From: Archangium violaceum
GTDB taxonomy: Bacteria > Myxococcota > Myxococcia > Myxococcales > Myxococcaceae
NCBI RefSeq assembly: GCF_016859125.1
Contig: NZ_CP069338.1
Coordinates: forward strand, 8,807,501 to 8,871,500
DNA length: 64,000 nt
Reading direction: 5' to 3'
Shown: piece by piece, positions 1 through 64,000 of the stretch
Position numbering within the stretch: position 1 is the stretch's first letter
Layout: each line of letters begins with the position of its first letter
The notes under the pieces: generated by a model
What the model was told of the DNA's origin: nothing
Databases searched by the model: none
Seen by the model: the letters and a program-made list of their open reading frames with translations, nothing else
Program-made: the position numbers and the translations under genes

Positions 1-1192
1 GGCGGGCACCATCGCGCAGGCGACCAACAACGGCCAGGGCGTGGCCGGCGTGGCCTTCGAGGCGACGCTGATGCCGGTGAAGGTGCTCAACCACTTCGGT
101 GCCGGCACGTCGGCGGACATCGCCGAGGCCATCCGCTTCGCGGCGGACAACGGCGCCAACGTCATCAACATGTCCCTGGGTGGGGGTGGCTACTCGAAGG
201 TGATGGCGGACGCCGTGGAGTACGCGCGGAAGAAGGGCGTCACGGTGGTGGCCGCGGCGGGCAACGCGGGGCGCTCGCGGGTGGAGTTCCCGGCGGCGTA
301 CCCGGGCTCGGTGGCGGTGGCCGCGGTGGGCCCGAATGGCACGCGGGCCCCGTACTCGTCCTATGGCAGGGAGCTGGACATCGCGGCCCCGGGTGGTGAC
401 AAGCGCCAGGGAGACGCGGGCGGCATCCTGCAGAACACCATCGATCCGCGGGATGTGTCGCGCTCCGTCTACGCGGCCTACCAGGGCACGAGCATGGCGA
501 CCCCTCACGTGGCGGCCGTGGCGGCGCTGCTCTACGCCGAGGGCGCCAGCGGGCCGGACGAGGTGGAGAAGGCCCTCTACGCCGGGGCGAAGCGGGTAGG
601 GGGCCAGGCCTGGACGGAGGAGTACGGGCACGGGCTGCTGGACGCCGAGGCCTCGCTGAAGGCGCTCGGAGGTGGGGCCTCGCGCTGGCCGTCACTGTGG
701 TGGGCCCTGGCCCTGCTGGCGCTGGTGCTGCTGACGATGCGCGGGCGCGAGCGTCCGGGCTACTTCAACATCCTCTTCCGTCCGAGCTTCCTGGTGCCGC
801 TGGTGCTTGCCACGGTGGGCGTGTTCTTCGCGCGCTCGTGGTTCGGCGGGGCCTCGGGTGTGGCGGGTGATGTGGTGGACGCGGCGTACCTGCCCATCCC
901 CGACTGGCAGCGCATCATCTTCGGCCGGGGCAAGATGGCCAACCCGCTCTTCTACAGCTCCCTCATCCCCCTGCTGCTGTCCTTCCTGGCCATCAAGTTC
1001 CGGGGGCTCCGGCCGGCCATCGGCGGGCTCGCGCTGGGCTTCGCCGGTTTCCTCGCCTACGCCGCCTGGAGCAAGGCGCCCGCCCTGGCGTGGATGCCCT
1101 TCACCTTCCTCGCCGTGCCATGGCTGGTGGTCAATACGTTCATCTGCCTCTTCATCGCGCGGGCCCTGCTGCGCAAGGAGTCCGCGGTATGA
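1..1192 (+). CDS. S8 (subtilisin-like) serine protease, C-terminal part, membrane-anchored
   Basis: The gene runs in from before the window; about 396 codons are visible. The subtilase core is clear: a segment resembling the region after the catalytic His (AGTIAQ), the oxyanion-hole Asn in AAAGNAG, and the catalytic Ser in GTSMATPH. The Asp and His of the triad would lie upstream. After the protease domain come about five hydrophobic segments (roughly bases 690-750, 770-830, 950-1000, 1015-1070 and 1105-1170), so the enzyme is probably anchored with the catalytic domain outside the cytoplasm. The stop overlaps the start of the next gene by ATGA, indicating translational coupling. The family is certain; the substrate is unknown. 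Confidence 0.9.
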   Translation, partial: AGTIAQATNNGQGVAGVAFEATLMPVKVLNHFGAGTSADIAEAIRFAADNGANVINMSLGGGGYSKVMADAVEYARKKGVTVVAAAGNAGRSRVEFPAAYPGSVAVAAVGPNGTRAPYSSYGRELDIAAPGGDKRQGDAGGILQNTIDPRDVSRSVYAAYQGTSMATPHVAAVAALLYAEGASGPDEVEKALYAGAKRVGGQAWTEEYGHGLLDAEASLKALGGGASRWPSLWWALALLALVLLTMRGRERPGYFNILFRPSFLVPLVLATVGVFFARSWFGGASGVAGDVVDAAYLPIPDWQRIIFGRGKMANPLFYSSLIPLLLSFLAIKFRGLRPAIGGLALGFAGFLAYAAWSKAPALAWMPFTFLAVPWLVVNTFICLFIARALLRKESAV

Positions 1193-1404
1193 AGCTCACC
1201 GGACGCGTGGTGTTCCGCGACATCGAGGGCGGCGTCTGGGTGCTCGAGGGGGATGATGGGCACACGTACCAGCTCGCTGGCGGCGACCGGAAGATCAAGA
1301 AGGACGGCCAGCGGGTGGAGGTCCACGGTGACGTCGCCCGAGACGTGATGACCTTCGCCATGACGGGCCCCGTCTTCAACGTGGCGTCCTACCGTTTCAT
1401 CTGA
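1189..1404 (+). CDS. Small conserved protein (DUF5818-like), 71 aa
   Basis: Starts with ATG overlapping the TGA of the protease gene (ATGA), so the two are probably co-translated. The product is short, soluble and beta-rich, with alternating hydrophobic and charged residues (KLTGRVVFRDIEGGVWVLEG). It has no signal peptide or Cys. It resembles small single-domain myxobacterial proteins that I associate with the DUF5818 family; that link is from memory. Coupling to a membrane protease suggests a partner or folding role, which is speculative. Confidence 0.75.
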   Translation: MKLTGRVVFRDIEGGVWVLEGDDGHTYQLAGGDRKIKKDGQRVEVHGDVARDVMTFAMTGPVFNVASYRFI

Positions 1405-1437
1405 CCCGTGACGACGGGTGGGGCGGGTGGTGGGGCC

Positions 1438-1824
1438 TCAGCGCCGCACCATCCGCTGGAGCAGGTGCTCGAGCGCCTTCTCCGGCTCCTGACACAGGCC
1501 CGAGTGCACCGGGCCCGTCTGGATCATCGTGCTGCGCGGCGCCACCAGCCAGTGGAAGCGCTCCTTTTGCGGCAACTGGCCGATGGGCCCCGCCGCCTTG
1601 CCTCCGGCGCAGACGCGGGGAATGGAGGCCAGGTGGCCGCGGATGAGCTCCACGTCGGCCTCCGGTGCCAGCGCCGCGAGCCGCCGCTCGTCCAGCTCCA
1701 CCCGCGCATCGAGGTAACGCCGGGTGAGGCAGTAGAGGATGACGCCCGCGTTGATGAACTCCTCGCGCTCCACTCGCGGCACGACGCGGATGATGGCGTA
1801 GTCAAACGAGCTGTGCGCGGGCAC
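1438..1824 (-). CDS. DUF3037 family protein, partner of the HipA-like kinase
   Basis: The 128-residue product begins at GTG with SFDYAIIRVVPRVEREEFINAG, the typical opening of DUF3037 proteins. The gene overlaps the end of the upstream HipA-like kinase gene by 23 bases in the same direction, so the two form one translational unit. DUF3037 proteins are frequently encoded directly beside HipA-type kinases (established pattern). Their function is not known; a regulator or accessory of the kinase is plausible. No membrane segment or signal peptide is visible. Confidence 0.85.
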   Translation of the reverse strand: MPAHSSFDYAIIRVVPRVEREEFINAGVILYCLTRRYLDARVELDERRLAALAPEADVELIRGHLASIPRVCAGGKAAGPIGQLPQKERFHWLVAPRSTMIQTGPVHSGLCQEPEKALEHLLQRMVRR

Positions 1825-2587
1825 GTTGTGCCTCCTCGATGAACGCCGGCAGCGCTTCCAGGCGCTTCAGCAGGTAGGTGGCATAGGCCTCCCGGTGCTC
1901 CGCCACCGTCGCGAAGCGAGGCTCCATCGCCGGGCCCAGCCACGCGTCGGGCACGCACGCCACGACGTGCTGGATGACGTCCGCCGTCACCCGCTGGCGC
2001 AGGAGTGCTTCCGCCTCGGGGAGCGCGGAGGCCCAGGGCAGCAGCACGTGATCCTTCACCGCCGGGAAGCGGCTCTGGCTGCGCTCCAGGTAGTCGTCCC
2101 AGGCGTGGTGGAAGTACAGGGACGCGCCGTGGTCGATGAGCCACAGCGCCTTGTGCCAGGACAGCAGGTTCGGGTTCTTCGGCGTGCGGTCCACGTTCGT
2201 CACGTAGGCGTCGAAGCACACGATGGCCGAGGCCTCCGCGGCTGCTGGTGCCGGGCCCACCGTCGGATCGAACGTGATGGAGCCCGGCAGGTAGTCCATG
2301 CCCAGGTTGAGGCCCGCGCTCGCCTTGATCAGATCGCGGATCTCCTCGTCCGGTTCGGCGCGGCCCAGTGCGGGATCCAACTCCACCAGCACGAGCTCCG
2401 GCATCCTCAGTCCCAGGGCCCTCGCCAGCTCGCCCGAGAGGATCTCGGCCACGAGCGCCTTGATTCCCTGGCCCGCCCCCCGGAACTTCAGGACGTACAG
2501 CCCCGAGTCCTCCGCCTCGATGATGGCGGGTACCGAGCCGCCCTCTCGCAGCGGTGTGACGTAGCGTGTCGCGGTGATCGTTCTCAT
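1802..2587 (-). CDS. HipA-like Ser/Thr kinase family protein, 261 aa
   Basis: A HipA-superfamily kinase domain without the separate HipA N-terminal module. Visible are the N-lobe Lys segment (GLYVLKFRGAGQG), a catalytic-loop pattern NxDRxxxN (NVDRTPKNPN) and the metal-binding DHG (LWLIDHGAS). These are the elements used by E. coli HipA for ATP binding and phosphotransfer. ATG at 2587 (protein MRTITATRYV) is chosen because upstream sequence is intergenic repeat. The gene is followed by an overlapping DUF3037 gene. There is no HipB-like antitoxin nearby, so calling it a toxin is inference only; the target is unknown. Confidence 0.85.
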   Translation of the reverse strand: MRTITATRYVTPLREGGSVPAIIEAEDSGLYVLKFRGAGQGIKALVAEILSGELARALGLRMPELVLVELDPALGRAEPDEEIRDLIKASAGLNLGMDYLPGSITFDPTVGPAPAAAEASAIVCFDAYVTNVDRTPKNPNLLSWHKALWLIDHGASLYFHHAWDDYLERSQSRFPAVKDHVLLPWASALPEAEALLRQRVTADVIQHVVACVPDAWLGPAMEPRFATVAEHREAYATYLLKRLEALPAFIEEAQRARAQLV

Positions 2588-2639
2588 GTGTCGACCCTCA
2601 CCCCAGCCTTCTCCCCGAGAGAGACGGGGGCATACACCG
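2588..2639. repeat. Intergenic palindromic repeat-like segment
   Basis: A short pyrimidine-rich stretch (CTCACCCCAGCCTTCTCCCC followed by GAGAGAGACGGGGG) between two minus-strand genes. It resembles the CTCACCCC/CTCTCCC-type palindromic elements seen again near 6969 and 32516 in this window, and could act in mRNA end formation. Confidence 0.4.
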
Positions 2640-3848
2640 TCAACGGACATCGAGTCTCTTTTGTTTGGATTGTCTCGCCCGCTCCTGGGCGTACTCCCCG
2701 AGAGGGACCTCGCCCCGGCGGGCACGCACCCGGAGCTCGAACAGGGCCTCTCGCTCGGCGTGCAGCGCATCCGGCGAATCCTCGGGCACGGGCGTCAGCG
2801 GGTAGCGCAGATCGATCTGACTCAGCTGGACACCCAGGGGATCCAGGGTCACGTAGGTGCCCAGGGACAGCGCCGCGGCGAACACCCAGGGGATCGCCAG
2901 TCGCAGCAATCGGGTCGGGGGCTCCAGCCGGACCGGAGCCTCCGGGGCCTCCACGAGCTCCACCGGACGGGGAGGGCCCCCCAGCAGCACGGGGAAGCGG
3001 CGCGCGGCGGACAGCAGCGCCCAGAGGATTCCGCTCCCCACGAGCGCGAACATCAGGAGGGTCATCATCTCCTGCTGGCTGGTGGGCTCCTGGGGGGACT
3101 CGAGGTGCTTCGCGCTGAAGAACAGCACCGTGGACACCAGGTTGTTGGCGGAGTGCGCGAGGATGCAGGGCCACAGCGAGCCGGTGCGCAGCAGCAGCCA
3201 GCCGAACAGCACGCCCAGCTCCACGCGGGCCAGGAAACCCACCGGATCCAGGTGGAACGCGCTGAAGACGACCGCGGAGAACACGAGGGGCTTCAGGGGC
3301 GGCCCCCCGTGCGCCTTCAGGCCCTGGAAGAAGATGCCCCGGAAGAAGAACTCCTCGCACACCGGAGCCCCCAGGCTCACGCTCGCCACGATGAGGGCCA
3401 TCTCCACCGGCGATTGCCCGCGGAAGATGTCCGCCACGTCGTAGATCTCCCGCCACGTCTTGGGCATCAGCGACTGGGAGACGTACTGGACGGGCGCGAC
3501 GATGGCGAAGAAGTTGATCACGCCCAGGGCGAACCCGAAGGCCACCGGCGCCAGGCCCGGGAAGGACAGGCCGGTGTAGCGCACCGGCTCCCTCCCGGTG
3601 GCGCGCAGCACGTACCAGCCCACGCCGAAGAAGACGAAGATCTGGGTGAACCAGATGCCGAAGGCCACGTTGAGGGGCTGCACGAGCAGCCCCGAGGCCA
3701 GGAAGGCCACGAACACGGCCATCGTGGCGACCACCGCCACGGTGCGGGGATCCCAAAGGATAGGAGCAGGAGGTCGTGGAGGACTGGAACTGACTTCTTC
3801 CACCGGTTTTCTCCGGTTTGTGAGAGAGGTGCTCAAAACCCGACGCAC
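2640..3848 (-). CDS. CPBP family intramembrane glutamic endopeptidase (CAAX protease-like)
   Basis: A 402-residue polytopic membrane protein. The three CPBP/Abi motifs are present in order: EExxxR (CEEFFFRGIF), FxxxH (FSAFHLD) and HxxxN (AHSANN). They form the intramembrane active site related to Rce1-type CAAX endopeptidases. About eight hydrophobic segments surround them, followed by a C-terminal cytoplasmic tail rich in Arg and Glu. The start is GTG at 3848, with no ATG near it. It is transcribed divergently from the outer-membrane protein gene at 3913. Bacterial members process or degrade membrane-associated peptides; the substrate here is unknown. Confidence 0.9.
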   Translation of the reverse strand: MRRVLSTSLTNRRKPVEEVSSSPPRPPAPILWDPRTVAVVATMAVFVAFLASGLLVQPLNVAFGIWFTQIFVFFGVGWYVLRATGREPVRYTGLSFPGLAPVAFGFALGVINFFAIVAPVQYVSQSLMPKTWREIYDVADIFRGQSPVEMALIVASVSLGAPVCEEFFFRGIFFQGLKAHGGPPLKPLVFSAVVFSAFHLDPVGFLARVELGVLFGWLLLRTGSLWPCILAHSANNLVSTVLFFSAKHLESPQEPTSQQEMMTLLMFALVGSGILWALLSAARRFPVLLGGPPRPVELVEAPEAPVRLEPPTRLLRLAIPWVFAAALSLGTYVTLDPLGVQLSQIDLRYPLTPVPEDSPDALHAEREALFELRVRARRGEVPLGEYAQERARQSKQKRLDVR

Positions 3849-3870
3849 CCAGGCGAGTCGCTTCTATAAT
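3842..3870 (+). promoter_or_regulatory. Candidate sigma-70 promoter for the barrel/cytochrome operon
   Basis: A perfect TATAAT lies at 3865-3870. A -35 would fall at about 3842-3847 (GACGCA), a poor match. Transcription would begin near 3877, giving a short leader before ATG 3913 and supporting that start over ATG 3883. Confidence 0.5.
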
Positions 3871-3912
3871 GCCGAGACTGTGATGCGCTTCCCGGAACGA
3901 ACGCGGAGACGG

Positions 3913-5331
3913 ATGACGGATATCGGGCGAGGCGTTCTGCGTCGCGCGTGTCCGCTGGCGGCACTGTTGATGTCGACAACCGCGTCGGCCTCCGCGTTCC
4001 AACTCGAGGCGCGCACCGAGGCGCAGGTGTATCAGATCCGCGCCTGGAGGGACTCCTCCGCGGGTGAGCCCGTGCTGCTGCCTCGCCGGAGGATCGTCCA
4101 GTACCTGGGGATCAACGGGTACGAGCTCATCACCGGGCAGGACGTGGGCTTCGAGTCCAGCCTGCGCGTCTTCGCGGACTTCGGGCTGCCGCGCGGCGAG
4201 GCCGCGAGGATCGACGGGGTGCGCTCGGAGGACGCGGACCTGCTCCACGCCTTCGTGCGCTACGGGGGCAACGGTCTCGAGGGCCGGTTGGGGCGGCAGG
4301 TCTACGTGGACGTGGGGGACATCCTGGCCTTCGATGGCCTGCGGGTGCGCTACATGAGCCCGCTGGGAATCGGCGCCGAGGTGTATGGCGGGCTGTGGGT
4401 GAAGGGGGGCGGTTTCCTGTCCTCGTCGGTGTACCAGCCCGATGGGACGCGGGAGAGCGACTCGCGCCGGCTGGAGGAGGGCGTGGCCGGGGCGGATCCG
4501 ACACTGACGGCCCTGGAGCCGATGTACGGCGGGAAGCTGCTGCTGGAGGGCCCGGGCTCCCTGTCGGGCCTGTCCGCCGCGCTGGGCTACCGCCGGGCGC
4601 TGGTGGAGGGGCAGACGGACCTCGAGCGCGCGACGGCGGAGGTGCGGTACGGGCAGGGGCCGGGGGTGAGCGCGCTGGCGGGGGTGGACTTCGATCTGTT
4701 GCGGATGGGGCTCGCGCAGGCTCGCGCCCAGGTGCGGTGGGACGGGGAGCGGCTGGCGGTGAGCGGCGAGGCGCTGAGGGTGTCTCCGGTCTTCTCCGCG
4801 GACTCCATCTGGTACTGGTTCGCCTTCGCGCCCAGGGACGAGGCGCGGGTGCGCGTGGACTACTTCCCGCGGGGCCCGCTGCGCTACTACGTGCAGGGTG
4901 TGGGGAGCCTGTACCACACGGCGCTCAACAGCGAGTCCGATGTGGCGAAGAGGGCGGAGGATCCTGGAGGACCTCCGTCCTACACGGCGGGCGGCTCGGC
5001 GGGCGCGGCGTTTCAGCGGGGCCGCCTACGCTCGGCGCTGGACGTGTCGTACCGGCGGGGCTTCGGGGGCTCGCAGTTCTGGGCGGATCTCACGGCCGGC
5101 TACGGCTTCGGGGACGGGCGCTTCACCCTGGACGGGCGGCTCTCCGTGGCGAGCATCGACGATGGCTTCAACCCGCTGCTGGCGGGCAACTTCCTCGGCG
5201 CGCAGGTGTGGGCCAGCCACATGCTGACCCGGGCCGCGCGCGTGTCCCTGGTGCTCGAGCAGAACGTGAACGCGTACACGCGCTGGGACTCCAAGGTGTT
5301 CTTCCTCTTCGATCTGAAGGCGAGTCTGTAG
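3913..5331 (+). CDS. Outer-membrane beta-barrel protein linked to a multihaem cytochrome
   Basis: The 472-residue product has a signal peptide (MTDIGRGVLRRACPLAALLM, cleavage near ASASA) and then alternating amphipathic strands with many Gly, Tyr and Trp residues. It ends in a typical strand (SKVFFLFDLKASL), suggesting an outer-membrane beta-barrel. ATG 3913 is preferred because GGAG lies four bases upstream; an in-frame ATG at 3883 has no ribosome-binding site. The TAG stop directly abuts the ATG of the 13-haem cytochrome, so the two are translationally coupled. I do not recognise a named family. By context it could be the porin part of a porin-cytochrome conduit (inference), or an unrelated barrel. 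Confidence 0.8.
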   Translation: MTDIGRGVLRRACPLAALLMSTTASASAFQLEARTEAQVYQIRAWRDSSAGEPVLLPRRRIVQYLGINGYELITGQDVGFESSLRVFADFGLPRGEAARIDGVRSEDADLLHAFVRYGGNGLEGRLGRQVYVDVGDILAFDGLRVRYMSPLGIGAEVYGGLWVKGGGFLSSSVYQPDGTRESDSRRLEEGVAGADPTLTALEPMYGGKLLLEGPGSLSGLSAALGYRRALVEGQTDLERATAEVRYGQGPGVSALAGVDFDLLRMGLAQARAQVRWDGERLAVSGEALRVSPVFSADSIWYWFAFAPRDEARVRVDYFPRGPLRYYVQGVGSLYHTALNSESDVAKRAEDPGGPPSYTAGGSAGAAFQRGRLRSALDVSYRRGFGGSQFWADLTAGYGFGDGRFTLDGRLSVASIDDGFNPLLAGNFLGAQVWASHMLTRAARVSLVLEQNVNAYTRWDSKVFFLFDLKASL

Positions 5332-6507
5332 ATGGAGCGCCCGTACCGTACAGCCCTGGGCCTCGTGGCCCTGTCCCTCGTGGTGGCGGGAGTCGCCTGG
5401 GCGGCCACGGCTCGCGAGCGCAGCCTCGCCATCTACCCGGCTCAGCACATTCCCCTGAAGTTCGACCACGCGCGGCACCTGGCGGCGGGCGCCGAGTGCG
5501 TCAGCTGCCACGAGGACGTCCGGGCGAGTGGCTCGGCGAAGGATCGCAACCTCCCGGGTCACGAGGAGTGCGAGACCTGTCACGACATCGAGGCGGCGAA
5601 GAAGGGGGCGAAGACGGACCCACCCTCGGGCTGCAACACGTGCCACCCGGGGTTCGATCCCACGGTGCGCCTGGCGCCGCTGAAGGTGGACCTGCCGCCG
5701 GCCAACCTGCGCTTCGACCACAAGGTGCACGTGGACAAGAAGGTGGAGTGCGCGACATGCCATGGCGACATGAAGGACGTGCGGCTCGCCACGCGGCAGC
5801 AGCTCCCGAAGATGGCCACCTGTTTCGAGTGCCACAACGGCAACGTGGCCTCGAAGGAGTGCCGCACCTGCCATCTGACGGAGCCCTCGGGGCGGTTGCA
5901 GCTCACGTTCCCCTCGGGTGTGCTGCGGCCGATGCAGGGGGATCCGCTGGGGCTGGACCATGGGCCCCGCTACGAGTTCAACCACGGCAGCCGAGCGTCG
6001 GTGGATCGGCAGACGTGCATGTCGTGCCACGCCGAGAGCTACTGCCAGTCGTGCCATGACGCGCTCCAGAAGCCGCTGTCGGTGCACCCCAACGACTACA
6101 TCACCCTGCACCCGGCACAGGCGCGGCAGGACTCCTCGCGCTGCTCGAGCTGTCACCGGACGCAGTCCTTCTGCGCGGCGTGTCACGAGCGCACCGGGGT
6201 GGGCATGGACGCGGACCGCTCGCTGCGCGCGCGCAACGTGAAGGTGCACCCGGACTACAGCGCGTGGGTCGAGGTGCCCGGGCCCCAGCACCACGGCGTC
6301 GCGGCCTCGCGTGACATCCAGCAGTGCGTGTCCTGCCACCGGGAGGAGTCGTGCATGAGCTGCCACTCGGAGCGCTCGGTGCGGCGGCAGGTGAACCCCC
6401 ATCCGGACGGCTTCGCGGCGGCGTGCAAGCGGTTGGCGGCGGCAAACGATCGGGCTTGCGTCAAGTGCCACACCCAGGCGAGCCTCGAGCAGAGGGGGTG
6501 CCGTTGA
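5332..6507 (+). CDS. Multihaem c-type cytochrome (13 CxxCH motifs), exported
   Basis: The 391-residue product starts with a Sec-type signal or anchor (about residues 8-26) and contains thirteen CxxCH haem-attachment motifs (for example CVSCH, CETCH, CNTCH, CFECH, CQSCH, CAACH, CVKCH). Many isolated His residues are available as distal ligands. Spacing is irregular, as in class III/c3-like multihaem proteins. It should be exported and matured by the cytochrome c system, acting in electron transfer in the periplasm or across the outer membrane. It starts one base after the barrel gene's stop and its TGA overlaps the next ATG, so the three genes form one coupled unit. The electron donor and acceptor are not shown by the sequence. 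Confidence 0.93.
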   Translation: MERPYRTALGLVALSLVVAGVAWAATARERSLAIYPAQHIPLKFDHARHLAAGAECVSCHEDVRASGSAKDRNLPGHEECETCHDIEAAKKGAKTDPPSGCNTCHPGFDPTVRLAPLKVDLPPANLRFDHKVHVDKKVECATCHGDMKDVRLATRQQLPKMATCFECHNGNVASKECRTCHLTEPSGRLQLTFPSGVLRPMQGDPLGLDHGPRYEFNHGSRASVDRQTCMSCHAESYCQSCHDALQKPLSVHPNDYITLHPAQARQDSSRCSSCHRTQSFCAACHERTGVGMDADRSLRARNVKVHPDYSAWVEVPGPQHHGVAASRDIQQCVSCHREESCMSCHSERSVRRQVNPHPDGFAAACKRLAAANDRACVKCHTQASLEQRGCR

Positions 6508-6944
6508 TGCGCCGGTTGTTGCTCGTGGGGCTGCTGGGGTGTGCCGCGTGTCTGGAGCCGGGGGATCCATTCCTCGCCGAGCGCGATACGGATCCGCCCG
6601 ACGTGGTGTCCACCGAGCCGAGCGCCGGAGGCACGCTGCCCCTGAGTGGCCAGCTGGAGGTCCTCTTCTCCGAGACGATGGACGTGCGCACGCTGCGCCC
6701 GGGCATCGCGGTCTTCGAGGGCAGGGCGGAGCTCCCCCTGGTGCTGACGGTGCCGCCCGCCTCGGACGCGGACGAGAACCTCGAGCGCGGGGACGTGCCG
6801 TACACCGTGACGGTGAGCGCGGCGGAGGCGGGGGCCTTCAAGCCGGGCACCGCGTACACGCTGGTGCTGCGCACCTCGCTGACGGACTACGAGGGCAACC
6901 CGCTCAGGCAAGAGGTTCGGGTGCCCTTCCGTACGGCGCCCTGA
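6507..6944 (+). CDS. Ig-like (Big_5/SbsA-type) domain lipoprotein
   Basis: The 145-residue product begins with a lipoprotein signal (MRRLLLVGLLGCAAC; lipobox LLGC or AAC). One Ig-like domain follows, with the typical pattern PPDVVSTEPSAGGT ... LEVLFSETMD ... YTVTV ... LVLRTSLTDYEGN found in SbsA-type Big_5 domains. It overlaps the cytochrome stop by one base (TGATG), making it the third member of the operon. It could be a surface or periplasmic scaffold for the cytochrome; that role is inferred from context only. Confidence 0.85.
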   Translation: MRRLLLVGLLGCAACLEPGDPFLAERDTDPPDVVSTEPSAGGTLPLSGQLEVLFSETMDVRTLRPGIAVFEGRAELPLVLTVPPASDADENLERGDVPYTVTVSAAEAGAFKPGTAYTLVLRTSLTDYEGNPLRQEVRVPFRTAP

Positions 6945-6968
6945 GCCGGAGTCCGGGCCACACGGGTG

Positions 6969-6990
6969 CCCCTCTCCCGGGGGAGAGGGG
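6969..6990. terminator. Hairpin between convergent genes
   Basis: CCCCTCTCCC at 6969-6978 pairs perfectly with GGGAGAGGGG at 6981-6990 (10 bp, 2-base loop). It sits between the lipoprotein gene and the convergent plsB gene, fitting a bidirectional terminator, although there is no T-run on either side. Confidence 0.5.
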
Positions 6991-6998
6991 AGCGGGGC

Positions 6999-9551
6999 TC
7001 AGCCCTGGTGACGCAGGTAGCGGCGGATCTCCTCGGTGAACTGCCGGGTCGCCGCCACGTCGGGGGCCGCGGGTCCCAGCTTCAGCTTCTTGTCCTCCTC
7101 CACGAGGTAGCGCTGGTCCAGCATGTAGGCCACCGCGTTCTCCAGCGTCACCTTGGCCAGGGACTCGGCCGCGGTGATGCGCCCCGAGTGGTACTCGGCG
7201 CGTCCCACCTCCAGCGCCTGCTTCACGAAGGACTTGCGATCCTGCACCGTGCCGGCCGCCACCTCCGGCAGCGTCTGGGCGGCGATCAGGTACGCCTCCA
7301 GGTAGTCGCGCAGCAGATCCGCCAGGAACTCCAGCTCCGGACGGGCATGGGGCTCTGGCGCCACGCTCAGGGTGTCGCCCTGGTGCAGCACCAGTCCCAT
7401 CCGCACCAGCCGCTCCACCATCTCCGAGAAGATGGTGTCGAAGCTCGCGCCCACCCGGTAGATGAACTCCACCTTGAAGAGGCGTGAGAGCCACAGCGCA
7501 CGGGCCTTCACCTCGTCGAACGGTGCCGGAGCCCCCACCAGCAGCGCATTGGCCACGAGGCCGCGCGCCGCCACCAGGTTCATCAGCGTGTTCTTGTAGA
7601 AGGACATCTCTCCGCGGCGGTGGTCCTCGGCCTGGTAGATGACCTCGCCGTGCGCCTTCTGTGTGCGCACCATGCCGTCCGAGCAGAAGGTGCGCATGGC
7701 GTCCTGGATGGCCCCCATCGCCTCCGGGTTGCTCGGCGAGTTCTTCAGCAGGGTGGACAGCGGGGCCTTCTCCTCCTCGGCGACGCGGCGCAGGATGTTG
7801 ATGCGATCCGTGAGCTCGCGGCTCGTCATGCCGCGCCGGCGGTGGGACAGCAGGGCCCCGCTCAGCAGGGCGTGGGGCGTCACCGTCGACACCTTGCTGA
7901 TGCCGTACATCACCCGGTTGCCCAGGGCGCGCACCAGGCCCTTCTTCTGATCATCCGTGATGGGCTGGGCCGGATCGAGCCCGCGGCTCTTCATCAGCGC
8001 CACCAGCGACAGGGGCTCGTCGAAGGTGAGGTGGATGCGGCCGTAGCGCGCCGCGAGCACCTTGGGCGTGCTCAGCAGTGCCTTGATGTCCTCGGGCTTC
8101 TTCTCGCCGCCGGCCAGCTCCTTCGAGTAGCTGCTCGACTCCACGACCTTCTCGTAGTCGATGGACACGGGCACGAAGATGAGATCGTTGCGCGCGCCCT
8201 CGAGCACGGACTCCACCTGCCAGGTGAACATGCCCAGCTTGGGCTGCAGCAGCTTGCCGGTGCGCGAGCGCCCGCCCTCGGGGAAGAACTCCTGGTGCAC
8301 GCCGTCGTGGACGAGCTTCTTCACGTAGGCCTTGAAGGTCGCGGCGTACACCTTGTCGTCCTTGAAGGAGCGCCGCAGGAAGAAGGCGCCGCAGCGGCGC
8401 AGCAGGGGGCCCAGGGGCCAGAAGGACAGGTTGGCGCCGGCGGCCACCAGGGGGACCGCGTAGCCGCGGTTCCACAGCACCCAGCTCATCACCAGGTAGT
8501 CCACGTGGCTCTTGTGCGAGGGGCACAGCACCAGCGGGGCCTTGCTGGCCGCCTTCAGGGCGCGGTTGAGCCCGGCCTCGTCCACCTCGATGCCGTCGTA
8601 GATGCGGTTGAACACCCACCCCAGCACGGGCGAGACGAAGGCCAGCGTCGTGGGGCTGGCCCTGGCGGCGATGGCCTGCAGGTTGCGCCGGGCCTGGCGC
8701 AGCACGCTCTCGGGCCGGCGGTTGCTCTCGGTGGCCACCGTGTCCAGCGCCTTGCGCAGCGTGCGGTCGCGCAGCGTCTCCTCGATGATGCGCTCGGGCG
8801 GCTTCACCGGCGGCCCGAAGACGGCGCGCGTCTCGCGGGCCAGGTGGTGGTTGAGGGCGCTGCGCACCTTGCGCGCGATGACCTCGTCCGAGTCCTGCGG
8901 GTTCTCCTCGATGAAGCGCTTGAGATCGATGGGCTCGCCCACGCGGAACTGCGCGCGGCGGTAGTTGCGGAAGAAGGCCACCATCGAGTGCAGGAAGCCC
9001 GGGGCGTCGGGGCTGCCGAAGACGTGATCCAGCACGGTCGGCTTGACGCGCGAGGTGCGCTTCTCCCAGACGAAGAGCTCCGGCACCAGGTAGACGGTCT
9101 TGTCCCCCTTGCGCGCCATGGAGACGAGGGAGGGGAAGGGGTTCTCCTCGATGTCCTTGCCCGAGGCGCTCAGGAGGGCCGTCTTCTTGAGGAAGATGAG
9201 GCCGCTGCCGCCCTGGCGCCGGGCGTAGGTGAAGCGCACGTCGAAGTCACCCCGCTGCGCCGTCTTGCGGAACGGGCGGGTGAACCAGGGGCGCAGGTTC
9301 ACCACGGCCCGCACGGGGGGCAGGGCCCGGCGCACCATGGCCCAGGTCAGGTAGAGGAAGTTGATCCACGCCGTGGAGCGCATGACGTGCACCACGAACC
9401 CCTTGGCGTGGAGCGAGCGCAATTCGTCCTCGGCCTCGGCGGGGAAGCGCACCCCGTCGAAGTAGCGCTGCCCCAGCACCCGGGAGATGGGGCCGAACTC
9501 TTCCTTCAATGCCTCGCTGTGATTCGCAGCTTGAAGCAATGCGGTGTCCAT
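6999..9551 (-). CDS. plsB: Glycerol-3-phosphate 1-O-acyltransferase (PlsB family)
   Basis: The 850-residue product is close in length to E. coli PlsB (about 807) and carries the acyltransferase blocks in order: HX4D (CPSHKSHVDYLVMS), the GAFFLRRSF block, FPEGGRSRTGK, and the later VPVSIDYEKV block. It acylates sn-glycerol 3-phosphate with acyl-CoA or acyl-ACP at the inner membrane, the first step of phospholipid synthesis. ATG 9551 is chosen because a G-rich ribosome-binding site (AAGGGGGG) lies about six bases upstream; an upstream TTG at 9587 has none. It follows argS with a 42-base gap and may be co-transcribed with it. Confidence 0.93.
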   Translation of the reverse strand: MDTALLQAANHSEALKEEFGPISRVLGQRYFDGVRFPAEAEDELRSLHAKGFVVHVMRSTAWINFLYLTWAMVRRALPPVRAVVNLRPWFTRPFRKTAQRGDFDVRFTYARRQGGSGLIFLKKTALLSASGKDIEENPFPSLVSMARKGDKTVYLVPELFVWEKRTSRVKPTVLDHVFGSPDAPGFLHSMVAFFRNYRRAQFRVGEPIDLKRFIEENPQDSDEVIARKVRSALNHHLARETRAVFGPPVKPPERIIEETLRDRTLRKALDTVATESNRRPESVLRQARRNLQAIAARASPTTLAFVSPVLGWVFNRIYDGIEVDEAGLNRALKAASKAPLVLCPSHKSHVDYLVMSWVLWNRGYAVPLVAAGANLSFWPLGPLLRRCGAFFLRRSFKDDKVYAATFKAYVKKLVHDGVHQEFFPEGGRSRTGKLLQPKLGMFTWQVESVLEGARNDLIFVPVSIDYEKVVESSSYSKELAGGEKKPEDIKALLSTPKVLAARYGRIHLTFDEPLSLVALMKSRGLDPAQPITDDQKKGLVRALGNRVMYGISKVSTVTPHALLSGALLSHRRRGMTSRELTDRINILRRVAEEEKAPLSTLLKNSPSNPEAMGAIQDAMRTFCSDGMVRTQKAHGEVIYQAEDHRRGEMSFYKNTLMNLVAARGLVANALLVGAPAPFDEVKARALWLSRLFKVEFIYRVGASFDTIFSEMVERLVRMGLVLHQGDTLSVAPEPHARPELEFLADLLRDYLEAYLIAAQTLPEVAAGTVQDRKSFVKQALEVGRAEYHSGRITAAESLAKVTLENAVAYMLDQRYLVEEDKKLKLGPAAPDVAATRQFTEEIRRYLRHQG

Positions 9552-9593
9552 GTGTTGCCCCCCTTTATCCACAAGAGCCTCGTCCAACCTCGT

Positions 9594-11312
9594 CTACATG
9601 TTCTCGGGAGTGGCGATACCCAGTAGCGCGAGTCCCGCCGCCAGGGCCACCCGCGTCGCGTCCGTCAGCGCGAGCCGCGCCGCCTTCAGGGGCTCGTTGC
9701 CCTCGAGGATGACGCGCTTGGTGCGATCCTGGTTGCCCAGCGTGTAGTAGCGGCTGAACTCCGCGGCCAGCTCCAGCAGCCACCGGGCGATGAAGCTCGG
9801 CTCGGCCTGATCCGCCGCCTCCTGCACCACCACGGGCAGCCGGGCGATGACGCGCAGCACGGCCTGCTCCTCCGGCAGGGTGAGCAGCGACGCGTCATAC
9901 GAGGCCGGCGCCCCGCCGCCGCGGCGCAGGATGTTGCAGGTGCGCGCGTGGGCGTACTGGAGGTACGGGCCGGAGTGCCCCTCGAAGGCGAGCACGTCCT
10001 CCCAGTCGAAGGTGTAGTCCGTGGTCCGGCGGTTCTTCAGGTCGCCGAAGACGATGGCGCCCAGGCCGATCTGCTCGGCGAGCTCCTCCGGGTTGTTCGT
10101 CTGGATCTTCCCCGCCTGGATGTTCTCCTGCACCTTCTCCATCGCGCGGGTCCGCGCCTCGTCGAGCACGTCATTGAGGAGCACGACGTTACCCTTGCGC
10201 GTGCTCATGCCGTGCACGCGGCCGAAGTTGACGTGCACCATGCGCTTGGACCACTCGCGGCCCATGGCCTCGAGCACCCGGAAGAGCTGCCGGAAGTGCA
10301 GCGCCTGATCCGTGGCCACCACGTACAGCGACTTCTCGAACTGGAAGCGCTCGTGCCGGTCGATGGCCGCCGCCAGGTCCCGCGTGGCGTAGAGCGTGCT
10401 GCCATCGTTCTTCTTGAGCAGGACGGGCGGCTCGTTCTCCGCGTAGGGCAGGTCGACGATGGTGGCGCCCTGCGACTCCTTGACGCCGGGCCTGCGGGCG
10501 ATCTCGTCGATCACCGGCTCCATCTTGCCCTGGTAGAAGCTCTCGCCCTCCATGTGCTCGAACTTGATGCCGAGCCGGGCGTAGATGCGCTCGAAGTCGC
10601 GCACGGACGTCTCGCGGAACTCCTTCCAGAGCGCGAGCGCCTCGGGCTCACCGGCCTCCATGCGCCGGAAGAAGTCGCGGGCGCGCTCGTCGAAGGCGGG
10701 CTCGGCCTCGGCGCGCTTGTTGGCCTTGACGTACACCTCCACGAGGTGGGCCATGTCCTTGCGGCGCTCGGGGACGCCGTACTCCTGGAAGCCCACGGCC
10801 ACCAGGCCGAACTGCTTGCCCCAGTCGCCCAGGTAGTTGATGCCCTCGACCTTGTAGCCGAGCGCCCGGTGCAGGTTGGCCACGCTGTGGCCGATCATCG
10901 TCGAGCGGATGTGGTGGAAGGCGATGGGCTTGGCGATGTTGGGCGACGAGTAGTCGATGACCACCGTCTTGCCGGCGCCCTGGTCCCCGCCGCCGTAGCG
11001 CACGCCCTGCGAGCGCGCCGTGTCGATGACCTCGGCGGTGAAGGGCATCTGCGCGAACTTCGCGTTGACGTAGGGGCCGGCGGCCACCACCTCGAGGCCC
11101 GGCACCTTCACGCTCTGGGCCAGCGAGGCCGCGATGGCCGGTGGGGCCTTCTTCTGGGCCTTGGCCAGGGGGAAGGTGGGGAAGGACAGGTCGCCGTGGG
11201 CCGGGTCGGCCGGCTTGATCTGGGAGTCGATTTCGGAGGCGGGCACGCCCAGGGTCTGGGCGAGCGCCTCGACGAAGGCAGTCCGATAACGGGAGTAGAC
11301 GGAAGGATTCAT
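9594..11312 (-). CDS. argS: Arginine--tRNA ligase
   Basis: A 572-residue class I aminoacyl-tRNA synthetase. An N-terminal Add1-like domain is followed by the catalytic segment SSPNIAKPIAFHHIRST, the KMSKS-like GMSTRKGN, and a C-terminal DALR anticodon-binding domain (YLQYAHARTCNIL ... FSRYYTLGNQDR). The HIGH region reads AFHH where many ArgRS have HVGH, so the first His is absent; this looks like a subfamily variant because everything else is intact. The start is ATG 11312. It charges tRNA-Arg and is essential. Confidence 0.96.
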   Translation of the reverse strand: MNPSVYSRYRTAFVEALAQTLGVPASEIDSQIKPADPAHGDLSFPTFPLAKAQKKAPPAIAASLAQSVKVPGLEVVAAGPYVNAKFAQMPFTAEVIDTARSQGVRYGGGDQGAGKTVVIDYSSPNIAKPIAFHHIRSTMIGHSVANLHRALGYKVEGINYLGDWGKQFGLVAVGFQEYGVPERRKDMAHLVEVYVKANKRAEAEPAFDERARDFFRRMEAGEPEALALWKEFRETSVRDFERIYARLGIKFEHMEGESFYQGKMEPVIDEIARRPGVKESQGATIVDLPYAENEPPVLLKKNDGSTLYATRDLAAAIDRHERFQFEKSLYVVATDQALHFRQLFRVLEAMGREWSKRMVHVNFGRVHGMSTRKGNVVLLNDVLDEARTRAMEKVQENIQAGKIQTNNPEELAEQIGLGAIVFGDLKNRRTTDYTFDWEDVLAFEGHSGPYLQYAHARTCNILRRGGGAPASYDASLLTLPEEQAVLRVIARLPVVVQEAADQAEPSFIARWLLELAAEFSRYYTLGNQDRTKRVILEGNEPLKAARLALTDATRVALAAGLALLGIATPENM

Positions 11313-11389
11313 TGGATCGCGCGGATACTAAGCGAAACCAGCGCGTATTCCGCGCACCTTCTGTCAACGCGGCGAGTCGGAGTTGCCTT

Positions 11390-13069
11390 TCAACTAACGG
11401 CCGGGTTGCGGCGGCTCGGCCGGACCACGGCGGCCACGGTGTCGAGCAGCCGGGGCAGTTGCAGGGGCTTCTCGAAAAATCCGTCGATGCGGTCCAACCC
11501 CTGGCCCGCGCCGAGGCTGGAGACCTCGCTGGCGCCGGAGATGATGTAGACGGCGATGTCGGCCAGGGACTCGGTGCCGCGGATGAAGCGCAGCACGGAG
11601 CGTCCGTCCTCCTCGCTCAACCGGAGATCCAAGAGCACCATGGCCGGGCGGATGTGCGAGAGGATGGAGCGGGCCTCGGCGGCCCCCGAGGTGGACATCA
11701 CCCGGTAGCCCTCCTGCTCGAGCACCTGCTGGAGCACCTCGCGGCAGTCCGCGTCGTCCTCGACGAGCAGGATGCCGCCAGCGCGAGGGCCGGCCTGGGC
11801 GGCGTCGGGCGTGCTGACGGCGCCGGCGAACATGGGCAGCACCATCTGGAAGGAGGTGCCTTCACCCAGGGTGCTGGCGGCCTCCACCCGGCCGCCGTGG
11901 AGCGCGAGGATCTTGGCCACCAGGGGCAGGCCCAGGCTGCGTCCCTGACCCCGGGCGCCCTCGGGCCGGTAGAAGGGATCGAAGACGTGCTCCAGGTCCT
12001 CCGCGCTGATGCCCGGCCCGGTGTCCTTCACGGTGAGTTGGGCGAGCCCGTCCTCGACGGAGACGCGCAGCTCCACGGTGTCGTCGGCCTCGCAGCGGTG
12101 GATGCCGCCCTCCACGAGGTTCTGGATGGCCTCGGCGATGCGCTCGCGATCGCCGCGGACGAAGACCTCGGTGGAGGGGGGCAGGGTGAGCTGCACCCGG
12201 GCCTGCTCGGCGGCGGGGGTGAGGGAGCGGATGACCTCCTCGGCCACGGCCTTGAGCCCGAAGGGGCGCTGGTTGAGCTGCATCTTCCCGGCCTGGAGGC
12301 GGGACATGAGCAGCAGATCATTCACCATGCGCAGCATGCGGTCCGCGCTGCGATCGCACACCTGGACCGCGCGGCGCTGGGCATCGGAGACGGGCCCGAG
12401 CTTCTCGCGGCCCATCATGGCCAGGTAGGCCTTGAGGGTGGTGAGGGGGTTCTTCAGATCGTGCGAGACGTTGCCGAGCAGCTCGTCGCGGCTCTGCTCG
12501 AGCGCCTTGAGGCCGGCGATGGCCGTCTGGAGGTCCTTGTTGCGCCGGGCGCTGTCGTCGCGCAGGCGGGCCACCTCGTAGGAGGCGGAGAGCTGGCCGG
12601 CGAGCGCGGCGAGCAGGGAGTCCGAGAGCGCGCGGCGCGGGGCGATGATGGCCAGCACGCCGGTGACGCCCTGGGGGCTCTCGAGCGGCACGGCGACGGC
12701 CTCCTCGTCGCGGAGGATCGTCGTCTCGGCGAAGGCGCGGCCGACCAGGCCCTCCTCGGGGGTGGCGGCGGTGATGCGCTCGTCGTAGCGGCCACGCACG
12801 TGCTCGACGTGGAGCTGGTTGCGCGAGGGGAGGAAGCGCGCCACGTAGACGGTCTTGGCCTGCATCAGGCCGTGAATGATCTGCAGCTGGGCGCGAAGGG
12901 CCTCGGTGGGGCCGGCGCTGGAGGTGATGTGCAGGGACATCTCCGCCAGGGCGCGCTCGGCGGCCTCGTTGTCTATGGGAGGCTGGGGTTTCTGCACGCG
13001 CCGGGGCTTCTTCGTCTCGGGGCGGAGGGTGACGATCTCAGCCAGATGCGGAACCTTCTTCTTCGGCAC
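11390..13069 (-). CDS. GAF-histidine kinase-receiver hybrid protein
   Basis: The 559-residue product lacks membrane segments. Domain order: Lys/Pro-rich N-terminus, GAF-like domain (about 40-170), HisKA with phospho-acceptor H203 (NVSHDLKNP), HATPase_c (about 305-415), and receiver domain (about 432-550) with D481 (MVLLDLRLSEEDG), acidic pocket VEDD and Lys in FFEKPLQ. In the ATPase the N-box reads QNLVEGGIH, so the second conserved Asn of NLxxNA is Gly321. The G1 box (DTGPGIS) and G2 box (GRSLGLPLV) are recognisable. No cognate regulator is adjacent. Signal and output are unknown. Confidence 0.92.
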   Translation of the reverse strand: MPKKKVPHLAEIVTLRPETKKPRRVQKPQPPIDNEAAERALAEMSLHITSSAGPTEALRAQLQIIHGLMQAKTVYVARFLPSRNQLHVEHVRGRYDERITAATPEEGLVGRAFAETTILRDEEAVAVPLESPQGVTGVLAIIAPRRALSDSLLAALAGQLSASYEVARLRDDSARRNKDLQTAIAGLKALEQSRDELLGNVSHDLKNPLTTLKAYLAMMGREKLGPVSDAQRRAVQVCDRSADRMLRMVNDLLLMSRLQAGKMQLNQRPFGLKAVAEEVIRSLTPAAEQARVQLTLPPSTEVFVRGDRERIAEAIQNLVEGGIHRCEADDTVELRVSVEDGLAQLTVKDTGPGISAEDLEHVFDPFYRPEGARGQGRSLGLPLVAKILALHGGRVEAASTLGEGTSFQMVLPMFAGAVSTPDAAQAGPRAGGILLVEDDADCREVLQQVLEQEGYRVMSTSGAAEARSILSHIRPAMVLLDLRLSEEDGRSVLRFIRGTESLADIAVYIISGASEVSSLGAGQGLDRIDGFFEKPLQLPRLLDTVAAVVRPSRRNPAVS

Positions 13070-13284
13070 GGAGCTACCTCGGCAACCAGGGGGCGGCGCG
13101 CCAACCCCCGTCCAGGGTGGGGGTGGCGCGAGCGCGGCTCATGCCGATCCTGCGCCACCCGGAGCCGGGGTGGAAAGAGCCCTCCCGGCCCCTCCCGCAA
13201 CAGGGCCGACCGCAGGACAATTGCCATGTCCGCTGGATGACACAGGGTGGGAGGGAGGCTCCCGACCCACCAGGTACCAGGAGC
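13070..13284. other. Intergenic region between HEAT-repeat and kinase genes
   Basis: 215 bases without a convincing gene. It contains short G/C inverted repeats, including CCACCC (13155-13160) with GGGTGG (13168-13173), and GTGGCGC (13123-13129) with GCGCCAC (13152-13158). These could end the HEAT-repeat transcript. No clear promoter motif is seen. Confidence 0.4.
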
Positions 13285-14010
13285 TCAGGAGCGGCGTTGG
13301 ACCACACCGTTGCCGTCGAGATAGTAGGGGTCGGTCATGAGCGGCTCGACCTTCTCGCGGTAGCCCTGGACGCCGAAGCCGCTCTCCTGGAGCGCGCTCA
13401 GCGCGGCCACCTGCACGCGGCGTGCGGTATCGCTGGTGGTCAGGAGGCGGAGGATGGGCTCGCGCGCCGGTTCGTGCTTCTGGGGGCCGAGCGCCTTGAG
13501 GGCGGCGATCTTCACCTCGTCCGCCATGTCGTCGAGGTGGGGCAGCACCGCCTCGGCGATGCGCGGATCCTTCTTGTCGGTGACATAGTGGAGGAGGACG
13601 ACCTTCTTCTCGGGATCGCGCATGTACTGAGCGCTCAGGGCATTGAGCGTGCTCACGACGATGTCGACGACCTCGGATTCGGGCAGCAGGGCCTCGAGGA
13701 TGCGCAGGGCCCAGGAGGTGGCCTGCTCGCTCTTGCGCAGGAACTCGGTGACGGGGGGGATGGCGTCCTTGCCGAAGCCCTTGATGAGCTCGAAGACGTG
13801 CTCCTTCTCGTCCGCGTCCGTGGTGAGGGGCTCCACGGTGATGGTGTAGCGGTGCAGAAGGACGCTGACGGCCTCGGGGTACTTCATCTCCCCGAGCTGC
13901 TGGAGGGCCTTCTGGCGGGTGGTGGGGTCCCCGTACTTCTGGGTCACCTTGGACTTGAGCTTGAGGGCCTTCTCGGGGCCGGAGCCGCCGAGGAAATCGA
14001 AGATGCCCAT
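13285..14010 (-). CDS. HEAT-repeat protein, 241 aa
   Basis: The soluble, mostly helical product has repeated pairs of helices of HEAT type, for example TRQKALQQLGEMKYPEAVSV, DPRIAEAVLPHLDDMADEV and ARREPILRLL-like units, with alternating Leu/Ala and acidic residues. HEAT proteins act as protein-interaction scaffolds; no catalytic motif is visible. It begins at ATG 14010 (MGIFDFLGGSGPEKA), a start resembling other small myxobacterial HEAT proteins. It lies between dnaJ upstream and a hybrid kinase downstream on the same strand, with gaps too large to assert an operon. Confidence 0.8.
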   Translation of the reverse strand: MGIFDFLGGSGPEKALKLKSKVTQKYGDPTTRQKALQQLGEMKYPEAVSVLLHRYTITVEPLTTDADEKEHVFELIKGFGKDAIPPVTEFLRKSEQATSWALRILEALLPESEVVDIVVSTLNALSAQYMRDPEKKVVLLHYVTDKKDPRIAEAVLPHLDDMADEVKIAALKALGPQKHEPAREPILRLLTTSDTARRVQVAALSALQESGFGVQGYREKVEPLMTDPYYLDGNGVVQRRS

Positions 14011-14110
14011 GAGAATGATGCTCCGAGGGGTGAAACGAGTTCTTGGGCGCCGTGTAGGACGCGGCGCAAGCTAACGCAAGAAGCTTGGATGGCCAGTGAC
14101 GAGCCGTCGA

Positions 14111-15283
14111 TTAGAGCTGCAACGAGCCCCGGACATCCGAGTGATAGGCACGGGCGAGCGCCTCGGCGGCCTGCCGGGCCTCGGTGGAGGGGTGTTCGGG
14201 TACCTTGACCTGGAGTGTGAGGTAGAGGTCTCCCGGAGGGCCGCCCTTGAGGGAAGGCGCACCCCGGCCCTTGAGGCGCATGCGGCGACCGGACTGGGAT
14301 CCCGCGGGTACCTTCACCGTCACCTCGCCCTGGAAGGTGGGCACGCGGACCTCGGCGCCGAGCATGGCCTCGGAGACGGTCACGGGGAGGTCCATATAGA
14401 GGTCGTCTCCCTCGCGGCGCACCAGGGGGTGTTCCGCGACGATCGTCTCGATATAGAGGTCTCCCGGGGGCCCTCCGCGCGAGCCCGCGGCCCCCTGGCC
14501 GGACAGCCGTACCTTGGAGCCCGTCTGGACGCCGGCGGGGATCTTCACGGTGAGCCGGGCCGTTTCCGCCACGACGCCCGAGCCCTGGCAGGAAGGGCAG
14601 GGGGGCGCGGCGCGGCCGGTGCCGCGGCAGGTGGGGCAGGTGCCACTCACGGCCATGCCCAGGATGCCGCCGCTGCGACGCGCCTTGCCGGTGCCGCCGC
14701 AGGTGCCGCACGTGGAGGGAGTCCCCACCTGGCCCGAGCCCTGGCATCGCTGGCAACGGCCGGGGCGCTGGAGCGAGATGCTGCGCTCGGTGCCGGTGAG
14801 GGCGTCGTTGAAGCTGAGCGTGAGGGTCGCGGTGATGTCCTCGCCCGGGGTGGGACCCGCGGCCCGGCCTCCGCCGGCACGTCCGAAGATCTCCCCGACG
14901 TCCACGCCGCCGGCGCCCGCCCGGCCGAAGATGTCGCCGAAGATGTCGCCCAGGTCGAAGTCCGCGCCGCCGACGTCACCGCCGCCGAACGGTCTGCCGC
15001 CAGCCGCCTGTGCGGCCTTATAGGCCCGGTACTGCTCGGCCTTCTTCTCGTCGAAACCGAACTGGGCGGCGGCGTCACCGAACTCGTCGTACAGCTTGCG
15101 CTTGCGCTCGTCCGACAGGATCTCGAAAGCCGCGTTGAGCTGCTTGAACTTCTCCTCGGCCGCTTTGTCGCCCGGGTTGACGTCCGGGTGGTACTTGCGG
15201 GCGAGCTTGCGGAAAGCCTTCTTGATTTCGTCGGCCGATGCCGTCCGGGACACGCCGAGAATCTGGTAGTAGTCGTCCGCCAT
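14111..15283 (-). CDS. dnaJ: Chaperone DnaJ (type I Hsp40)
   Basis: The 390-residue product has an N-terminal J domain with HPD ([11 protein letters not shown]), then a long Gly/Phe-rich linker (about residues 90-150). The zinc-binding domain has four CxxCxGxG repeats ([32 protein letters not shown]), and two beta-rich substrate-binding domains follow. It stimulates DnaK ATPase and delivers unfolded clients. ATG 15283 gives the canonical [11 protein letters not shown] start. No dnaK or grpE lies nearby, so it may be one of several DnaJ paralogues. Confidence 0.94.
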
Positions 15284-15398
15284 GGGGTTGTGGCCCTCCG
15301 AACCTGCAAAAACGTAACCAGCCGTGCGGCGAGCGCCAGCACGGCGTGTGCCTGGAGGTCCGGATGTATAAAGTGGCTGGAGGGACGTGAGGGAAAGA

Positions 15399-16118
15399 AT
15401 GGGAGCACCGCGCGGAGGAAGAGCGAGGACCGGGCTGGTGGTGGGCTGGCTCGTGCTGGTGCCGGTGTCGGTACCGCTGTCCGCCGCGTCGCAGGCCCTT
15501 CCCGAAGCGCCCCGGGCGTCCCAGGGCCGGATCATCGATCGCGTGGTGGCGGTCATCGGCAACCAGGTGCTCACCCTGAGCGAGTTGGAGTTCGAGACGC
15601 GGGTGGCGCTGGTGCAGCGAGGAGGCGTGCGGGCGGCGGAGGCCTCGCTCGACGAGCAGACGCTCCGGGGGGCGCTCGAGCTGGCCATCAACCAGCGACT
15701 GCTGGTGGCGGGGGCGGACAGGCTGCAGGCCTTCCCGGCGGAGCGCTCGGAGGTGGATGCCCGGCTGAAGATCTTCCGCGAGCGCTTCGAGGACGAACCC
15801 TCGCTGCTGGCCTTCCTGGCCCGGCACGACGCGGACCTGGAGCAACTCACGGCGGTGCTGGAGCGGGGCGTGCGGGCCGAGCGCATCCTGGACAGCCGGA
15901 TTCGTCTGCGCGCGCAGGTGAGCGAATCGGAGACGCGGCGGTACTGGGAGGAGCACAAGGGGACGCTGGGCGGGCCATACGAGTCGGTGCGGGACGCCCT
16001 GAGGGAGAGGTTGATGAGGGAGCGCTACGGCCAGCTCGCGAAGGAGGAGTTCGCCCTGGTGAGGGCGGGCGCGAAGGTCCGGCGGGTGGCTCCCTTCGCC
16101 CGGGAGGCGCTGCCATGA
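15399..16118 (+). CDS. SurA N-terminal-like exported protein
   Basis: The 239-residue product has an N-terminal signal peptide or anchor (hydrophobic stretch [14 protein letters not shown]). Next comes a segment typical of the start of SurA-type chaperones ([20 protein letters not shown]), then a helical chaperone-like region. It lacks the parvulin PPIase domains of full-length SurA. ATG 15399 is preferred over GTG 15387 because GAGGGAAAG lies just upstream. Its TGA overlaps the rimI ATG (ATGA). It may help outer-membrane protein folding, an inference from domain similarity. Confidence 0.8.
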
Positions 16119-16630
16119 GGCGGATGCGCGAGGAGACCCGCCCGAAGGAGCAGGTGAAGCCGGAGTCTCCGTTCCTGATCCGGCGGATGACGCGGGAGGA
16201 CCTGCCCGCGGTGATGGAGCTGGAGAAGGCCTCGTTCACCAACCCGTGGTCCTACGAGCTGCTGCAGCGCGAGCTCGGACACGACTGGTCCGTCATCTTC
16301 CTCCTGGAGGAGCCCCTTCCGGAGGGAGGCCGGCGACTGCTGGGCATCTCCATCTTCTGGATCGTCCATGACGAGGTGCACGTGCTCAACGTGGCCACCG
16401 CACCGGAGCACCGCCGGCGGGGTGTGGGGCGCAGATTGATGGAGGCCACCTTGTCCGAGGGGCGGGCACGCAAGTGCAGCCTGGCGACGTTGGAGGTGCG
16501 CAAGAGCAACGAGCCTGCCATCAATCTCTACAAGTCATTCGGCTTCCGCCCTGTGGGCGTGCGGCCGAACTACTACGTGGACGAGGGCCAGACGCCCGAG
16601 GACGCGATCGTGATGGTCCTCGACTTCTAG
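16115..16630 (+). CDS. rimI: Ribosomal-protein-alanine N-acetyltransferase RimI
   Basis: A 171-residue GNAT-fold protein with the RimI hallmarks: LIRRMTREDLPAVMELEK, FTNPWSYELL, the acetyl-CoA loop HRRRGVGRRL, and LEVRKSNEPAINLYKSFGF. RimI acetylates the N-terminal Ala of ribosomal protein S18. The N-terminus is about 20 residues longer than E. coli RimI. The start overlaps the stop of the preceding SurA-like gene. It lies immediately upstream of the ribosomal cluster but is separated from it by a strong promoter. Confidence 0.9.
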   Translation: MRRMREETRPKEQVKPESPFLIRRMTREDLPAVMELEKASFTNPWSYELLQRELGHDWSVIFLLEEPLPEGGRRLLGISIFWIVHDEVHVLNVATAPEHRRRGVGRRLMEATLSEGRARKCSLATLEVRKSNEPAINLYKSFGFRPVGVRPNYYVDEGQTPEDAIVMVLDF

Positions 16631-16721
16631 AAGCCAGGGGAGTAGAGGACCGGGCTCGCCAGGAGAGAGCAGGAAAGGACGCCATGTCGTCCACGGTTGG
16701 AATGCCGTGGGCCGGCAGTGC

Positions 16722-16749
16722 TTGACACAGGGTGGTCCCTCCCTATACT
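16722..16749 (+). promoter_or_regulatory. Sigma-70 type promoter of the str ribosomal operon
   Basis: A perfect -35 TTGACA at 16722-16727 and a -10 TATACT at 16744-16749 are separated by 16 bases. It lies about 87 bases upstream of the rpsL start. This is the best promoter match in the window and fits a strongly transcribed ribosomal supercluster. Confidence 0.85.
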
Positions 16750-16836
16750 CGCGGCCCTTTTTCAAGCGCAGTTGTAGGTTTGTATGCGCCCCTGGGTACA
16801 CCCGCCCGGGGCAAATCGGGAAGGAAGAGAAGCTCA

Positions 16837-17208
16837 GTGCCAACCATCAGCCAGTTGGTCCGCAAGGGCCGCGAGAAGTTGAACATCAAGGGCAAGAGCC
16901 CCGCTCTGAAGGAGTGCCCTCAGAAGCGTGGCGTCTGCACCCGCGTGTACACCACCACTCCGAAGAAGCCGAACTCGGCGCTCCGTAAGGTGGCGCGTGT
17001 TCGTCTGACGAACGGGATCGAGGTCACCTCGTACATCCCGGGCGTGGGTCACAACCTCCAGGAGCACTCGGTGGTGATGATCCGCGGAGGCCGTGTGAAG
17101 GATCTCCCGGGTGTTCGCTACCACATCATCCGCGGCACGCTGGACTCCGTGGGCGTGGCCGGCCGCAAGCAGAGCCGTTCGAAGTACGGCGCCAAGCGCC
17201 CGAGCTGA
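16837..17208 (+). CDS. rpsL: 30S ribosomal protein S12
   Basis: The 123-residue product has the invariant S12 segments [24 protein letters not shown], and the streptomycin-region KPNSALRK with Lys at the usual resistance positions, so a streptomycin-sensitive form is expected. It starts at GTG with a purine-rich ribosome-binding site (GGAAGGAAGAGAAG) upstream. It is the first gene of the str segment; unlike in many proteobacteria, rpoBC is not directly upstream. Confidence 0.98.
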
Positions 17209-17358
17209 TCCGGGTCTCCGGGTCGTTGATCACCTTCGTTTCATCCGTTTAGGACGCTTGCCCCGCACCCTGGGGAGCTTCCTTGATTTCGCCAACGCAG
17301 TTGAAGCCCCACGAAGGCTCCCGGGTGCATGGGAGCGGGGCGTAAGGGATACAGAGCA

Positions 17359-17829
17359 ATGCCTCGTCGTCGCGTAGTAGCCAAGCGCAAGATCCTTCCC
17401 GATCCGAAGTTCCAGGACCGCCTCGTCACGAAGTTCGTGAACGACCTGATGCGCAAGGGGAAGAAGTCCATCGCCGAGCGGGTGTGCTACGGCGCCTTCG
17501 CCCTCATCGAGGAGCGTGCGAAGGAGGACCCCCTCAAGACCTTCAAGAAGGCCCTGGACAACGTCAAGCCCGTGCTCGAGGTGAAGAGCCGCCGCGTCGG
17601 TGGCGCCACCTACCAGGTTCCCGTGGAGGTCCGTCAGGACCGCCGCGTGGCGCTGGGCATGCGCTGGATCATCACCTACGCCAAGGCGCGCGGTGAGAAG
17701 ACGGCGATGGAGAAGCTGGCGGGCGAGATCATGGACGCCGCCAACAACCGCGGCAACGCGGTGAAGAAGCGCGAGGACACGCACAAGATGGCCGAGGCCA
17801 ACAAGGCCTTCGCCCACTACCGCTGGTAG
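17359..17829 (+). CDS. rpsG: 30S ribosomal protein S7
   Basis: The 156-residue product opens with [16 protein letters not shown] and contains the conserved [14 protein letters not shown] and [10 protein letters not shown] segments. It nucleates assembly of the 30S head. A 150-base gap separates it from rpsL and contains short inverted repeats such as GCTCCC/GGGAGC. Length and sequence are typical. Confidence 0.98.
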
Positions 17830-17838
17830 TCCTGGCGT

Positions 17839-17889
17839 CCTGAAGTGCCCGGCACCCGGATGCGGCCTCCCGCGTCCGGGTGTTTCAGG
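17839..17889 (+). promoter_or_regulatory. Two-tier hairpin in the rpsG-fusA gap
   Basis: CACCCGGA (17853-17860) pairs perfectly with TCCGGGTG (17875-17882), and outside it CCTGAA (17839-17844) pairs with TTCAGG (17884-17889). In E. coli, S7 represses the str operon through a structure between rpsL and rpsG. This structure lies one gap later, so any regulatory role is inference. Confidence 0.45.
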
Positions 17890-17968
17890 TCTTTGACATC
17901 CGTTTCGTTGGTTTCGTGGTTGGAGGGCAGGGGATTGGGCCCGCCCCGTTCTGGAGAGGTTCGGAGAC

Positions 17969-20044
17969 ATGCCTCGCGAGTACCCGCTCGAGCGCTATCG
18001 CAACATCGGCATCATGGCGCACATCGATGCCGGCAAGACCACGACCACGGAGCGGATCCTGTTCTACACAGGAGCCATCCACAAGATGGGCGAGGTGCAT
18101 GAAGGCACCACGACCACGGACTGGATGCCCCAGGAGCGCGAGCGCGGCATCACGATCACCTCGGCCGCCATCACCGCCTTCTGGAATCGGAGCGATCAGA
18201 AGTACCGCATCAACATCATCGACACGCCGGGCCACGTGGACTTCACCATCGAGGTGGAGCGCTCGCTGCGCGTGCTGGACGGGGCCATCGCGGTCTTCGA
18301 CGGCGTGAACGGTGTGGAGCCCCAGTCCGAGACGGTCTGGCGCCAGGCGGACAAGTACAAGGTCCCCCGCATCTGCTTCGTGAACAAGATGGACCGGGTG
18401 GGCGCGGACTACACGATGTCCGTCAACTCGATCCGCGAGAAGCTGGGCGCGCGTCCGGTGCGCATGCAGCTCCCGCTGGGCACCGAGGACAAGCTGCGCG
18501 GCGTCATCGACCTGGTGCGGATGAAGGCGCTCGTGTTCCATGATTCGGAGCAGGGCAGCCGGTATGACGTGGTGGACATCCCCGAGGAGTTCCTCGAGGA
18601 GGCCAACGCGGCCCGGAGCGAGCTCGTGGAGACCGCGGCCGAGCAGGACGACGCGCTCACCGAGAAGTTCCTCGAGGGCCAGGAACTCACCGAGGCGGAG
18701 ATCCGCGTCGCCATCCGCAAGGGGTGTCTGGGGCTGAAGATCTTCCCCGTGTTCTGTGGCTCGGCCTTCAAGCACAAGGGCGTGCAGCCGCTGCTGGACG
18801 CGGTGGTGGACTACCTGCCCAACCCGCTGGAAGTCCCCCCGGTGCACGGCAAGAGCCCCAAGGGCGAGGACGAGATCCGCGAGACGGATGACAAGGCGCC
18901 GTTCAGCGCGCTGGCGTTCAAGATCATGAACGACCCGGCGTTCCAGTCACAGACGCTGACGTTCCTCCGCATCTACTCGGGCAAGCTGGAGGCGGGCACC
19001 GCCGCGTGGAACTCGGTGAAGGGCAAGCGCGAGCGCATCAGCCGGCTGGTGCAGATGCGCGCGGACAAGAAGGACGAGGTCCAGGAGTGCTACGCCGGTG
19101 ACATCTGCGCGGTGGTGGGCCTGAAGCTGGCGACCACGGGCGACACGCTCTGTGACGACAAGCACCCCATCATCCTGGAGCGGATGGAGTTCCCCGAGCC
19201 CGTCATCGACGTGGCCATCGAGCCGAAGTCCACGGCGGACCAGGACAAGATCATCGCCAGCCTGGCGCGTCTGGCGATGGAGGATCCGTCCTTCCGGGTG
19301 AAGACGAACGAGGAGACGGGGCAGACCATCATCGCCGGCATGGGCGAGCTGCACCTGGACATCATCGTCGACCGACTGCTGCGCGAGTTCAAGGTCGACG
19401 CCAACGTGGGCAAGCCCCAGGTGGCCTACCGCGAGACGATCACCAAGGCGGTGCAGTCCGAGGGCAAGTACATCCGCCAGGCGGGTGGCAAGGGGATGTA
19501 CGGCCACATCAACCTGCGGGTGATGCCCAGCGAGCCGGGCGCGGGCTTCGTCTTCGAGAACCAGATCGTGGGCGGGGTGGTGACCAAGGAGTTCGTGGAG
19601 GCGGCGAAGCAGGGCGTCCAGGAAGCCATGCAGAGCGGCCCCATCGCGGGCTACCCCATGCTGGACATCAGGGTGGAGGCCTACGACGGCTCGATGCACG
19701 ACGTGGACTCCAACGAGATGGCCTTCAAGATCGCCGGCTCGATGGCCTTCCGGGACGCCGTGCGCACCGCCGACCCCGTGCTCCTCGAGCCCATCATGGA
19801 CTGCGAGATCGTCACCCCGGACGACTTCACGGGGGACGTCATCGGCGATCTCAATGGACGCCGGGGGAAGATCATGGGCATGGAGCCTCGGCCGGGGGGC
19901 GTGCAGGCAATTCACGCCCAGGTGCCTCTGGCCAGGATGTTCGGGTACTCGACCGACCTGCGCAGCCGCAGTCAGGGAAGAGCGACGTACACCATGCGGT
20001 TCAGCCACTACGCGCCGGCAGCGAAGGACGCGCTGAACCGTTGA
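17969..20044 (+). CDS. fusA: Elongation factor G
   Basis: The 691-residue translational GTPase has the P-loop [15 protein letters not shown], switch [15 protein letters not shown], and NKMD, followed by EF-G domains II-V ending in QSRGRAT-like sequence. It catalyses ribosomal translocation. A GGAGA ribosome-binding site precedes ATG 17969. It follows rpsG and precedes tuf as in the classical str operon. Confidence 0.98.
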
Positions 20045-20131
20045 TGTGACCGGCTCCCTGAGAGGGGAGTGGGCGATTTAGATTGACGTTTCCGCGGGTT
20101 TGGAGCACGACGCAGCACCTTTTCTCGATTC

Positions 20132-20147
20132 GGCCGGTAAGCCGGCC
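20132..20147 (+). other. Small hairpin just upstream of tuf
   Basis: GGCCGG (20132-20137) pairs with CCGGCC (20142-20147) around a TAAG loop. It is followed by GAGGAG, the likely tuf ribosome-binding site. It may tune tuf translation or mRNA processing. Confidence 0.35.
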
Positions 20148-20162
20148 TCGCGAGGAGCAGCA

Positions 20163-21353
<1,191 letters not shown>

Positions 21354-21365
21354 TATTCGGAAGTA

Positions 21366-21407
21366 CCCACCTGCCCCGGCGTTCCGGGTGGAAAAAAGCC
21401 GGGGCAG
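21366..21407 (+). promoter_or_regulatory. Competing hairpins after tuf (possible attenuator or terminator)
   Basis: CTGCCCCGGC (21371-21380) pairs perfectly with GCCGGGGCAG (21398-21407), with an A-run in the loop. Alternatively CCCACC (21366-21371) pairs with GGGTGG (21386-21391). The two folds exclude each other and lie between tuf and rpsJ, where transcription could be attenuated. Confidence 0.45.
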
Positions 21408-21418
21408 TGGGAATAAGG

Positions 21419-21448
21419 TTGCAAACACGGGGACTGCGGTGGTACAAG
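21419..21448 (+). promoter_or_regulatory. Candidate promoter for the S10 segment
   Basis: TTGCAA at 21419-21424 and TACAAG at 21443-21448 are separated by 18 bases, 99 bases upstream of rpsJ. The match is moderate; it would allow the S10 segment to be expressed independently of tuf. Confidence 0.35.
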
Positions 21449-21546
21449 CCGCGCCCCTTCGAAGAGACGGCTCTGTGACATCCAGGGGACGTTGGGCGTA
21501 GCGCCTCCCACAGGCAGGCAGAGGCCGTACAAAGAGGTTTTTGCGA

Positions 21547-21855
21547 ATGGCGACACAGAAGATCCGCATCCGGCTGAAGGCCTACGACTCCAAGCTCCTG
21601 GATCAGAGCGCTGGGGAGATCGTCGAGACGGCGCGGCGCACGGGCGCCAAGGTTGCCGGTCCGATCCCCCTGCCCACGCGCATCAACAAGTTCACGGTTC
21701 TGCGCTCGCCGCACGTGGACAAGAAGAGCCGCGAGCAGTTCGAGATCCGCACGCACAAGCGCCTGCTCGATATCCTCGAGCCGACCCAGCAGACGCTGGA
21801 CGCGCTGATGAAGCTGGATCTCTCGGCCGGTGTTGACGTGGAGATCAAGTCCTGA
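21547..21855 (+). CDS. rpsJ: 30S ribosomal protein S10 (NusE)
   Basis: The 102-residue product begins [20 protein letters not shown] and carries the conserved [19 protein letters not shown]. Besides its role in the 30S head, S10 is the antitermination factor NusE. ATG 21547 gives the canonical N-terminus; the upstream TTG at 21541 is less likely. In most bacteria rplC follows, but here only 53 bases separate rpsJ from rplD. Confidence 0.97.
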
Positions 21856-21908
21856 GGAAGCGGGGCTGAGCCCTCGCGGTTCCACTCCGTTCCCCAGAGG
21901 AAAGAGCC

Positions 21909-22532
21909 ATGGCGAAGTTCGACGTAGTCGATCTGGATTTGAAGAAGGTGTCGGAGCTTGAGCTCTCCGACGAGGTCTTCGGCGCCGAGCCGAACGCGAA
22001 CCTCTTTTACGAGGTCGCGAAGATGCAGCAGATCAACCGGCGCCGGGGTACGGTGGCGGTGAAGAACACCTCGCTGGTGAGCGGCGGTGGCAAGAAGCCC
22101 TGGAAGCAGAAGGGCACCGGCCGCGCTCGTCAGGGTTCCATCCGCGCTTCCCACTGGGTGGGCGGCGGTAAGGCGATGGGCCCGAAGCCGCGGGACTACT
22201 TCTACCGTCCTCCGAAGAAGGTCCGTCGCGGTGCGCTCAAGGCGGCCCTGTCGCTGCGCGCCCGTGAGAAGACGCTCATCATCGTGAGCGACTTCAACCT
22301 GGCTGCTCCAAAGAGCAAGCAGGCCTTCGAGGCTCTGACCAAGCGGCTGAAGCTGGCCGACGCACTGGTCATCGATGCCAAGGACAACACCAACCTGCAC
22401 CGCAGCGTGCGCAACCTGGCGAAGTTCGATGTTCTGCCCCCCGAGGGTCTGAACCTCGAGTCCGTGCTCCGCCACAAGCACCTGGTGCTCACTTCCTCGG
22501 CCGCCAAGGCCATCGAGGGGGCGCTCTCGTGA
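21909..22532 (+). CDS. rplD: 50S ribosomal protein L4
   Basis: The 207-residue product has the L4 signature [21 protein letters not shown] in its exposed loop and a typical C-terminal Rossmann-like part. L4 lines the nascent-peptide tunnel and in E. coli autoregulates the S10 operon. AGAGGAAAGAGCC precedes the ATG. It overlaps rplW by four bases (GTGA). The usual upstream neighbour rplC is absent. Confidence 0.97.
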
Positions 22533-22822
22533 ATATCAACGACGTCATCAAGGGACCGCTCATCACCGAGAAGCTGGACGCGGCCCGCGAGAAGTTCCGG
22601 CAGTACTCGTTCATCGTCGACAAGAAGGCCACGAAGTACGACGTGGCCCGCGCCGTCGAGCAACTCTTCAAGGTGAACGTCGAGGGCGTGCGGACCAACA
22701 TCGTCCGCGGCAAGACCAAGCGGGTGGGCCGCTCGATTGGCAAGCGGCCGAACTTCAAGAAGGCGGTCGTCACCCTCAAGGAGGGGGACAAGATCGAACT
22801 CTTCGAGGGAGGCGCGGTCTAG
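22529..22822 (+). CDS. rplW: 50S ribosomal protein L23
   Basis: The 97-residue product starts at GTG overlapping the rplD stop. It has the L23 pattern IKGPLITEK ... [22 protein letters not shown] ... GKTKRVG. L23 surrounds the tunnel exit and docks trigger factor and SRP. Confidence 0.97.
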
Positions 22823-22854
22823 CGCACGGCGCTGACCGACGTTGAGGAACCACC

Positions 22855-23700
<846 letters not shown>

Positions 23701-23715
23701 TCGAGGGTTCACGCA

Positions 23716-23997
23716 ATGGCGCGTTCGATCAAGAAGGGTCCGTTCGTCGATGGGTACCTCGTGAAGAAGATCGAGGACATGATCAAGACGAACAAGAAGA
23801 GTGTTGTGAAGACGTGGTCCCGGCGTTCCACCATCCTGCCGGAGTTCGTGGGACACACCTTCGCGGTGCACAACGGCCGCAAGTTCATCCCCGTCTTCGT
23901 GACCGAGAACATGGTGGGCCACAAGCTCGGCGAGTTCGCCCCGACCCGTACGTTCGGTGGTCACTCGGCGGAGAAGAAGGTCGCCAAGGGCAAGTAG
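23716..23997 (+). CDS. rpsS: 30S ribosomal protein S19
   Basis: The 93-residue product opens [15 protein letters not shown] and includes [21 protein letters not shown] and [13 protein letters not shown]. It binds the 30S head with S13. It follows rplB by 15 bases. Confidence 0.98.
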
Positions 23998-24037
23998 CCG
24001 GCCCCGCTGACAGGCGGCGTCCGCCAGAGGAGATGAC

Positions 24038-24382
24038 ATGGAGTCGAAGGCACATCTGAGGTTCCTGCGCATGTCGCCCCGGAAGGTTTCCACCGTGGCG
24101 GCTCTCGTCCGGGGCAAGCCGGTGGGGCAGGCCCTGAACATCCTGCGCTTCACCAGCCGCGCCGCGGCGGTTCCGGTGGCCAAGCTCATCAAGAGCGCCG
24201 TGGCCAACGCGACGGACCTGTCCAAGGGTCAGGTCGACGTGGACCGTCTCATCGTGAAGACGATCTCGGTGGATCAGGGTCCTACCCAGCGCCGCTACAT
24301 GCCGCGCGCCATGGGCCGGGCCTCGCGCATCAACAAGAAGACCAGTCACATTCACGTGGTGCTGGCGGAGGCGGCCAAGTAG
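24038..24382 (+). CDS. rplV: 50S ribosomal protein L22
   Basis: The 114-residue product contains RFLRMSPRKVSTVAALVRGK and the tunnel beta-hairpin region GPTQRRYMPRAMGRASRI followed by KKTSHIHVVL. Alterations in that hairpin are known to affect macrolide response. GAGGAGATGAC precedes the ATG. Confidence 0.98.
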   Translation: MESKAHLRFLRMSPRKVSTVAALVRGKPVGQALNILRFTSRAAAVPVAKLIKSAVANATDLSKGQVDVDRLIVKTISVDQGPTQRRYMPRAMGRASRINKKTSHIHVVLAEAAK

Positions 24383-24427
24383 CCGCCCGCCTGGCGCCCC
24401 ACGCAACCGATTCGAAGGAGAAGCACG

Positions 24428-25093
<666 letters not shown>

Positions 25094-25101
25094 CTCCCCG
25101 G

Positions 25102-25125
25102 GAGCCGTCCCGGGAGGGACGGCTC
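25102..25125 (+). other. Perfect 10-bp hairpin between rpsC and rplP
   Basis: GAGCCGTCCC (25102-25111) and GGGACGGCTC (25116-25125) pair perfectly around a GGGA tetraloop. There is no following T-run, so mRNA processing, stability or protein binding is more likely than termination. Confidence 0.5.
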
Positions 25126-25149
25126 GCTCGGGATTGAAGGACACCGACG

Positions 25150-25569
25150 ATGCTTCAGCCTGCTCGCACGAAGTACCGCAAGATGCACAAGGGCCGCACG
25201 CCCGGTCGGGCGTACCGCGGCAGCGATCTCACCTACGGTGAGTACGGCCTCATGTCCCTGCAGCCGGGGTGGATTACCTCGCGGCAGATCGAGGCGGCCC
25301 GTATCGCGATGACGCGCCACATCAAGCGTGGTGGCAAGATCTGGATCCGTGTATTCCCGGACAAGCCCATCACCAAGAAGCCCGCCGAAACCCGCATGGG
25401 TACCGGTAAGGGCGGTGTGGAGTACTACGTGGCGGTGGTCAAGCCCGGCCGCATCCTCTACGAGATGGAGGGTATGACGCCGGAGGTTGCCACGACCGCC
25501 CTGAAGCTGGCCCAGGCCAAGCTGCCGGTGCTGACGAAGATCGTCACCCGCAGCGAGCTGGCGCTCTAG
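25150..25569 (+). CDS. rplP: 50S ribosomal protein L16
   Basis: The 139-residue product opens [16 protein letters not shown] and has the conserved [20 protein letters not shown] loop that approaches the A-site tRNA. The Arg in that loop is the residue hydroxylated by YcfD in E. coli. Confidence 0.98.
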
Positions 25570-25578
25570 TTCCGCCTC

Positions 25579-25608
25579 CGGGTGGCCCGCTGAGAAGAGG
25601 GCCGCCCG
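25579..25608 (+). other. Hairpin between rplP and rpmC
   Basis: CGGGTGGCCC (25579-25588) pairs with GGGCCGCCCG (25599-25608), 10 bp with one G-U pair. It is an intercistronic element without a T-run. Confidence 0.45.
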
Positions 25609-25629
25609 CTGGCTCGAGGAGATTTGAAG

Positions 25630-25836
25630 ATGGCGACTGCGAAGGAACTCAAGGAGCTCTCGGCGGATGACCTGAAGCGGCGCGCGGCCGAGCTGCGCGA
25701 GACGCTGTTCCAGGATCAGCTCAAGAGGGCGACCGGCTCGCTCGACAATCCGTCCGAGCGCACCCAGCACAAGCGCGACCTGGCGCGCATCCTGACCGTC
25801 CTGGGGGAGAAGACCCGGGCGGAGAAGAAGGCTTAG
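25630..25836 (+). CDS. rpmC: 50S ribosomal protein L29
   Basis: The 68-residue helical product [20 protein letters not shown] ends in the typical [13 protein letters not shown] helix. ATG 25630 is taken rather than TTG 25624 because it gives the usual N-terminus and GAGGAGATTTGAAG lies upstream. L29 sits near the tunnel exit beside L23. Confidence 0.96.
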
Positions 25837-25846
25837 GAGCTTTTTC

Positions 25847-26161
25847 ATGGCTGAAGCGACTCAATCCACCTCTGCCAAGACCTCCACCCGCGGCCGTCCC
25901 AAGACCCGCGTGGGGATCGTGACCTCCAACAAGATGCAGAAGACGGTGGTGGTCACCGTCTCGCGCCGCGCGTCTCACCCGAAGTACGGGAAGATCATGA
26001 GCATGCGCGAGAAGTACAAGGCGCACGTCGAGGACCACGACTATCCGGCCAAGGTCACCATCAATGAGGGTGACCGGGTTCGTATCGCCGAGACCCGTCC
26101 CGCTTCGAAGGACAAGCGCTGGCGCGTGGTCGAGGTGTTGGAGAAGAGCAAGAACGTCTGA
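25847..26161 (+). CDS. rpsQ: 30S ribosomal protein S17
   Basis: The 104-residue product has the S17 core ([47 protein letters not shown]). It is preceded by a Ser/Thr-rich extension of about 18 residues not present in E. coli S17. It is a primary 16S-binding assembly protein. Confidence 0.97.
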
Positions 26162-26171
26162 GCCGTCCGAG

Positions 26172-26197
26172 CTCGCGCTGCCACCCAGGCGCGCGAG
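26172..26197 (+). other. Hairpin in the rpsQ-rplN gap
   Basis: CTCGCGC (26172-26178) pairs with GCGCGAG (26191-26197). A perfect GGCTCGAGCC palindrome follows at 26203-26212. This is structured intercistronic sequence of unknown role. Confidence 0.35.
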
Positions 26198-26268
26198 GCC
26201 GTGGCTCGAGCCGCGCGGTGCCCCTCCTCACCGGAAGGGCCTGCCGTAGCTGAGATAGGAGATTCCAG

Positions 26269-26637
26269 ATGATTCAGATGACGAGCGTGCTCGACGTGGC
26301 CGACAACTCGGGCGCCAAGAAGGTGTTCTGCATCAAGGTGCTCGGTGGCTCGAAGCGCAAGTACGCGTCCATCGGCGATGTGATCGTCGTGTCGGTGCGC
26401 GAGGCGCTGCCGAACTCCAAGGTGAAGAAGGGTGATGTGGCCAAGGCCGTCATCGTGCGCACCGCGCGCGAGGTGGGCCGTCCGGATGGCAGCTACATCA
26501 AGTTCGATGGCAACTCCGCCGTCCTCATCAACAAGGACATGGAGCCCATCGGGACGCGCATCTTCGGGCCGGTCGCCCGCGAGCTCCGCGCCCGCAAGTT
26601 CATGAAGATCATCTCGCTCGCTCCCGAGGTCCTCTAG
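26269..26637 (+). CDS. rplN: 50S ribosomal protein L14
   Basis: The 122-residue product opens [20 protein letters not shown] and contains [28 protein letters not shown] and [13 protein letters not shown], all L14 signatures. It forms an intersubunit bridge and is the binding site of silencing factor RsfS. It is the first gene of the spc segment. Confidence 0.98.
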
Positions 26638-26674
26638 TAGGGCGTCAGGCGGTCCGCGAGGAGGGAGAGGAACC

Positions 26675-27004
26675 ATGGAGAAGCTCAAGGTTGGAGACAC
26701 CGTCCAGGTCATCGCCGGCGCCGAGCGCTCGGAGAAGACCCCGGCGAGCAAGCGCGGGAAGATCCTGAAGATCGACCGTGAGGCCCAGCGGGTGACCGTC
26801 GAGGGCGTGCGCCTGGTCAAGCGGCACCTGCGCAAGACGCCCCAGCAGCCCGAGGGCGGCATCGTGGAGAAGCCGGGCACCATCCACATCTCGGACGTCC
26901 AGCTGGTTTGCGCCAAGTGCGACAAGCCGACCCGCGTGGGCATCCGGGCCGATGGGGACAAGAAGAAGCGGTTCTGCAAGAACTGCGACGCCCTGATTGA
27001 CTAG
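26675..27004 (+). CDS. rplX: 50S ribosomal protein L24
   Basis: The 109-residue product has the KOW motif ([24 protein letters not shown]). Its C-terminal part carries two CxxC pairs (CAKC, CKNC), probably a zinc ribbon as in many non-enteric L24 proteins. It is an initiator of 50S assembly. A strongly structured gap separates it from rplE. Confidence 0.97.
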
Positions 27005-27022
27005 GGGCGCGGGTTCGGGCAT

Positions 27023-27073
27023 GTATGCGCGCCCTTTGTCCTACCCGGATGAGGGGAGGACGGGCGTGCATAC
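27023..27073 (+). promoter_or_regulatory. Long hairpin in the rplX-rplE gap, candidate r-protein control element
   Basis: GTATGCGCGCCC (27023-27034) pairs with GGGCGTGCATAC (27062-27073), 12 bp with one G-U pair. Immediately inside, GTCCT (27038-27042) pairs with AGGAC (27057-27061), leaving a three-base TTT bulge. E. coli S8 represses the spc operon at the rplE start, so the location is suggestive. S8 binding here is inference. Confidence 0.55.
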
Positions 27074-27178
27074 CCGGGGCTCCGAAAGACCCATGGGGGC
27101 TCCGGTGTTTCCAGTTTCCACGCAGTACTGATCGGCGCGCTGGGTCCACGACGGCGTTCCGAAGCAGAGGACAAGACG

Positions 27179-27829
27179 ATGGCTGAAGAGAAGAAGGACG
27201 CGGCGAAGAAGGAGAAGAAGGGCCGCAAGAAGGAAGAGCTCAAGAAGGCAGGTTTCGCGGCGAACATCGAGGAGGGTCTCGAGGCCAAGCCGGCGCGTCT
27301 GAAGCTGCGCTTCCGCAAGGAAGGCGTGCCCGCGCTGATGAAGGAGCTGGGCCTCAAGAACCCGATGGAGGTTCCTCGCCTCGAGAAGATCGTCGTCAAC
27401 ATGGGTCTGGGCGAGGCGCTCGCCAACGCCAAGATCCTCGAGTCCGCCGTGGACCAGCTGGGTGCCATCACCGGTCAGAAGCCCGTGGTGACCCGCGCCC
27501 GCAAGTCCATCGCGAACTTCAAGCTGCGCCAGGGCCAGGCGATCGGTGCCGCCGTCACGCTGCGCGGCGACCGGATGTACGAGTTCCTGGACCGCCTCAT
27601 CACCGTCGCGCTGCCGCGCGTGCGTGACTTCAAGGGCGTGTCCCCCAAGGCGTTCGACGGGAAGGGCAACTACACGCTCGGCGTGCGCGAGCAGATCATC
27701 TTCCCGGAAATCAACTACGACCAGATCGAGAAGGTGAAGGGGCTGAACATCAGCTTCGTCACCACTGCGGCGAACGATGAGCAGGGGCTGGCGCTGATGC
27801 GTCACTTCGGCATGCCGTTCCGCCAGTAA
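27179..27829 (+). CDS. rplE: 50S ribosomal protein L5
   Basis: The 216-residue product has the L5 core ([48 protein letters not shown]). An N-terminal Lys/Glu-rich extension of about 35 residues ([20 protein letters not shown]) is absent from E. coli L5 (about 179 aa). L5 binds 5S rRNA and contacts the P-site tRNA. A purine-rich site (GCAGAGGACAAG) precedes the ATG. Confidence 0.97.
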
Positions 27830-27844
27830 CGAGGACCCGCATCC

Positions 27845-28030
27845 ATGGCCAAGCTCTCGAAGATCGCTCAGGCGAAGCGCAAGCCGAAGTTCTCCGTCCG
27901 CGCGTACAACCGCTGCCCGTTGTGCGGTCGGCCCCGCGCGTTCCTGCGGAAGTTCAACATGTGCCGTATCTGCTTCCGGCACCGCGCCCTCCGCGGCGAG
28001 ATCACCGGCGTCACCAAGTCGTCCTGGTAG
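27845..28030 (+). CDS. rpsN: 30S ribosomal protein S14, zinc-binding type
   Basis: The 61-residue short form of S14 contains two CxxC pairs ([12 protein letters not shown] and [12 protein letters not shown]), the zinc-binding (C+) type. It is a late-assembling protein of the 30S head. It lies between rplE and rpsH as expected. Confidence 0.98.
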
Positions 28031-28074
28031 TCGGACGCGGGTGTCCGGGCTCCGAGCAGGGGCCCGGGTGCCTG

Positions 28075-28096
28075 GCCCGCCCTCGAGAGGGTGGGC
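28075..28096 (+). other. Hairpin in the rpsN-rpsH gap
   Basis: GCCCGCCCT (28075-28083) pairs with AGGGTGGGC (28088-28096) around a CGAG loop. GCAG-TAG-CTGC follows at 28101-28111. The 177-base gap has no gene, and its structured character matches other gaps in this cluster. Confidence 0.4.
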
Positions 28097-28207
28097 TGAA
28101 GCAGTAGCTGCATGGCAACCGTGGCGAACCCCCGGGATGGGCCCGGCAGGCGCGGCGGTTGCGAACGCGGAGGCGGTGAGACCGCTCCGCACGGAAGGTA
28201 GCCATTC

Positions 28208-28609
28208 ATGTCGGTTGTCAACGATCCCATTGGCGACATGCTGACCCGCCTGCGCAACGGCTCGCGCGCGCGTCACGACAAGGTCGTCATCCCCCACTCG
28301 AACCTCAAGGTCGAGATCATCAAGGTTCTCAAGGCCGAGGGCTTCATCGGGGACTACACGGTCCACGAGCGCGCGCCGCAGAACGAGATCAGCGTGCAGC
28401 TGAAGTACGGTCCGGATCGCGCTCCGGCGATCACCGGCATCCGCCGCGTGTCCAAGCCCGGCTTGCGCCGGTACGTCAACTCGCGTGAGATTCCGCAGGT
28501 GCTCGGCGGTCTGGGCATCTCCATCCTGTCCACGTCGCGCGGCGTGATGGTGGACTCCGATGCTCGCAAGCAGAAGGTCGGCGGCGAGCTGCTCTGCACT
28601 GTCTACTAG
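28208..28609 (+). CDS. rpsH: 30S ribosomal protein S8
   Basis: The 133-residue product has the signatures [33 protein letters not shown] and [27 protein letters not shown]. It binds central-domain 16S rRNA and in E. coli represses its own operon. Confidence 0.98.
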
Positions 28610-28663
28610 CCAGCTGCCCGGGTACCGCGGCCCGTGCCGCGACCTGGACTGCACGAGGGAATC

Positions 28664-29233
28664 ATGAGTCGGATTGGAAAGCTTCCGGTCAAGCTGGCGG
28701 ACAAGACGAAGGCCACTGTGTCGGGCCGCCAGGTCAGTTTCGAGGGCCCCAAGGGCAAGATGGTCGTTCAGCTTCCCGCCAAGGGCGTGAAGGTGACGGT
28801 CGCGGGCAACGAGGTCCGGGTGGAGCGCGAAGATGAGTCGCGTGAGGCCCGTAGCCTGCATGGTCTGACCCGTACGCTGCTGGCCAACGCGGCCAAGGGC
28901 GTGTCGACGGGCTTCGAGCGTCGCCTGGACATCCGCGGCGTCGGTTTCCGCGCCGAGGTGAAGGGCAAGACGATCAACCTCACGCTGGGTTACTCGCACC
29001 CGGTGGTGTTCGACCTGCCCGAGGGCGTGACGGCCGAGGTGGACAAGGCCGCGCGCACCGAGGATGGTCTGCCCACCCTGGGTCTCACCCTGCGCTCGGC
29101 GGACAAGGAGGCCCTCGGGGCCGCCGCCGTGAAGATCCGCGCGCTGCGCCCGCCCGAGCCGTACAAGGGGAAGGGCATCAAGTACGCCACCGAGAAGATC
29201 CGCCGTAAGGAAGGCAAGACCGGTACGGCCTAG
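28664..29233 (+). CDS. rplF: 50S ribosomal protein L6
   Basis: The 189-residue product MSRIGKLPVKLADKTKATVS has the two L6 repeats and the C-terminal PEPYKGKGIKYATEKIRRKEGK. ATG 28664 is preceded by ACGAGGGAATC. It sits near the sarcin-ricin loop and factor-binding site. Confidence 0.98.
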   Translation: MSRIGKLPVKLADKTKATVSGRQVSFEGPKGKMVVQLPAKGVKVTVAGNEVRVEREDESREARSLHGLTRTLLANAAKGVSTGFERRLDIRGVGFRAEVKGKTINLTLGYSHPVVFDLPEGVTAEVDKAARTEDGLPTLGLTLRSADKEALGAAAVKIRALRPPEPYKGKGIKYATEKIRRKEGKTGTA

Positions 29234-29252
29234 TCGGAGTGAACACCCAACC

Positions 29253-29311
29253 GCGCGACTCCTGGAGGGGTCGCGCAATCATCCGGCGGTGGAAGTCCCC
29301 ATCACCGCCGG
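29253..29311 (+). other. Two tandem hairpins in the rplF-rplR gap
   Basis: GCGCGAC (29253-29259) pairs with GTCGCGC (29270-29276). CCGGCGGTG (29283-29291) pairs perfectly with CACCGCCGG (29303-29311). The second ends 18 bases before the rplR ATG and could influence its translation. Confidence 0.45.
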
Positions 29312-29329
29312 ACGGAGAAGGAATCATCC

Positions 29330-29686
29330 ATGTCGAACAAGCTCGATCCGCGCCTCAAGAGGAAGGACCGCATCCGCAAGAAGATCTCGGGTACCACCGA
29401 GCGTCCGCGGCTCACGGTCTACAAGAGCCTCAAGCACATCTACGCCCAGGTGGTGGACGACACCACGGGCCGCACCCTGGCCTACGCCTCGTCGCTCTCC
29501 AAGGAGCTCAAGGGCAACACCGAGGGCGACAAGAAGGCCGAGGCCAAGCGCGTGGGCTCGCTCATCGCGGAGAAGTGCAAGGCGGCCAACGTCGTGGCGG
29601 TGGTGTTCGACCGCAACGGCTTCCCCTACCATGGTCGGATCGCCGCCGTGGCTGATGCCGCGCGCGAGGCCGGGCTCAAGTTCTAG
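29330..29686 (+). CDS. rplR: 50S ribosomal protein L18
   Basis: The 118-residue product has [35 protein letters not shown] and the C-terminal [24 protein letters not shown]. It binds 5S rRNA. AGAAGGAATC supplies the ribosome-binding site. Confidence 0.98.
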
Positions 29687-29713
29687 CAACCTTTCGAATA
29701 AGGAAGTTCCCAA

Positions 29714-30232
29714 GTGGCAACTCCGATCAATCCAAACGATCTCGACCTCACCGACCGCGTGGTGAACATCAACCGTGTCGCCAAGGTGGTGAAGGGCGGC
29801 CGGCGGTTCTCGTTCGCCGCGCTGGTGGTGGTGGGCGACGGCGCCGGCCACGTTGGCGTGGGGCTGGGCAAGGCCAACGAGGTTCCCGAGGCCATCCGCA
29901 AGGGCGGCGAGAACGCCAAGAAGAACCTGTTCCGCGTCCCGTTGCAGGGTCACACCATCCCCCACGAGGTGCTCGGTCACTTCGGCGCGGGCTGGGTGCT
30001 CCTGAAGCCGGCCGGTGAGGGTACGGGCGTCATCGCCGGTGGCGCGGTGCGCGCGGTCCTCGAGGCGGCGGGCATCCGCAACATCCTGACCAAGAGCCAG
30101 GGCTCGCGGAACCCCCACAACGTGCTCAAGGCCACCATGGCGGGTCTGAAGAACCTCCGTTCGCCGGAGCAGGTGTCGCGCCTGCGCGGCAAGGACGTGG
30201 GTCCGCAGAAGTCCGAGGAGGCGAGGGGTTAA
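29714..30232 (+). CDS. rpsE: 30S ribosomal protein S5
   Basis: The 172-residue product starts at GTG. It has the N-terminal double-stranded RNA-binding fold ([35 protein letters not shown]) and the C-terminal domain. It takes part in decoding fidelity and mRNA entry. AAGGAAGTTCCCAA precedes the start. Confidence 0.98.
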
Positions 30233-30234
30233 TC

Positions 30235-30489
30235 ATGGCCATCAAGGTCAAGCTGACGAAGAGCTTCGCGGGTTCGTCCGTGGACCAGCTCGCGACGATC
30301 GATAGCCTCGGACTGAAGAAGTTCGGCGATGAGCGTCTCCTGAAGGACACGCCGGCCATCCGCGGCATGGTGAACAAGGTCCGTCACCTGGTGACGGCCG
30401 AGACGGTGCAGGGCGAGGCCCCCAAGGCCACCCGTCGCAAGCCTCGGAAGATCCGGGTCCGGGACGCCGCGCGCGCCCGCAAGGCCTAG
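30235..30489 (+). CDS. rpmD: 50S ribosomal protein L30
   Basis: The 84-residue product begins with the short L30 fold (KVKLTKSFAGSSVDQLATID, LGLKKFGDERLLKDTPAIRGMVNKVRHLV). A basic C-terminal tail rich in Arg, Lys and Ala makes it longer than the usual 58-60 residues. It lies two bases after rpsE. Confidence 0.95.
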   Translation: MAIKVKLTKSFAGSSVDQLATIDSLGLKKFGDERLLKDTPAIRGMVNKVRHLVTAETVQGEAPKATRRKPRKIRVRDAARARKA

Positions 30490-30507
30490 TGCGAGAGGGT
30501 TCAGACA

Positions 30508-31023
30508 ATGACTACGCTCAACAAGCTGAAGCGCCCCGAGGGCTCGTGGCACCGCAAGAAGCGGGTGGGCCGCGGCCAGGGTAGCGGCCTGGGCAAGACG
30601 GCCGGCCGCGGTGGCAAGGGCCAGAAGGCTCGCACGGGTAACATGCGGTTCGAGGGCTTCGAGGGTGGCCAGAGCCCGCTGCAGCGTCGCCTGCCGAAGT
30701 TCGGCTTCATCTCCCCCAACCGCACCGAGTACGCGGTGGTGAACCTGGCGGACCTCGAGGGGTTCGACGCGGGCGCCACGGTGGACGTGGAGTCGCTGGA
30801 GGCCCGGGGTCTGGTGAAGGGTCGCTACGACGGCATCAAGGTGCTCGGCAACGGCGCGCTCACCAAGAAGCTGACCGTTCGGGTGAACAAGGCCTCGGCC
30901 GCCGCTCGTGAGGCCATCGAGAAGGCGGGCGGTTCCGTGGAGGAGCTCCCCCTGGTGGCCCACAAGCCCGAGTCCGCCGCGAAGGCGCACGCCGGTAAGG
31001 GCGTGAAGCAGGCCCGGTCGTGA
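30508..31023 (+). CDS. rplO: 50S ribosomal protein L15
   Basis: The 171-residue product has the Gly/Arg-rich L15 N-terminus ([26 protein letters not shown]) and [20 protein letters not shown]-terminal extension ([22 protein letters not shown]) goes beyond the common length. It is a late 50S assembly protein. Confidence 0.97.
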
Positions 31024-31029
31024 GGGTAG

Positions 31030-31063
31030 GGCGCGTCACACTCCTAGTGGTGCGCGCCTTTCT
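31030..31063 (+). terminator. Terminator-like hairpin after rplO
   Basis: GGCGCG (31030-31035) pairs with CGCGCC (31053-31058), with partial pairing inside, followed by TTTCT. It may attenuate transcription between the spc ribosomal genes and secY. Confidence 0.4.
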
Positions 31064-31078
31064 ATCCGTGTAGCATTC

Positions 31079-31110
31079 AGCGCCCCTTTCCGAATTCGGA
31101 CAGGGGCGCT
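31079..31110 (+). promoter_or_regulatory. Nested palindrome upstream of secY
   Basis: AGCGCCCCT (31079-31087) pairs perfectly with AGGGGCGCT (31102-31110). The loop contains the 12-base perfect palindrome TCCGAATTCGGA (31089-31100). It could be an RNA structure in the secY leader or a protein-binding site; 39 bases separate it from the secY start. Confidence 0.45.
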
Positions 31111-31149
31111 GCTGTTCTCGCAGAAACCTTTTTGGGGGATGGATCCCAC

Positions 31150-32496
31150 GTGGCTCTGAACGCCTTCGCCAACGTCTTCCGCATCGCGGAGCTGCGCAGC
31201 CGGCTCATCTATACGCTGATGCTGCTCGCGGTGTACCGCATCGGAATCTTCATCAATACGCCTGGCGTGGACCGGGCTGCGATGAACGCGTTCATGGACG
31301 CCCAGCGCCAGTCGGGCGGCCTGTTCTCGCTCTTCAACCTCTTCTCCGGCGGCGCCCTGGACCAGATGTCCATCTTCGGTCTGGGCATCATGCCGTACGT
31401 ATCCGCCTCCATCATCATCCAGCTCCTGGCGGTGGTGGTGCCCAGCCTCGAGCGGCTGCAGAAGGAAGGGGCCGGCGGCCGGCAGAAAATCAACCAGTAC
31501 ACCCGCTATGGCACCATCGCCCTGTCCATCGTGCAGGGCATTGGTATCTCGCGCTGGCTGGCCTCGCTGGGCCGCACGGACGCGGGCCAGGCCGGGTTCA
31601 ACCAGGTGGTCGTTCCCAACGACAACGCCTGGTTCACCTTCATGACCGTCATCAGCCTGACGGCGGGCACCGCGTTCATCATGTGGTTGGGTGAGCGCAT
31701 CACCGAGCGCGGCATCGGCAACGGCATCTCCCTCATCATCTTCGCGGGCATCGTGTCCGGCCTGCTGCCCAGCGGCAAGTCGCTGCTCGATATGGTCCAG
31801 CAGGAGATCATCAGCATGGCGGCCGTGGCGGCCCTGCTGGCGTTCATGGTCCTCGTCGTCGGCGTGGTGGTCTACGTCGAGCGCGGTATGCGACGCATCC
31901 CGGTGCAGTACGCCAAGCGCATGGCGGGGCGGCGCATGTTCGCGGGCCAGGCCACCTACTTCCCGATGAAGGTGAATACCTCGGGCGTGATTCCGCCGAT
32001 CTTCGCCGGCGCGCTGCTGTCCTTCCCGGCCACGCTGGGCACCTGGTTCCCGTTCCTGCAGGGCGTGCAGCGCAGCATCGAGTCCAGCCCCTGGGTCTAC
32101 AACGGCATCTTCGTGCTGTTGATCGTCTTCTTCTCGTACTTCTACACGGCGCTGACCTTCCGGCCGGACGACGTGGCGGACAACATCAAGAAGCAGGGCG
32201 GCTACATCCCGGGCATCCGTCCGGGTCGTCAAACGGCGGACTTCATCGAGGGCGTGCTCAACCGCATCACCTTCGGCGGGGCGCTCTACCTGGCCGCCAT
32301 CTGCGTGATTCCGTCCATCATCACGAACATGCTGGGCGTCCGCTTCACGTTCGGTGGTACGGCGCTGCTGATCGTCGTGGGCGTGGCGCTGGATACGGTG
32401 CAGCAGATCGAGGGCCACCTCATCAGCCGCAACTACGAGGGCTTCGCCGGTCCTCGCGGTCCTCGCATCCGCGGCCGGGTTCGCGTGGCTGCCTAG
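31150..32496 (+). CDS. secY: Protein translocase subunit SecY
   Basis: The 448-residue membrane protein has ten hydrophobic segments and the SecY signatures: plug region (GGALDQMSIFGLGIMPYVSASI), GERITERGIGNGISLIIFAGIV, and the cytoplasmic loops with PVQYAKRM and YIPGIRPG. It forms the SecYEG channel. GTG 31150 (MALNAFANVFRI) is preferred, with GGGGGATGG upstream; the TTG at 31132 would add a poorly conserved extension. Confidence 0.96.
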   Translation: MALNAFANVFRIAELRSRLIYTLMLLAVYRIGIFINTPGVDRAAMNAFMDAQRQSGGLFSLFNLFSGGALDQMSIFGLGIMPYVSASIIIQLLAVVVPSLERLQKEGAGGRQKINQYTRYGTIALSIVQGIGISRWLASLGRTDAGQAGFNQVVVPNDNAWFTFMTVISLTAGTAFIMWLGERITERGIGNGISLIIFAGIVSGLLPSGKSLLDMVQQEIISMAAVAALLAFMVLVVGVVVYVERGMRRIPVQYAKRMAGRRMFAGQATYFPMKVNTSGVIPPIFAGALLSFPATLGTWFPFLQGVQRSIESSPWVYNGIFVLLIVFFSYFYTALTFRPDDVADNIKKQGGYIPGIRPGRQTADFIEGVLNRITFGGALYLAAICVIPSIITNMLGVRFTFGGTALLIVVGVALDTVQQIEGHLISRNYEGFAGPRGPRIRGRVRVAA

Positions 32497-32515
32497 TCGA
32501 GCCAGCTGTCTACCT

Positions 32516-32549
32516 GGCGCTCCTCCCCCTCACCCCGGGGAGGGGCGCC
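32516..32549 (+). terminator. Strong hairpin between secY and adk
   Basis: GGCGCTCCTCCCC (32516-32528) pairs over 13 bp (one G-U) with GGGGAGGGGCGCC (32537-32549). It contains the CTCACCCC-type repeat sequence. There is no T-run, so partial termination or mRNA processing is possible. Confidence 0.45.
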
Positions 32550-32634
32550 TCGTCGTTCCAGGGGTGTGTGAGCAGTGGGAAAGAGGCTCGCTTTAGCCCT
32601 CCCGCGCTCCTTCCTGACGAGCTAAGAGGAACCT

Positions 32635-33282
32635 ATGAACCTCATCCTGTTTGGCCCGCCGTTCGCGGGGAAGGGGACCCAGGCGAAGAATCTGTACGCG
32701 GATTTCAAGATTCCGCAGATCTCCACGGGTGACATCCTCCGCAAGGCGGTTCGTGAGGGCACGGAGATGGGCAAGCTGGCCGGGCCGCTGATGGCCGCTG
32801 GCGCCTACGTGCCGGACGAGATCGTCATCGGTATCGTGGAGGAGCGCCTCAAGGAGCCGGACTGCGTCAATGGCTTCGTGCTGGATGGCTTCCCGCGAAC
32901 TCCTCCCCAGGCCGAGGCCCTCGAGCGCATGCTCGCCAGGCTGGGCAAGAAGCTGGATGCCGTGGTGTCGCTCGAGGTGCCGACCGAAAAGCTCATCGAG
33001 CGCGGCTCGGGTCGGCGCTCGTGCCCCACGTGTGGCGCCGTCTATCATGTCTACCAGAACCCTCCGAAGCGGGCCGGCTTCTGTGACAAGGACGACACCA
33101 GCCTCTCCCAGCGCGAGGACGACAAGGCCGAGGTCATCGAGAAGCGTCTGAAGAAGTACGAGACGGAGACCGCTTCCCTCAAGCAGTTCTACGCGCAACG
33201 GGGACTGCTCAAGAGCATCGACGGAGTGGGATCCCCCGAAGGCATCTACGAGGACATCAAGAAGGCGCTGGGTAAGGCCTGA
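32635..33282 (+). CDS. adk: Adenylate kinase
   Basis: The 215-residue long-form enzyme catalyses ATP + AMP to 2 ADP. The P-loop reads GPPFAGKGT, with Phe replacing the usual Gly after PP. STGDILR, GFVLDGFPRTPPQAE and a LID with CPTC...CDKD are present; the LID probably binds zinc through three Cys and one Asp. GAGGAACCT precedes ATG 32635. It lies between secY and map as in many bacteria. Confidence 0.96.
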   Translation: MNLILFGPPFAGKGTQAKNLYADFKIPQISTGDILRKAVREGTEMGKLAGPLMAAGAYVPDEIVIGIVEERLKEPDCVNGFVLDGFPRTPPQAEALERMLARLGKKLDAVVSLEVPTEKLIERGSGRRSCPTCGAVYHVYQNPPKRAGFCDKDDTSLSQREDDKAEVIEKRLKKYETETASLKQFYAQRGLLKSIDGVGSPEGIYEDIKKALGKA

Positions 33283-33283
33283 T

Positions 33284-33300
33284 CGCCCGCGAAGCGGGCG
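33284..33300 (+). terminator. Hairpin directly after adk stop
   Basis: CGCCCGC (33284-33290) and GCGGGCG (33294-33300) pair perfectly around GAA. It begins two bases after the adk stop and has no T-run; partial termination or 3'-end protection is plausible. Confidence 0.4.
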
Positions 33301-33369
33301 GACGGCCAGGGGCAGGGTTCTTGGAGTGAGAGTCCTCCCCCCAGCGGTTCAAGCAATGGCGAGGCAGGG

Positions 33370-34134
33370 ATGAGCCAGGTCGAGATCAAGAGCCAGGAAG
33401 AGATCGCCCTCATGCGTGAAGCTGGGCGCATCGTGAGCGAGATCCTGGACGAGCTCGAGAAGGCGGTGGCTCCAGGTGTCACCACCTGGGACCTGGATGC
33501 CCTGGCCGAGAGGCTCATCTACAAGAAGGGCGCCCGGCCCGCCTTCAAGGGCTACCGCGGTTTCCCTGCCTGCCTGTGTGCCTCCGTCAACCACGAGGTC
33601 GTGCACGGCATCCCCTCCAAGAGGCGCAAGCTGCAGGAGGGGGACCTGATGAAGCTGGATTTCGGGGTGGTGTACCGCGGCTTCTTCGGGGACTCGGCCC
33701 GCACGGTGCCGGTCGGCAAGGTGAGCCGCGAGGCCCAGGCGTTGCTGGACGCCACCCGGGAGTCCCTCAACAAGGGCATCCAGGCCATGGTGCCCGGCAA
33801 CCGCATCGGCGACATCGGTCACGCGGTGCAGAGCCACGTGGAGGCCCGGGGCTTCTCCGTGGTGCGCGACTTCACCGGCCACGGAATCGGCCGGCACCTC
33901 CACGAGAAGCCAGAGGTGCCCAACTACGGCCAGCGGGGCAGCGGGATGAAGCTTCGTCCGGGAATGGTCCTCGCGATCGAGCCCATGGTGAACCAGGGCA
34001 CTTATGAGGTGGAGTTGCTCGACGATGACTGGACAGCCGTCACTCTCGACAACAAGCTTTCTGCTCACTTCGAGCACACGGTGCTCATCACCGAAGGGGG
34101 GCCGGAAGTCCTCACCCGGCGCCGGGCCGGGTAG
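33370..34134 (+). CDS. map: Methionine aminopeptidase, type I
   Basis: The 254-residue enzyme removes initiator Met from nascent proteins. The metal ligands are recognisable in order: Asp in LDFGVVYRGFFGDSAR (two Asp), His in FTGHGIGR, Glu in LAIEPM and Glu in FEHTVLI. CASVNHEVVHGIP carries the substrate-binding His. Length is typical for type Ia. It ends before a 137-base gap preceding infA. Confidence 0.97.
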   Translation: MSQVEIKSQEEIALMREAGRIVSEILDELEKAVAPGVTTWDLDALAERLIYKKGARPAFKGYRGFPACLCASVNHEVVHGIPSKRRKLQEGDLMKLDFGVVYRGFFGDSARTVPVGKVSREAQALLDATRESLNKGIQAMVPGNRIGDIGHAVQSHVEARGFSVVRDFTGHGIGRHLHEKPEVPNYGQRGSGMKLRPGMVLAIEPMVNQGTYEVELLDDDWTAVTLDNKLSAHFEHTVLITEGGPEVLTRRRAG

Positions 34135-34271
34135 GTGGGCGGAATACCAGGTAGTACAGAGGGGTTCGTAGAAATTCGGGTTTACAGCGCGAGGATGCTT
34201 GCCACTTCTGGACCAAAGTGTTATCCCGCCGCGCTTCCAGAGTTCCGGTGGTCCGCGAGAGGGTTATCTGA

Positions 34272-34490
34272 TTGCCGAAGGATGATTCCATCGAAGTCGA
34301 GGGGACCGTGATGGAGCCCCTCCCGAACGCGATGTTCCGCGTGGTGCTGGACAATGGCCACAAGGTGCTCGCGCATATCTCGGGCAAGATGCGGATGCAC
34401 TTCATCCGAATCCTCCCGGGCGACAAGGTCAAGGTCGAGCTGTCCCCGTACGACCTGTCCCGGGGACGCATCACCTACCGGGCGAAGTAG
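34272..34490 (+). CDS. infA: Translation initiation factor IF-1
   Basis: The 72-residue OB-fold product has [45 protein letters not shown] and [15 protein letters not shown]. The start codon is TTG, giving exactly the canonical IF-1 length; no ATG or GTG fits. A possible weak promoter (TTGCCA near 34199) lies in the 137-base gap upstream. IF-1 blocks the A site during initiation. Confidence 0.97.
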
Positions 34491-34492
34491 AA

Positions 34493-34543
34493 AGGGCCTG
34501 GTTCCGCGGAATGGCGGACCGGCCCTCGAGGCTTTTCTTTTCT
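34493..34543 (+). terminator. Intrinsic terminator or attenuator between infA and rpmJ
   Basis: AGGGCC (34493-34498) with GGCCCT (34521-34526), and GGTTCCGC with GCGGACC inside, form a bulged GC stem followed by a T-rich tract (TTTTCTTTTCT, 34533-34543). This is the only hairpin in the cluster with a good U-tract. Confidence 0.6.
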
Positions 34544-34569
34544 AAAAGCGAAGGAAGGGAAGTACCGCC

Positions 34570-34686
34570 ATGAAGGTTCGGGCGTCCGTCAAGAAGATCT
34601 GCGACAAGTGCAAGGTTGTCCGCCGCAAGGGCATCGTGCGCGTCATCTGCGCCTCCAACCCGCGGCACAAGCAGCGCCAGGGCTAG
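34570..34686 (+). CDS. rpmJ: 50S ribosomal protein L36
   Basis: A 38-codon gene beginning ATG AAG GTT CGG. The product starts [14 protein letters not shown] and ends NPRHKQRQG. It has the zinc-ribbon ligands CDKC, then Cys and His (CASNPRH), so it is the zinc-binding L36 type. GAAGGAAGGGAAGTACCGCC precedes the start. The position between infA and rpsM is the normal one. Confidence 0.97.
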
Positions 34687-34737
34687 GCCTCCAGGGGCCT
34701 TGCTCCAGACCAACTCCACCCAGAAGGAACGACTTAG

Positions 34738-35121
34738 ATGGCTCGTATCGCCGGCATCGACCTCCCGCCCAACAAGCGCGCGGTGATCTCGCTCCAGTAC
34801 ATCTACGGGATCGGCAACAAGTCCGCCCACGACATCATCACGGCTGCGGGGATCGACCTCGCCACCCGGACCAAGGACCTCACCGAGGAGCAGACGCGGA
34901 AGATCCGCGAGATCCTTGAGACCAACTACAAGGTCGAGGGTGACCTCCGTCGCGAGGTGACCATGAACATCAAGCGGCTGATGGACCTGGGTTGCTACCG
35001 GGGTCTGCGTCACCGCAAGGGTCTGCCGGTTCGCGGTCAGCGGACGCACACCAACGCGCGTACCCGCAAGGGTCCCAAGCGCGGCATCGTGCGCGCCAAG
35101 CCGGCGGCGGGCGCTCGCTAG
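34738..35121 (+). CDS. rpsM: 30S ribosomal protein S13
   Basis: The 127-residue product [20 protein letters not shown] has the helix-two-turn-helix ([14 protein letters not shown]) and the C-terminal [25 protein letters not shown], which reaches the P site. It is the first gene of the alpha segment proper. Confidence 0.98.
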
Positions 35122-35189
35122 TTCTTCCACCTGCGCCGGCCCCCTGAGGCGCCGGCGTCGATCACCTACTTCCAGGAGCAACGAGTTCC

Positions 35190-35636
35190 ATGGCTGAAGA
35201 GACCAACGCGCCTGCGGCACCGGCCGCTGCGGCCCCCGCGGCGGGCGACACCGCCGCTACGCGCAAGAAGGGCAAGAAGGGCAAGAAGAACATCCTCAAT
35301 GGCGTGGTCCACATCCAGTCCACGTTCAACAACACCATCATCACGATCACGGACGTGTCCGGGAACGTGATCTCCTGGTCTTCCGCCGGCGCCCGCGGTT
35401 TCCGCGGCAGCCGCAAGTCGACGCCGTTCGCCGCCCAGGTGGCCGCCGGTGACGCCGCGGCGAAGGCCATGGAGCACGGTCTGAAGAACGTGACGGTGCT
35501 GGTGAAGGGCCCGGGCGCGGGTCGTGAGTCCGCCCTCCGCGCGCTCGCCGCCGCCGGCCTGAAGATCGCGCTCATCCGCGACGTGACGCCCATCCCGCAC
35601 AACGGCTGCCGTCAGCCGAAGCGCCGCCGCGTCTAG
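35190..35636 (+). CDS. rpsK: 30S ribosomal protein S11
   Basis: The 148-residue product has the S11 core ([56 protein letters not shown]). An Ala/Pro-rich extension of about 25 residues and a Lys cluster precede it. S11 lies in the 30S platform near the E site. Confidence 0.98.
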
Positions 35637-35648
35637 TTCCATCCCGGG

Positions 35649-35670
35649 CCGCTCTCCTCGAGGGGAGCGG
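35649..35670 (+). other. Hairpin between rpsK and rpsD
   Basis: CCGCTCTCC (35649-35657) pairs with GGGGAGCGG (35662-35670) around TCGA, with one G-U pair. It is another intercistronic stem without a T-run, 31 bases before the rpsD GTG. Confidence 0.4.
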
Positions 35671-35700
35671 TCCTAGACCATCTTTACACGGAGAAGCATC

Positions 35701-36327
35701 GTGGCCCGTTATACCGCCTCCGCCTGCCGCATCTGCCGGCGTGAGAACCTGAAGATGTACCTGAAGGGTGACCGCTGCTACACGGACAAGTGTGCGATCG
35801 AGCGCCGCCCCTATCCCCCCGGTCAGCACGGCCAGGGCCGCGTGAAGTTCTCCGGCTACGGCGTGCAGCTGCGCGAGAAGCAGAAGGTCAAGCGCATGTA
35901 CGGCCTGCTGGAGAGCCAGTTCCGCGGCTACTATCACCGCGCCTCCGCGGCCAAGGGCAAGACCGGTGAGAACCTCCTGCAGCAGCTGGAGCTCCGCCTG
36001 GACAACGTCGTGTTCCGCATGGGCTTCGCGGACACTCGCGCCGAGGCCCGCCAGCTGGTGCGTCATGGCCACTTCACGGTGAACGGCAAGCGGGTGAACA
36101 TCCCGTCGTTCGCGGTGAAGCCGGGCACCACCATCGAGGTGGCGGAGAAGAGCCGGAAGATCCTCCGCATCTCCGAGGCCCTGGAGACCGTGGATCGCCG
36201 CGGCGTGCCGCAGTGGATCGACCTGGACAAGAAGTCCTTCAAGGCGACGGTGAAGACCGCCCCGAACCGCGAGGACCTGACCATGCCGATCCAGGAGCAG
36301 CTCATCGTCGAGCTCTACTCGAAGTAA
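35701..36327 (+). CDS. rpsD: 30S ribosomal protein S4
   Basis: The 208-residue product starts at GTG. Its N-terminus carries Cys residues in zinc-site spacing (CRICRREN ... RCYTDKC), the C+ form of S4. The S4 RNA-binding domain follows ([37 protein letters not shown]). S4 nucleates 30S assembly and in E. coli autoregulates the alpha operon. ACACGGAGAAGCATC precedes the start. Confidence 0.98.
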
Positions 36328-36527
36328 TCGGCCTGGCTCGCCCTGCCGGGCGAATCCAACCGCTGGAGCTGTCGTACGCGCCCTGGCCTCACCGCCGGGG
36401 CGTCGTGCTTCTGCCGGCCCCCCATGCAGCCCCGGGCTGGCGTTATTCAAGAAACCCCACGTGCCCATCCTCCCGCCACCCTGGTGGGTAAGTCGGTGGT
36501 GGCGCACGTCACGAGGAGTGGAAGAAC

Positions 36528-37601
<1,074 letters not shown>

Positions 37602-37776
37602 TACGCTCTCGCAGCACCTCCTCCCGCGTGGTGGCATGGCAGCGAGCCACGGGAGAGGAGGGGGGCCTTCACGGGCCCAACACAGCAACGGTGGAACCCG
37701 TGCCGGTTCCATCCTTCCCACCTGGTACCTCGTACGGCCAGAGTGGTGGGCCCCGAAAAGGCCCGGAGTCAGCGCC

Positions 37777-38202
37777 ATGCGTCATAAGGTTGGACAGAGG
37801 AAGCTCCACCGCACCACGAGCCACCGGCTCGCGATGCTCCACAACATGGTCACCTCGCTGCTCGAGCACGAGGCCATCCGCACCACGCTGCCCAAGGCCA
37901 AGGAGGCCCGGGCCCTCGCCGAGCGCATCATCACCCTCGGCAAGCGCGGTGGTCTGGCCAACGTGCGCCTCGCGGAGCGGACGGTTCGCAACCGCGCCAT
38001 CCTCCAGAAGGTGTTCAGCGAGTACAAGGATCGCTACGCCAACCGTCCGGGCGGGTACACCCGCATCGTGCGGCTCGGCTTCCGTCGCGGTGACGGTGCC
38101 GAGATGGCCCTGCTGGAGCTGGTGGATCGTCCCGCCAAGGCCGCTGCCGAGGCTCCCGAGGCTCCCGCCGCTGGCGAGGCCACGGAGACCAAGGCGGAGT
38201 AG
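37777..38202 (+). CDS. rplQ: 50S ribosomal protein L17
   Basis: The 141-residue product begins [21 protein letters not shown] with the conserved [18 protein letters not shown] and [20 protein letters not shown]. An acidic Ala/Glu-rich tail of about 25 residues follows. ATG 37777 is the conserved start; in-frame codons upstream are leader. It is the last gene of the ribosomal supercluster. Confidence 0.97.
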
Positions 38203-38228
38203 TCGGCCGTCCGAAGGGTAGTGCACGG

Positions 38229-38257
38229 GAGCGTCCTTCCCCCTGGGAAGGGCGCTC
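38229..38257 (+). terminator. Terminator at the end of the ribosomal supercluster
   Basis: GAGCGTCCTTCCC (38229-38241) pairs over 13 bp (one G-U) with GGGAAGGGCGCTC (38245-38257) around CCT, followed by a weak CTTTCT. It lies between rplQ and a convergent minus-strand gene, so it can serve both directions. Confidence 0.65.
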
Positions 38258-38287
38258 TCGCGCTTTCTGGGGTCTGCTGCGTGGTTC

Positions 38288-38926
38288 CTACTGCGCCTCG
38301 TCCGTGAGGTTGTTGCCGTCCTCCTGCAGCAGGGCGGTGCCCTCGGAGGTGCGCATTTCGACACCGCGCATGACGATGTCCGAGGGGGCCGCCTGGCCGC
38401 TGCTCCCCAGCAGTTGCTTGGGCGTGATGGTGACATCCTTGCCGGGATCCACTCGCGCCACGGACGCCCGCCACTCCGCGCCCCGGTTGTCCTTGACGAC
38501 AATGATGACGTCGAGCCAGGGCTCCTCGCTCTTGTTCATGAGCGTCAAGGCGTTGCGGCCGACGGGCGCGGGGACGAGCTTCGCGCCGAAGTCTCCCGTC
38601 AGCTTCACGCCCCGGGCCCAGGTGGTGCCGAACGTGACGACGGAGATCAGTAGCCAGCCGCCCACGATGAAGGCCTTGTACTTGAAGAAGCGATCCTGCT
38701 GACGGAACTCATCGACCTTCTCCTTCACGATGGAGAGGGCGTTGAGGGCCACGTTGGCGGACTCGGACTTCAGCTTCTCGCTGAGCTGAGCCTGCTGTTG
38801 CTCCTTCGGCAGGGGCGCCGCGCGCGCGGCGCTCATCACGCGCAGGTTCGTCTGCGACACACGGGGCACGTTCGCCGAGGACGGCGTCCCGCGCGGCTGC
38901 TGGGGCTGGTTGGCACCGTTACTCAT
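38288..38926 (-). CDS. Hypothetical single-pass membrane protein, 212 aa
   Basis: I do not recognise a family. The N-terminal half is cytoplasmic and rich in Gln, Ala and Ser, followed by a charged helical stretch (about residues 45-80). One transmembrane helix (AFIVGGWLLISVVTFGTTWA, about 85-104) leads to an exported C-terminal domain of about 100 residues with a beta-strand pattern (GRNALTLMNKSEEPWLDVII, IVMRGVEMRTSEGTALL). This suggests a type II membrane protein. It converges on rplQ across the terminator. Confidence 0.75.
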   Translation of the reverse strand: MSNGANQPQQPRGTPSSANVPRVSQTNLRVMSAARAAPLPKEQQQAQLSEKLKSESANVALNALSIVKEKVDEFRQQDRFFKYKAFIVGGWLLISVVTFGTTWARGVKLTGDFGAKLVPAPVGRNALTLMNKSEEPWLDVIIVVKDNRGAEWRASVARVDPGKDVTITPKQLLGSSGQAAPSDIVMRGVEMRTSEGTALLQEDGNNLTDEAQ

Positions 38927-38975
38927 CGGACATCAGTGTAGAGGGCGCGGGCTCCCGCTGGCTACTGGCTGGTCC

Positions 38976-40370
38976 CTACTGACCCTTGAGCTGCTGAAGC
39001 GCCCGCGAGGCCACCGCGTTCTCCGGCTGGGCCTCCAGCACCTTGCGCAGCCAGCGCTCCGCCTTCCCGGCCGCCTCCCGCCGCTCCTCGGGACGCGAGG
39101 ATTGCCGCGCCTGCTCCGTGAAGAGGATGCCCAGCCGCAGGGTGAACTCCACGTTCTCCGGGTCCTTGTCCACCACCGCCATCAGCTCGCGCTCCGCGCC
39201 CGCCCAGTCGCCCTCCAGCTGGAGGACCAGCGCCAGCTTGCCCCTCGGCGCTTCCTCGTCCGGCTCCAGGTGCGTCAACACCCGGAAGGCCTCTCCCGCC
39301 GCCTTCAAATCCCTTCGCTCCAGGTGGAGCTCCCCCAGCCGGAACCACGCCAGGTCCAACATCGGGTTGAGCTCCACCGCCTTCTCCAGGTACGGCCGCG
39401 CCGCCTCGGGTCGCTGCCGCGCGAGGTACAGCTCGCCCAGGTAGAAGTGGTTCTTGCCGTCCTCGGGCGCCAGCTCGATGGCCCGCTTGAACTCCTCCAC
39501 CGCCCGGCCCGCGTCGTCCAACCGCTGCCACGCGAGCCCCAGCAGCGAGTGCACCACCGCCAGGTCCGGGTAGTCCCTCAGGATCTCCTCGAAGGCGATG
39601 ATGGCCGGGTTGGGCGCGTCCAGTTCCTGGAGGTAGCGCATGCCTTCCTCCAGCTTGGGCTCGGCCGCCTTCGGGAAGCGCGCGAACGGGTCGGAGATCT
39701 GGTTCATCAGCGCCCGCGCCGTGGCCACCTCGGAGGGGCTCGGGTTCATCCGCACCAGCGCGCCCAGCGCCTTCACGGCTCCCGGCGCATCCCCCGTGCG
39801 GTGCAGTGCCTTGGCCAGCGGCAGGCGGATGCCCGCGCGCTCAGGGGCGAGCTCCGCCGCGCGGCGCAGCGGCTCCACCGCGGCCGCGTACTGCTCCGAT
39901 TCCAGCCGCACGAGCCCCAGCCGGTAGTGGAACTCGGGCTCGTCCGGCTTCAACGCCAGCGCCCGCTCGAAGGCCTCCACCGCCGGCGCACCCGCGTCCG
40001 ACGCCCTCGAGAAGTACGCCAGCCCCAGCATGTAGTGGTTCACCGCCCGCTCCGCCTGCGCGTTGCGGCGCTGCAGCTCGGCGATCCACGCGTCCGTGTG
40101 GCCCGCCTTCACCTGGGCCTCCGTCAGCGCCCGCGCCAGTTCCAGATCCTCCGGCGCCCGTGCATATTCGGTCTCCAGCAGTGGCAGGGCGCGCTCGGGC
40201 TGGTTCTTCGCCAGGTACTCGCGGGCCTGGGCCCGTGCGTCCAGGGGGCGCTCGGCGGCCCTGCCATGGCCGCAGCCGGTGGCGAGGCCCAGTCCGAGCA
40301 CGGCCACTCCGGCCCAGGCAGTCAGTCGGCGACGCGGAGAACGACGGGAATCGGGGGAGGGAAGGCGCAC
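38976..40370 (-). CDS. TPR-repeat lipoprotein, 464 aa
   Basis: Starts at GTG 40370. A basic N-terminus and hydrophobic stretch end in a lipobox-like LATGC, so the mature protein is probably lipid-anchored. At least ten TPR units follow (for example AVEAFERALALKPDEPEFHYRLG and AVEEFKRAIELAPEDGKNHFYLG). TPR lipoproteins commonly scaffold envelope complexes such as pili or secretion systems; the partner is not evident. It is 15 bases downstream of the acyltransferase gene on the same strand. Confidence 0.85.
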   Translation of the reverse strand: MRLPSPDSRRSPRRRLTAWAGVAVLGLGLATGCGHGRAAERPLDARAQAREYLAKNQPERALPLLETEYARAPEDLELARALTEAQVKAGHTDAWIAELQRRNAQAERAVNHYMLGLAYFSRASDAGAPAVEAFERALALKPDEPEFHYRLGLVRLESEQYAAAVEPLRRAAELAPERAGIRLPLAKALHRTGDAPGAVKALGALVRMNPSPSEVATARALMNQISDPFARFPKAAEPKLEEGMRYLQELDAPNPAIIAFEEILRDYPDLAVVHSLLGLAWQRLDDAGRAVEEFKRAIELAPEDGKNHFYLGELYLARQRPEAARPYLEKAVELNPMLDLAWFRLGELHLERRDLKAAGEAFRVLTHLEPDEEAPRGKLALVLQLEGDWAGAERELMAVVDKDPENVEFTLRLGILFTEQARQSSRPEERREAAGKAERWLRKVLEAQPENAVASRALQQLKGQ

Positions 40371-40385
40371 GGGGAAACGGTCTCC

Positions 40386-41174
40386 TCAGGAGGCGTTGCG
40401 GCGGGAGGGGAAATCGCCCTCGACACCGGCGGCGGCGAGGGCTCTCTCGGGATCTCCTCCCTTGCCCCCCAGCTCGAGGCTCTGCGCGATGATGACGTCG
40501 CGCACGGTACGGGCCAGCCCCACGCGGTCATCCTCGGCGAAGGCCGTGGTGTCGATGGGCTTGCCGATCTTCACGTACACGGGGCCCGGCTTGATGTTCC
40601 AGGAGTTCTTCGGCATCACCGTGCCGGAGCCCTCGACGGTGATGGGCACCACGGGCACCCGCGCCTTGAGCGCCAGCGCGAACGGGCCCTTCTTGAAGGG
40701 CAGCACGCGGCCGTCGTCCGAGCGCGTGCCCTCGGGGTAGAGGAACACGCTCGTGCCGGCGCGGATCTTCCGTGCCGCCTCGTCCAGGGACGAGATGGCC
40801 TTCTCGCGCTTGCCGCGGTTGACGAAGATGTGCCCGGCCATCCACAGGTACCAGCCGATGAGCGGCACGTACTTGAGCTGGTGCTTGGCCACGTAGCGGA
40901 AGTTCACCGGCACCGCCACGAAGTGGATGGGGATGTCCAGCGTGGACTGGTGGTTGGAGACGTAGATGGTGGGCCGCTTCGGATCCACGTTCTCCTGGCC
41001 GGTCACCACCACGCGCGCCCCACCAATCCAGATGAGGATGGGCGACCACAGCCGGCGGGCCACCCACACCGTCGCCCCCGGATTCAGGGTGACGAGCGCC
41101 ACCACGACGGTCAGGGGAAAGAAGACGGCGGTGGCGACCGCCGTGACCAACATGCACAACAGGTTGCGTAGCAT
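40386..41174 (-). CDS. plsC: 1-acyl-sn-glycerol-3-phosphate acyltransferase
   Basis: The 262-residue product has an N-terminal hydrophobic segment (MLVTAVATAVFFPLTVVVAL) and the acyltransferase motifs HX4D (NHQSTLDIP), the VNRGKREKA block, FLYPEGTRS and VPVVPITVEGS. It acylates lysophosphatidate to phosphatidate at the inner membrane. ATG 41174 (MLRNLLCML) fits the family; in-frame sequence up to 41372 is probably non-coding. Myxobacteria often have several PlsC paralogues, so the specific substrate is uncertain. Confidence 0.9.
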   Translation of the reverse strand: MLRNLLCMLVTAVATAVFFPLTVVVALVTLNPGATVWVARRLWSPILIWIGGARVVVTGQENVDPKRPTIYVSNHQSTLDIPIHFVAVPVNFRYVAKHQLKYVPLIGWYLWMAGHIFVNRGKREKAISSLDEAARKIRAGTSVFLYPEGTRSDDGRVLPFKKGPFALALKARVPVVPITVEGSGTVMPKNSWNIKPGPVYVKIGKPIDTTAFAEDDRVGLARTVRDVIIAQSLELGGKGGDPERALAAAGVEGDFPSRRNAS

Positions 41175-41467
41175 CCTGGCGACCTCGGCTTGGGGGGAGC
41201 CCACCACGGCGCTGAACCCACTGTTCCACCAAGAACGTTCGAACAGCGGAGCCACTCCCACCTCTTCCAGGAGCCAGGGGCCTTCCGCACGCTCGCGCGC
41301 CCGGCGGTGGGTGGGGGTGCGGCCCCGACCCTTCGAGGCCAGGACGGCCACCACGGACCGTGCTGGATTCATGGCGGGTGGGGCGGGGCAGGGGCATGAA
41401 TCGCGGTATGTACCACGGCACCTTGTCTCTGGTGTGCGCCGCCCGGTGGGGGTACAAGCGGAGTGCC
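41175..41467. other. Divergent intergenic region
   Basis: About 290 bases between the plsC-like start and the kinase start at 41468. It probably holds both promoters. An in-frame ATG at 41396 preceded by GGGGCAGGGGC could extend the kinase by 24 residues. No clear -35/-10 pair or repeat is seen. Confidence 0.35.
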
Positions 41468-42082
41468 TTGGCCAGGAAGAAGTTCATCGCGATCGCGGGA
41501 AACATTGGAGCCGGAAAGACGGAGCTCACGTCCTTCCTCTGCCGGAAGTACGGCCTCACGCCCTTCTTCGAGCCCAATGAGGAGAATCCCTACCTCGCCG
41601 ACTTCTACAAGGACATGAAGACCTGGGCCTTCCGCTCCCAGCTCTTCTTCCTCACGGCCAAGTTCCGCCTCCAGCGCCAGCTCGAGCGCTCCCCGGGCAC
41701 CACGCTCCAGGATCGCACCCTCTACGAGGACGCGGAGATCTTCGCCAAGAACCTCTACCGGCGGCGTTACATCGACAAGCGCGACTGGCAGATGTACTGC
41801 GACCTCTACGAGACCTTCTCCCAGACCCTCACCCCGCCGGACCTGATGATCTACCTGCGCTGCCCCGTGAAGACGCTCCGCCAGCGCATCCGCCTGCGCG
41901 GCCGGGAGATGGAGCAGGACATCCCCACGGCCTACCTCAACCGGTTGAACGACCTGTACGAGGAATGGTTCAGTGGCTACAAGTTGTCCCCCGTCCTGGT
42001 TCTCCCCACGGACAAGCTGGACTATCTGACCAACCTGGTGGATCGCGTGGATCTCTTCCGACAGATCGAGAAGCACCTGTGA
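41468..42082 (+). CDS. Deoxynucleoside kinase family protein
   Basis: P-loop GNIGAGKTE, a DRT motif (QDRTLYEDAEIF), PPDLMIYLRCPVKTLRQRI and an Arg-rich LID (RIRLRGREMEQDI) place it in the dNK/dGK/dCK family, which phosphorylates deoxynucleosides for salvage. TTG 41468 (preceded by GCGGAG) starts the protein just before the first beta-strand, giving 204 residues as usual. ATG 41396 would add 24 less typical residues. The stop overlaps the next start (GTGA). Nucleoside preference cannot be read from sequence. Confidence 0.88.
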   Translation: MARKKFIAIAGNIGAGKTELTSFLCRKYGLTPFFEPNEENPYLADFYKDMKTWAFRSQLFFLTAKFRLQRQLERSPGTTLQDRTLYEDAEIFAKNLYRRRYIDKRDWQMYCDLYETFSQTLTPPDLMIYLRCPVKTLRQRIRLRGREMEQDIPTAYLNRLNDLYEEWFSGYKLSPVLVLPTDKLDYLTNLVDRVDLFRQIEKHL

Positions 42083-43251
42083 AGGAGGTCTACCTCGTCG
42101 CCATCGCGCACGCCTCACCCGTGCCGGCCGAGACGCTGCGCTCCTCCTTCGAGTCCGAGGAGATGTCCTTCATCCTCGCCCCGGATGGCCACGGCTTCAC
42201 CCTCGATGCCGAGGGCGCCCGCGTGGAGGTCGCCTTCGAGTCGCGGCCCACCCCCACCGAGTGGACGCCGGACCTGTTCTCCGGCAGTGAGACGGCCCTG
42301 GAGTCGCTCGGCCGCGCCCAGGCCTTCTACCGCTTCGCCTTCGAGGCCGGCGGCGCCCAGCCCACCGTGCCCGTCTTCGTGGCGCTCATGTGCGCCCGCA
42401 TCGTCCTGACGCACGTGGACGGTGTGCTGGTGGACATCACCTCGTCCAAGGTCCATGACTCCGAGGACGTCGCGGAAATCACCGAGCTGGACTTCGACAT
42501 CCGCGACCACGTCAACCTCCACGCCGTGGAGGTCATCGAGGGCGACACGCCCCTGTGGGTGCACTCGCACGGCATGGAGAAGTTCGGCGCGAGGGATCTC
42601 GAGGTCTTCCACCTGGGCGAGCAGGATCTGCTGCCGGCCGAGGCCTTCCTGCACGAGCTGTGCACGGACCTGGCCTTCGGACAGGGGCCGCTCTTGCGCA
42701 CGGAGATGGGGACCAGCGAGGGGCAGACCTTCATGCTGGTGCCCTCGGAGGAGGCGCGCACCAACCTGCTCGGCGTGCCGCTGGAGGCCTTCGAGGGCCA
42801 TGAGGGCCTCTTCCTCACGGTGGTGTCGCCCCATGGCCGGCACAACACCGCGGAGCTGCTGCGCCCCTTCCGCGAGCGCTTCGCCCAGGAGCCCACCGAG
42901 CGCACCGAGTCCATGCGTCAGGAGACCCAGGCGCTCCTGCCCGCCTTCAAGGCGCGCTTCCTGCGCCGCGGCCTCATGGAGCCGCTCACCTTCGCGGTGC
43001 GCGCTCCCTTCGAGACCCACCCGGAAGGCAACACCGTGACGGAGCAGCTCTGGATGGAGGTGCTCTCCTGGGATGACGCCACCGTGGTCGGCCGTCTGGT
43101 CGATGGGGCGGTGCACACCACCGAGTGGCGCAAGGGCGCCCACGTGGAGGTGCCCGAGTCCGATGTGAACGCCCTCGCGCTCAGCCGCGAAGGTCGCACC
43201 CTGGACGAGGAAGAGGTCCGCGCTCTGCTCATCGCGGAACGCCCGATGTAG
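42079..43251 (+). CDS. DUF2314-containing protein, 390 aa
   Basis: Starts at GTG overlapping the kinase stop by four bases, so the two are translationally coupled. The N-terminal two-thirds is an acidic alpha/beta region I do not recognise. The last 80 or so residues (LWMEVLSWDDATVVGRLVDG ... HVEVPESDVNALAL ... TLDEEEVRALLIAE) match the DUF2314 pattern. No signal peptide or membrane segment is present. Coupling to a nucleoside kinase is the only functional hint. Confidence 0.82.
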   Translation: MKEVYLVAIAHASPVPAETLRSSFESEEMSFILAPDGHGFTLDAEGARVEVAFESRPTPTEWTPDLFSGSETALESLGRAQAFYRFAFEAGGAQPTVPVFVALMCARIVLTHVDGVLVDITSSKVHDSEDVAEITELDFDIRDHVNLHAVEVIEGDTPLWVHSHGMEKFGARDLEVFHLGEQDLLPAEAFLHELCTDLAFGQGPLLRTEMGTSEGQTFMLVPSEEARTNLLGVPLEAFEGHEGLFLTVVSPHGRHNTAELLRPFRERFAQEPTERTESMRQETQALLPAFKARFLRRGLMEPLTFAVRAPFETHPEGNTVTEQLWMEVLSWDDATVVGRLVDGAVHTTEWRKGAHVEVPESDVNALALSREGRTLDEEEVRALLIAERPM

Positions 43252-43283
43252 AGAGGGCGGTGGTACCATCCACCGCGTCCCTC

Positions 43284-44987
43284 ATGCCCGCCCTGTTGCT
43301 CCTCTCCGGTCCCTCCGCCGGCCTCCGCTATGACGTCCATGCGGAGGCCACGATCGGCCGCAGCCCCTCGTGTGAGATTCCCCTCCCCGAGGACGACCAG
43401 ATGTCCCGTCGCCACGCACACTTCTTCGTGCTGGACGGGCAGGTGCGTCTGCGGGATCTGAGCTCGCGCAACGGCACCTCGGTGAACGGCGAGCGCATCG
43501 CGGGCGAGGTGGTGCTCTACCCCGGCGACCGCGTGCAGGTGGGCAAGACGACCGTGCTCGTCGAGCCGCCCGGAGCCGCCGCGCTGGTGGGCTCGACTCC
43601 TTCGGGCGCGAGCCAGCTCCCCGTCGAGGAGGTGCTGCCTCACGTGGGTATGGAGGCGGCGCTGTACTCGGCGGGAGCGGCGCTGCTGGGCGCCACCAGC
43701 GAGGCCATGGTGCTGCGGCGCGTCGCCGAGGAGTCGCTCCATGCGCTGCACGCGGACGCGGCGGCCGCGCTCCTCGGGGACATCAAGGGACTGCTCACCG
43801 CGGCCGTGGTGGGCGCTTCCTCCGTCGAGGTGCCTCGCGACATGGCCCGCGCCGCGCTGGAGCACTCCGAGCAGGGACGCTCCGCCACGGCCCTCTGCTC
43901 TCCCCTGGTGGCTTCCGGCGGGCTGCCCTTCGGCGTGCTGTACGTGGAGCGCTCGGAGCATCCCTTCTCGGACGCGGACGGGCAGCTGGCCGCCATGCTC
44001 GGACGGCTCGGTGGCGAGGCCTTCGCGGCGGTGCGCTCGCGCGCGGGCACCCATCCACCTCGCGTGGACATGGGCGGCAACTCGCGCCCCTTCCGCAAGG
44101 TGGTGGAGCAGGCCCGCCGCGCCGCCGCCAGCGCCGCTCCCGTGGTGATCTCCGGCGAGCCCGGTACCGGCAAGTCCCTGGGCGCCCTCTACATCCACTC
44201 GCGCTCGCCCCGGGCGCTCGGACCGCTGGTTCGCGTGGACTGCCGGGATTCGACCTCCCTGGTGGAGGTGCTCTTCGGGCGCTCCAGCGGGCCGGGACTT
44301 CCTCCCGTGTCCTCGGCGCTCCTGCGCGCCGATGGCGGCACCTTGCTGCTCCAGCACGTGGAGCAGCTCCCGCGCGCCCTGGCCGAGCGCCTGGCCCGGT
44401 TGCTCGCGCGCAAGACGGCTCCCGCACGGCAGGGCGGTGAGGAGCCCGTGGACTTCCGCCTCATCGTCACCGCGAGCGCTCCGCTGCCGGAGCTCACCGC
44501 CCGCGGCGAGGTGGACGCCTCGCTGGCCCGCCAGCTCGCGGGGCTCGAGCTGCGGATGCCCCCGCTGCGCGAGCGGCGCGCCGACATCGCCCCGCTCTTC
44601 GAGCTCTTCGCCGCCCGGGGTGCTCGCGTGGCCCGGAAGGGGCCTCCCGTGCTCACCCCCGAGGCCCGGCAGTTGCTCATGGACTACGAGTGGCCCCACA
44701 ACGTTCGCGAGCTGGAGTTGCTCGGCGAGCGGCTCGCGCTGGTGCATGCCGGCTCGCCAATCCACGCGCAGGGCCTTCCGCCGGAGATCCGCGCGGGGCG
44801 TGTCTCGTCCACGCCGCCCACCCTCCAGGAGCGCGTCGCCCATATGGAGCGCGATGCCATCGCCGAGGCCCTGCGCATGGCCGGCGGAAAGAAGATCGTC
44901 GCCGCCCGGATGCTCGGCATCAGCCGGCCCACCCTCGACAAGAAGATCGAGGACTACGGCCTCACCGTGGCGCGGCGGCGCGCGTGA
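43284..44987 (+). CDS. FHA-GAF-AAA+-Fis regulator with degenerate sigma-54 activator motifs
   Basis: The 567-residue product has an FHA domain (about 1-95; GRSPSCEIPL, SRRHAHF, SSRNGTSVNGE), a GAF-like region (about 125-255), an AAA+ domain with Walker A GEPGTGKS (291-298) and a C-terminal Fis-type HTH (about 525-560; KKIVAARMLGISRPTL). This is the architecture of myxobacterial enhancer-binding proteins. However, the GAFTGA loop needed to contact sigma-54 is absent (EVLFGRSSGPGLPP in its place). The Walker B segment reads GGTLLLQHVEQL, with Gln-His where Asp-Glu is expected. It may bind DNA and phosphopeptides without being a classical activator. Confidence 0.9.
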   Translation: MPALLLLSGPSAGLRYDVHAEATIGRSPSCEIPLPEDDQMSRRHAHFFVLDGQVRLRDLSSRNGTSVNGERIAGEVVLYPGDRVQVGKTTVLVEPPGAAALVGSTPSGASQLPVEEVLPHVGMEAALYSAGAALLGATSEAMVLRRVAEESLHALHADAAAALLGDIKGLLTAAVVGASSVEVPRDMARAALEHSEQGRSATALCSPLVASGGLPFGVLYVERSEHPFSDADGQLAAMLGRLGGEAFAAVRSRAGTHPPRVDMGGNSRPFRKVVEQARRAAASAAPVVISGEPGTGKSLGALYIHSRSPRALGPLVRVDCRDSTSLVEVLFGRSSGPGLPPVSSALLRADGGTLLLQHVEQLPRALAERLARLLARKTAPARQGGEEPVDFRLIVTASAPLPELTARGEVDASLARQLAGLELRMPPLRERRADIAPLFELFAARGARVARKGPPVLTPEARQLLMDYEWPHNVRELELLGERLALVHAGSPIHAQGLPPEIRAGRVSSTPPTLQERVAHMERDAIAEALRMAGGKKIVAARMLGISRPTLDKKIEDYGLTVARRRA

Positions 44988-44999
44988 GAGCCCGAGGGC

Positions 45000-45933
45000 T
45001 CAGCGTCGCCGGCTGACGAGAACGCCGGAGATGACGAGCGCCGAGCCCAGTGCCTGCAACCACGTGGGGTTCTCGCCTCGAACGAGCCACGCCGTGACCG
45101 CCGCCACCATGGGCGTGCCGCTGTTGTAGATGGCCGTGCGGCTGCTGCCCACCGCCTGCACGCTGCGGCTCCAGACGACGTACGCCAGCACCAGCGGCAC
45201 CAGCGCCGAGTACACCACTCCGAGCCACGCGCCCGAGCCGATGCTCTCCAGCTTCAGCTCCATCACCGAGGGCAGGCCGAGCAGCACCACCCCGGGCGCG
45301 CCGGTGATCATCGTGAGCGCGGTGATGCGCAGCGCGGACAGCTCGTTGCCCAGCGAGCGGATGCCCACGGTGTAGAGGGCCCAGCACAGCGAGGCGCCCA
45401 GGATGAGGAAGTCCCCCATGCGCGTCGAGGCTTCCAGCTCGGGGCCTCGGGCGCCGACGATGAGCAGCATGCCCGGCACCGCGAGCGCCAGTCCCATCGC
45501 GAGCGGCCGGCGGAGGCGATCCACGCCCAGCGCGGCGCCCAACAGGGCCGTCACCACGGGAGTGCCCGAGGCGAGCATCCCGCTGTTGGCCGCCGTGGTG
45601 TGAGCCAGGCCCACGACGAAGCAGACCTGGTAGAGGGTGTTGCCCACGAATCCGAGCCCCACCCAGCTTGAGCAGGGTGGCGCGGGGCAGCGGCTTCCAG
45701 CCCTCGCGCACGTGGAGCACCACGGCCATGGCCACCGCCGCGATCCCGAAGCGCAGCGCCATGAAGGCCAGCGGTGGAATGCTGCCCAGTGCCTCCTTCA
45801 CCACCGTGTAGTTGGTGCCCCAAATGATGACGACCAGGACGAGGGCGAGATCCGACAGGGAGAACGCGCGCGGGGCGGCGTCGGGCGCGGAGACGACGGC
45901 GGTGCTGGGGGTGCTCAAGGCGAGCAGCGGCAT
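45000..45933 (-). pseudogene. EamA/DMT-family transporter with frameshift
   Basis: An EamA-type transporter of about 310 codons is split between two frames. The first part (from ATG 45933: MPLLALSTPSTAVV ... FSLSDLALVLVVIIWGTNYT) runs to about 45665. The rest (GLGFVGNTLYQVCFVVGLAH ... LVISGVLVSRRR) continues in another frame to 45000. The total of 934 bases is one more than a multiple of three, and the break lies in a G-run (minus strand GGTGGGG, 45657-45667). Around ten membrane helices would result if the frame were restored. It is either a real lesion, a sequencing error, or programmed slippage. Confidence 0.75.
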
Positions 45934-46137
45934 ACCGCCGCCGGGGAGCGCTGGCAATGCCGGTAGGGCGCTAGCGCTCAGGCCCGTTGGAGCAGCACGG
46001 CTCGGCCATCCACGTTGAGCAGGAGTCGGCCGGACGGTGCCTCTCCTGACCGCCGCGCGCCTTCTGTCGAACGGTCCCGGGGCGGAGCGTGTCTCCGTGC
46101 TTGTCCTGTCCTCGGGCCCATGGCGTATATGCCGGCC

Positions 46138-47061
46138 ATGGACTTGCGTTACTCCGAAGAGGTCCGGCGCGCGAAGGAGCAGGGCGTGCCGCTGGTGGCA
46201 CTGGAGACGAGCGTGGTGGCGCAGGGGCTGCCGTACCCGGACAACCTCGGGGCGGCGCGCGCCTGCGAGGAGGCCGTGCGCCGGGCGGGTGCCGTGCCTG
46301 CCCCCATCGCCGTGGTGGACGGACAGGTGTGCATCGGCCTGGAGGAGCCGCAGATGCGCCGGCTCGCCGAGGGCCGTGAGCGCCTGCTGAAGCTGGCCTC
46401 GAGGGATCTGGCCGTGGCCGTCGCCCGGGGCGCCACCGGAGGCACCACCGTGAGCGCCACCTGCGAACTGGCCGCGGTGGCGGGCATCCGCGTCTTCGCC
46501 ACGGGCGGCATCGGCGGTGTCCACCGGGGCGTCGCCGAGCACCTCGACATCTCCCAGGACATCTGGGCGCTGGCCCGCTTCCCCGTGGCCGTGGTGTGCG
46601 CCGGGGCCAAGTCCGTGTTGGATCTTCCCAAGACGATGGAGGCGCTGGAGAGCGCCGCGGTGCCCGTCATCGGCGTGGGGACGGATGAGCTGCCGTCCTT
46701 CTACAGCCGCTCGTCCGGGCTGGCGCTGGAGCACCGGGTGGAGGACGCGGCCGAGGCGGCGCGCGTCACCCGGGCGCGCTTCGAGACGCTGGGGCAGGGC
46801 GGTCTGCTCTTCACGGTGCCTCCGCCCGAGGACACGTCGCTGCCCCGCTCGGACGTGGAGCTGCACATCGCCTCGGCGCTGGCCGAGGCCGATCGGCAGG
46901 GCATCCGAGGCAAGGCGGTGACGCCCTTCCTGCTCTCGGAGATGGCCCGGCGCACCAGCGGAAAGACATTGCGCGCCAACCTCGCGCTGCTCGCGAACAA
47001 CGCCCGCTTCGCGGGTCAGCTCGCCGTGGCCTACGCCGCCCAGGGCTCCATCAAGTCCTGA
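46138..47061 (+). CDS. psuG: Pseudouridine-5'-phosphate glycosidase
   Basis: The 307-residue product has the PsuG signatures ALETSVVAQGLPYPDN (catalytic Glu), GATGGTTVSATCELAAVAGI, FATGGIGGVHRG, CAGAKSVLDLPKTME (catalytic Lys), TDELPSFYSR and a C-terminal NNARFAGQLA. It cleaves pseudouridine 5'-phosphate to uracil and ribose 5-phosphate. No ribosome-binding site precedes ATG 46138; ATG 46120 and 46129 are in-frame alternatives. A possible -10 (TATATG) lies so close that the mRNA may be leaderless. No psuK is adjacent. Confidence 0.92.
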   Translation: MDLRYSEEVRRAKEQGVPLVALETSVVAQGLPYPDNLGAARACEEAVRRAGAVPAPIAVVDGQVCIGLEEPQMRRLAEGRERLLKLASRDLAVAVARGATGGTTVSATCELAAVAGIRVFATGGIGGVHRGVAEHLDISQDIWALARFPVAVVCAGAKSVLDLPKTMEALESAAVPVIGVGTDELPSFYSRSSGLALEHRVEDAAEAARVTRARFETLGQGGLLFTVPPPEDTSLPRSDVELHIASALAEADRQGIRGKAVTPFLLSEMARRTSGKTLRANLALLANNARFAGQLAVAYAAQGSIKS

Positions 47062-47071
47062 GCGGTCCGGG

Positions 47072-49222
47072 TCAGAAGCTCACGCCCTCGACGGCGGGCT
47101 TGGGCACCGTCAGCGACAGCCGCTGCGGCGTGGCGTCCTTCCCGTAGAAGGACTGGTACAGGTACAGGTCCGCCAGCACCTGCTTCACGTAGCCGCGCGT
47201 CTCGCGGAACGGAATCTCCTCGACGAAGAGATCCAGGGGCAGCGAGCCCTTCTGCCGCACCCACTTCACCGCCGCGTCCGGCCCCGCGTTGTAGGCCGCC
47301 GCCGCGAGCGCCGGGTGCGAGAAGCGCTTCATCAACTGCGACAGGTACCAGGCCCCGTACCGGATGCTCAGCGAGGGCGAGAAGAGCTCCGCGGGCGCCG
47401 GCTCCGGCTCCGCGAGCTTCTTCGCGATGGCGCGCGCCGTGGGCGGAATCACCTGCATCAGCCCGCGCGCGTCGGCGGCGCTGGCTACCTCGGGGCGGAA
47501 GGCGCTCTCGCGGCGCATGATGGCCCACACGAAGAACGGGCTCACCTTGTAGCGCGAGGCCTCGCTCTCCACCGCGCTGGCGAAGGCGCGCGGGTAGAAG
47601 GCGGCGAGCGCCTCGGGCACTCGCGCTCCGAAGGCCCGGCCCCACAGGTGCCGCGCGGCCACCGCGTGCGCGTGTCCGTACTCACCCAGCCGCAGCAGCG
47701 CATGCGCGAAGGTGAGCGCCTGCTCCTGGTTGCGGATGCGTGCCGTGCGCGACCGCACCTCCTCGGCCGCGTCGCTGAACAGCCCCGCCTCGGTGAGCGC
47801 CACCGCCAGCTTCAGCTCCGGCGGCACCTCGCCCGTCTCCAGCTGCTTGGGCGACTCGGGGAAGGCCGCGGGCGGCTCCTTGCCCAGCTCGCGCAACCGC
47901 TCGCTGGCGAGCAGCGCGTAGTAGGAATTGGGCGCGGTGGTGATGACGGCCGCGTAGCCGGGACCGGTGACGTCCACCTTGGCGCCCTCCAGCTCGTGGC
48001 TCCGGGCCGACCAGTAGCGAGCCTGGGGCACCAGGCTGCTGCGCGGAAATGTGCTCGTCAGCGTGTCGAGCACCTCGCGCGCCGCGCCGTACTGCTCCAG
48101 CCGGAGGTGCGCCAGCGCGCGGTACCACATGGCCTCGTCGCGACGCCGCGAGCGCGCGTGCCGCTGGTCGAAGGCCTTGAAGGACTTCACCGCGTCCTCG
48201 AAGCGCCCGCCCTGCAGGTCCAACCAACCCACGTAGAAGCCCGCCTCGTCGGCCACGCTCTCCTTGGGGTAGGACTTCTCCAAGGCCGCCATCAGCTCGC
48301 GGGCCTTCGCGTTGTCATCGGCCTTGAGCGCGCGGCGCGCGGTGACGTAGGCGGCCTCGGCGGCCACCGCGGGAGGCCCCTGGCGCGCCACGGCCAGCGC
48401 CTGCTCCGCCTCTTCCTTCTTCCCGGTGACGTACAGCGCCTGCGCGCGCACCAGCGCCACCTGCGCCTTGTCCTGCTTCGTGCGCGCCAGCTTCCGCGCC
48501 TCGGCCTTCTCCAACTCCTCCAGCACGCGCTTGGGCGCGCCCGCGTCGAGCAGCCCACGTGCCCGTTGCAGGTGCTCGGCCAGCGTCAGCCGCAGGGGCG
48601 GCTTCGTCGCCTCGAGCGCCGCCAGCGCCTCGTCCGCGTACGGGTGCGCGGGGTAGCGCAGCGCCACCGTCTTCAAATCCTCCCGCGCGCCGGTGGCGTT
48701 GCCCGCCGCCTTCCGGGCCTGGGCCCGCTGGTAGAGCAGCTCCGCCGAGGGCTCCTCCTTCGCGGCCTTCTCCAGCGCCGGGGCGGCCTCCTTCGCCTTG
48801 CCCGCGGCCAGCAGCGCCTCGCCCAGCCGGGCCCGCGCACGCGTCACCAGCGCGGGCGGGCCCTTCTCCACCGCCTGTCCGAAGGCCTCCGCCGCGGCCG
48901 CCGCGTCACCCGAATAGAAGTGCGCCTGCCCCTGGTAGTAGGCGAGGTAGGGCTGGAGCGGCGCGGACACGCGCGCGCCCGTGAGCAGGGTGCGAGCCTC
49001 TGCCACATCTCCCTCCGCCAGCGCGAGGGTTCCCGTGAGCAGGGCGATGCGGCCGGCATCGGCGCACTTGCTGGCCGTACAGGCCTCGAGGTCCTTGCGA
49101 GCCAGGGCCCGGGCCTCGGCGCGGTGTAGGCGTACCGCCTCCAGCGTCTCCGGTGACTGCGCCCACGCCCCTCCCGCGCCCAACACCACCGTGAGCAAAC
49201 CGGTCCCGGTCCACCGCCGCAT
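47072..49222 (-). CDS. Lytic transglycosylase (Slt70-like) with TPR-like superhelix
   Basis: The 716-residue product has a Sec signal peptide (MRRWTGTGLLTVVLGAGGAWA) and about 500 residues of helical TPR-like repeats resembling the Slt70 superhelical U domain. The C-terminal SLT domain has the catalytic Glu in MRRESAFRPEV, GLMQVIPPTA and AYNAGPDAA. It cleaves murein glycan strands in the periplasm with anhydro-muramyl formation. ATG 49222 is chosen because AAGGAG lies six bases upstream. It converges on psuG with ten bases between the stops. Confidence 0.93.
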   Translation of the reverse strand: MRRWTGTGLLTVVLGAGGAWAQSPETLEAVRLHRAEARALARKDLEACTASKCADAGRIALLTGTLALAEGDVAEARTLLTGARVSAPLQPYLAYYQGQAHFYSGDAAAAAEAFGQAVEKGPPALVTRARARLGEALLAAGKAKEAAPALEKAAKEEPSAELLYQRAQARKAAGNATGAREDLKTVALRYPAHPYADEALAALEATKPPLRLTLAEHLQRARGLLDAGAPKRVLEELEKAEARKLARTKQDKAQVALVRAQALYVTGKKEEAEQALAVARQGPPAVAAEAAYVTARRALKADDNAKARELMAALEKSYPKESVADEAGFYVGWLDLQGGRFEDAVKSFKAFDQRHARSRRRDEAMWYRALAHLRLEQYGAAREVLDTLTSTFPRSSLVPQARYWSARSHELEGAKVDVTGPGYAAVITTAPNSYYALLASERLRELGKEPPAAFPESPKQLETGEVPPELKLAVALTEAGLFSDAAEEVRSRTARIRNQEQALTFAHALLRLGEYGHAHAVAARHLWGRAFGARVPEALAAFYPRAFASAVESEASRYKVSPFFVWAIMRRESAFRPEVASAADARGLMQVIPPTARAIAKKLAEPEPAPAELFSPSLSIRYGAWYLSQLMKRFSHPALAAAAYNAGPDAAVKWVRQKGSLPLDLFVEEIPFRETRGYVKQVLADLYLYQSFYGKDATPQRLSLTVPKPAVEGVSF

Positions 49223-49618
49223 GTGCATCTCCTTTTGCGCTTTCCTCGCGCAGCGAAGGGCTGAAAAACAGGGGACCCGGCCTACACATTCCCACCCACT
49301 ACACCCACCAGGTCGTACCCAACCTGTCCAGGGTGCGGTTTGACAGCCGGGCCGACAAGCCCTAGATCGGCCCCCGCAACGGCAGGGACCCGGGTGTCCA
49401 GCAGTTGTCAGTCCATTCGCCGCTGGCATTCGTGAAATGAGCGTTACTTGGCGTAAGTGGTCCTGGCCCGTTGCGTCATAAGGGAGCGCTTTTTAGGTTG
49501 TGCCGCCATTTCAGGAGCATGACCTGAAAGGTCACCGATGAGGTGACAAGGCGTTCCGGGCCAATGGTGGCCCCATGAGTTCGGGGGGGAAACAGCTCTA
49601 CTGGGAGGGCTCCGTTCC
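49223..49618. other. 396-base intergenic region with structured leader
   Basis: No gene is supported here. TTGACA at 49339-49344 with TAGATC at 49363-49368 (18-base spacing) could be a plus-strand promoter. Downstream, three successive hairpins (49509-49573) precede the small gene at 49619. The left part should also hold the minus-strand promoter of the lytic transglycosylase, which I cannot pinpoint. Confidence 0.5.
49509..49573 (+). promoter_or_regulatory. Three tandem hairpins in a 5' leader (candidate structured RNA)
   Basis: TTTCAGG (49509-49515) pairs with CCTGAAA (49523-49529). GTCACC (49531-49536) pairs with GGTGAC (49542-49547). GGGCCA (49558-49563) pairs with TGGCCC (49568-49573). 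All three are perfect stems with 4-7 base loops, ending 45 bases before the ATG at 49619. I cannot match it to a known riboswitch class. Confidence 0.5.
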
Positions 49619-49855
49619 ATGCTGAAGCCGTGTCCGACTGATCTGCCGCAGACCATCAACCCCGAGGCCGGGCCCAAGCGGGCCGGTGTCGAGACGCATC
49701 GCAATCTCAACTGCAGCTACTACGACAACTGTCTTGACGAGGCTGTGCGTCGCGGTTGGCAGTCCTTCACCTGCGTGAAGTGCCAGATGAACCAGCAAGT
49801 GGCTCCGCCACAGATGGGCATCGAGGCGTACGCCACGCAGCGCCGCGCCATCTGA
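49619..49855 (+). CDS. Small Cys-containing protein, 78 aa
   Basis: The short soluble product has a conserved-looking core NLNCSYYDNCLDEAVRRGWQ followed by FTCVKC. Four Cys in this central segment, arranged C-x6-C and C-x2-C, could bind a metal. I recall similar small delta-proteobacterial proteins of unknown function; no family name can be assigned with confidence. GGGAGGGCTCCGTTCC precedes the ATG. The structured leader upstream suggests regulated expression. Confidence 0.75.
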   Translation: MLKPCPTDLPQTINPEAGPKRAGVETHRNLNCSYYDNCLDEAVRRGWQSFTCVKCQMNQQVAPPQMGIEAYATQRRAI

Positions 49856-49882
49856 GGCGGCTGCCGTTCATGCGCGAGAGGC

Positions 49883-49909
49883 GGCTCCCGGCGTGCCGGG
49901 CCGGGAGCC
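49883..49909. terminator. Hairpin between convergent genes
   Basis: GGCTCCCGG (49883-49891) pairs perfectly with CCGGGAGCC (49901-49909). It lies between the small Cys protein gene and the convergent CAP-domain gene, fitting a bidirectional terminator without a T-run. Confidence 0.55.
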
Positions 49910-49913
49910 ACGC

Positions 49914-51428
49914 TCAACGCGTGGCGGCGTAGATGACGACCATCCAGTACTGACCCTTCCCGTAGGTGCGCGAGTCCCCGCGGACGGCGCCCACGCCCAC
50001 CAGGGTGTTCTTGCGCTCCCCGAGGTTCTTCGAGTCCGGGAGCAGGGAAGGACTCTCCGCCACATAGAAATCCACCGACGCGCTCCTGGCCGTGTCCAGG
50101 GCCTCGAAGACGCGCTCGTGCACCTTGGAGCCGGGCAGCTGCACGCGGGGCTGGTCCTGCTCCAACGCGCGCCGGGCATGGTCGCGGGCGATCCGCTCCA
50201 GCACGGGGTTGCGCTCCAGCGGGGGCAGGCCGCGCGAGGCGCGGTGCGTGGCGAGGGCCCGATAGGCCTCCTCGAGGGGATCCACCGGGGCGGCGCTCTC
50301 GGGGGAGCCTCCGTTGGCGGAGAAGACCTCGGTGACGATGGCCTGGTCGCGCCCGTCCACCTTCTGGAAGGTCACCCCGATGCCGGCATGGGTGAACTGG
50401 GTGCCGAGCAGGTTGCCGCGGTGGCCGGGGCTGAGCTCGATGCCGAAGTGGGCGGCGAGCGGCCCGGAGGCCAGGCCGAGGTTCTCCCCGGCGATGCGGT
50501 AGCGGGAGCCAGCGGAGGCCAGGCGGCCCCGCAGGTCCGAGCCATCCGGAGCCACGTGGGCGAAGAAGCCCTCCTTCGCCATGCGATCGCTGTAGGCCTG
50601 GGCCACGCCGTTGAGGGTGTCGTCGAGCGCCAGGGGCTTCAGGTCATGGGCGCGGCGCAGGGCGTTGATGCGCTCCAACACCGCCACGCGGGCGTCCTCC
50701 ACGGTGGTGGGCTCGACCAGACGCTCGCGCTCGCCGCGCTGCTTCGTACTCCCCACATCCACGAGGAAGAGCGCGGCCACCTCGGGCCCCCGCTCGCCGC
50801 GGCCGATGAGCTCCACGGTGTAGCGGCCCTCGGTGGGGAAGAGGAGCCGGGAGCAGAAGGAGGGGCCCGACTCGCGCGTGAGCGGGGGATGCTCCACGCG
50901 CCCATCGGGCCGGGTGACGTAGACCTCGGTCCCGCGCAGCGGGGACTCGAGCCGGCCGCACAGGCTCTGGCCGATGCCGGGCTTGTCGAAGGCGCGGGGG
51001 AAGCGCTCGAGGGTGGCCTTGCGCTCGGTGAGCAGCAGCACGAGCGTGGCGCGCTCTCCCTTCACCGCCACACCCAGGCCCATGTGGCTGGCGGGCTCCT
51101 GGTTGAGATCCTTCCGGGCGAGCAGTGTGTCCACGGCGTGCTCGCGCTCCCAGGCGCGGATGACGTAGGAGCGGGGGCTCGGATCGGAGCCACCCGAGTC
51201 GCTGACGGCCTCGGTGAGGGCGAGCAGCTCCACGGCGCCGGAGGGGCTGTCGTCGAGCGCCTCGCGGGCGAGCCTGCGAGCGGCCTGGGTGAGGGCGGGG
51301 TCTGCCTGGGGGGCGCGCCGGCCCACGCGCTCGAACTCCTGGAGGACGTAGCGCGAGGCCTGCTGCTCCATGGAGGCGGAGGTGAGCGGGGTGGCTGCCA
51401 GGAGGGCGCCGAGGGCGAGGACGAGCAT
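49914..51428 (-). CDS. CAP (SCP/PR1-like) domain exported protein, 504 aa
   Basis: An N-terminal signal peptide ([18 protein letters not shown]) is followed by a first region of about 250 residues I do not recognise. A CAP domain spans about 270-390 (INALRRAHDLKPLALDD, AYSDRMAKEGFFAHVAPDG, RIAGENLGLA, SPGHRGNLL). The His/Glu residues of the CAP cavity are present. A C-terminal segment of about 100 residues (RNPVLERIARDHARRALEQD) looks like a partial second copy. Bacterial CAP proteins are secreted and of mostly unknown function. The start overlaps the stop of the DUF721 gene by one base. Confidence 0.85.
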   Translation of the reverse strand: MLVLALGALLAATPLTSASMEQQASRYVLQEFERVGRRAPQADPALTQAARRLAREALDDSPSGAVELLALTEAVSDSGGSDPSPRSYVIRAWEREHAVDTLLARKDLNQEPASHMGLGVAVKGERATLVLLLTERKATLERFPRAFDKPGIGQSLCGRLESPLRGTEVYVTRPDGRVEHPPLTRESGPSFCSRLLFPTEGRYTVELIGRGERGPEVAALFLVDVGSTKQRGERERLVEPTTVEDARVAVLERINALRRAHDLKPLALDDTLNGVAQAYSDRMAKEGFFAHVAPDGSDLRGRLASAGSRYRIAGENLGLASGPLAAHFGIELSPGHRGNLLGTQFTHAGIGVTFQKVDGRDQAIVTEVFSANGGSPESAAPVDPLEEAYRALATHRASRGLPPLERNPVLERIARDHARRALEQDQPRVQLPGSKVHERVFEALDTARSASVDFYVAESPSLLPDSKNLGERKNTLVGVGAVRGDSRTYGKGQYWMVVIYAATR

Positions 51429-51724
51429 CACTCCTCCAGCCGGAAGACGAGCGCGGACACGGCACCCGGCCCCAGACGGCTGTTGAGCTGCTCGCGCAGG
51501 GAGCCCTCCTGCCGGGACAGGGTGAGGGCCCACTCGGCGCTGACCACGTTGACCACCAGGGTGCCTCCTTCGAGGGAGTGGGGCCGGGTGTGTTTGGAGA
51601 TATGGGGCCCCACCGTGGCGTTCCAAACCGGGACGAGGGGGCGGCCCTTCCCGGACTGTTCGGCCAGTCGGGCCAGGACGTTGGGGAGGAGTTGGTCGAG
51701 GGTCTTCGGGTCGCGCCGGGCCAT
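51428..51724 (-). CDS. DUF721 (DciA-like) protein, 98 aa
   Basis: The short product (MARRDPKTLDQLLPNVLARL ... LVPVWNATVGPHISKHTRPHSLEGGTL ... WALTLSRQEGSLREQLNSRLG) matches DUF721, the family containing DciA, the replicative-helicase operator that replaces DnaC in many bacteria. ATG 51724 is chosen to give the family's usual N-terminus; ATGs at 51736/51739 are in frame. It is coupled to the downstream CAP gene by a one-base overlap. DciA function is inferred from family only. Confidence 0.8.
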   Translation of the reverse strand: MARRDPKTLDQLLPNVLARLAEQSGKGRPLVPVWNATVGPHISKHTRPHSLEGGTLVVNVVSAEWALTLSRQEGSLREQLNSRLGPGAVSALVFRLEE

Positions 51725-51923
51725 GCGAGGGCTCATCATCGACCGGAGCGGGGGGAATGCCAAACGGGGAGTGCAGGGCGGGGTTGTCATGGGTGGAAGG
51801 GGCCACGGACGTGCAACCTCACGGAATCAGGCCCTGGCATGGCGCTGGCTAGGCGGTGTCGCCGAGCCCTGCTTGACAAGGTCCGAGGGGAATCGTTTCC
51901 CTCCCCCCTGACTGGAGCCGCCG

Positions 51924-54305
51924 ATGAATCCCCCCCTTCGTCTGGTGCTATGCGCCGTCCTGGTGTCGTGCACGAGCCTGTGGTGTGCCTGTTCCCCGAG
52001 CAATGAGTTGGCTCCCCCCGGGGAGTCGCCGGACACACCCAACGGGGGCGCGTGCCAGGTGGACCAGGACTGCCCTGCGTTCGGGCTGTTCTTCTGCGAC
52101 ACCGTGATGTCGCGTTGCATGCCCGCCTGCCGGACGCAGGAGGACTGCATGGCGGCGAGGCGGGGCGAGTACCGGATATCCCAGTGCGACACCAATCCGC
52201 TGGGCTGCCGGTGTGACGACAACCGGTGCGTGGAGGCCCTGTGCTCGGCGGACGCGGAGTGCGAGGGGTCGGGGCGGGTGTGCCGCAACGGCCGGTGTGA
52301 GCGGGCACCGGAGGCGAGCGCGGTGAAGGCGTGCCAGGTGGTGCCGGACTACGTGGTGGGGCGCCAGGGGACGTCGGCGCGTTTCTCGGTGCTGGCGGTG
52401 GACGCGGGGGGCCGGGCGGTGGTGGTGCCCTCGGGTGTCACCTGGATGGCGTTGGACGAGAGCGTCCAGGGGGGCGGGGTGGGCGCGTCGTCTTCCTTCG
52501 AGCTGTCGGCGGCGACGGAGGAGGCGCGGGAGTCGGTACGGGCGCGGGTGGGCGGGGCCACGTGCTCGGCGCGGGTGCGCGTGCTGGGGGCGGTGACTCC
52601 GGGGACGTTGCGCGCGGTGGTGACGGACGAGCAGACGGGCCGCCCCCTTCCGGGCGCGGTGGTGGTGGCGGCGGACGCGCGGGGGGCGGTGTCGGCCTCG
52701 GTCAGGACGGACGCGAGTGGGGTGGCGACCCTGGCGGCGCCGACGGGGGCGGGGAGCGTCTCGGTATTCCACTCGGACTTCGACTACCTCACGGTGGCGC
52801 ACGAGGGGCCCGGGGGCCCGAGGGATCTGGCACTGCCGTTGCGGCGCAACCCCGCGGACCGGTACGGGGGCTACAAGGGCACCTTCCGGAACCTGTCGAA
52901 GAGCCTGGACATGCACGCGGGGCTGGCGGGGCTGTCATCACCGGATGGGGTGACGGACCTGTCGGCGTCGCGGCTGACGGGTCCGGCGCGCCGGGTGAGC
53001 TACACGACCCTGGGAGGGCAGACGCGCGAGGCGACGGTGCCAGCGGGGGCGTACGTGGTGCTCCCGGGCACCACGCTGAGCGTGACGGACGGGTCGGCGC
53101 GGGGGTTGGCGGGAGTGTGCGACGAGGCGCTCGCGGGGGTGGAGAACCCCGAGGAGGCGATGGCCCTGGGCGCGTGCGGCACGCGGACGGCGTGGGCGCT
53201 GGGCGGGGACATCCCGCTCAAGTCCCTGCCCCTGCTGTCGGGCGAGACGATGGACGTGGGGCAGTTGCTGGCGCAGACGATTCCGATGATGCGCACCTTC
53301 AGCTCCTCGGTGGTGCGGGACGTGGGTTTCGGGTTGAAGGCGACTCCGGGGGTGGACACGGGCGCGCCGGACTTCAGCGATCAGTCGCACTTCGAGGAAG
53401 TGGACCACGACTTCGCCGCGGACCAGAGCATGGGGCTGGCCTTCCCGTTCGCCGTCCGGGTGCCGACGCTGCCGTGTTACCTGGGGACGTGGATGGATAA
53501 CGTGGCGGTGCTGGGCGTGGCGCGGGTGCCGGGGCGCGGCGTGGTGCCCCTGGGGATGGGCATGGCGGTGAACACGACCCCGGCGGATCCGAACACGGAC
53601 CAGCAGGCGGGCCTGCCGGGGCCGGGACTGGTGCTCGTGCGGATGGCGCCCGCGCACCACGGACTCGAGGGCAGCCCGTACGAGCTGATGGTCACGGCCT
53701 CGTCCTCCGCGAACGGCACGACGGCGGGCTCGGCCTCGAGCGTGCTCATCCACCGCACCCTGGAGGCGCTGCCCTTCGATCCGAAGGGAGGCACACCGCT
53801 CGTCGTGAAGGGGCCCTTCCTGCCCGTGCCCGAGGGCTTCCGCTACAACTACGCGCAGGAGCCGGCGGACGGGCTCGAGGGCCGGCAGCTCCGCCTCGTG
53901 TCGCCACCGGCCTCGCCGTCGCTGCCCACGACGACGGTGCTGCGAGCGGTGTTCACGAACCGGGCGAAGCACCGCTGGGTGGTGCTGATGGACGTGGAGA
54001 GGGCCGCGAAGGGCCTGCGGCTGCCCCTGCCACCCGCTTCCGTCGAGGCGCCGACGGACGCCTTCGAGGATCGGACGTACCTGGGCGATCTCACGGGCTC
54101 CCGCTCGCCGTTCGGAATGCAGGCACTGGTGCTGCGCAGGACGGGGACGCCGGAGGGAGAGGAGTTGGATCTGCGGGGGCTGGTGGAGGCGGACGGAGTG
54201 GACCTGGAGCACCTGGGGGTGCTGACGGTGGCGTGGTCGTCATTGGAGCCGGCGGGCCAGCCTCGGGTCCCACCTGTGAGCGGCACGTGTGCGATCGCCC
54301 CTTGA
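51924..54305 (+). CDS. Large Cys-rich surface lipoprotein, 793 aa
   Basis: A lipoprotein signal (MNPPLRLVLCAVLVSCTSLW, lipobox near LWCAC) is followed by a Cys-rich region (about 40-130) with EGF/Myxo-type repeats (CQVDQDCPAFG, CRTQEDCMAAR, CSADAECEGSG). Then come an Ig-like region, a carboxypeptidase-regulatory-like or CnaB-type fold (TLRAVVTDEQTGRPLPGAVV) and a C-terminal domain of about 450 residues I do not recognise. GGAGCCGCCG precedes the ATG. Cys-rich lipoproteins of this style are common in myxobacteria and probably sit on the cell surface. Confidence 0.85.
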   Translation: MNPPLRLVLCAVLVSCTSLWCACSPSNELAPPGESPDTPNGGACQVDQDCPAFGLFFCDTVMSRCMPACRTQEDCMAARRGEYRISQCDTNPLGCRCDDNRCVEALCSADAECEGSGRVCRNGRCERAPEASAVKACQVVPDYVVGRQGTSARFSVLAVDAGGRAVVVPSGVTWMALDESVQGGGVGASSSFELSAATEEARESVRARVGGATCSARVRVLGAVTPGTLRAVVTDEQTGRPLPGAVVVAADARGAVSASVRTDASGVATLAAPTGAGSVSVFHSDFDYLTVAHEGPGGPRDLALPLRRNPADRYGGYKGTFRNLSKSLDMHAGLAGLSSPDGVTDLSASRLTGPARRVSYTTLGGQTREATVPAGAYVVLPGTTLSVTDGSARGLAGVCDEALAGVENPEEAMALGACGTRTAWALGGDIPLKSLPLLSGETMDVGQLLAQTIPMMRTFSSSVVRDVGFGLKATPGVDTGAPDFSDQSHFEEVDHDFAADQSMGLAFPFAVRVPTLPCYLGTWMDNVAVLGVARVPGRGVVPLGMGMAVNTTPADPNTDQQAGLPGPGLVLVRMAPAHHGLEGSPYELMVTASSSANGTTAGSASSVLIHRTLEALPFDPKGGTPLVVKGPFLPVPEGFRYNYAQEPADGLEGRQLRLVSPPASPSLPTTTVLRAVFTNRAKHRWVVLMDVERAAKGLRLPLPPASVEAPTDAFEDRTYLGDLTGSRSPFGMQALVLRRTGTPEGEELDLRGLVEADGVDLEHLGVLTVAWSSLEPAGQPRVPPVSGTCAIAP

Positions 54306-54457
54306 GAAGGAAGCGCCCGCGCCCCTGCCCGCTCATCCCTTGAGAATTTTGGGAGGGCCCGTGGTGACGCAGGAGACTCGGGCGCACACAGCCGTACAGC
54401 AACGAATGTGCAACGGCTGGCTACGGACGTTTTCCGGGTGGTACCGTCCTATCCGGT

Positions 54458-55336
54458 ATGGCGCAGAACGAGACGGTCGTCACGGTCATCTCGAAGATCT
54501 CCGAGCGGCCGGTCAATCAAGACGCGGCCCTGGTGGTCATCTACGGCCTGGATCTGGGCAGGAAGCACGATCTGTCCAAGGAGGAGATCCTGATCGGACG
54601 CTCCTCGAAGGCGGAGATCCAGGTGGACCAGGAGTCCATCAGCCGCAACCACGCGTGCATCACGAACACGCGTCGTGGGGTGTTCATCAAGGATCTGGAG
54701 TCCACGAACGGGACGTTCGTGAACGACGAGCCGGTGCAGGGCGAGAAGGAGCTGCGCAACGGAGATCTGGTGAAGATCGGGCGGACGATCTTCAAGTTCA
54801 TCGCGGGAGGGAACATCGAGGCGGCGTACCACGATGAGATCTACCGGCTGACGACGATGGACGGGCTGACGCAGATCTACAACCGGCGCTACTTCGAGGA
54901 GGCGCTGGAGCGGGAGGTCTCGCGCTCGAGGAGATACGAGCGGAGCCTGGCGCTGGTGATGTTCGACGTGGACCACTTCAAGCTGGTGAACGATCGATAC
55001 GGGCACCTGGCGGGGGACTACGTGCTGAAGCAGCTGGCGTCGACGCTGCGCACGAAGATCCGGCGGGAGGACGTGTTCGCGAGGTATGGCGGGGAGGAGT
55101 TCGGGATGCTGCTGCCGGAGATCGACCTGGCGGGGGCGGTGAAGCTCTCGGACAAGGTGAGGAAGCTGGTGGAGACGCAGCACTTCGAGTTCGACAAGAA
55201 CGTCATCCCGGTGTCGATCTCGCTGGGGGTGGCGGTCCTGGCGGCGGACCACCGGGACTCGGCGGACCTGAAGCGAGCGGCGGACGGGAAGCTGTACGAG
55301 GCGAAGGCGGCGGGCCGAAACCGCGTGTGCGCGTGA
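54458..55336 (+). CDS. FHA-GGDEF diguanylate cyclase
   Basis: The 292-residue soluble product has an FHA domain (about 25-115; IGRSSKAEIQV, SRNHACI, DLESTNGTFVND). An intact GGDEF domain follows (about 130-290) with active-site GGEEF, metal Asp in MFDVDHFK and a product-inhibition I-site RRED five residues before GGEEF. It should make c-di-GMP, switched by binding of phosphothreonine partners to FHA. Its stop overlaps the start of the next gene (GTGA). Confidence 0.95.
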   Translation: MAQNETVVTVISKISERPVNQDAALVVIYGLDLGRKHDLSKEEILIGRSSKAEIQVDQESISRNHACITNTRRGVFIKDLESTNGTFVNDEPVQGEKELRNGDLVKIGRTIFKFIAGGNIEAAYHDEIYRLTTMDGLTQIYNRRYFEEALEREVSRSRRYERSLALVMFDVDHFKLVNDRYGHLAGDYVLKQLASTLRTKIRREDVFARYGGEEFGMLLPEIDLAGAVKLSDKVRKLVETQHFEFDKNVIPVSISLGVAVLAADHRDSADLKRAADGKLYEAKAAGRNRVCA

Positions 55337-55872
55337 GCCCGCAGGGGGGTCGCCCCGTGCGGGAGTGGCTCCTGGGCTTCGATGCGCGGGAGCTGTGGCT
55401 CGACGTGGGGAGCCAGTGGGACGCGTCGCGGCGAGGCCTCTACCTGCTCCGGGAAGACGCGAGGAAGCCGCTGGCGACGGACGCGACGGTATGGCCCTCC
55501 CTGTTCGGAGAAGGGCTTCCCGAGAGCGAACGCGAGCGGCTGGGACTGCGCGATGCGAGCCGGCCGGAGTGGACGGGACCGAACGCGCCGCTGTGGGACG
55601 ACCTGGAGCGGATGCGGAGCTGCCTGGCCTCGCTGGGCGCGGTGCGGAATCAGCCGCATGCGCTCTGCGGATACACGGAGTCCGAGGCTCCAGGCCTCCG
55701 GGCTCAATGGTCGGGACACCTGAACGAGCACCATCTGCTGGGTGACCTGGGGCGGGCGCTGGAGTTCCGGGACGCCAGTGACGAGCGCGTGCCCGAGCAC
55801 GCGCCGTTCTTCGTGTTCGGCCTCTGGCTCATCGAAACGAGAATGGGCACCCGCTCTCAAGGCCTATCTTGA
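55333..55872 (+). CDS. Hypothetical protein coupled to the diguanylate cyclase, 179 aa
   Basis: The start GTG at 55333 overlaps the cyclase stop by four bases; GTG 55327 is an alternative. The product is soluble, Trp-rich and acidic (REWLLGFDARELWLDVGSQW, RPEWTGPNAPLWDDLERM). It has no motif I recognise and no signal peptide. Coupling suggests a role linked to c-di-GMP output or FHA input. Codon use is like that of its neighbours, which supports it as a real gene. Confidence 0.65.
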   Translation: MSPQGGRPVREWLLGFDARELWLDVGSQWDASRRGLYLLREDARKPLATDATVWPSLFGEGLPESERERLGLRDASRPEWTGPNAPLWDDLERMRSCLASLGAVRNQPHALCGYTESEAPGLRAQWSGHLNEHHLLGDLGRALEFRDASDERVPEHAPFFVFGLWLIETRMGTRSQGLS

Positions 55873-55888
55873 GATGTCTTGCTCCTGC

Positions 55889-56584
55889 TCAAGAAAAACA
55901 AGCCATGTCGAGATTGACGGTGGTGGGGGTGCCGTTTTGGTAGAAGGAGGACAGCACACCGGTTTCATAGCCGAAGTACTGGCACACCTGGACTGCGGCG
56001 GAGCGCATGGTGAACCAGGGCGCGAATCCTGGGTTCAGTCTCTTGGCGAGATCCGGGAAGCGCGGGTCATAGGACAGAACTTGAATGTGATGGACGCGCT
56101 CGTTCGGGATGCAGTTCAGGCCGATGAGATCATTCAAGGTGTCCTGGTGGCCGGTGAAGAAACCCGTCCCGTAGCCGCGATGGGTGCACAGGTCATGCGC
56201 GGCTGCACCCGCACGGAAGGGCTTCTGCTGCTCGAGGTTCCTACCATCCTCCCACATGAGCAGTTCCCGCACCGCAGATCCGGGAACGTCGAACCAGTCA
56301 ACCACGTCTTCCGTCAAGCAATGGATACCCATCAAGTCGCCGCTCTGGGCACCCGTGTAGATGCCCGTCGCGAAGCCGTGCTGGCCGCATAGGGTTTCTG
56401 CTCCCCGGTTGACGTGGGCCCATCCAACGTCAGTGCGATTCCAGATCGGGAATCCCGAGTCGTAGCGCTGTCCACCCGTGGTGTCGAACCACACGACACC
56501 CGCGAGCGCCGGAACGGACATGAGGCTGACAATGGCAGCCACGACAGGGGCTACCACCTTGGACAAAAGCAGCGATCGAATCAT
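55889..56584 (-). CDS. Secreted protein with three C-x-G-aromatic-TG repeats, 231 aa
   Basis: Signal peptide MIRSLLLSKVVAPVVAAIVS with cleavage near ALA; ATG 56584 has AAGGAG six bases upstream. The mature protein contains three related units: CGQHGFATGIYTG...GIHC, CTHRGYGTGFFTG...GLNC, and CQYFGYETGVLSS...DMAC. Each has Cys, then Gly-aromatic-x-Thr-Gly, then a closing Cys about 20 residues later, suggesting one disulphide per repeat. I know no named family. The GC content looks lower than that of its neighbours, possibly a sign of transfer. Confidence 0.8.
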   Translation of the reverse strand: MIRSLLLSKVVAPVVAAIVSLMSVPALAGVVWFDTTGGQRYDSGFPIWNRTDVGWAHVNRGAETLCGQHGFATGIYTGAQSGDLMGIHCLTEDVVDWFDVPGSAVRELLMWEDGRNLEQQKPFRAGAAAHDLCTHRGYGTGFFTGHQDTLNDLIGLNCIPNERVHHIQVLSYDPRFPDLAKRLNPGFAPWFTMRSAAVQVCQYFGYETGVLSSFYQNGTPTTVNLDMACFS

Positions 56585-56848
56585 CGTTTCTCCTTGGTCG
56601 GACAGCGGTGACATGCGCCCCGGTGGTCAGCTGGCCGTGACGCCATCATGGGAGCAAGTACGGAACATCCCGCCGTATGCCGTCGCCGATCCGTGAGACG
56701 CTCCGCCGGAGCCGTGAACCGGCCTCTGGTGCCCGTGAACCGTTTCGCGGTCCGTTACTCCCGGAGCCAGGAGCACGAACGCAGCTCGCTGAAAGGGGCG
56801 GTTGGCCGGGTGTGGTACGACGAGCTGTCGTAAAAGGAGCGCCGGGTC

Positions 56849-57949
56849 ATGGATAATCTCGCCCACTCGCTGGTAGGGGCCTGGATGGCGGAGGCCGGCC
56901 TCAAGCGGAAGACACCGCTGGCCACCGTGACGCTCGTCGTGGGCGCCAACCTGCCAGACATCGACGGCCTCACGATGCTCGCGGGCAGCGACACCTCGCT
57001 CCTGCTGCGAAGGGGACTGACTCACGGTGTCATCGCCGTGGTCGTGCTGCCGTGGCTGCTCGCGGGCGCGGTGATGCTCGGGGACAGGTACCTGCGACGG
57101 CGGCGACACCCAGAGAAGGAGCCGGCGCGGTTCTGGCCGCTGCTGGCGCTCTCCTACTTGTCCGTGCTCAGCCACCCGCTGTTGGACTGGATGAACACCT
57201 ACGGCGTGCGAGTGCTGATGCCCTTCGATGGGCGGTGGTTCTACGGTGACGCGATCTTCATCATCGATCCGTGGATGTGGCTGCTCGCGGGGGCCGCCGT
57301 CGTCATGGCGGACGCCCGGGCGCGCTGGAGCATCGGCGGCTGGTTGCTCCTCGGTGTGGCGACCACGGGTCTCATTGTCTCCACGGAGCTGGCGCCGCTC
57401 CCCGTGAAGCTGCTCTGGCTGGTGGGAATCGCCGCCGTCGTGTTCCTGCGCGTTCGGGGTATCCGCTCCCTGCCCGTCGAGCGCGTGGCCACGGTCTGCG
57501 GTATCGCGCTGTTCCTCTATCTGGTGGCCATGTTCGCCGGCTCGCGGCTCGCCGAGCGGCAGGTGACGGAGTGGCTACGCCAGAGGGGAACGGAGCCGGA
57601 GCGCATCATGGCGGGTCCACTCCCCGCCAATCCGTTCAAACGAGACGTCATCGCGCTGGTCCCCAGCCGTTACGAGTTCGTGGAGGTGGACTGGCTGACG
57701 GGAGATTCAGGGCGTTTCCGCATCAGCCACCCGAGCCTTCCGCGTGAGGAGCCCGGTCCCATCGTGGAGGCCGCGCTGGAGGCACCTGAGGTGAAAGGAT
57801 TCGTGAACTGGCTGCGTTTCCCCACCTATCGGGTGGAGGAACAGGGGGATGGCTACCGCGTCATCCTCCAGGACGTCAGGTACTCCCGGACGCGCAATGG
57901 TATCGGCACGGCGGTCGTGGAGTTGGACCGTCAGCTTCGCCCTCGCTGA
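56849..57949 (+). CDS. YdjM/DUF457-like membrane-bound metal-dependent hydrolase
   Basis: The 366-residue product begins MDNLAHSLVGAWMAEAGLKR with the His/Asp pattern of the YdjM (LexA-regulated, DUF457) family: HS, ANLPDIDGL, RRGLTHG and LSHPLLDWMNTYG. Four to six transmembrane helices follow and then a C-terminal soluble domain of about 120 residues. The conserved His and Asp residues are thought to bind metal; the substrate is unknown. Upstream of ATG 56849 is a 264-base gap with the divergent secreted-protein gene. Confidence 0.87.
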   Translation: MDNLAHSLVGAWMAEAGLKRKTPLATVTLVVGANLPDIDGLTMLAGSDTSLLLRRGLTHGVIAVVVLPWLLAGAVMLGDRYLRRRRHPEKEPARFWPLLALSYLSVLSHPLLDWMNTYGVRVLMPFDGRWFYGDAIFIIDPWMWLLAGAAVVMADARARWSIGGWLLLGVATTGLIVSTELAPLPVKLLWLVGIAAVVFLRVRGIRSLPVERVATVCGIALFLYLVAMFAGSRLAERQVTEWLRQRGTEPERIMAGPLPANPFKRDVIALVPSRYEFVEVDWLTGDSGRFRISHPSLPREEPGPIVEAALEAPEVKGFVNWLRFPTYRVEEQGDGYRVILQDVRYSRTRNGIGTAVVELDRQLRPR

Positions 57950-58009
57950 ATTCGGGGGAGTGTCGGCCTCACGGCCGGCATCTGCTCCGACTCCGGTGGG
58001 CCTGGGGTT

Positions 58010-59851
58010 TCACCCCGCGAAGACGGAGCGGCGCTCCTTGAGCAGGGCCTGGAGCATGCCCTGGATGGACTCGCGGGTGCGCTCGGTGAGCCGCTGCACC
58101 TGGGACATGTCCTCGGCGGCCTCCGGCGGCAGCTCGCCCATGCCGATGGGCTCGCCGAAGCGGATGGTCCACCTCGCCGGCAGCGGCGGCGGCGTCACCG
58201 GCAGGTAGGGAATCCCCAGGAAGCGGGCCGGAATCTTCCCGAATAGCGGTGCCGTCTCCTCGGCTCCCACGATGGCCACCGGGACGATGGGCGCGCCCGT
58301 GCGCAGGGCCAGCTTCACGAAGCCGCCCCGGCCGAAGCGCTTGAGCTGGTAGCGCTGCGCGAAGGGCTTGCCCAGGCCCTGGATTCCCTCGGGGAAGACG
58401 ATGACCGGGCGCAATTCGTCCAGCAGCCGCAGCGCGTTCTCCGGGCAGGCCCGCACCGCGCCCAGCCGGTTCATCAACGTGCCCAGCATCGGCGCGTAGA
58501 AGACCTGGTCCTCCGCCAGCCAACGCGCCTCCTGCAGGTCCGGCCGCTCGCGCGAGAGCGCCTGTTGCAACATGGGCCCGTCGAAGGGCAGCGCCCCCGA
58601 GTGGTTGGCCACCAGCAGCACCGGCCCTCCCGGCACGTGGCTCGCCCCCTGGACCGACACCCGCCAGTAGCGCTCGTAGAGGAAGTCCAGCACCGGGTGC
58701 AGCACGCCGCCGAGCTCCGCGTCCTTGCCGTACTCGTCGATGGCCGTGCCGCCTCCCACGCCAATCCCCGCCAGCGCCGCGCTCAGAACCCCCTGCGCCG
58801 AGCCCAGCGTCTTGCCGAGCCGCTCGCTCGCCAGCGCATGGAAGGCGACCTCCTTCGCCAGCGACATCAATCCCGACAGCCGCGCTCCGAGCCGCGGGGA
58901 TTCCGCTCCCGGGGAGTCGGAGGTGAAGAAGATGTCCCGGGTGGTGGTGCTCGCGGCGGGCGGCACGGGCGCCAGGGCGGCTTCCACCTCCACCTCGATG
59001 CGTGCCTCCTCCACGGCCTCGGCCTCGCTGCCCGGGGCGTACTCGTCGTGACTGGTGTCGATCACCTCGACGACCACCGTTCCGGCCACCGGCGTCGCCG
59101 CCGCGTCCTCGAACCCGGGCATGGAGACCGGCCCGGTGGGCAGCGGCTCTCCAATGGTCCGCTCCAACTCCCGCAGGGCCTCCGCGGCGGAGAGCGCCTC
59201 CGCCGCCCGCTCCAGCAGATCCACCTCCGCTTCCTCGGCGGCGGACGGCTTGGCGGCGGACGGCCTGGCGTCGGCGGGCTCTCGCGGCTTCGCCGGCTCC
59301 TCGGAGATGGCTCGCACCTCCGCTCCGGCCGGCGTCGAGGCAGGCGAGGGCGGCGGCGCGACAGGAGCGCCAGAAGCGGTCCCGGCGACGGTGGCCACTT
59401 CGGGCGGCAGACGGGTCTCCGGCTGGGGCGGAGTCTCCCTGGCCTCGATGGGAGATGTTCTCCCGGCGCTGGTGGCGCTGGCCGCCTCGGAGGGGGCGAT
59501 CACCTCGGATCGGCGCGACGTGGCCTCGAGCGAGGGAGTCTTCCCCTTGGCGGACTCGGCCTTCTTGCCACGTGTGCCCGCCGCCGGCTTGGAGGCGGGC
59601 CTGGACTCCACCGGCTTCGGCGCGGCGCTCCTGGCGGCGGGCTTGTTGGGGGCGGGCTTGGACTGCACCGGCTTCTGAGCGGGCGCCTTCTTCGCGGCCC
59701 TGGCCGGGGCGGCCTTCTTCGCGGGCGGTGGCGCCGCGGTGGCCTTCTTCTGCTCCGGGGCGGCGGTCACCGTGCTGGCCGCCTTGGACTCCGAGGGACG
59801 CTGTGCGGCGCCCCGCTGGAACGGATCGTTCCCGAGCACTCCCTTGGCCAT
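58010..59851 (-). CDS. Lysophospholipid acyltransferase-family protein with long disordered N-terminus
   Basis: Of 613 residues, the first 330 or so are low-complexity Ala/Pro/Lys then Ala/Glu-rich and predicted disordered. The C-terminal 280 form an acyltransferase with NHSGALPFDG, where His and Asp are separated by six residues rather than four, and FPEGIQGLGKPF. A Pro-rich substrate block (PVAIVGAEETAP) follows. Related proteins with NHSG-LPWDG motifs occur in actinobacteria and myxobacteria. ATG 59851 is preceded by GGAGGAG. It starts two bases after the stop of the SDR gene, so the two form an operon. Confidence 0.85.
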   Translation of the reverse strand: MAKGVLGNDPFQRGAAQRPSESKAASTVTAAPEQKKATAAPPPAKKAAPARAAKKAPAQKPVQSKPAPNKPAARSAAPKPVESRPASKPAAGTRGKKAESAKGKTPSLEATSRRSEVIAPSEAASATSAGRTSPIEARETPPQPETRLPPEVATVAGTASGAPVAPPPSPASTPAGAEVRAISEEPAKPREPADARPSAAKPSAAEEAEVDLLERAAEALSAAEALRELERTIGEPLPTGPVSMPGFEDAAATPVAGTVVVEVIDTSHDEYAPGSEAEAVEEARIEVEVEAALAPVPPAASTTTRDIFFTSDSPGAESPRLGARLSGLMSLAKEVAFHALASERLGKTLGSAQGVLSAALAGIGVGGGTAIDEYGKDAELGGVLHPVLDFLYERYWRVSVQGASHVPGGPVLLVANHSGALPFDGPMLQQALSRERPDLQEARWLAEDQVFYAPMLGTLMNRLGAVRACPENALRLLDELRPVIVFPEGIQGLGKPFAQRYQLKRFGRGGFVKLALRTGAPIVPVAIVGAEETAPLFGKIPARFLGIPYLPVTPPPLPARWTIRFGEPIGMGELPPEAAEDMSQVQRLTERTRESIQGMLQALLKERRSVFAG

Positions 59852-59853
59852 GA

Positions 59854-60816
59854 TCAACTCCTCCGCATCGCCGCCACGGCATCCCGGGCGTGGAACATGG
59901 GGATGAAGCCGAGCTCCTCTTCCGCTCGCTCGCCGTTGGCGACCCATCCGTAATGCATGTAGTCGAGCAGGGCGGTGGGGAATCCCGGTCCCCCCAACGT
60001 GGACATCGTCCTCAAGGCCGCACGGTAGATCGGTCCAGGCAGGGGAAGCGGTTGGCCGCCCGCCTGCCGGATGAGGCCGGACAGTGGCAGCACTCCGCGG
60101 CCGACGATGTTGAACTCGCCTTCCGCGTTGGCGCTCAAGGACTGGTAGAGCGCCCGGGCGGCGTCCTCCTCATGGAGGGCCTGCCAGAGCGGATCGAACC
60201 CCAGCAGCGTGGGCACCACCTTGTGCGCCACCATCCGGGTGGCCGGGTTGTTCATGCGCGGGCCGAACAGCGGCGCGAAGCGCAGGACGATGACGCGCGT
60301 CTCCGGGTGGCGATCGCGGAAGGTGCGCACCTGCTTCTCCACCTCGACCTTGTCGGTGACGAAGCGGCTGCCGGGGCAGCCCATGAGCGGCGTGTCCTCG
60401 CCCAGCAGGGCCGGGTTCTGGCCACGCGCCCCGTAGAGCGCCGTCAGCGAGGGGACGATCAGCCGCGGCACCCGGGCGCGTCCCACCGCGCTCAGCACGT
60501 TCATGGTGCCGATGACCTCGAGCTCGTGCGCCAGCGAGCCATCGCGCACCGGCCCATAGAGGAAGGCCAGGTGGTAGAAGACGTCCACGGGCAGCTCGGC
60601 GAGCGCGTCGGACAGCTCGCTCTCCGCGTCGTGCCGCGTGAGGTCCACGCGATGGAAGTCCACCTTGTCCCCGGCCGGCTTGGCCACGTCGAGGACCAGG
60701 ATGCTCTCCACGTCGGGGTCTCGCTCCAACAGTGGCAGCAGCAGCCCGCCCAGGTCACCGGCGGCGCCCGTCACCGCGACGCGAAGTCCCCCCTTGCTCG
60801 CCTGAGTTGCTTCCAT
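59854..60816 (-). CDS. NAD-dependent epimerase/dehydratase (extended SDR) family protein
   Basis: The 320-residue product has a Rossmann glycine motif TGAAGDLG, DL (VDLT), HLAFLYG, and the PSLTALYG segment with the catalytic Ser. At the YxxxK position it reads FVTDK, so the catalytic Tyr is replaced by Phe152 while Lys156 is kept. It may bind NAD(P) without normal dehydrogenase chemistry. ATG 60816 is chosen; a GTG at 60849 would add 11 residues. It is followed by an acyltransferase gene, hinting at lipid or cell-envelope metabolism. Confidence 0.85.
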   Translation of the reverse strand: MEATQASKGGLRVAVTGAAGDLGGLLLPLLERDPDVESILVLDVAKPAGDKVDFHRVDLTRHDAESELSDALAELPVDVFYHLAFLYGPVRDGSLAHELEVIGTMNVLSAVGRARVPRLIVPSLTALYGARGQNPALLGEDTPLMGCPGSRFVTDKVEVEKQVRTFRDRHPETRVIVLRFAPLFGPRMNNPATRMVAHKVVPTLLGFDPLWQALHEEDAARALYQSLSANAEGEFNIVGRGVLPLSGLIRQAGGQPLPLPGPIYRAALRTMSTLGGPGFPTALLDYMHYGWVANGERAEEELGFIPMFHARDAVAAMRRS

Positions 60817-60916
60817 ACGGAGCTGGGCGTGATAGCTCAGAAGCTCCACGTTGTCAGCCGCGACGCGTCAGGAATGGTGGCCAACTCCACGGGTCCCGCG
60901 CATGATGTGACTTCTC

Positions 60917-62800
60917 ATGGCACGTATTGCCCGTCTCAGTGATGTCCTCATCAACAAGATCGCCGCCGGCGAGGTGGTCGAGCGGCCCGCCTCCGTCGTG
61001 AAGGAGTTGGTGGAGAATTCCATCGACGCTGGTTCTCACACCGTGCGCGTGTCGCTGGAGCGGGGAGGGCTCGGGCGTATCACCATCTCAGACGATGGGC
61101 ATGGCATGGGGTCCGAGGACGCGCGGCTGTGCCTGGAGCGCCACGCGACGAGCAAGCTGCGCGAGCTGGACGATCTGTTCACCATCAACACCAAGGGGTT
61201 CCGGGGCGAGGCGCTGCCGGCCATCGCGTCCGTGTCGCGCTTCACCCTGCACACGGCCGAGCCCGGGGCGCAGGTGGGCACGCGGGTGGTGGTGGAGGGA
61301 GGGAGCGAGCCGCTGGTGGAGGAGGCCCCGCCGCGGGTGGGCACGGTCATCTCGGTGGAGGATCTGTTCTTCAACACGCCGGCGCGGCGCAAGTTCATGC
61401 GGCGCGAGTCCACGGAGCTGCAGCACGCGGAGGAGGCCGTCATCCGGCTGGCGCTGGCGCACCCGGACGTGTCCTTCTTCGTGGAGCACGGGGGGCAGCA
61501 GCTCTTCACCAGCCCGGCGAGTCCTGCGGATCCGCGCGAGCGTATCGCCGCGGCGCTGGGGCCGGGGGTGCACCCGCACCTGGTGCCGGTGGAGGAGCGG
61601 CGGCTGGGGGTGAGCGTCACCGGGCACATCGCCTCGCCCGAGTACACGCTGCCCAACGCGCGCGGCATCTACACCTTCGTCAACCGCCGCTACATCCGGG
61701 ACCGTGGCCTCAACAGCGCCATCCAGCGCGCCTTCCAGGAGTTCCTCGCGGCCGGACGCCAGCCGGTGGTGGTGCTGTTCATCGACGTGGAGCCCCGGGC
61801 GGTGGACGTGAACGTGCACCCGCAGAAGCAGGAGGTGCGCTTCGCGGACGGCAAGGGCGTGGGCGACACGGTGCACGCCGCCCTCTCGCGCGCGCTCCGG
61901 GCCGCGCCCTGGCTGGGCAACAAGGGGGAGGGTGGGGCGCCCGATCAGCCCCGGCAGGCCGCCCACTACGCCATGGCGGTGGAGCGCTTCCTCACCCGCG
62001 CGCAGGAGGCCACCTGGGGCGCGCCGCTGCCGCTGCCGGGCACCCAGGATGCTCCGGCGCCGGGCCCCTCGGAATCGCCCTTCGCCGCCATGTCCATGCC
62101 CGCGGCGTCCGGTTCCAGCTTCGCGCCCGTCACGCCGCTGGCGCCGGGGCGCTCGCCCGCCTTCGGACAGGCCCTGCCGCAGCTCAATGAGGCGCCGCCG
62201 CCGGGCTACTTCGGCGCGCTGCGGCCCATGGGCGTGCTGGGTGAGCGCTTCCACGTATGCGAGGGGCCGGGGGGCACCCTGGTGGTGCTCGACGCGCACG
62301 CGGCCCTGGAGCGGGCCCGGCTGATGACCTTCCAGCGGATGCTGGAGCGGGAGGAGCCACCGGTGCCCACGCTCTTCGGTGCCACGGTGGAGCTGCCGGT
62401 GGCGGTGGCGAAGGCGCTGGTGGAGGGGCGCGAGGCGCTCGCCCGGTTGGGGTTGGAGGTGGAGCCCTTCGGGGGGACGACGCTGGCGCTCAAGGCGGTG
62501 CCGCCCGCGCTGGTGGGCGCGGACGCCCGGGCGCTGCTGGAGGCCCTGGCCCGCGCGTTGCCTCCGCCCGGTGGGGCGCTGGACGCGGTGTCCCTGGCCG
62601 AGTCCCTCCGGGTGCTGGCCTGCCACGCCGCGCGCCATGCCGAGGGCCAGCTCACCGACGGCAAGCTCCGGGCGCTGCTCGGCGAGCTGGACGCGGCGGA
62701 CTTCCACCCCGCCTGCATCCACGGCACGGTGGTGGTGCTCGAGGTGCCGCTGCTGGAGCTGGAGCGGCGCGCGTTGCGGCCTCCCAACCCGAAAATTTGA
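60917..62800 (+). CDS. mutL: DNA mismatch repair protein MutL
   Basis: The 627-residue product has a complete N-terminal GHKL ATPase: VVKELVENSIDAGS, DDGHGM, RHATSKL and FRGEALPAIASV. A Pro/Ala-rich linker (about 350-425) and a C-terminal dimerisation domain follow. The segment aligned with the endonuclease motif DQHA(x)2E(x)4E reads DAHAALERARLM (D459), lacking the Gln and the last Glu. MutL links MutS mismatch recognition to strand removal. It is transcribed divergently from the SDR gene. Confidence 0.95.
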   Translation: MARIARLSDVLINKIAAGEVVERPASVVKELVENSIDAGSHTVRVSLERGGLGRITISDDGHGMGSEDARLCLERHATSKLRELDDLFTINTKGFRGEALPAIASVSRFTLHTAEPGAQVGTRVVVEGGSEPLVEEAPPRVGTVISVEDLFFNTPARRKFMRRESTELQHAEEAVIRLALAHPDVSFFVEHGGQQLFTSPASPADPRERIAAALGPGVHPHLVPVEERRLGVSVTGHIASPEYTLPNARGIYTFVNRRYIRDRGLNSAIQRAFQEFLAAGRQPVVVLFIDVEPRAVDVNVHPQKQEVRFADGKGVGDTVHAALSRALRAAPWLGNKGEGGAPDQPRQAAHYAMAVERFLTRAQEATWGAPLPLPGTQDAPAPGPSESPFAAMSMPAASGSSFAPVTPLAPGRSPAFGQALPQLNEAPPPGYFGALRPMGVLGERFHVCEGPGGTLVVLDAHAALERARLMTFQRMLEREEPPVPTLFGATVELPVAVAKALVEGREALARLGLEVEPFGGTTLALKAVPPALVGADARALLEALARALPPPGGALDAVSLAESLRVLACHAARHAEGQLTDGKLRALLGELDAADFHPACIHGTVVVLEVPLLELERRALRPPNPKI

Positions 62801-62872
62801 CCCTCCAAACATCGCTGCTACGGTGCGCCACCCGCCTGTAGCACCGGGGCGGACTGACGCGAGGAGGAGCGC

Positions 62873-63028
62873 ATGCGCGGCGTGATCACCCTGCGGGACG
62901 TGATGGCGAACCTGGGCCTGGTCCGGCGGGAGTTCGGCTCGATGTGTGTGGCGCGCTGCCTGCTCGCCGCGCTGTCCCGCCGTCGGACCACGTTTCTCGA
63001 AGTCGCGCTGCGCCTGAAGGACTCCTGA
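62873..63028 (+). CDS. Small ORF, 51 aa, with strong ribosome-binding site
   Basis: ATG 62873 is preceded by GAGGAGGAGCGC, one of the best Shine-Dalgarno sequences in the window. The predicted product MRGVITLRDVMANLGLVRRE ... MCVARCLLAALSRRRTTFLEVALRLKDS is basic and helical with two Cys. It lies between mutL and the barrel gene, whose ATG is four bases after its stop, so it is probably translated within that transcript. The family is unknown; a similar small gene downstream of mutL in other myxobacteria is a recollection, not checked. Confidence 0.65.
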   Translation: MRGVITLRDVMANLGLVRREFGSMCVARCLLAALSRRRTTFLEVALRLKDS

Positions 63029-63031
63029 GTG

Positions 63032-63724
63032 ATGCGTCGTTTCCTCCTGCTCTGCGCCCTCCTCGCCGCCGCGAGCGCCTCCGCTCAGGAGTACGAGGAG
63101 CCGCTCGCCCCGCTCAACGGGGTCGGCCGCATCACCGTCCAGGGCGGCTGGCGGTTGACCACGAACAGCACCTTCCGTGACAGCTTCTACTCGCTGCCGG
63201 CCCACCAGGGCATGGAGCGGGCCCCCGCCTCTCCGGGTGGCCCCTTCCTGGCGGGCTCCTTCGGGTACTCGGTGTCGGAGCTCATCGAGCTGGGGATCGA
63301 CGTGTTCGCCACGGCCGAGCAGCTGCGGCTGACGGGCGCTCCCACGCTCACCAACATCACCTATGGCGGACTGGTGGGGCTGCGCTTCCAGACGCTGTGG
63401 GACATCCTCACGCCCGAGGGCGTGGTGCCCTTCGTGGGCCTGCAGACCGGTCCCACCCTGGTGTACTCGCTGGCCGAGAAGGCCGGGAGAAGGGAAGTGG
63501 TGACCCAGACCTGGGTAGGGAGCATGGGAGCGACCTTCCGGTTCTCCTCCCGGTGGGGGCTCACCGCCGAGTACCGCCTGGCTTTCGCACGGGGCCGGAG
63601 CGCCTTCTCCAACCTCCCCGAGTACAAGAACCTCGCTTCCTTCAATGCTGGGGGTAACTGGTTCGCATTGGGCGTGACGTACATGCTGGCGCCGGAACCT
63701 TCCCGGCCGTTCAGCCCGATATAA
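63032..63724 (+). CDS. Small outer-membrane beta-barrel protein, 230 aa
   Basis: Signal peptide MRRFLLLCALLAAASASAQ is followed by amphipathic strands typical of an 8- to 10-strand OmpA/OmpW-like barrel (GRITVQGGWRLTT, FGYSVSELIELGIDVFAT, GGLVGLRFQTL, GATFRFSSRWGLTAEYRLAF, WFALGVTYML). ATG 63032 is preferred; GTG 63029 immediately before is in frame. It begins four bases after the 51-residue ORF. Function beyond the outer membrane is unknown. Confidence 0.82.
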   Translation: MRRFLLLCALLAAASASAQEYEEPLAPLNGVGRITVQGGWRLTTNSTFRDSFYSLPAHQGMERAPASPGGPFLAGSFGYSVSELIELGIDVFATAEQLRLTGAPTLTNITYGGLVGLRFQTLWDILTPEGVVPFVGLQTGPTLVYSLAEKAGRREVVTQTWVGSMGATFRFSSRWGLTAEYRLAFARGRSAFSNLPEYKNLASFNAGGNWFALGVTYMLAPEPSRPFSPI

Positions 63725-63906
63725 GCAGGGGGTTGCCTGCCTGGCCCCTTGTCTCCAATGGAATGCACCGGAAATTCCTTGGGGCGCGGGGCCTGTTTCC
63801 GGGGCCGACACACGACGGGTGTGGAGATTCCACGAACCGCCCGATGGGAGCCCCTACGATGCGCGAAGAGGCTGAGATCATTTCCGGGCCCAACAGGAAG
63901 ATGTCC

Positions 63907-64000
63907 ATGGCTGCTGCTGAGACGAAACCTGAGCAAAACAAGGAACTGAGCGAGATCCGTAAGGAGGTCATCGAGGCCCGCAACCTCGTGATCAAGACGG
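63907..64000 (+). CDS. N-terminus of an unknown protein, truncated by window end
   Basis: ATG 63907 with AGGAAG six bases upstream starts MAAAETKPEQNKELSEIRKE and continues in a charged helical, probably coiled-coil stretch to the end of the window. In-frame ATGs at 63859 and 63901 are less favoured because of ribosome-binding-site spacing. Only 31 codons are visible, so no function can be given. Confidence 0.6.
   Translation, partial: MAAAETKPEQNKELSEIRKEVIEARNLVIKT

Follow-up and report, generated by a model that had tools for sequence, protein, structure and literature searches.

Three adjoining genes of the soil myxobacterium Archangium violaceum, lying in a 64,000-nucleotide stretch of DNA (the window), raise the question whether a predator regarded as aerobic carries a wire for electrons across its outer membrane. 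The myxobacterial hosts of these genes are mostly regarded as aerobic, and extracellular electron transfer among myxobacteria is chiefly known from metal-reducing Anaeromyxobacter, itself a myxobacterium. A first interpretation made from the letters alone (the sequence-only reading) had recognized the composition of porin-cytochrome conduits, and an outer-membrane barrel, an exported multihaem cytochrome and a lipoprotein are indeed what the three genes encode. From the comparisons described here we infer, with a probability of about 75%, that the trio forms an electron conduit across the outer membrane, of the porin-cytochrome (Pcc) type.

The features of the operon are listed in the table. 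The TATAAT noted ahead of the trio is present, and this -10-like box is kept in all 15 relatives shown (TATAAT in 11, TATACT in four), where 9-10 nt separate it from a downstream TTG in frame with the barrel gene, a putative leaderless start; one relative was judged from a short stretch. GTG 3880 is the codon at the place of this TTG, and the start earlier put at 3842 is corrected to GTG 3880 or ATG 3883. The genes had been described as fused at their junctions. This holds for the DNA, as the barrel stop TAG directly abuts the cytochrome ATG (gap 0) and the cytochrome TGA (6505-6507) overlaps the lipoprotein ATG by one base; there is no fusion of the proteins. Junctions of barrel and cytochrome genes were measured in the 21 loci that have the two genes complete and separate at a single place, the window's copy among them, and in one remnant. 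Of the 21, the gap is 0 in 16, 1 in two and 14 in one, and two have an overlap of 4. Across all pairs of the four same-genus copies dN/dS is 0.18-0.52. Taken with the abutting or nearly abutting junctions, these values indicate that the arrangement is not due to chance.

Features of the three-gene operon, in window coordinates
Feature	Coordinates	Strand	Remarks
TATAAT -10-like box	3865..3870	+	9 nt before GTG 3880; same position in relatives
Predicted outer-membrane beta-barrel	3880..5331	+	482 aa from ATG 3883, 483 aa from GTG 3880; AF2 model, matches to solved barrels
Conserved loop after predicted strand 13, SPVFSADSIWYWFAFAP (residues 301-317)	4783..4833	+	Mean column conservation 0.83 vs 0.73 in strands
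Exported 13-haem c-type cytochrome	5332..6507	+	391 aa, exactly 13 CXXCH, signal peptide without lipobox
Haem-free Ig-like (Big_5) lipoprotein	6507..6944	+	145 aa; Big_5 E 5.6e-11

The haem count and the signal peptide of the cytochrome bear out the sequence-only reading. With 13 haems, a signal peptide and a gap of 0 to the barrel gene, the protein falls in the class of exported multihaem cytochromes (5-14 haems) that stand beside Pcc barrels. It matches the Pfam families Cytochrome_C7 (7.4e-18) and Mtrc-MtrF_II-IV (2.8e-13). The 13 haem histidines and 13 further histidines are kept in 25-28 of the 28 aligned sequences, which suffices for two ligands per haem. When its profile was compared with solved chains, the N-terminal half was of the c7/ActA type, and MtrA was absent among the 24 sequence matches. 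The AF2 model of the cytochrome was unusable (pLDDT 48.4), and for this reason its insertion into the barrel is only something we infer. By CXXCH count of the ORFs, it is the sole ORF with two or more such motifs in the 64 kb window, and thus no outer-membrane cytochrome gene was found near the operon. Elsewhere in the same genome, an NrfH-like ORF stands beside a 5-haem ORF that is NrfA-like by eye, and there are at least three pentahaem ORFs that are ActA-like by eye, together with small multihaem ORFs. This inventory is a lower bound: since the window cytochrome was missing from the results of the PF22113 search, the absence of other large cytochromes is not claimed.

The AF2 model of the barrel (pLDDT 64.5) has 22 strands of at least 7 residues. 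Most of residues 1-121, including strands 1-3, is poorly predicted, and because three of the 22 strands lie in this part the count is given as 19-22; two 3-residue strands of the same part are omitted, an omission that favours loop parity. The prediction is of a barrel with about 22 strands, both termini on the periplasmic side and the long loops outside. Porin-like outer-membrane proteins of Pcc clusters have 18-22 strands in the available text of PMC4245776, a range that the prediction falls in, and the barrel is not obviously too narrow for a haem wire, a possibility that the sequence-only reading had raised. Against solved outer-membrane barrels the model reached Z values up to 16.4, and the structure search found resemblance to solute-specific porins (Occ/Opd). 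No MtrB or other conduit barrel is among the best 50 Foldseek or VIA-align matches; like the absence of MtrA from the cytochrome matches above, this excludes nothing, the model being of moderate quality. By sequence, the single match to solved chains (E 0.61) was to an antibody fragment and is noise. The motif of loop 301-317 is partly common to an Anaeromyxobacter barrel in the alignment, the loop itself having pLDDT <50. Conservation of the loops is mixed: it is 0.82-0.83 in outer loops 1 and 7 and 0.82 in one periplasmic turn, and only 0.53 in loop 8.

The likeness to Occ/Opd porins and the c7/ActA character of the cytochrome's N-terminal half are both consistent with a simpler arrangement, in which a periplasm-confined respiratory or storage cytochrome and an unrelated solute porin merely share one operon. 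We consider this improbable. In all 12 barrel loci found in other orders and classes of Myxococcota the cytochrome gene stands next to the barrel gene, and in the MAGs G128 and G090, where the two are on separate contigs and have other neighbours, both are retained. The same deep split in both gene trees and the kinship to a published Pcc pair, described below, also argue against independent functions. Within the order, a whole-length barrel match was found in 34 of 142 genomes and a cytochrome match of at least 250 bits in 37 of 145, including all of those 34. Among the three others the barrel is broken in one (G109) and in two pieces in another (G038), and none was found in the third (G088, a MAG that is 78% complete). 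Cytochrome matches of any score, 134 of 145, include many partial ones to other c7-type cytochromes and were not counted as orthologues.

The third gene had been proposed as a conduit component of surface type. The Ig-like lipoprotein is there, with Cys-Leu-Glu-Pro-Gly after the signal peptide and the Cys common to relatives. It has no haem, and hence is not an equivalent of OmcB or MtrC; the outer-membrane cytochrome gene of most, not all, published Pcc clusters is here replaced by one for a haem-free Big_5 protein. The lipoprotein is present in 34 of 34 same-family genomes with this cytochrome and in seven of the 12 distant barrel loci; it was not found in the other five, nor in genomes G030, G031 and G038. 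The trio is conserved together in related genomes.

The trio occurs in Archangium, Hyalangium, Pyxidicoccus and part of Myxococcus, where M. eversor has the operon intact. Only remnants of the operon are left in seven Myxococcus-genus genomes, and no barrel match was found in two genomes of the same genus as the window (G045 and G047), which together indicate that the operon is dispensable. Its loss in some Myxococcus, the conservation of a haem-free lipoprotein and the predatory hosts regarded as aerobic would all suit a surface reductase with a non-respiratory task, such as reductive iron uptake or the powering of a secreted oxidoreductase or anti-prey weapon, with the Ig-like lipoprotein docking the partner. 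The neighbours tracked in the family (a CPBP protease, GPAT and argS) indicate no such task, and we regard this reading as unlikely.

The kinship of the pair was examined by profile comparison with Anaeromyxobacter-type loci. Of 23 such loci, no barrel was obtained from two (L152 and L167) and one with a 6-haem ORF (L154) was excluded; 20 barrels and 19 cytochromes were used, their start codons chosen by script, with the barrel of L149 the only short one; the present clade was represented by a chosen subset of the available sequences, 29 barrels and 28 cytochromes. In hhalign the barrel profiles matched with 98.8% probability (E 1.1e-16, 390 columns; reversed control 0.3%) and the cytochrome profiles with 100% (E 1.2e-53; reversed control 0.1%), and a single Anaeromyxobacter barrel matched the barrel profile with 78% (E 1.8e-5). 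A single scan of genome contigs gave matches in myxobacterial records only. Midpoint-rooted trees of barrel and cytochrome contain the same two groups, split at 100/100 in both, with the present pair outside the Anaeromyxobacter-type clade; the finer branching differs between the trees (L137, L138 and L080, all long branches). By a loose motif, a lipobox-like N-terminal Cys occurs in 17 of 19 Anaeromyxobacter-type cytochromes and in 0 of 28 of the present clade, a scoring that set aside the 12 distant cytochromes. Loci L158 and L159 we take, from size and haem count, to be the published Anaeromyxobacter genes. The Anaeromyxobacter cytochrome, of 344 aa with 12 CXXCH, agrees with the available text of PMC4245776, where Shi et al. 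(2014) place the Anaeromyxobacter pcc as a two-gene 'Group IV' cluster, report Adeh_3392 as raised under Mn(IV)-reducing conditions, and count the clusters as pcc even though an outer-membrane cytochrome is lacking. By sequence comparison, barrel and cytochrome are relatives of this pair that form a separate clade. The suggestion of a distinct system thus stands as to the clade and falls as to origin, both proteins being profile-level relatives of Anaeromyxobacter-type pairs. As profiles and trees tie the pair to Anaeromyxobacter Pcc, the trio is most likely a conduit that lies outside MtrAB without being entirely new. It would be a variant whose cytochrome has 13 haems and no lipobox, and in which a haem-free Ig-like lipoprotein takes the position that an outer-membrane cytochrome has in most conduits.

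In such a conduit the cytochrome would thread or plug the barrel, and its haem chain would connect the cell surface with donors in the periplasm, such as quinol-linked NrfH-like or ActA-like cytochromes. As the cytochrome gene has no neighbour for an outer-membrane cytochrome, the outermost haems of its product would serve as outlet, with the lipoprotein capping, stabilizing or docking at the outer face. When oxygen is short, electrons would probably flow outward on balance, with oxides, humics or secreted redox molecules as acceptors; direction and acceptor are the least secure points of the proposal. The strands and loop parity of the barrel model also count in favour of the conduit; against it stand the missing outer-membrane cytochrome, hosts mostly regarded as aerobic, a dispensable operon and loci in which no lipoprotein was found. 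The conduit could also run inward, as in MtoAB or PioAB without an outer-membrane cytochrome, with Fe(II), Mn(II) or other donors outside the cell supplying electrons to the periplasm. A core lacking that cytochrome is shared with Fe(II)-oxidation mtr clusters and Anaeromyxobacter pcc in the available part of PMC4245776, whereas the same source ties the nearest studied relative to Mn(IV) reduction, and barrel and cytochrome have no match to Mtr families; inward flow seems to us rather unlikely.

No report of a conduit of this kind in myxobacteria other than Anaeromyxobacter was found in searches of the open-access PMC literature. Secreted multihaem proteins of some Myxococcota MAGs have led to the suggestion of extracellular electron transfer, and the available account (PMC11495043) describes no conduit. 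The occurrence of a related conduit across the phylum, retained by Archangium, Hyalangium and part of Myxococcus and visibly decaying in the remainder, suggests that respiration outside the cell is, or once was, within reach of predators that are regarded as aerobic. A bolder possibility, which we hold tentatively, is an ancient Myxococcota-wide conduit, capped at the surface by a haem-free Ig-like protein and sharing its origin with that of Anaeromyxobacter. Through it, aerobic predatory, fruiting myxobacteria in swarms poor in oxygen would trade electrons directly with minerals, prey or neighbours, and parts of Myxococcus would have dropped it. Species pairs with intact and with degraded operons lend themselves to a direct test, and the replacement of the outer cytochrome by a haem-free protein poses the question how the wire ends at the surface.

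Among known systems, MtrCAB, MtoAB and PioAB share with the trio the architecture of a cytochrome with an outer-membrane barrel. The Pfam and NCBIfam libraries contain MtrB/PioB models, yet the window barrel has no match in either at E<=1, and the 29 barrels gave four stray single matches to Pfam (best E 0.031), none to an MtrB-type family. Membership in MtrAB/PioAB was rejected on this ground, in keeping with the earlier remark that the barrel does not resemble MtrB. The cytochrome has 13 haems, not 10, and is not of the decahaem MtrA/DmsE type (9.7 bits with the DmsE-family model, cut-off 192.2). About 22 strands are predicted here and 28 for MtrB/MtoB in the available text of PMC4245776. 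Geobacter ExtHIJKL and ExtABCD, as described in the accessible part of PMC6148476, likewise combine a barrel with a periplasmic multihaem cytochrome, ExtA having 12 haems beside the 18-strand ExtB; ExtHIJKL has no outer-membrane cytochrome, and its lipoprotein is of the rhodanese family, not Big_5. OetABI of Desulfobacterota, by its description in the available part of PMC10553843, also groups a porin with a periplasmic cytochrome and a lipoprotein in a single cluster, with OetB an outer cytochrome where the lipoprotein here is haem-free. With Anaeromyxobacter Pcc the trio shares homologous proteins, the barrel-then-cytochrome core and, going by the published cluster, the lack of an outer-membrane cytochrome; it differs in having 13 haems and not 12, in its separate clade, in a cytochrome without lipobox and in the Big_5 lipoprotein that is often added.

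The barrel, cytochrome and lipoprotein genes follow a TATAAT box in that order on the + strand of a 12.68 Mb, single-contig genome. The barrel had no match in Pfam or NCBIfam at E values up to 1. The cytochrome matches Pfam Cytochrome_C7 and, in its C-terminal half, the MtrC/MtrF domain II/IV, and the lipoprotein is a single Big_5 Ig-like domain (Pfam). Among four genus members, dN/dS was 0.18-0.37 for the barrel, 0.23-0.30 for the cytochrome and 0.30-0.52 for the lipoprotein; all three genes look to be under purifying selection. The box is TATAAT in 11 of the 15 relatives printed and TATACT in 4, at 9-10 nt upstream of an in-frame TTG, and in the window GTG 3880 stands at the position of this TTG. 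This suggests that the operon message may be leaderless or nearly so, with a non-ATG start.

Features of the conduit locus in the window
Feature	Position	Strand	Remark
Membrane-embedded protease gene, CPBP/Rce1-like	2640-3848	-	divergent, beside barrel
TATAAT/TATACT with TTG/GTG in frame with barrel	3865-3882 and relatives		conserved in the family
Barrel	3880/3883-5331	+	
13-haem cytochrome	5332-6507	+	
Big_5 lipoprotein	6507-6944	+	

Within the order Myxococcales, the barrel was matched in 44/142 genomes: 34 whole, one broken over two frames (G109), one in two pieces (G038), seven short remnants and one weak match (G026). Cytochrome matches of at least 250 bits occur in 37/145 genomes, and the lipoprotein in 35/142, namely all 34 same-family genomes with such a cytochrome plus G108, which holds remnants. 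Fifteen family loci taken with wide flanks have the whole trio on a single contig (L064-L077, L081); in these, the CPBP protease gene lies divergently on one side of it and a GPAT gene convergently on the other. In G088, a genome 78% complete, cytochrome and lipoprotein are present and the barrel was not found. Two Myxococcaceae MAGs, G128 and G090 (L082-L085), keep both parts of a split operon, CPBP-barrel on one contig and cytochrome-lipoprotein on another; MAG assembly error is a possible cause, although the neighbours are alike in both. By eye, a MoxR/RavA-like ATPase ORF follows CPBP-barrel in these MAGs, and cytochrome-lipoprotein lies in another neighbourhood.

Across the phylum, the barrel profile matches 61/195 genomes, 12 of them outside the order. 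All 12 extra-order loci carry an adjoining cytochrome of the same family (12-14 CXXCH), and no further ORF with at least 5 CXXCH was found in the stretches fetched. A homologous lipoprotein was found in seven, 3' of the cytochrome in six (L138, L139, L142, L143, L144, L147) and preceding the barrel in L141; the L141 and L142 calls rest on tblastn (best E 1.1e-10 for L141). The five of these scanned in Pfam were all Big_5. It was not found in the other five extra-order loci, nor in G030, G031 and G038. The conserved core is barrel plus cytochrome (12/12), with the lipoprotein a frequent third part (7/12). In family f11 (L139, L142-L144, L147) a TatA/B-like gene lies upstream of the barrel, and pilT- and recA-like genes were recognised on the side of the lipoprotein in L139, L142 and L147 (both by eye).

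Decay of the operon was also observed. Seven genomes of the genus holding Myxococcus (L089-L095) retain fragments only, between the same two flanking genes and with differing break points. In G108 the start of the barrel is joined in frame to the end of the lipoprotein, and no cytochrome match remains; the in-frame barrel-lipoprotein remnant ORF lies in L090. In G109 the barrel is broken and the cytochrome intact (decay set L089-L095, L076). In the window's own genus, which includes G044 and G046, there was no barrel match in G045 and G047. Because the gene trees broadly follow families, vertical inheritance with repeated loss would be the simplest reading. In the window's family the gene beside the barrel is the CPBP/Rce1-like one, as it is in G030/G031 (L078, L079), and Rhomboid takes the divergent protease place in two loci of other classes (L140, L148). 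Since CPBP is retained in all seven loci where only conduit remnants survive, it may be only a neighbour of the conduit.

The 28 aligned cytochromes conserve 13 haem His and 13 further His, 12 of the latter present in 27-28/28 sequences and one in 25/28. Judged from the alignment, this number is enough for two ligands per haem, and bis-ligated haems would fit a wire-like cytochrome rather than an enzyme. The AF2 barrel has 22 predicted strands of at least 7 residues (mean pLDDT 64.5; strands 1-3 in the poor part), with turns averaging 4 residues after even and 14 after odd strands, a parity as would be expected if the ends of the barrel chain are periplasmic. Column conservation is 0.82-0.83 in outer loops 1 and 7 versus 0.73 in the strands, the other loops being lower (loop 8, 0.53); conservation in outer loops would be in keeping with their sealing a partner plugged into the barrel. 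By simple geometry, the backbone of a regular barrel of 22 strands is ~39-41 Å across, which leaves ~30 Å inside. TonB receptors are 22-strand barrels holding a plug domain, and solved ones align with the model over 336-355 residues. Because of this predicted lumen and this alignment, the barrel does not appear too narrow, the objection foreseen in the sequence-only reading; that the cytochrome inserts into it is a proposal. The NrfH-like protein and ActA-like cytochromes encoded in the window's genome would be possible quinol-side donors. At L157 in this genome, an NrfH-like ORF lies beside a 5-haem NrfA-like ORF (nitrite to ammonium), a pair that hints at anaerobic respiration in an Archangium-genus genome.

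The trio is most likely a conduit of the porin-cytochrome kind, in a new form. Transfer of electrons through the outer membrane is given a probability of about three in four; any direction or substrate of electron flow would be assigned with far less confidence.

A weak barrel match (E 7e-15 to 0.03) adjoins the cytochrome in 21 of the 23 fetched loci of more distant cytochrome matches. In two of these genomes, which we take to be A. dehalogenans 2CP-1 and 2CP-C, the cytochrome has 344 aa and 12 CXXCH. This is in line with the Anaeromyxobacter and Kuenenia two-gene clusters, for which the Pcc cluster paper gives 338-344 aa and 12-14 haems (PMC4245776). Profile-profile comparison joined the barrel sets at 98.8% (E 1.1e-16, 390 columns; reversed-sequence control 0.3%) and the cytochrome sets at 100% (E 1.2e-53; control 0.1%). 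Midpoint-rooted barrel and cytochrome trees split the same two groups, the trio group and the Anaeromyxobacter-type group, at 100/100 in each; the long branches L137, L138 and L080 differ between the two trees in their finer placing. In fuller Anaeromyxobacter-type clusters (L149-L151, L163, L170, L165-L168) the 12-13-haem cytochrome is accompanied by partners of 10 to 12 haems, and an ORF with 23 CXXCH lies nearby in L165-L167. A lipobox-like Cys at the cytochrome N-terminus is present in 17/19 of the Anaeromyxobacter-type group, in contrast to 0/28 of the trio group. In L149 and L150 of the former, a lipobox 11-haem cytochrome directly follows the 13-haem gene, the slot held in the trio by the haem-free lipoprotein. 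Such swapping of the surface lipoprotein is described in the Geobacter Ext paper, where that of ExtHIJKL is of the rhodanese family (PMC6148476).
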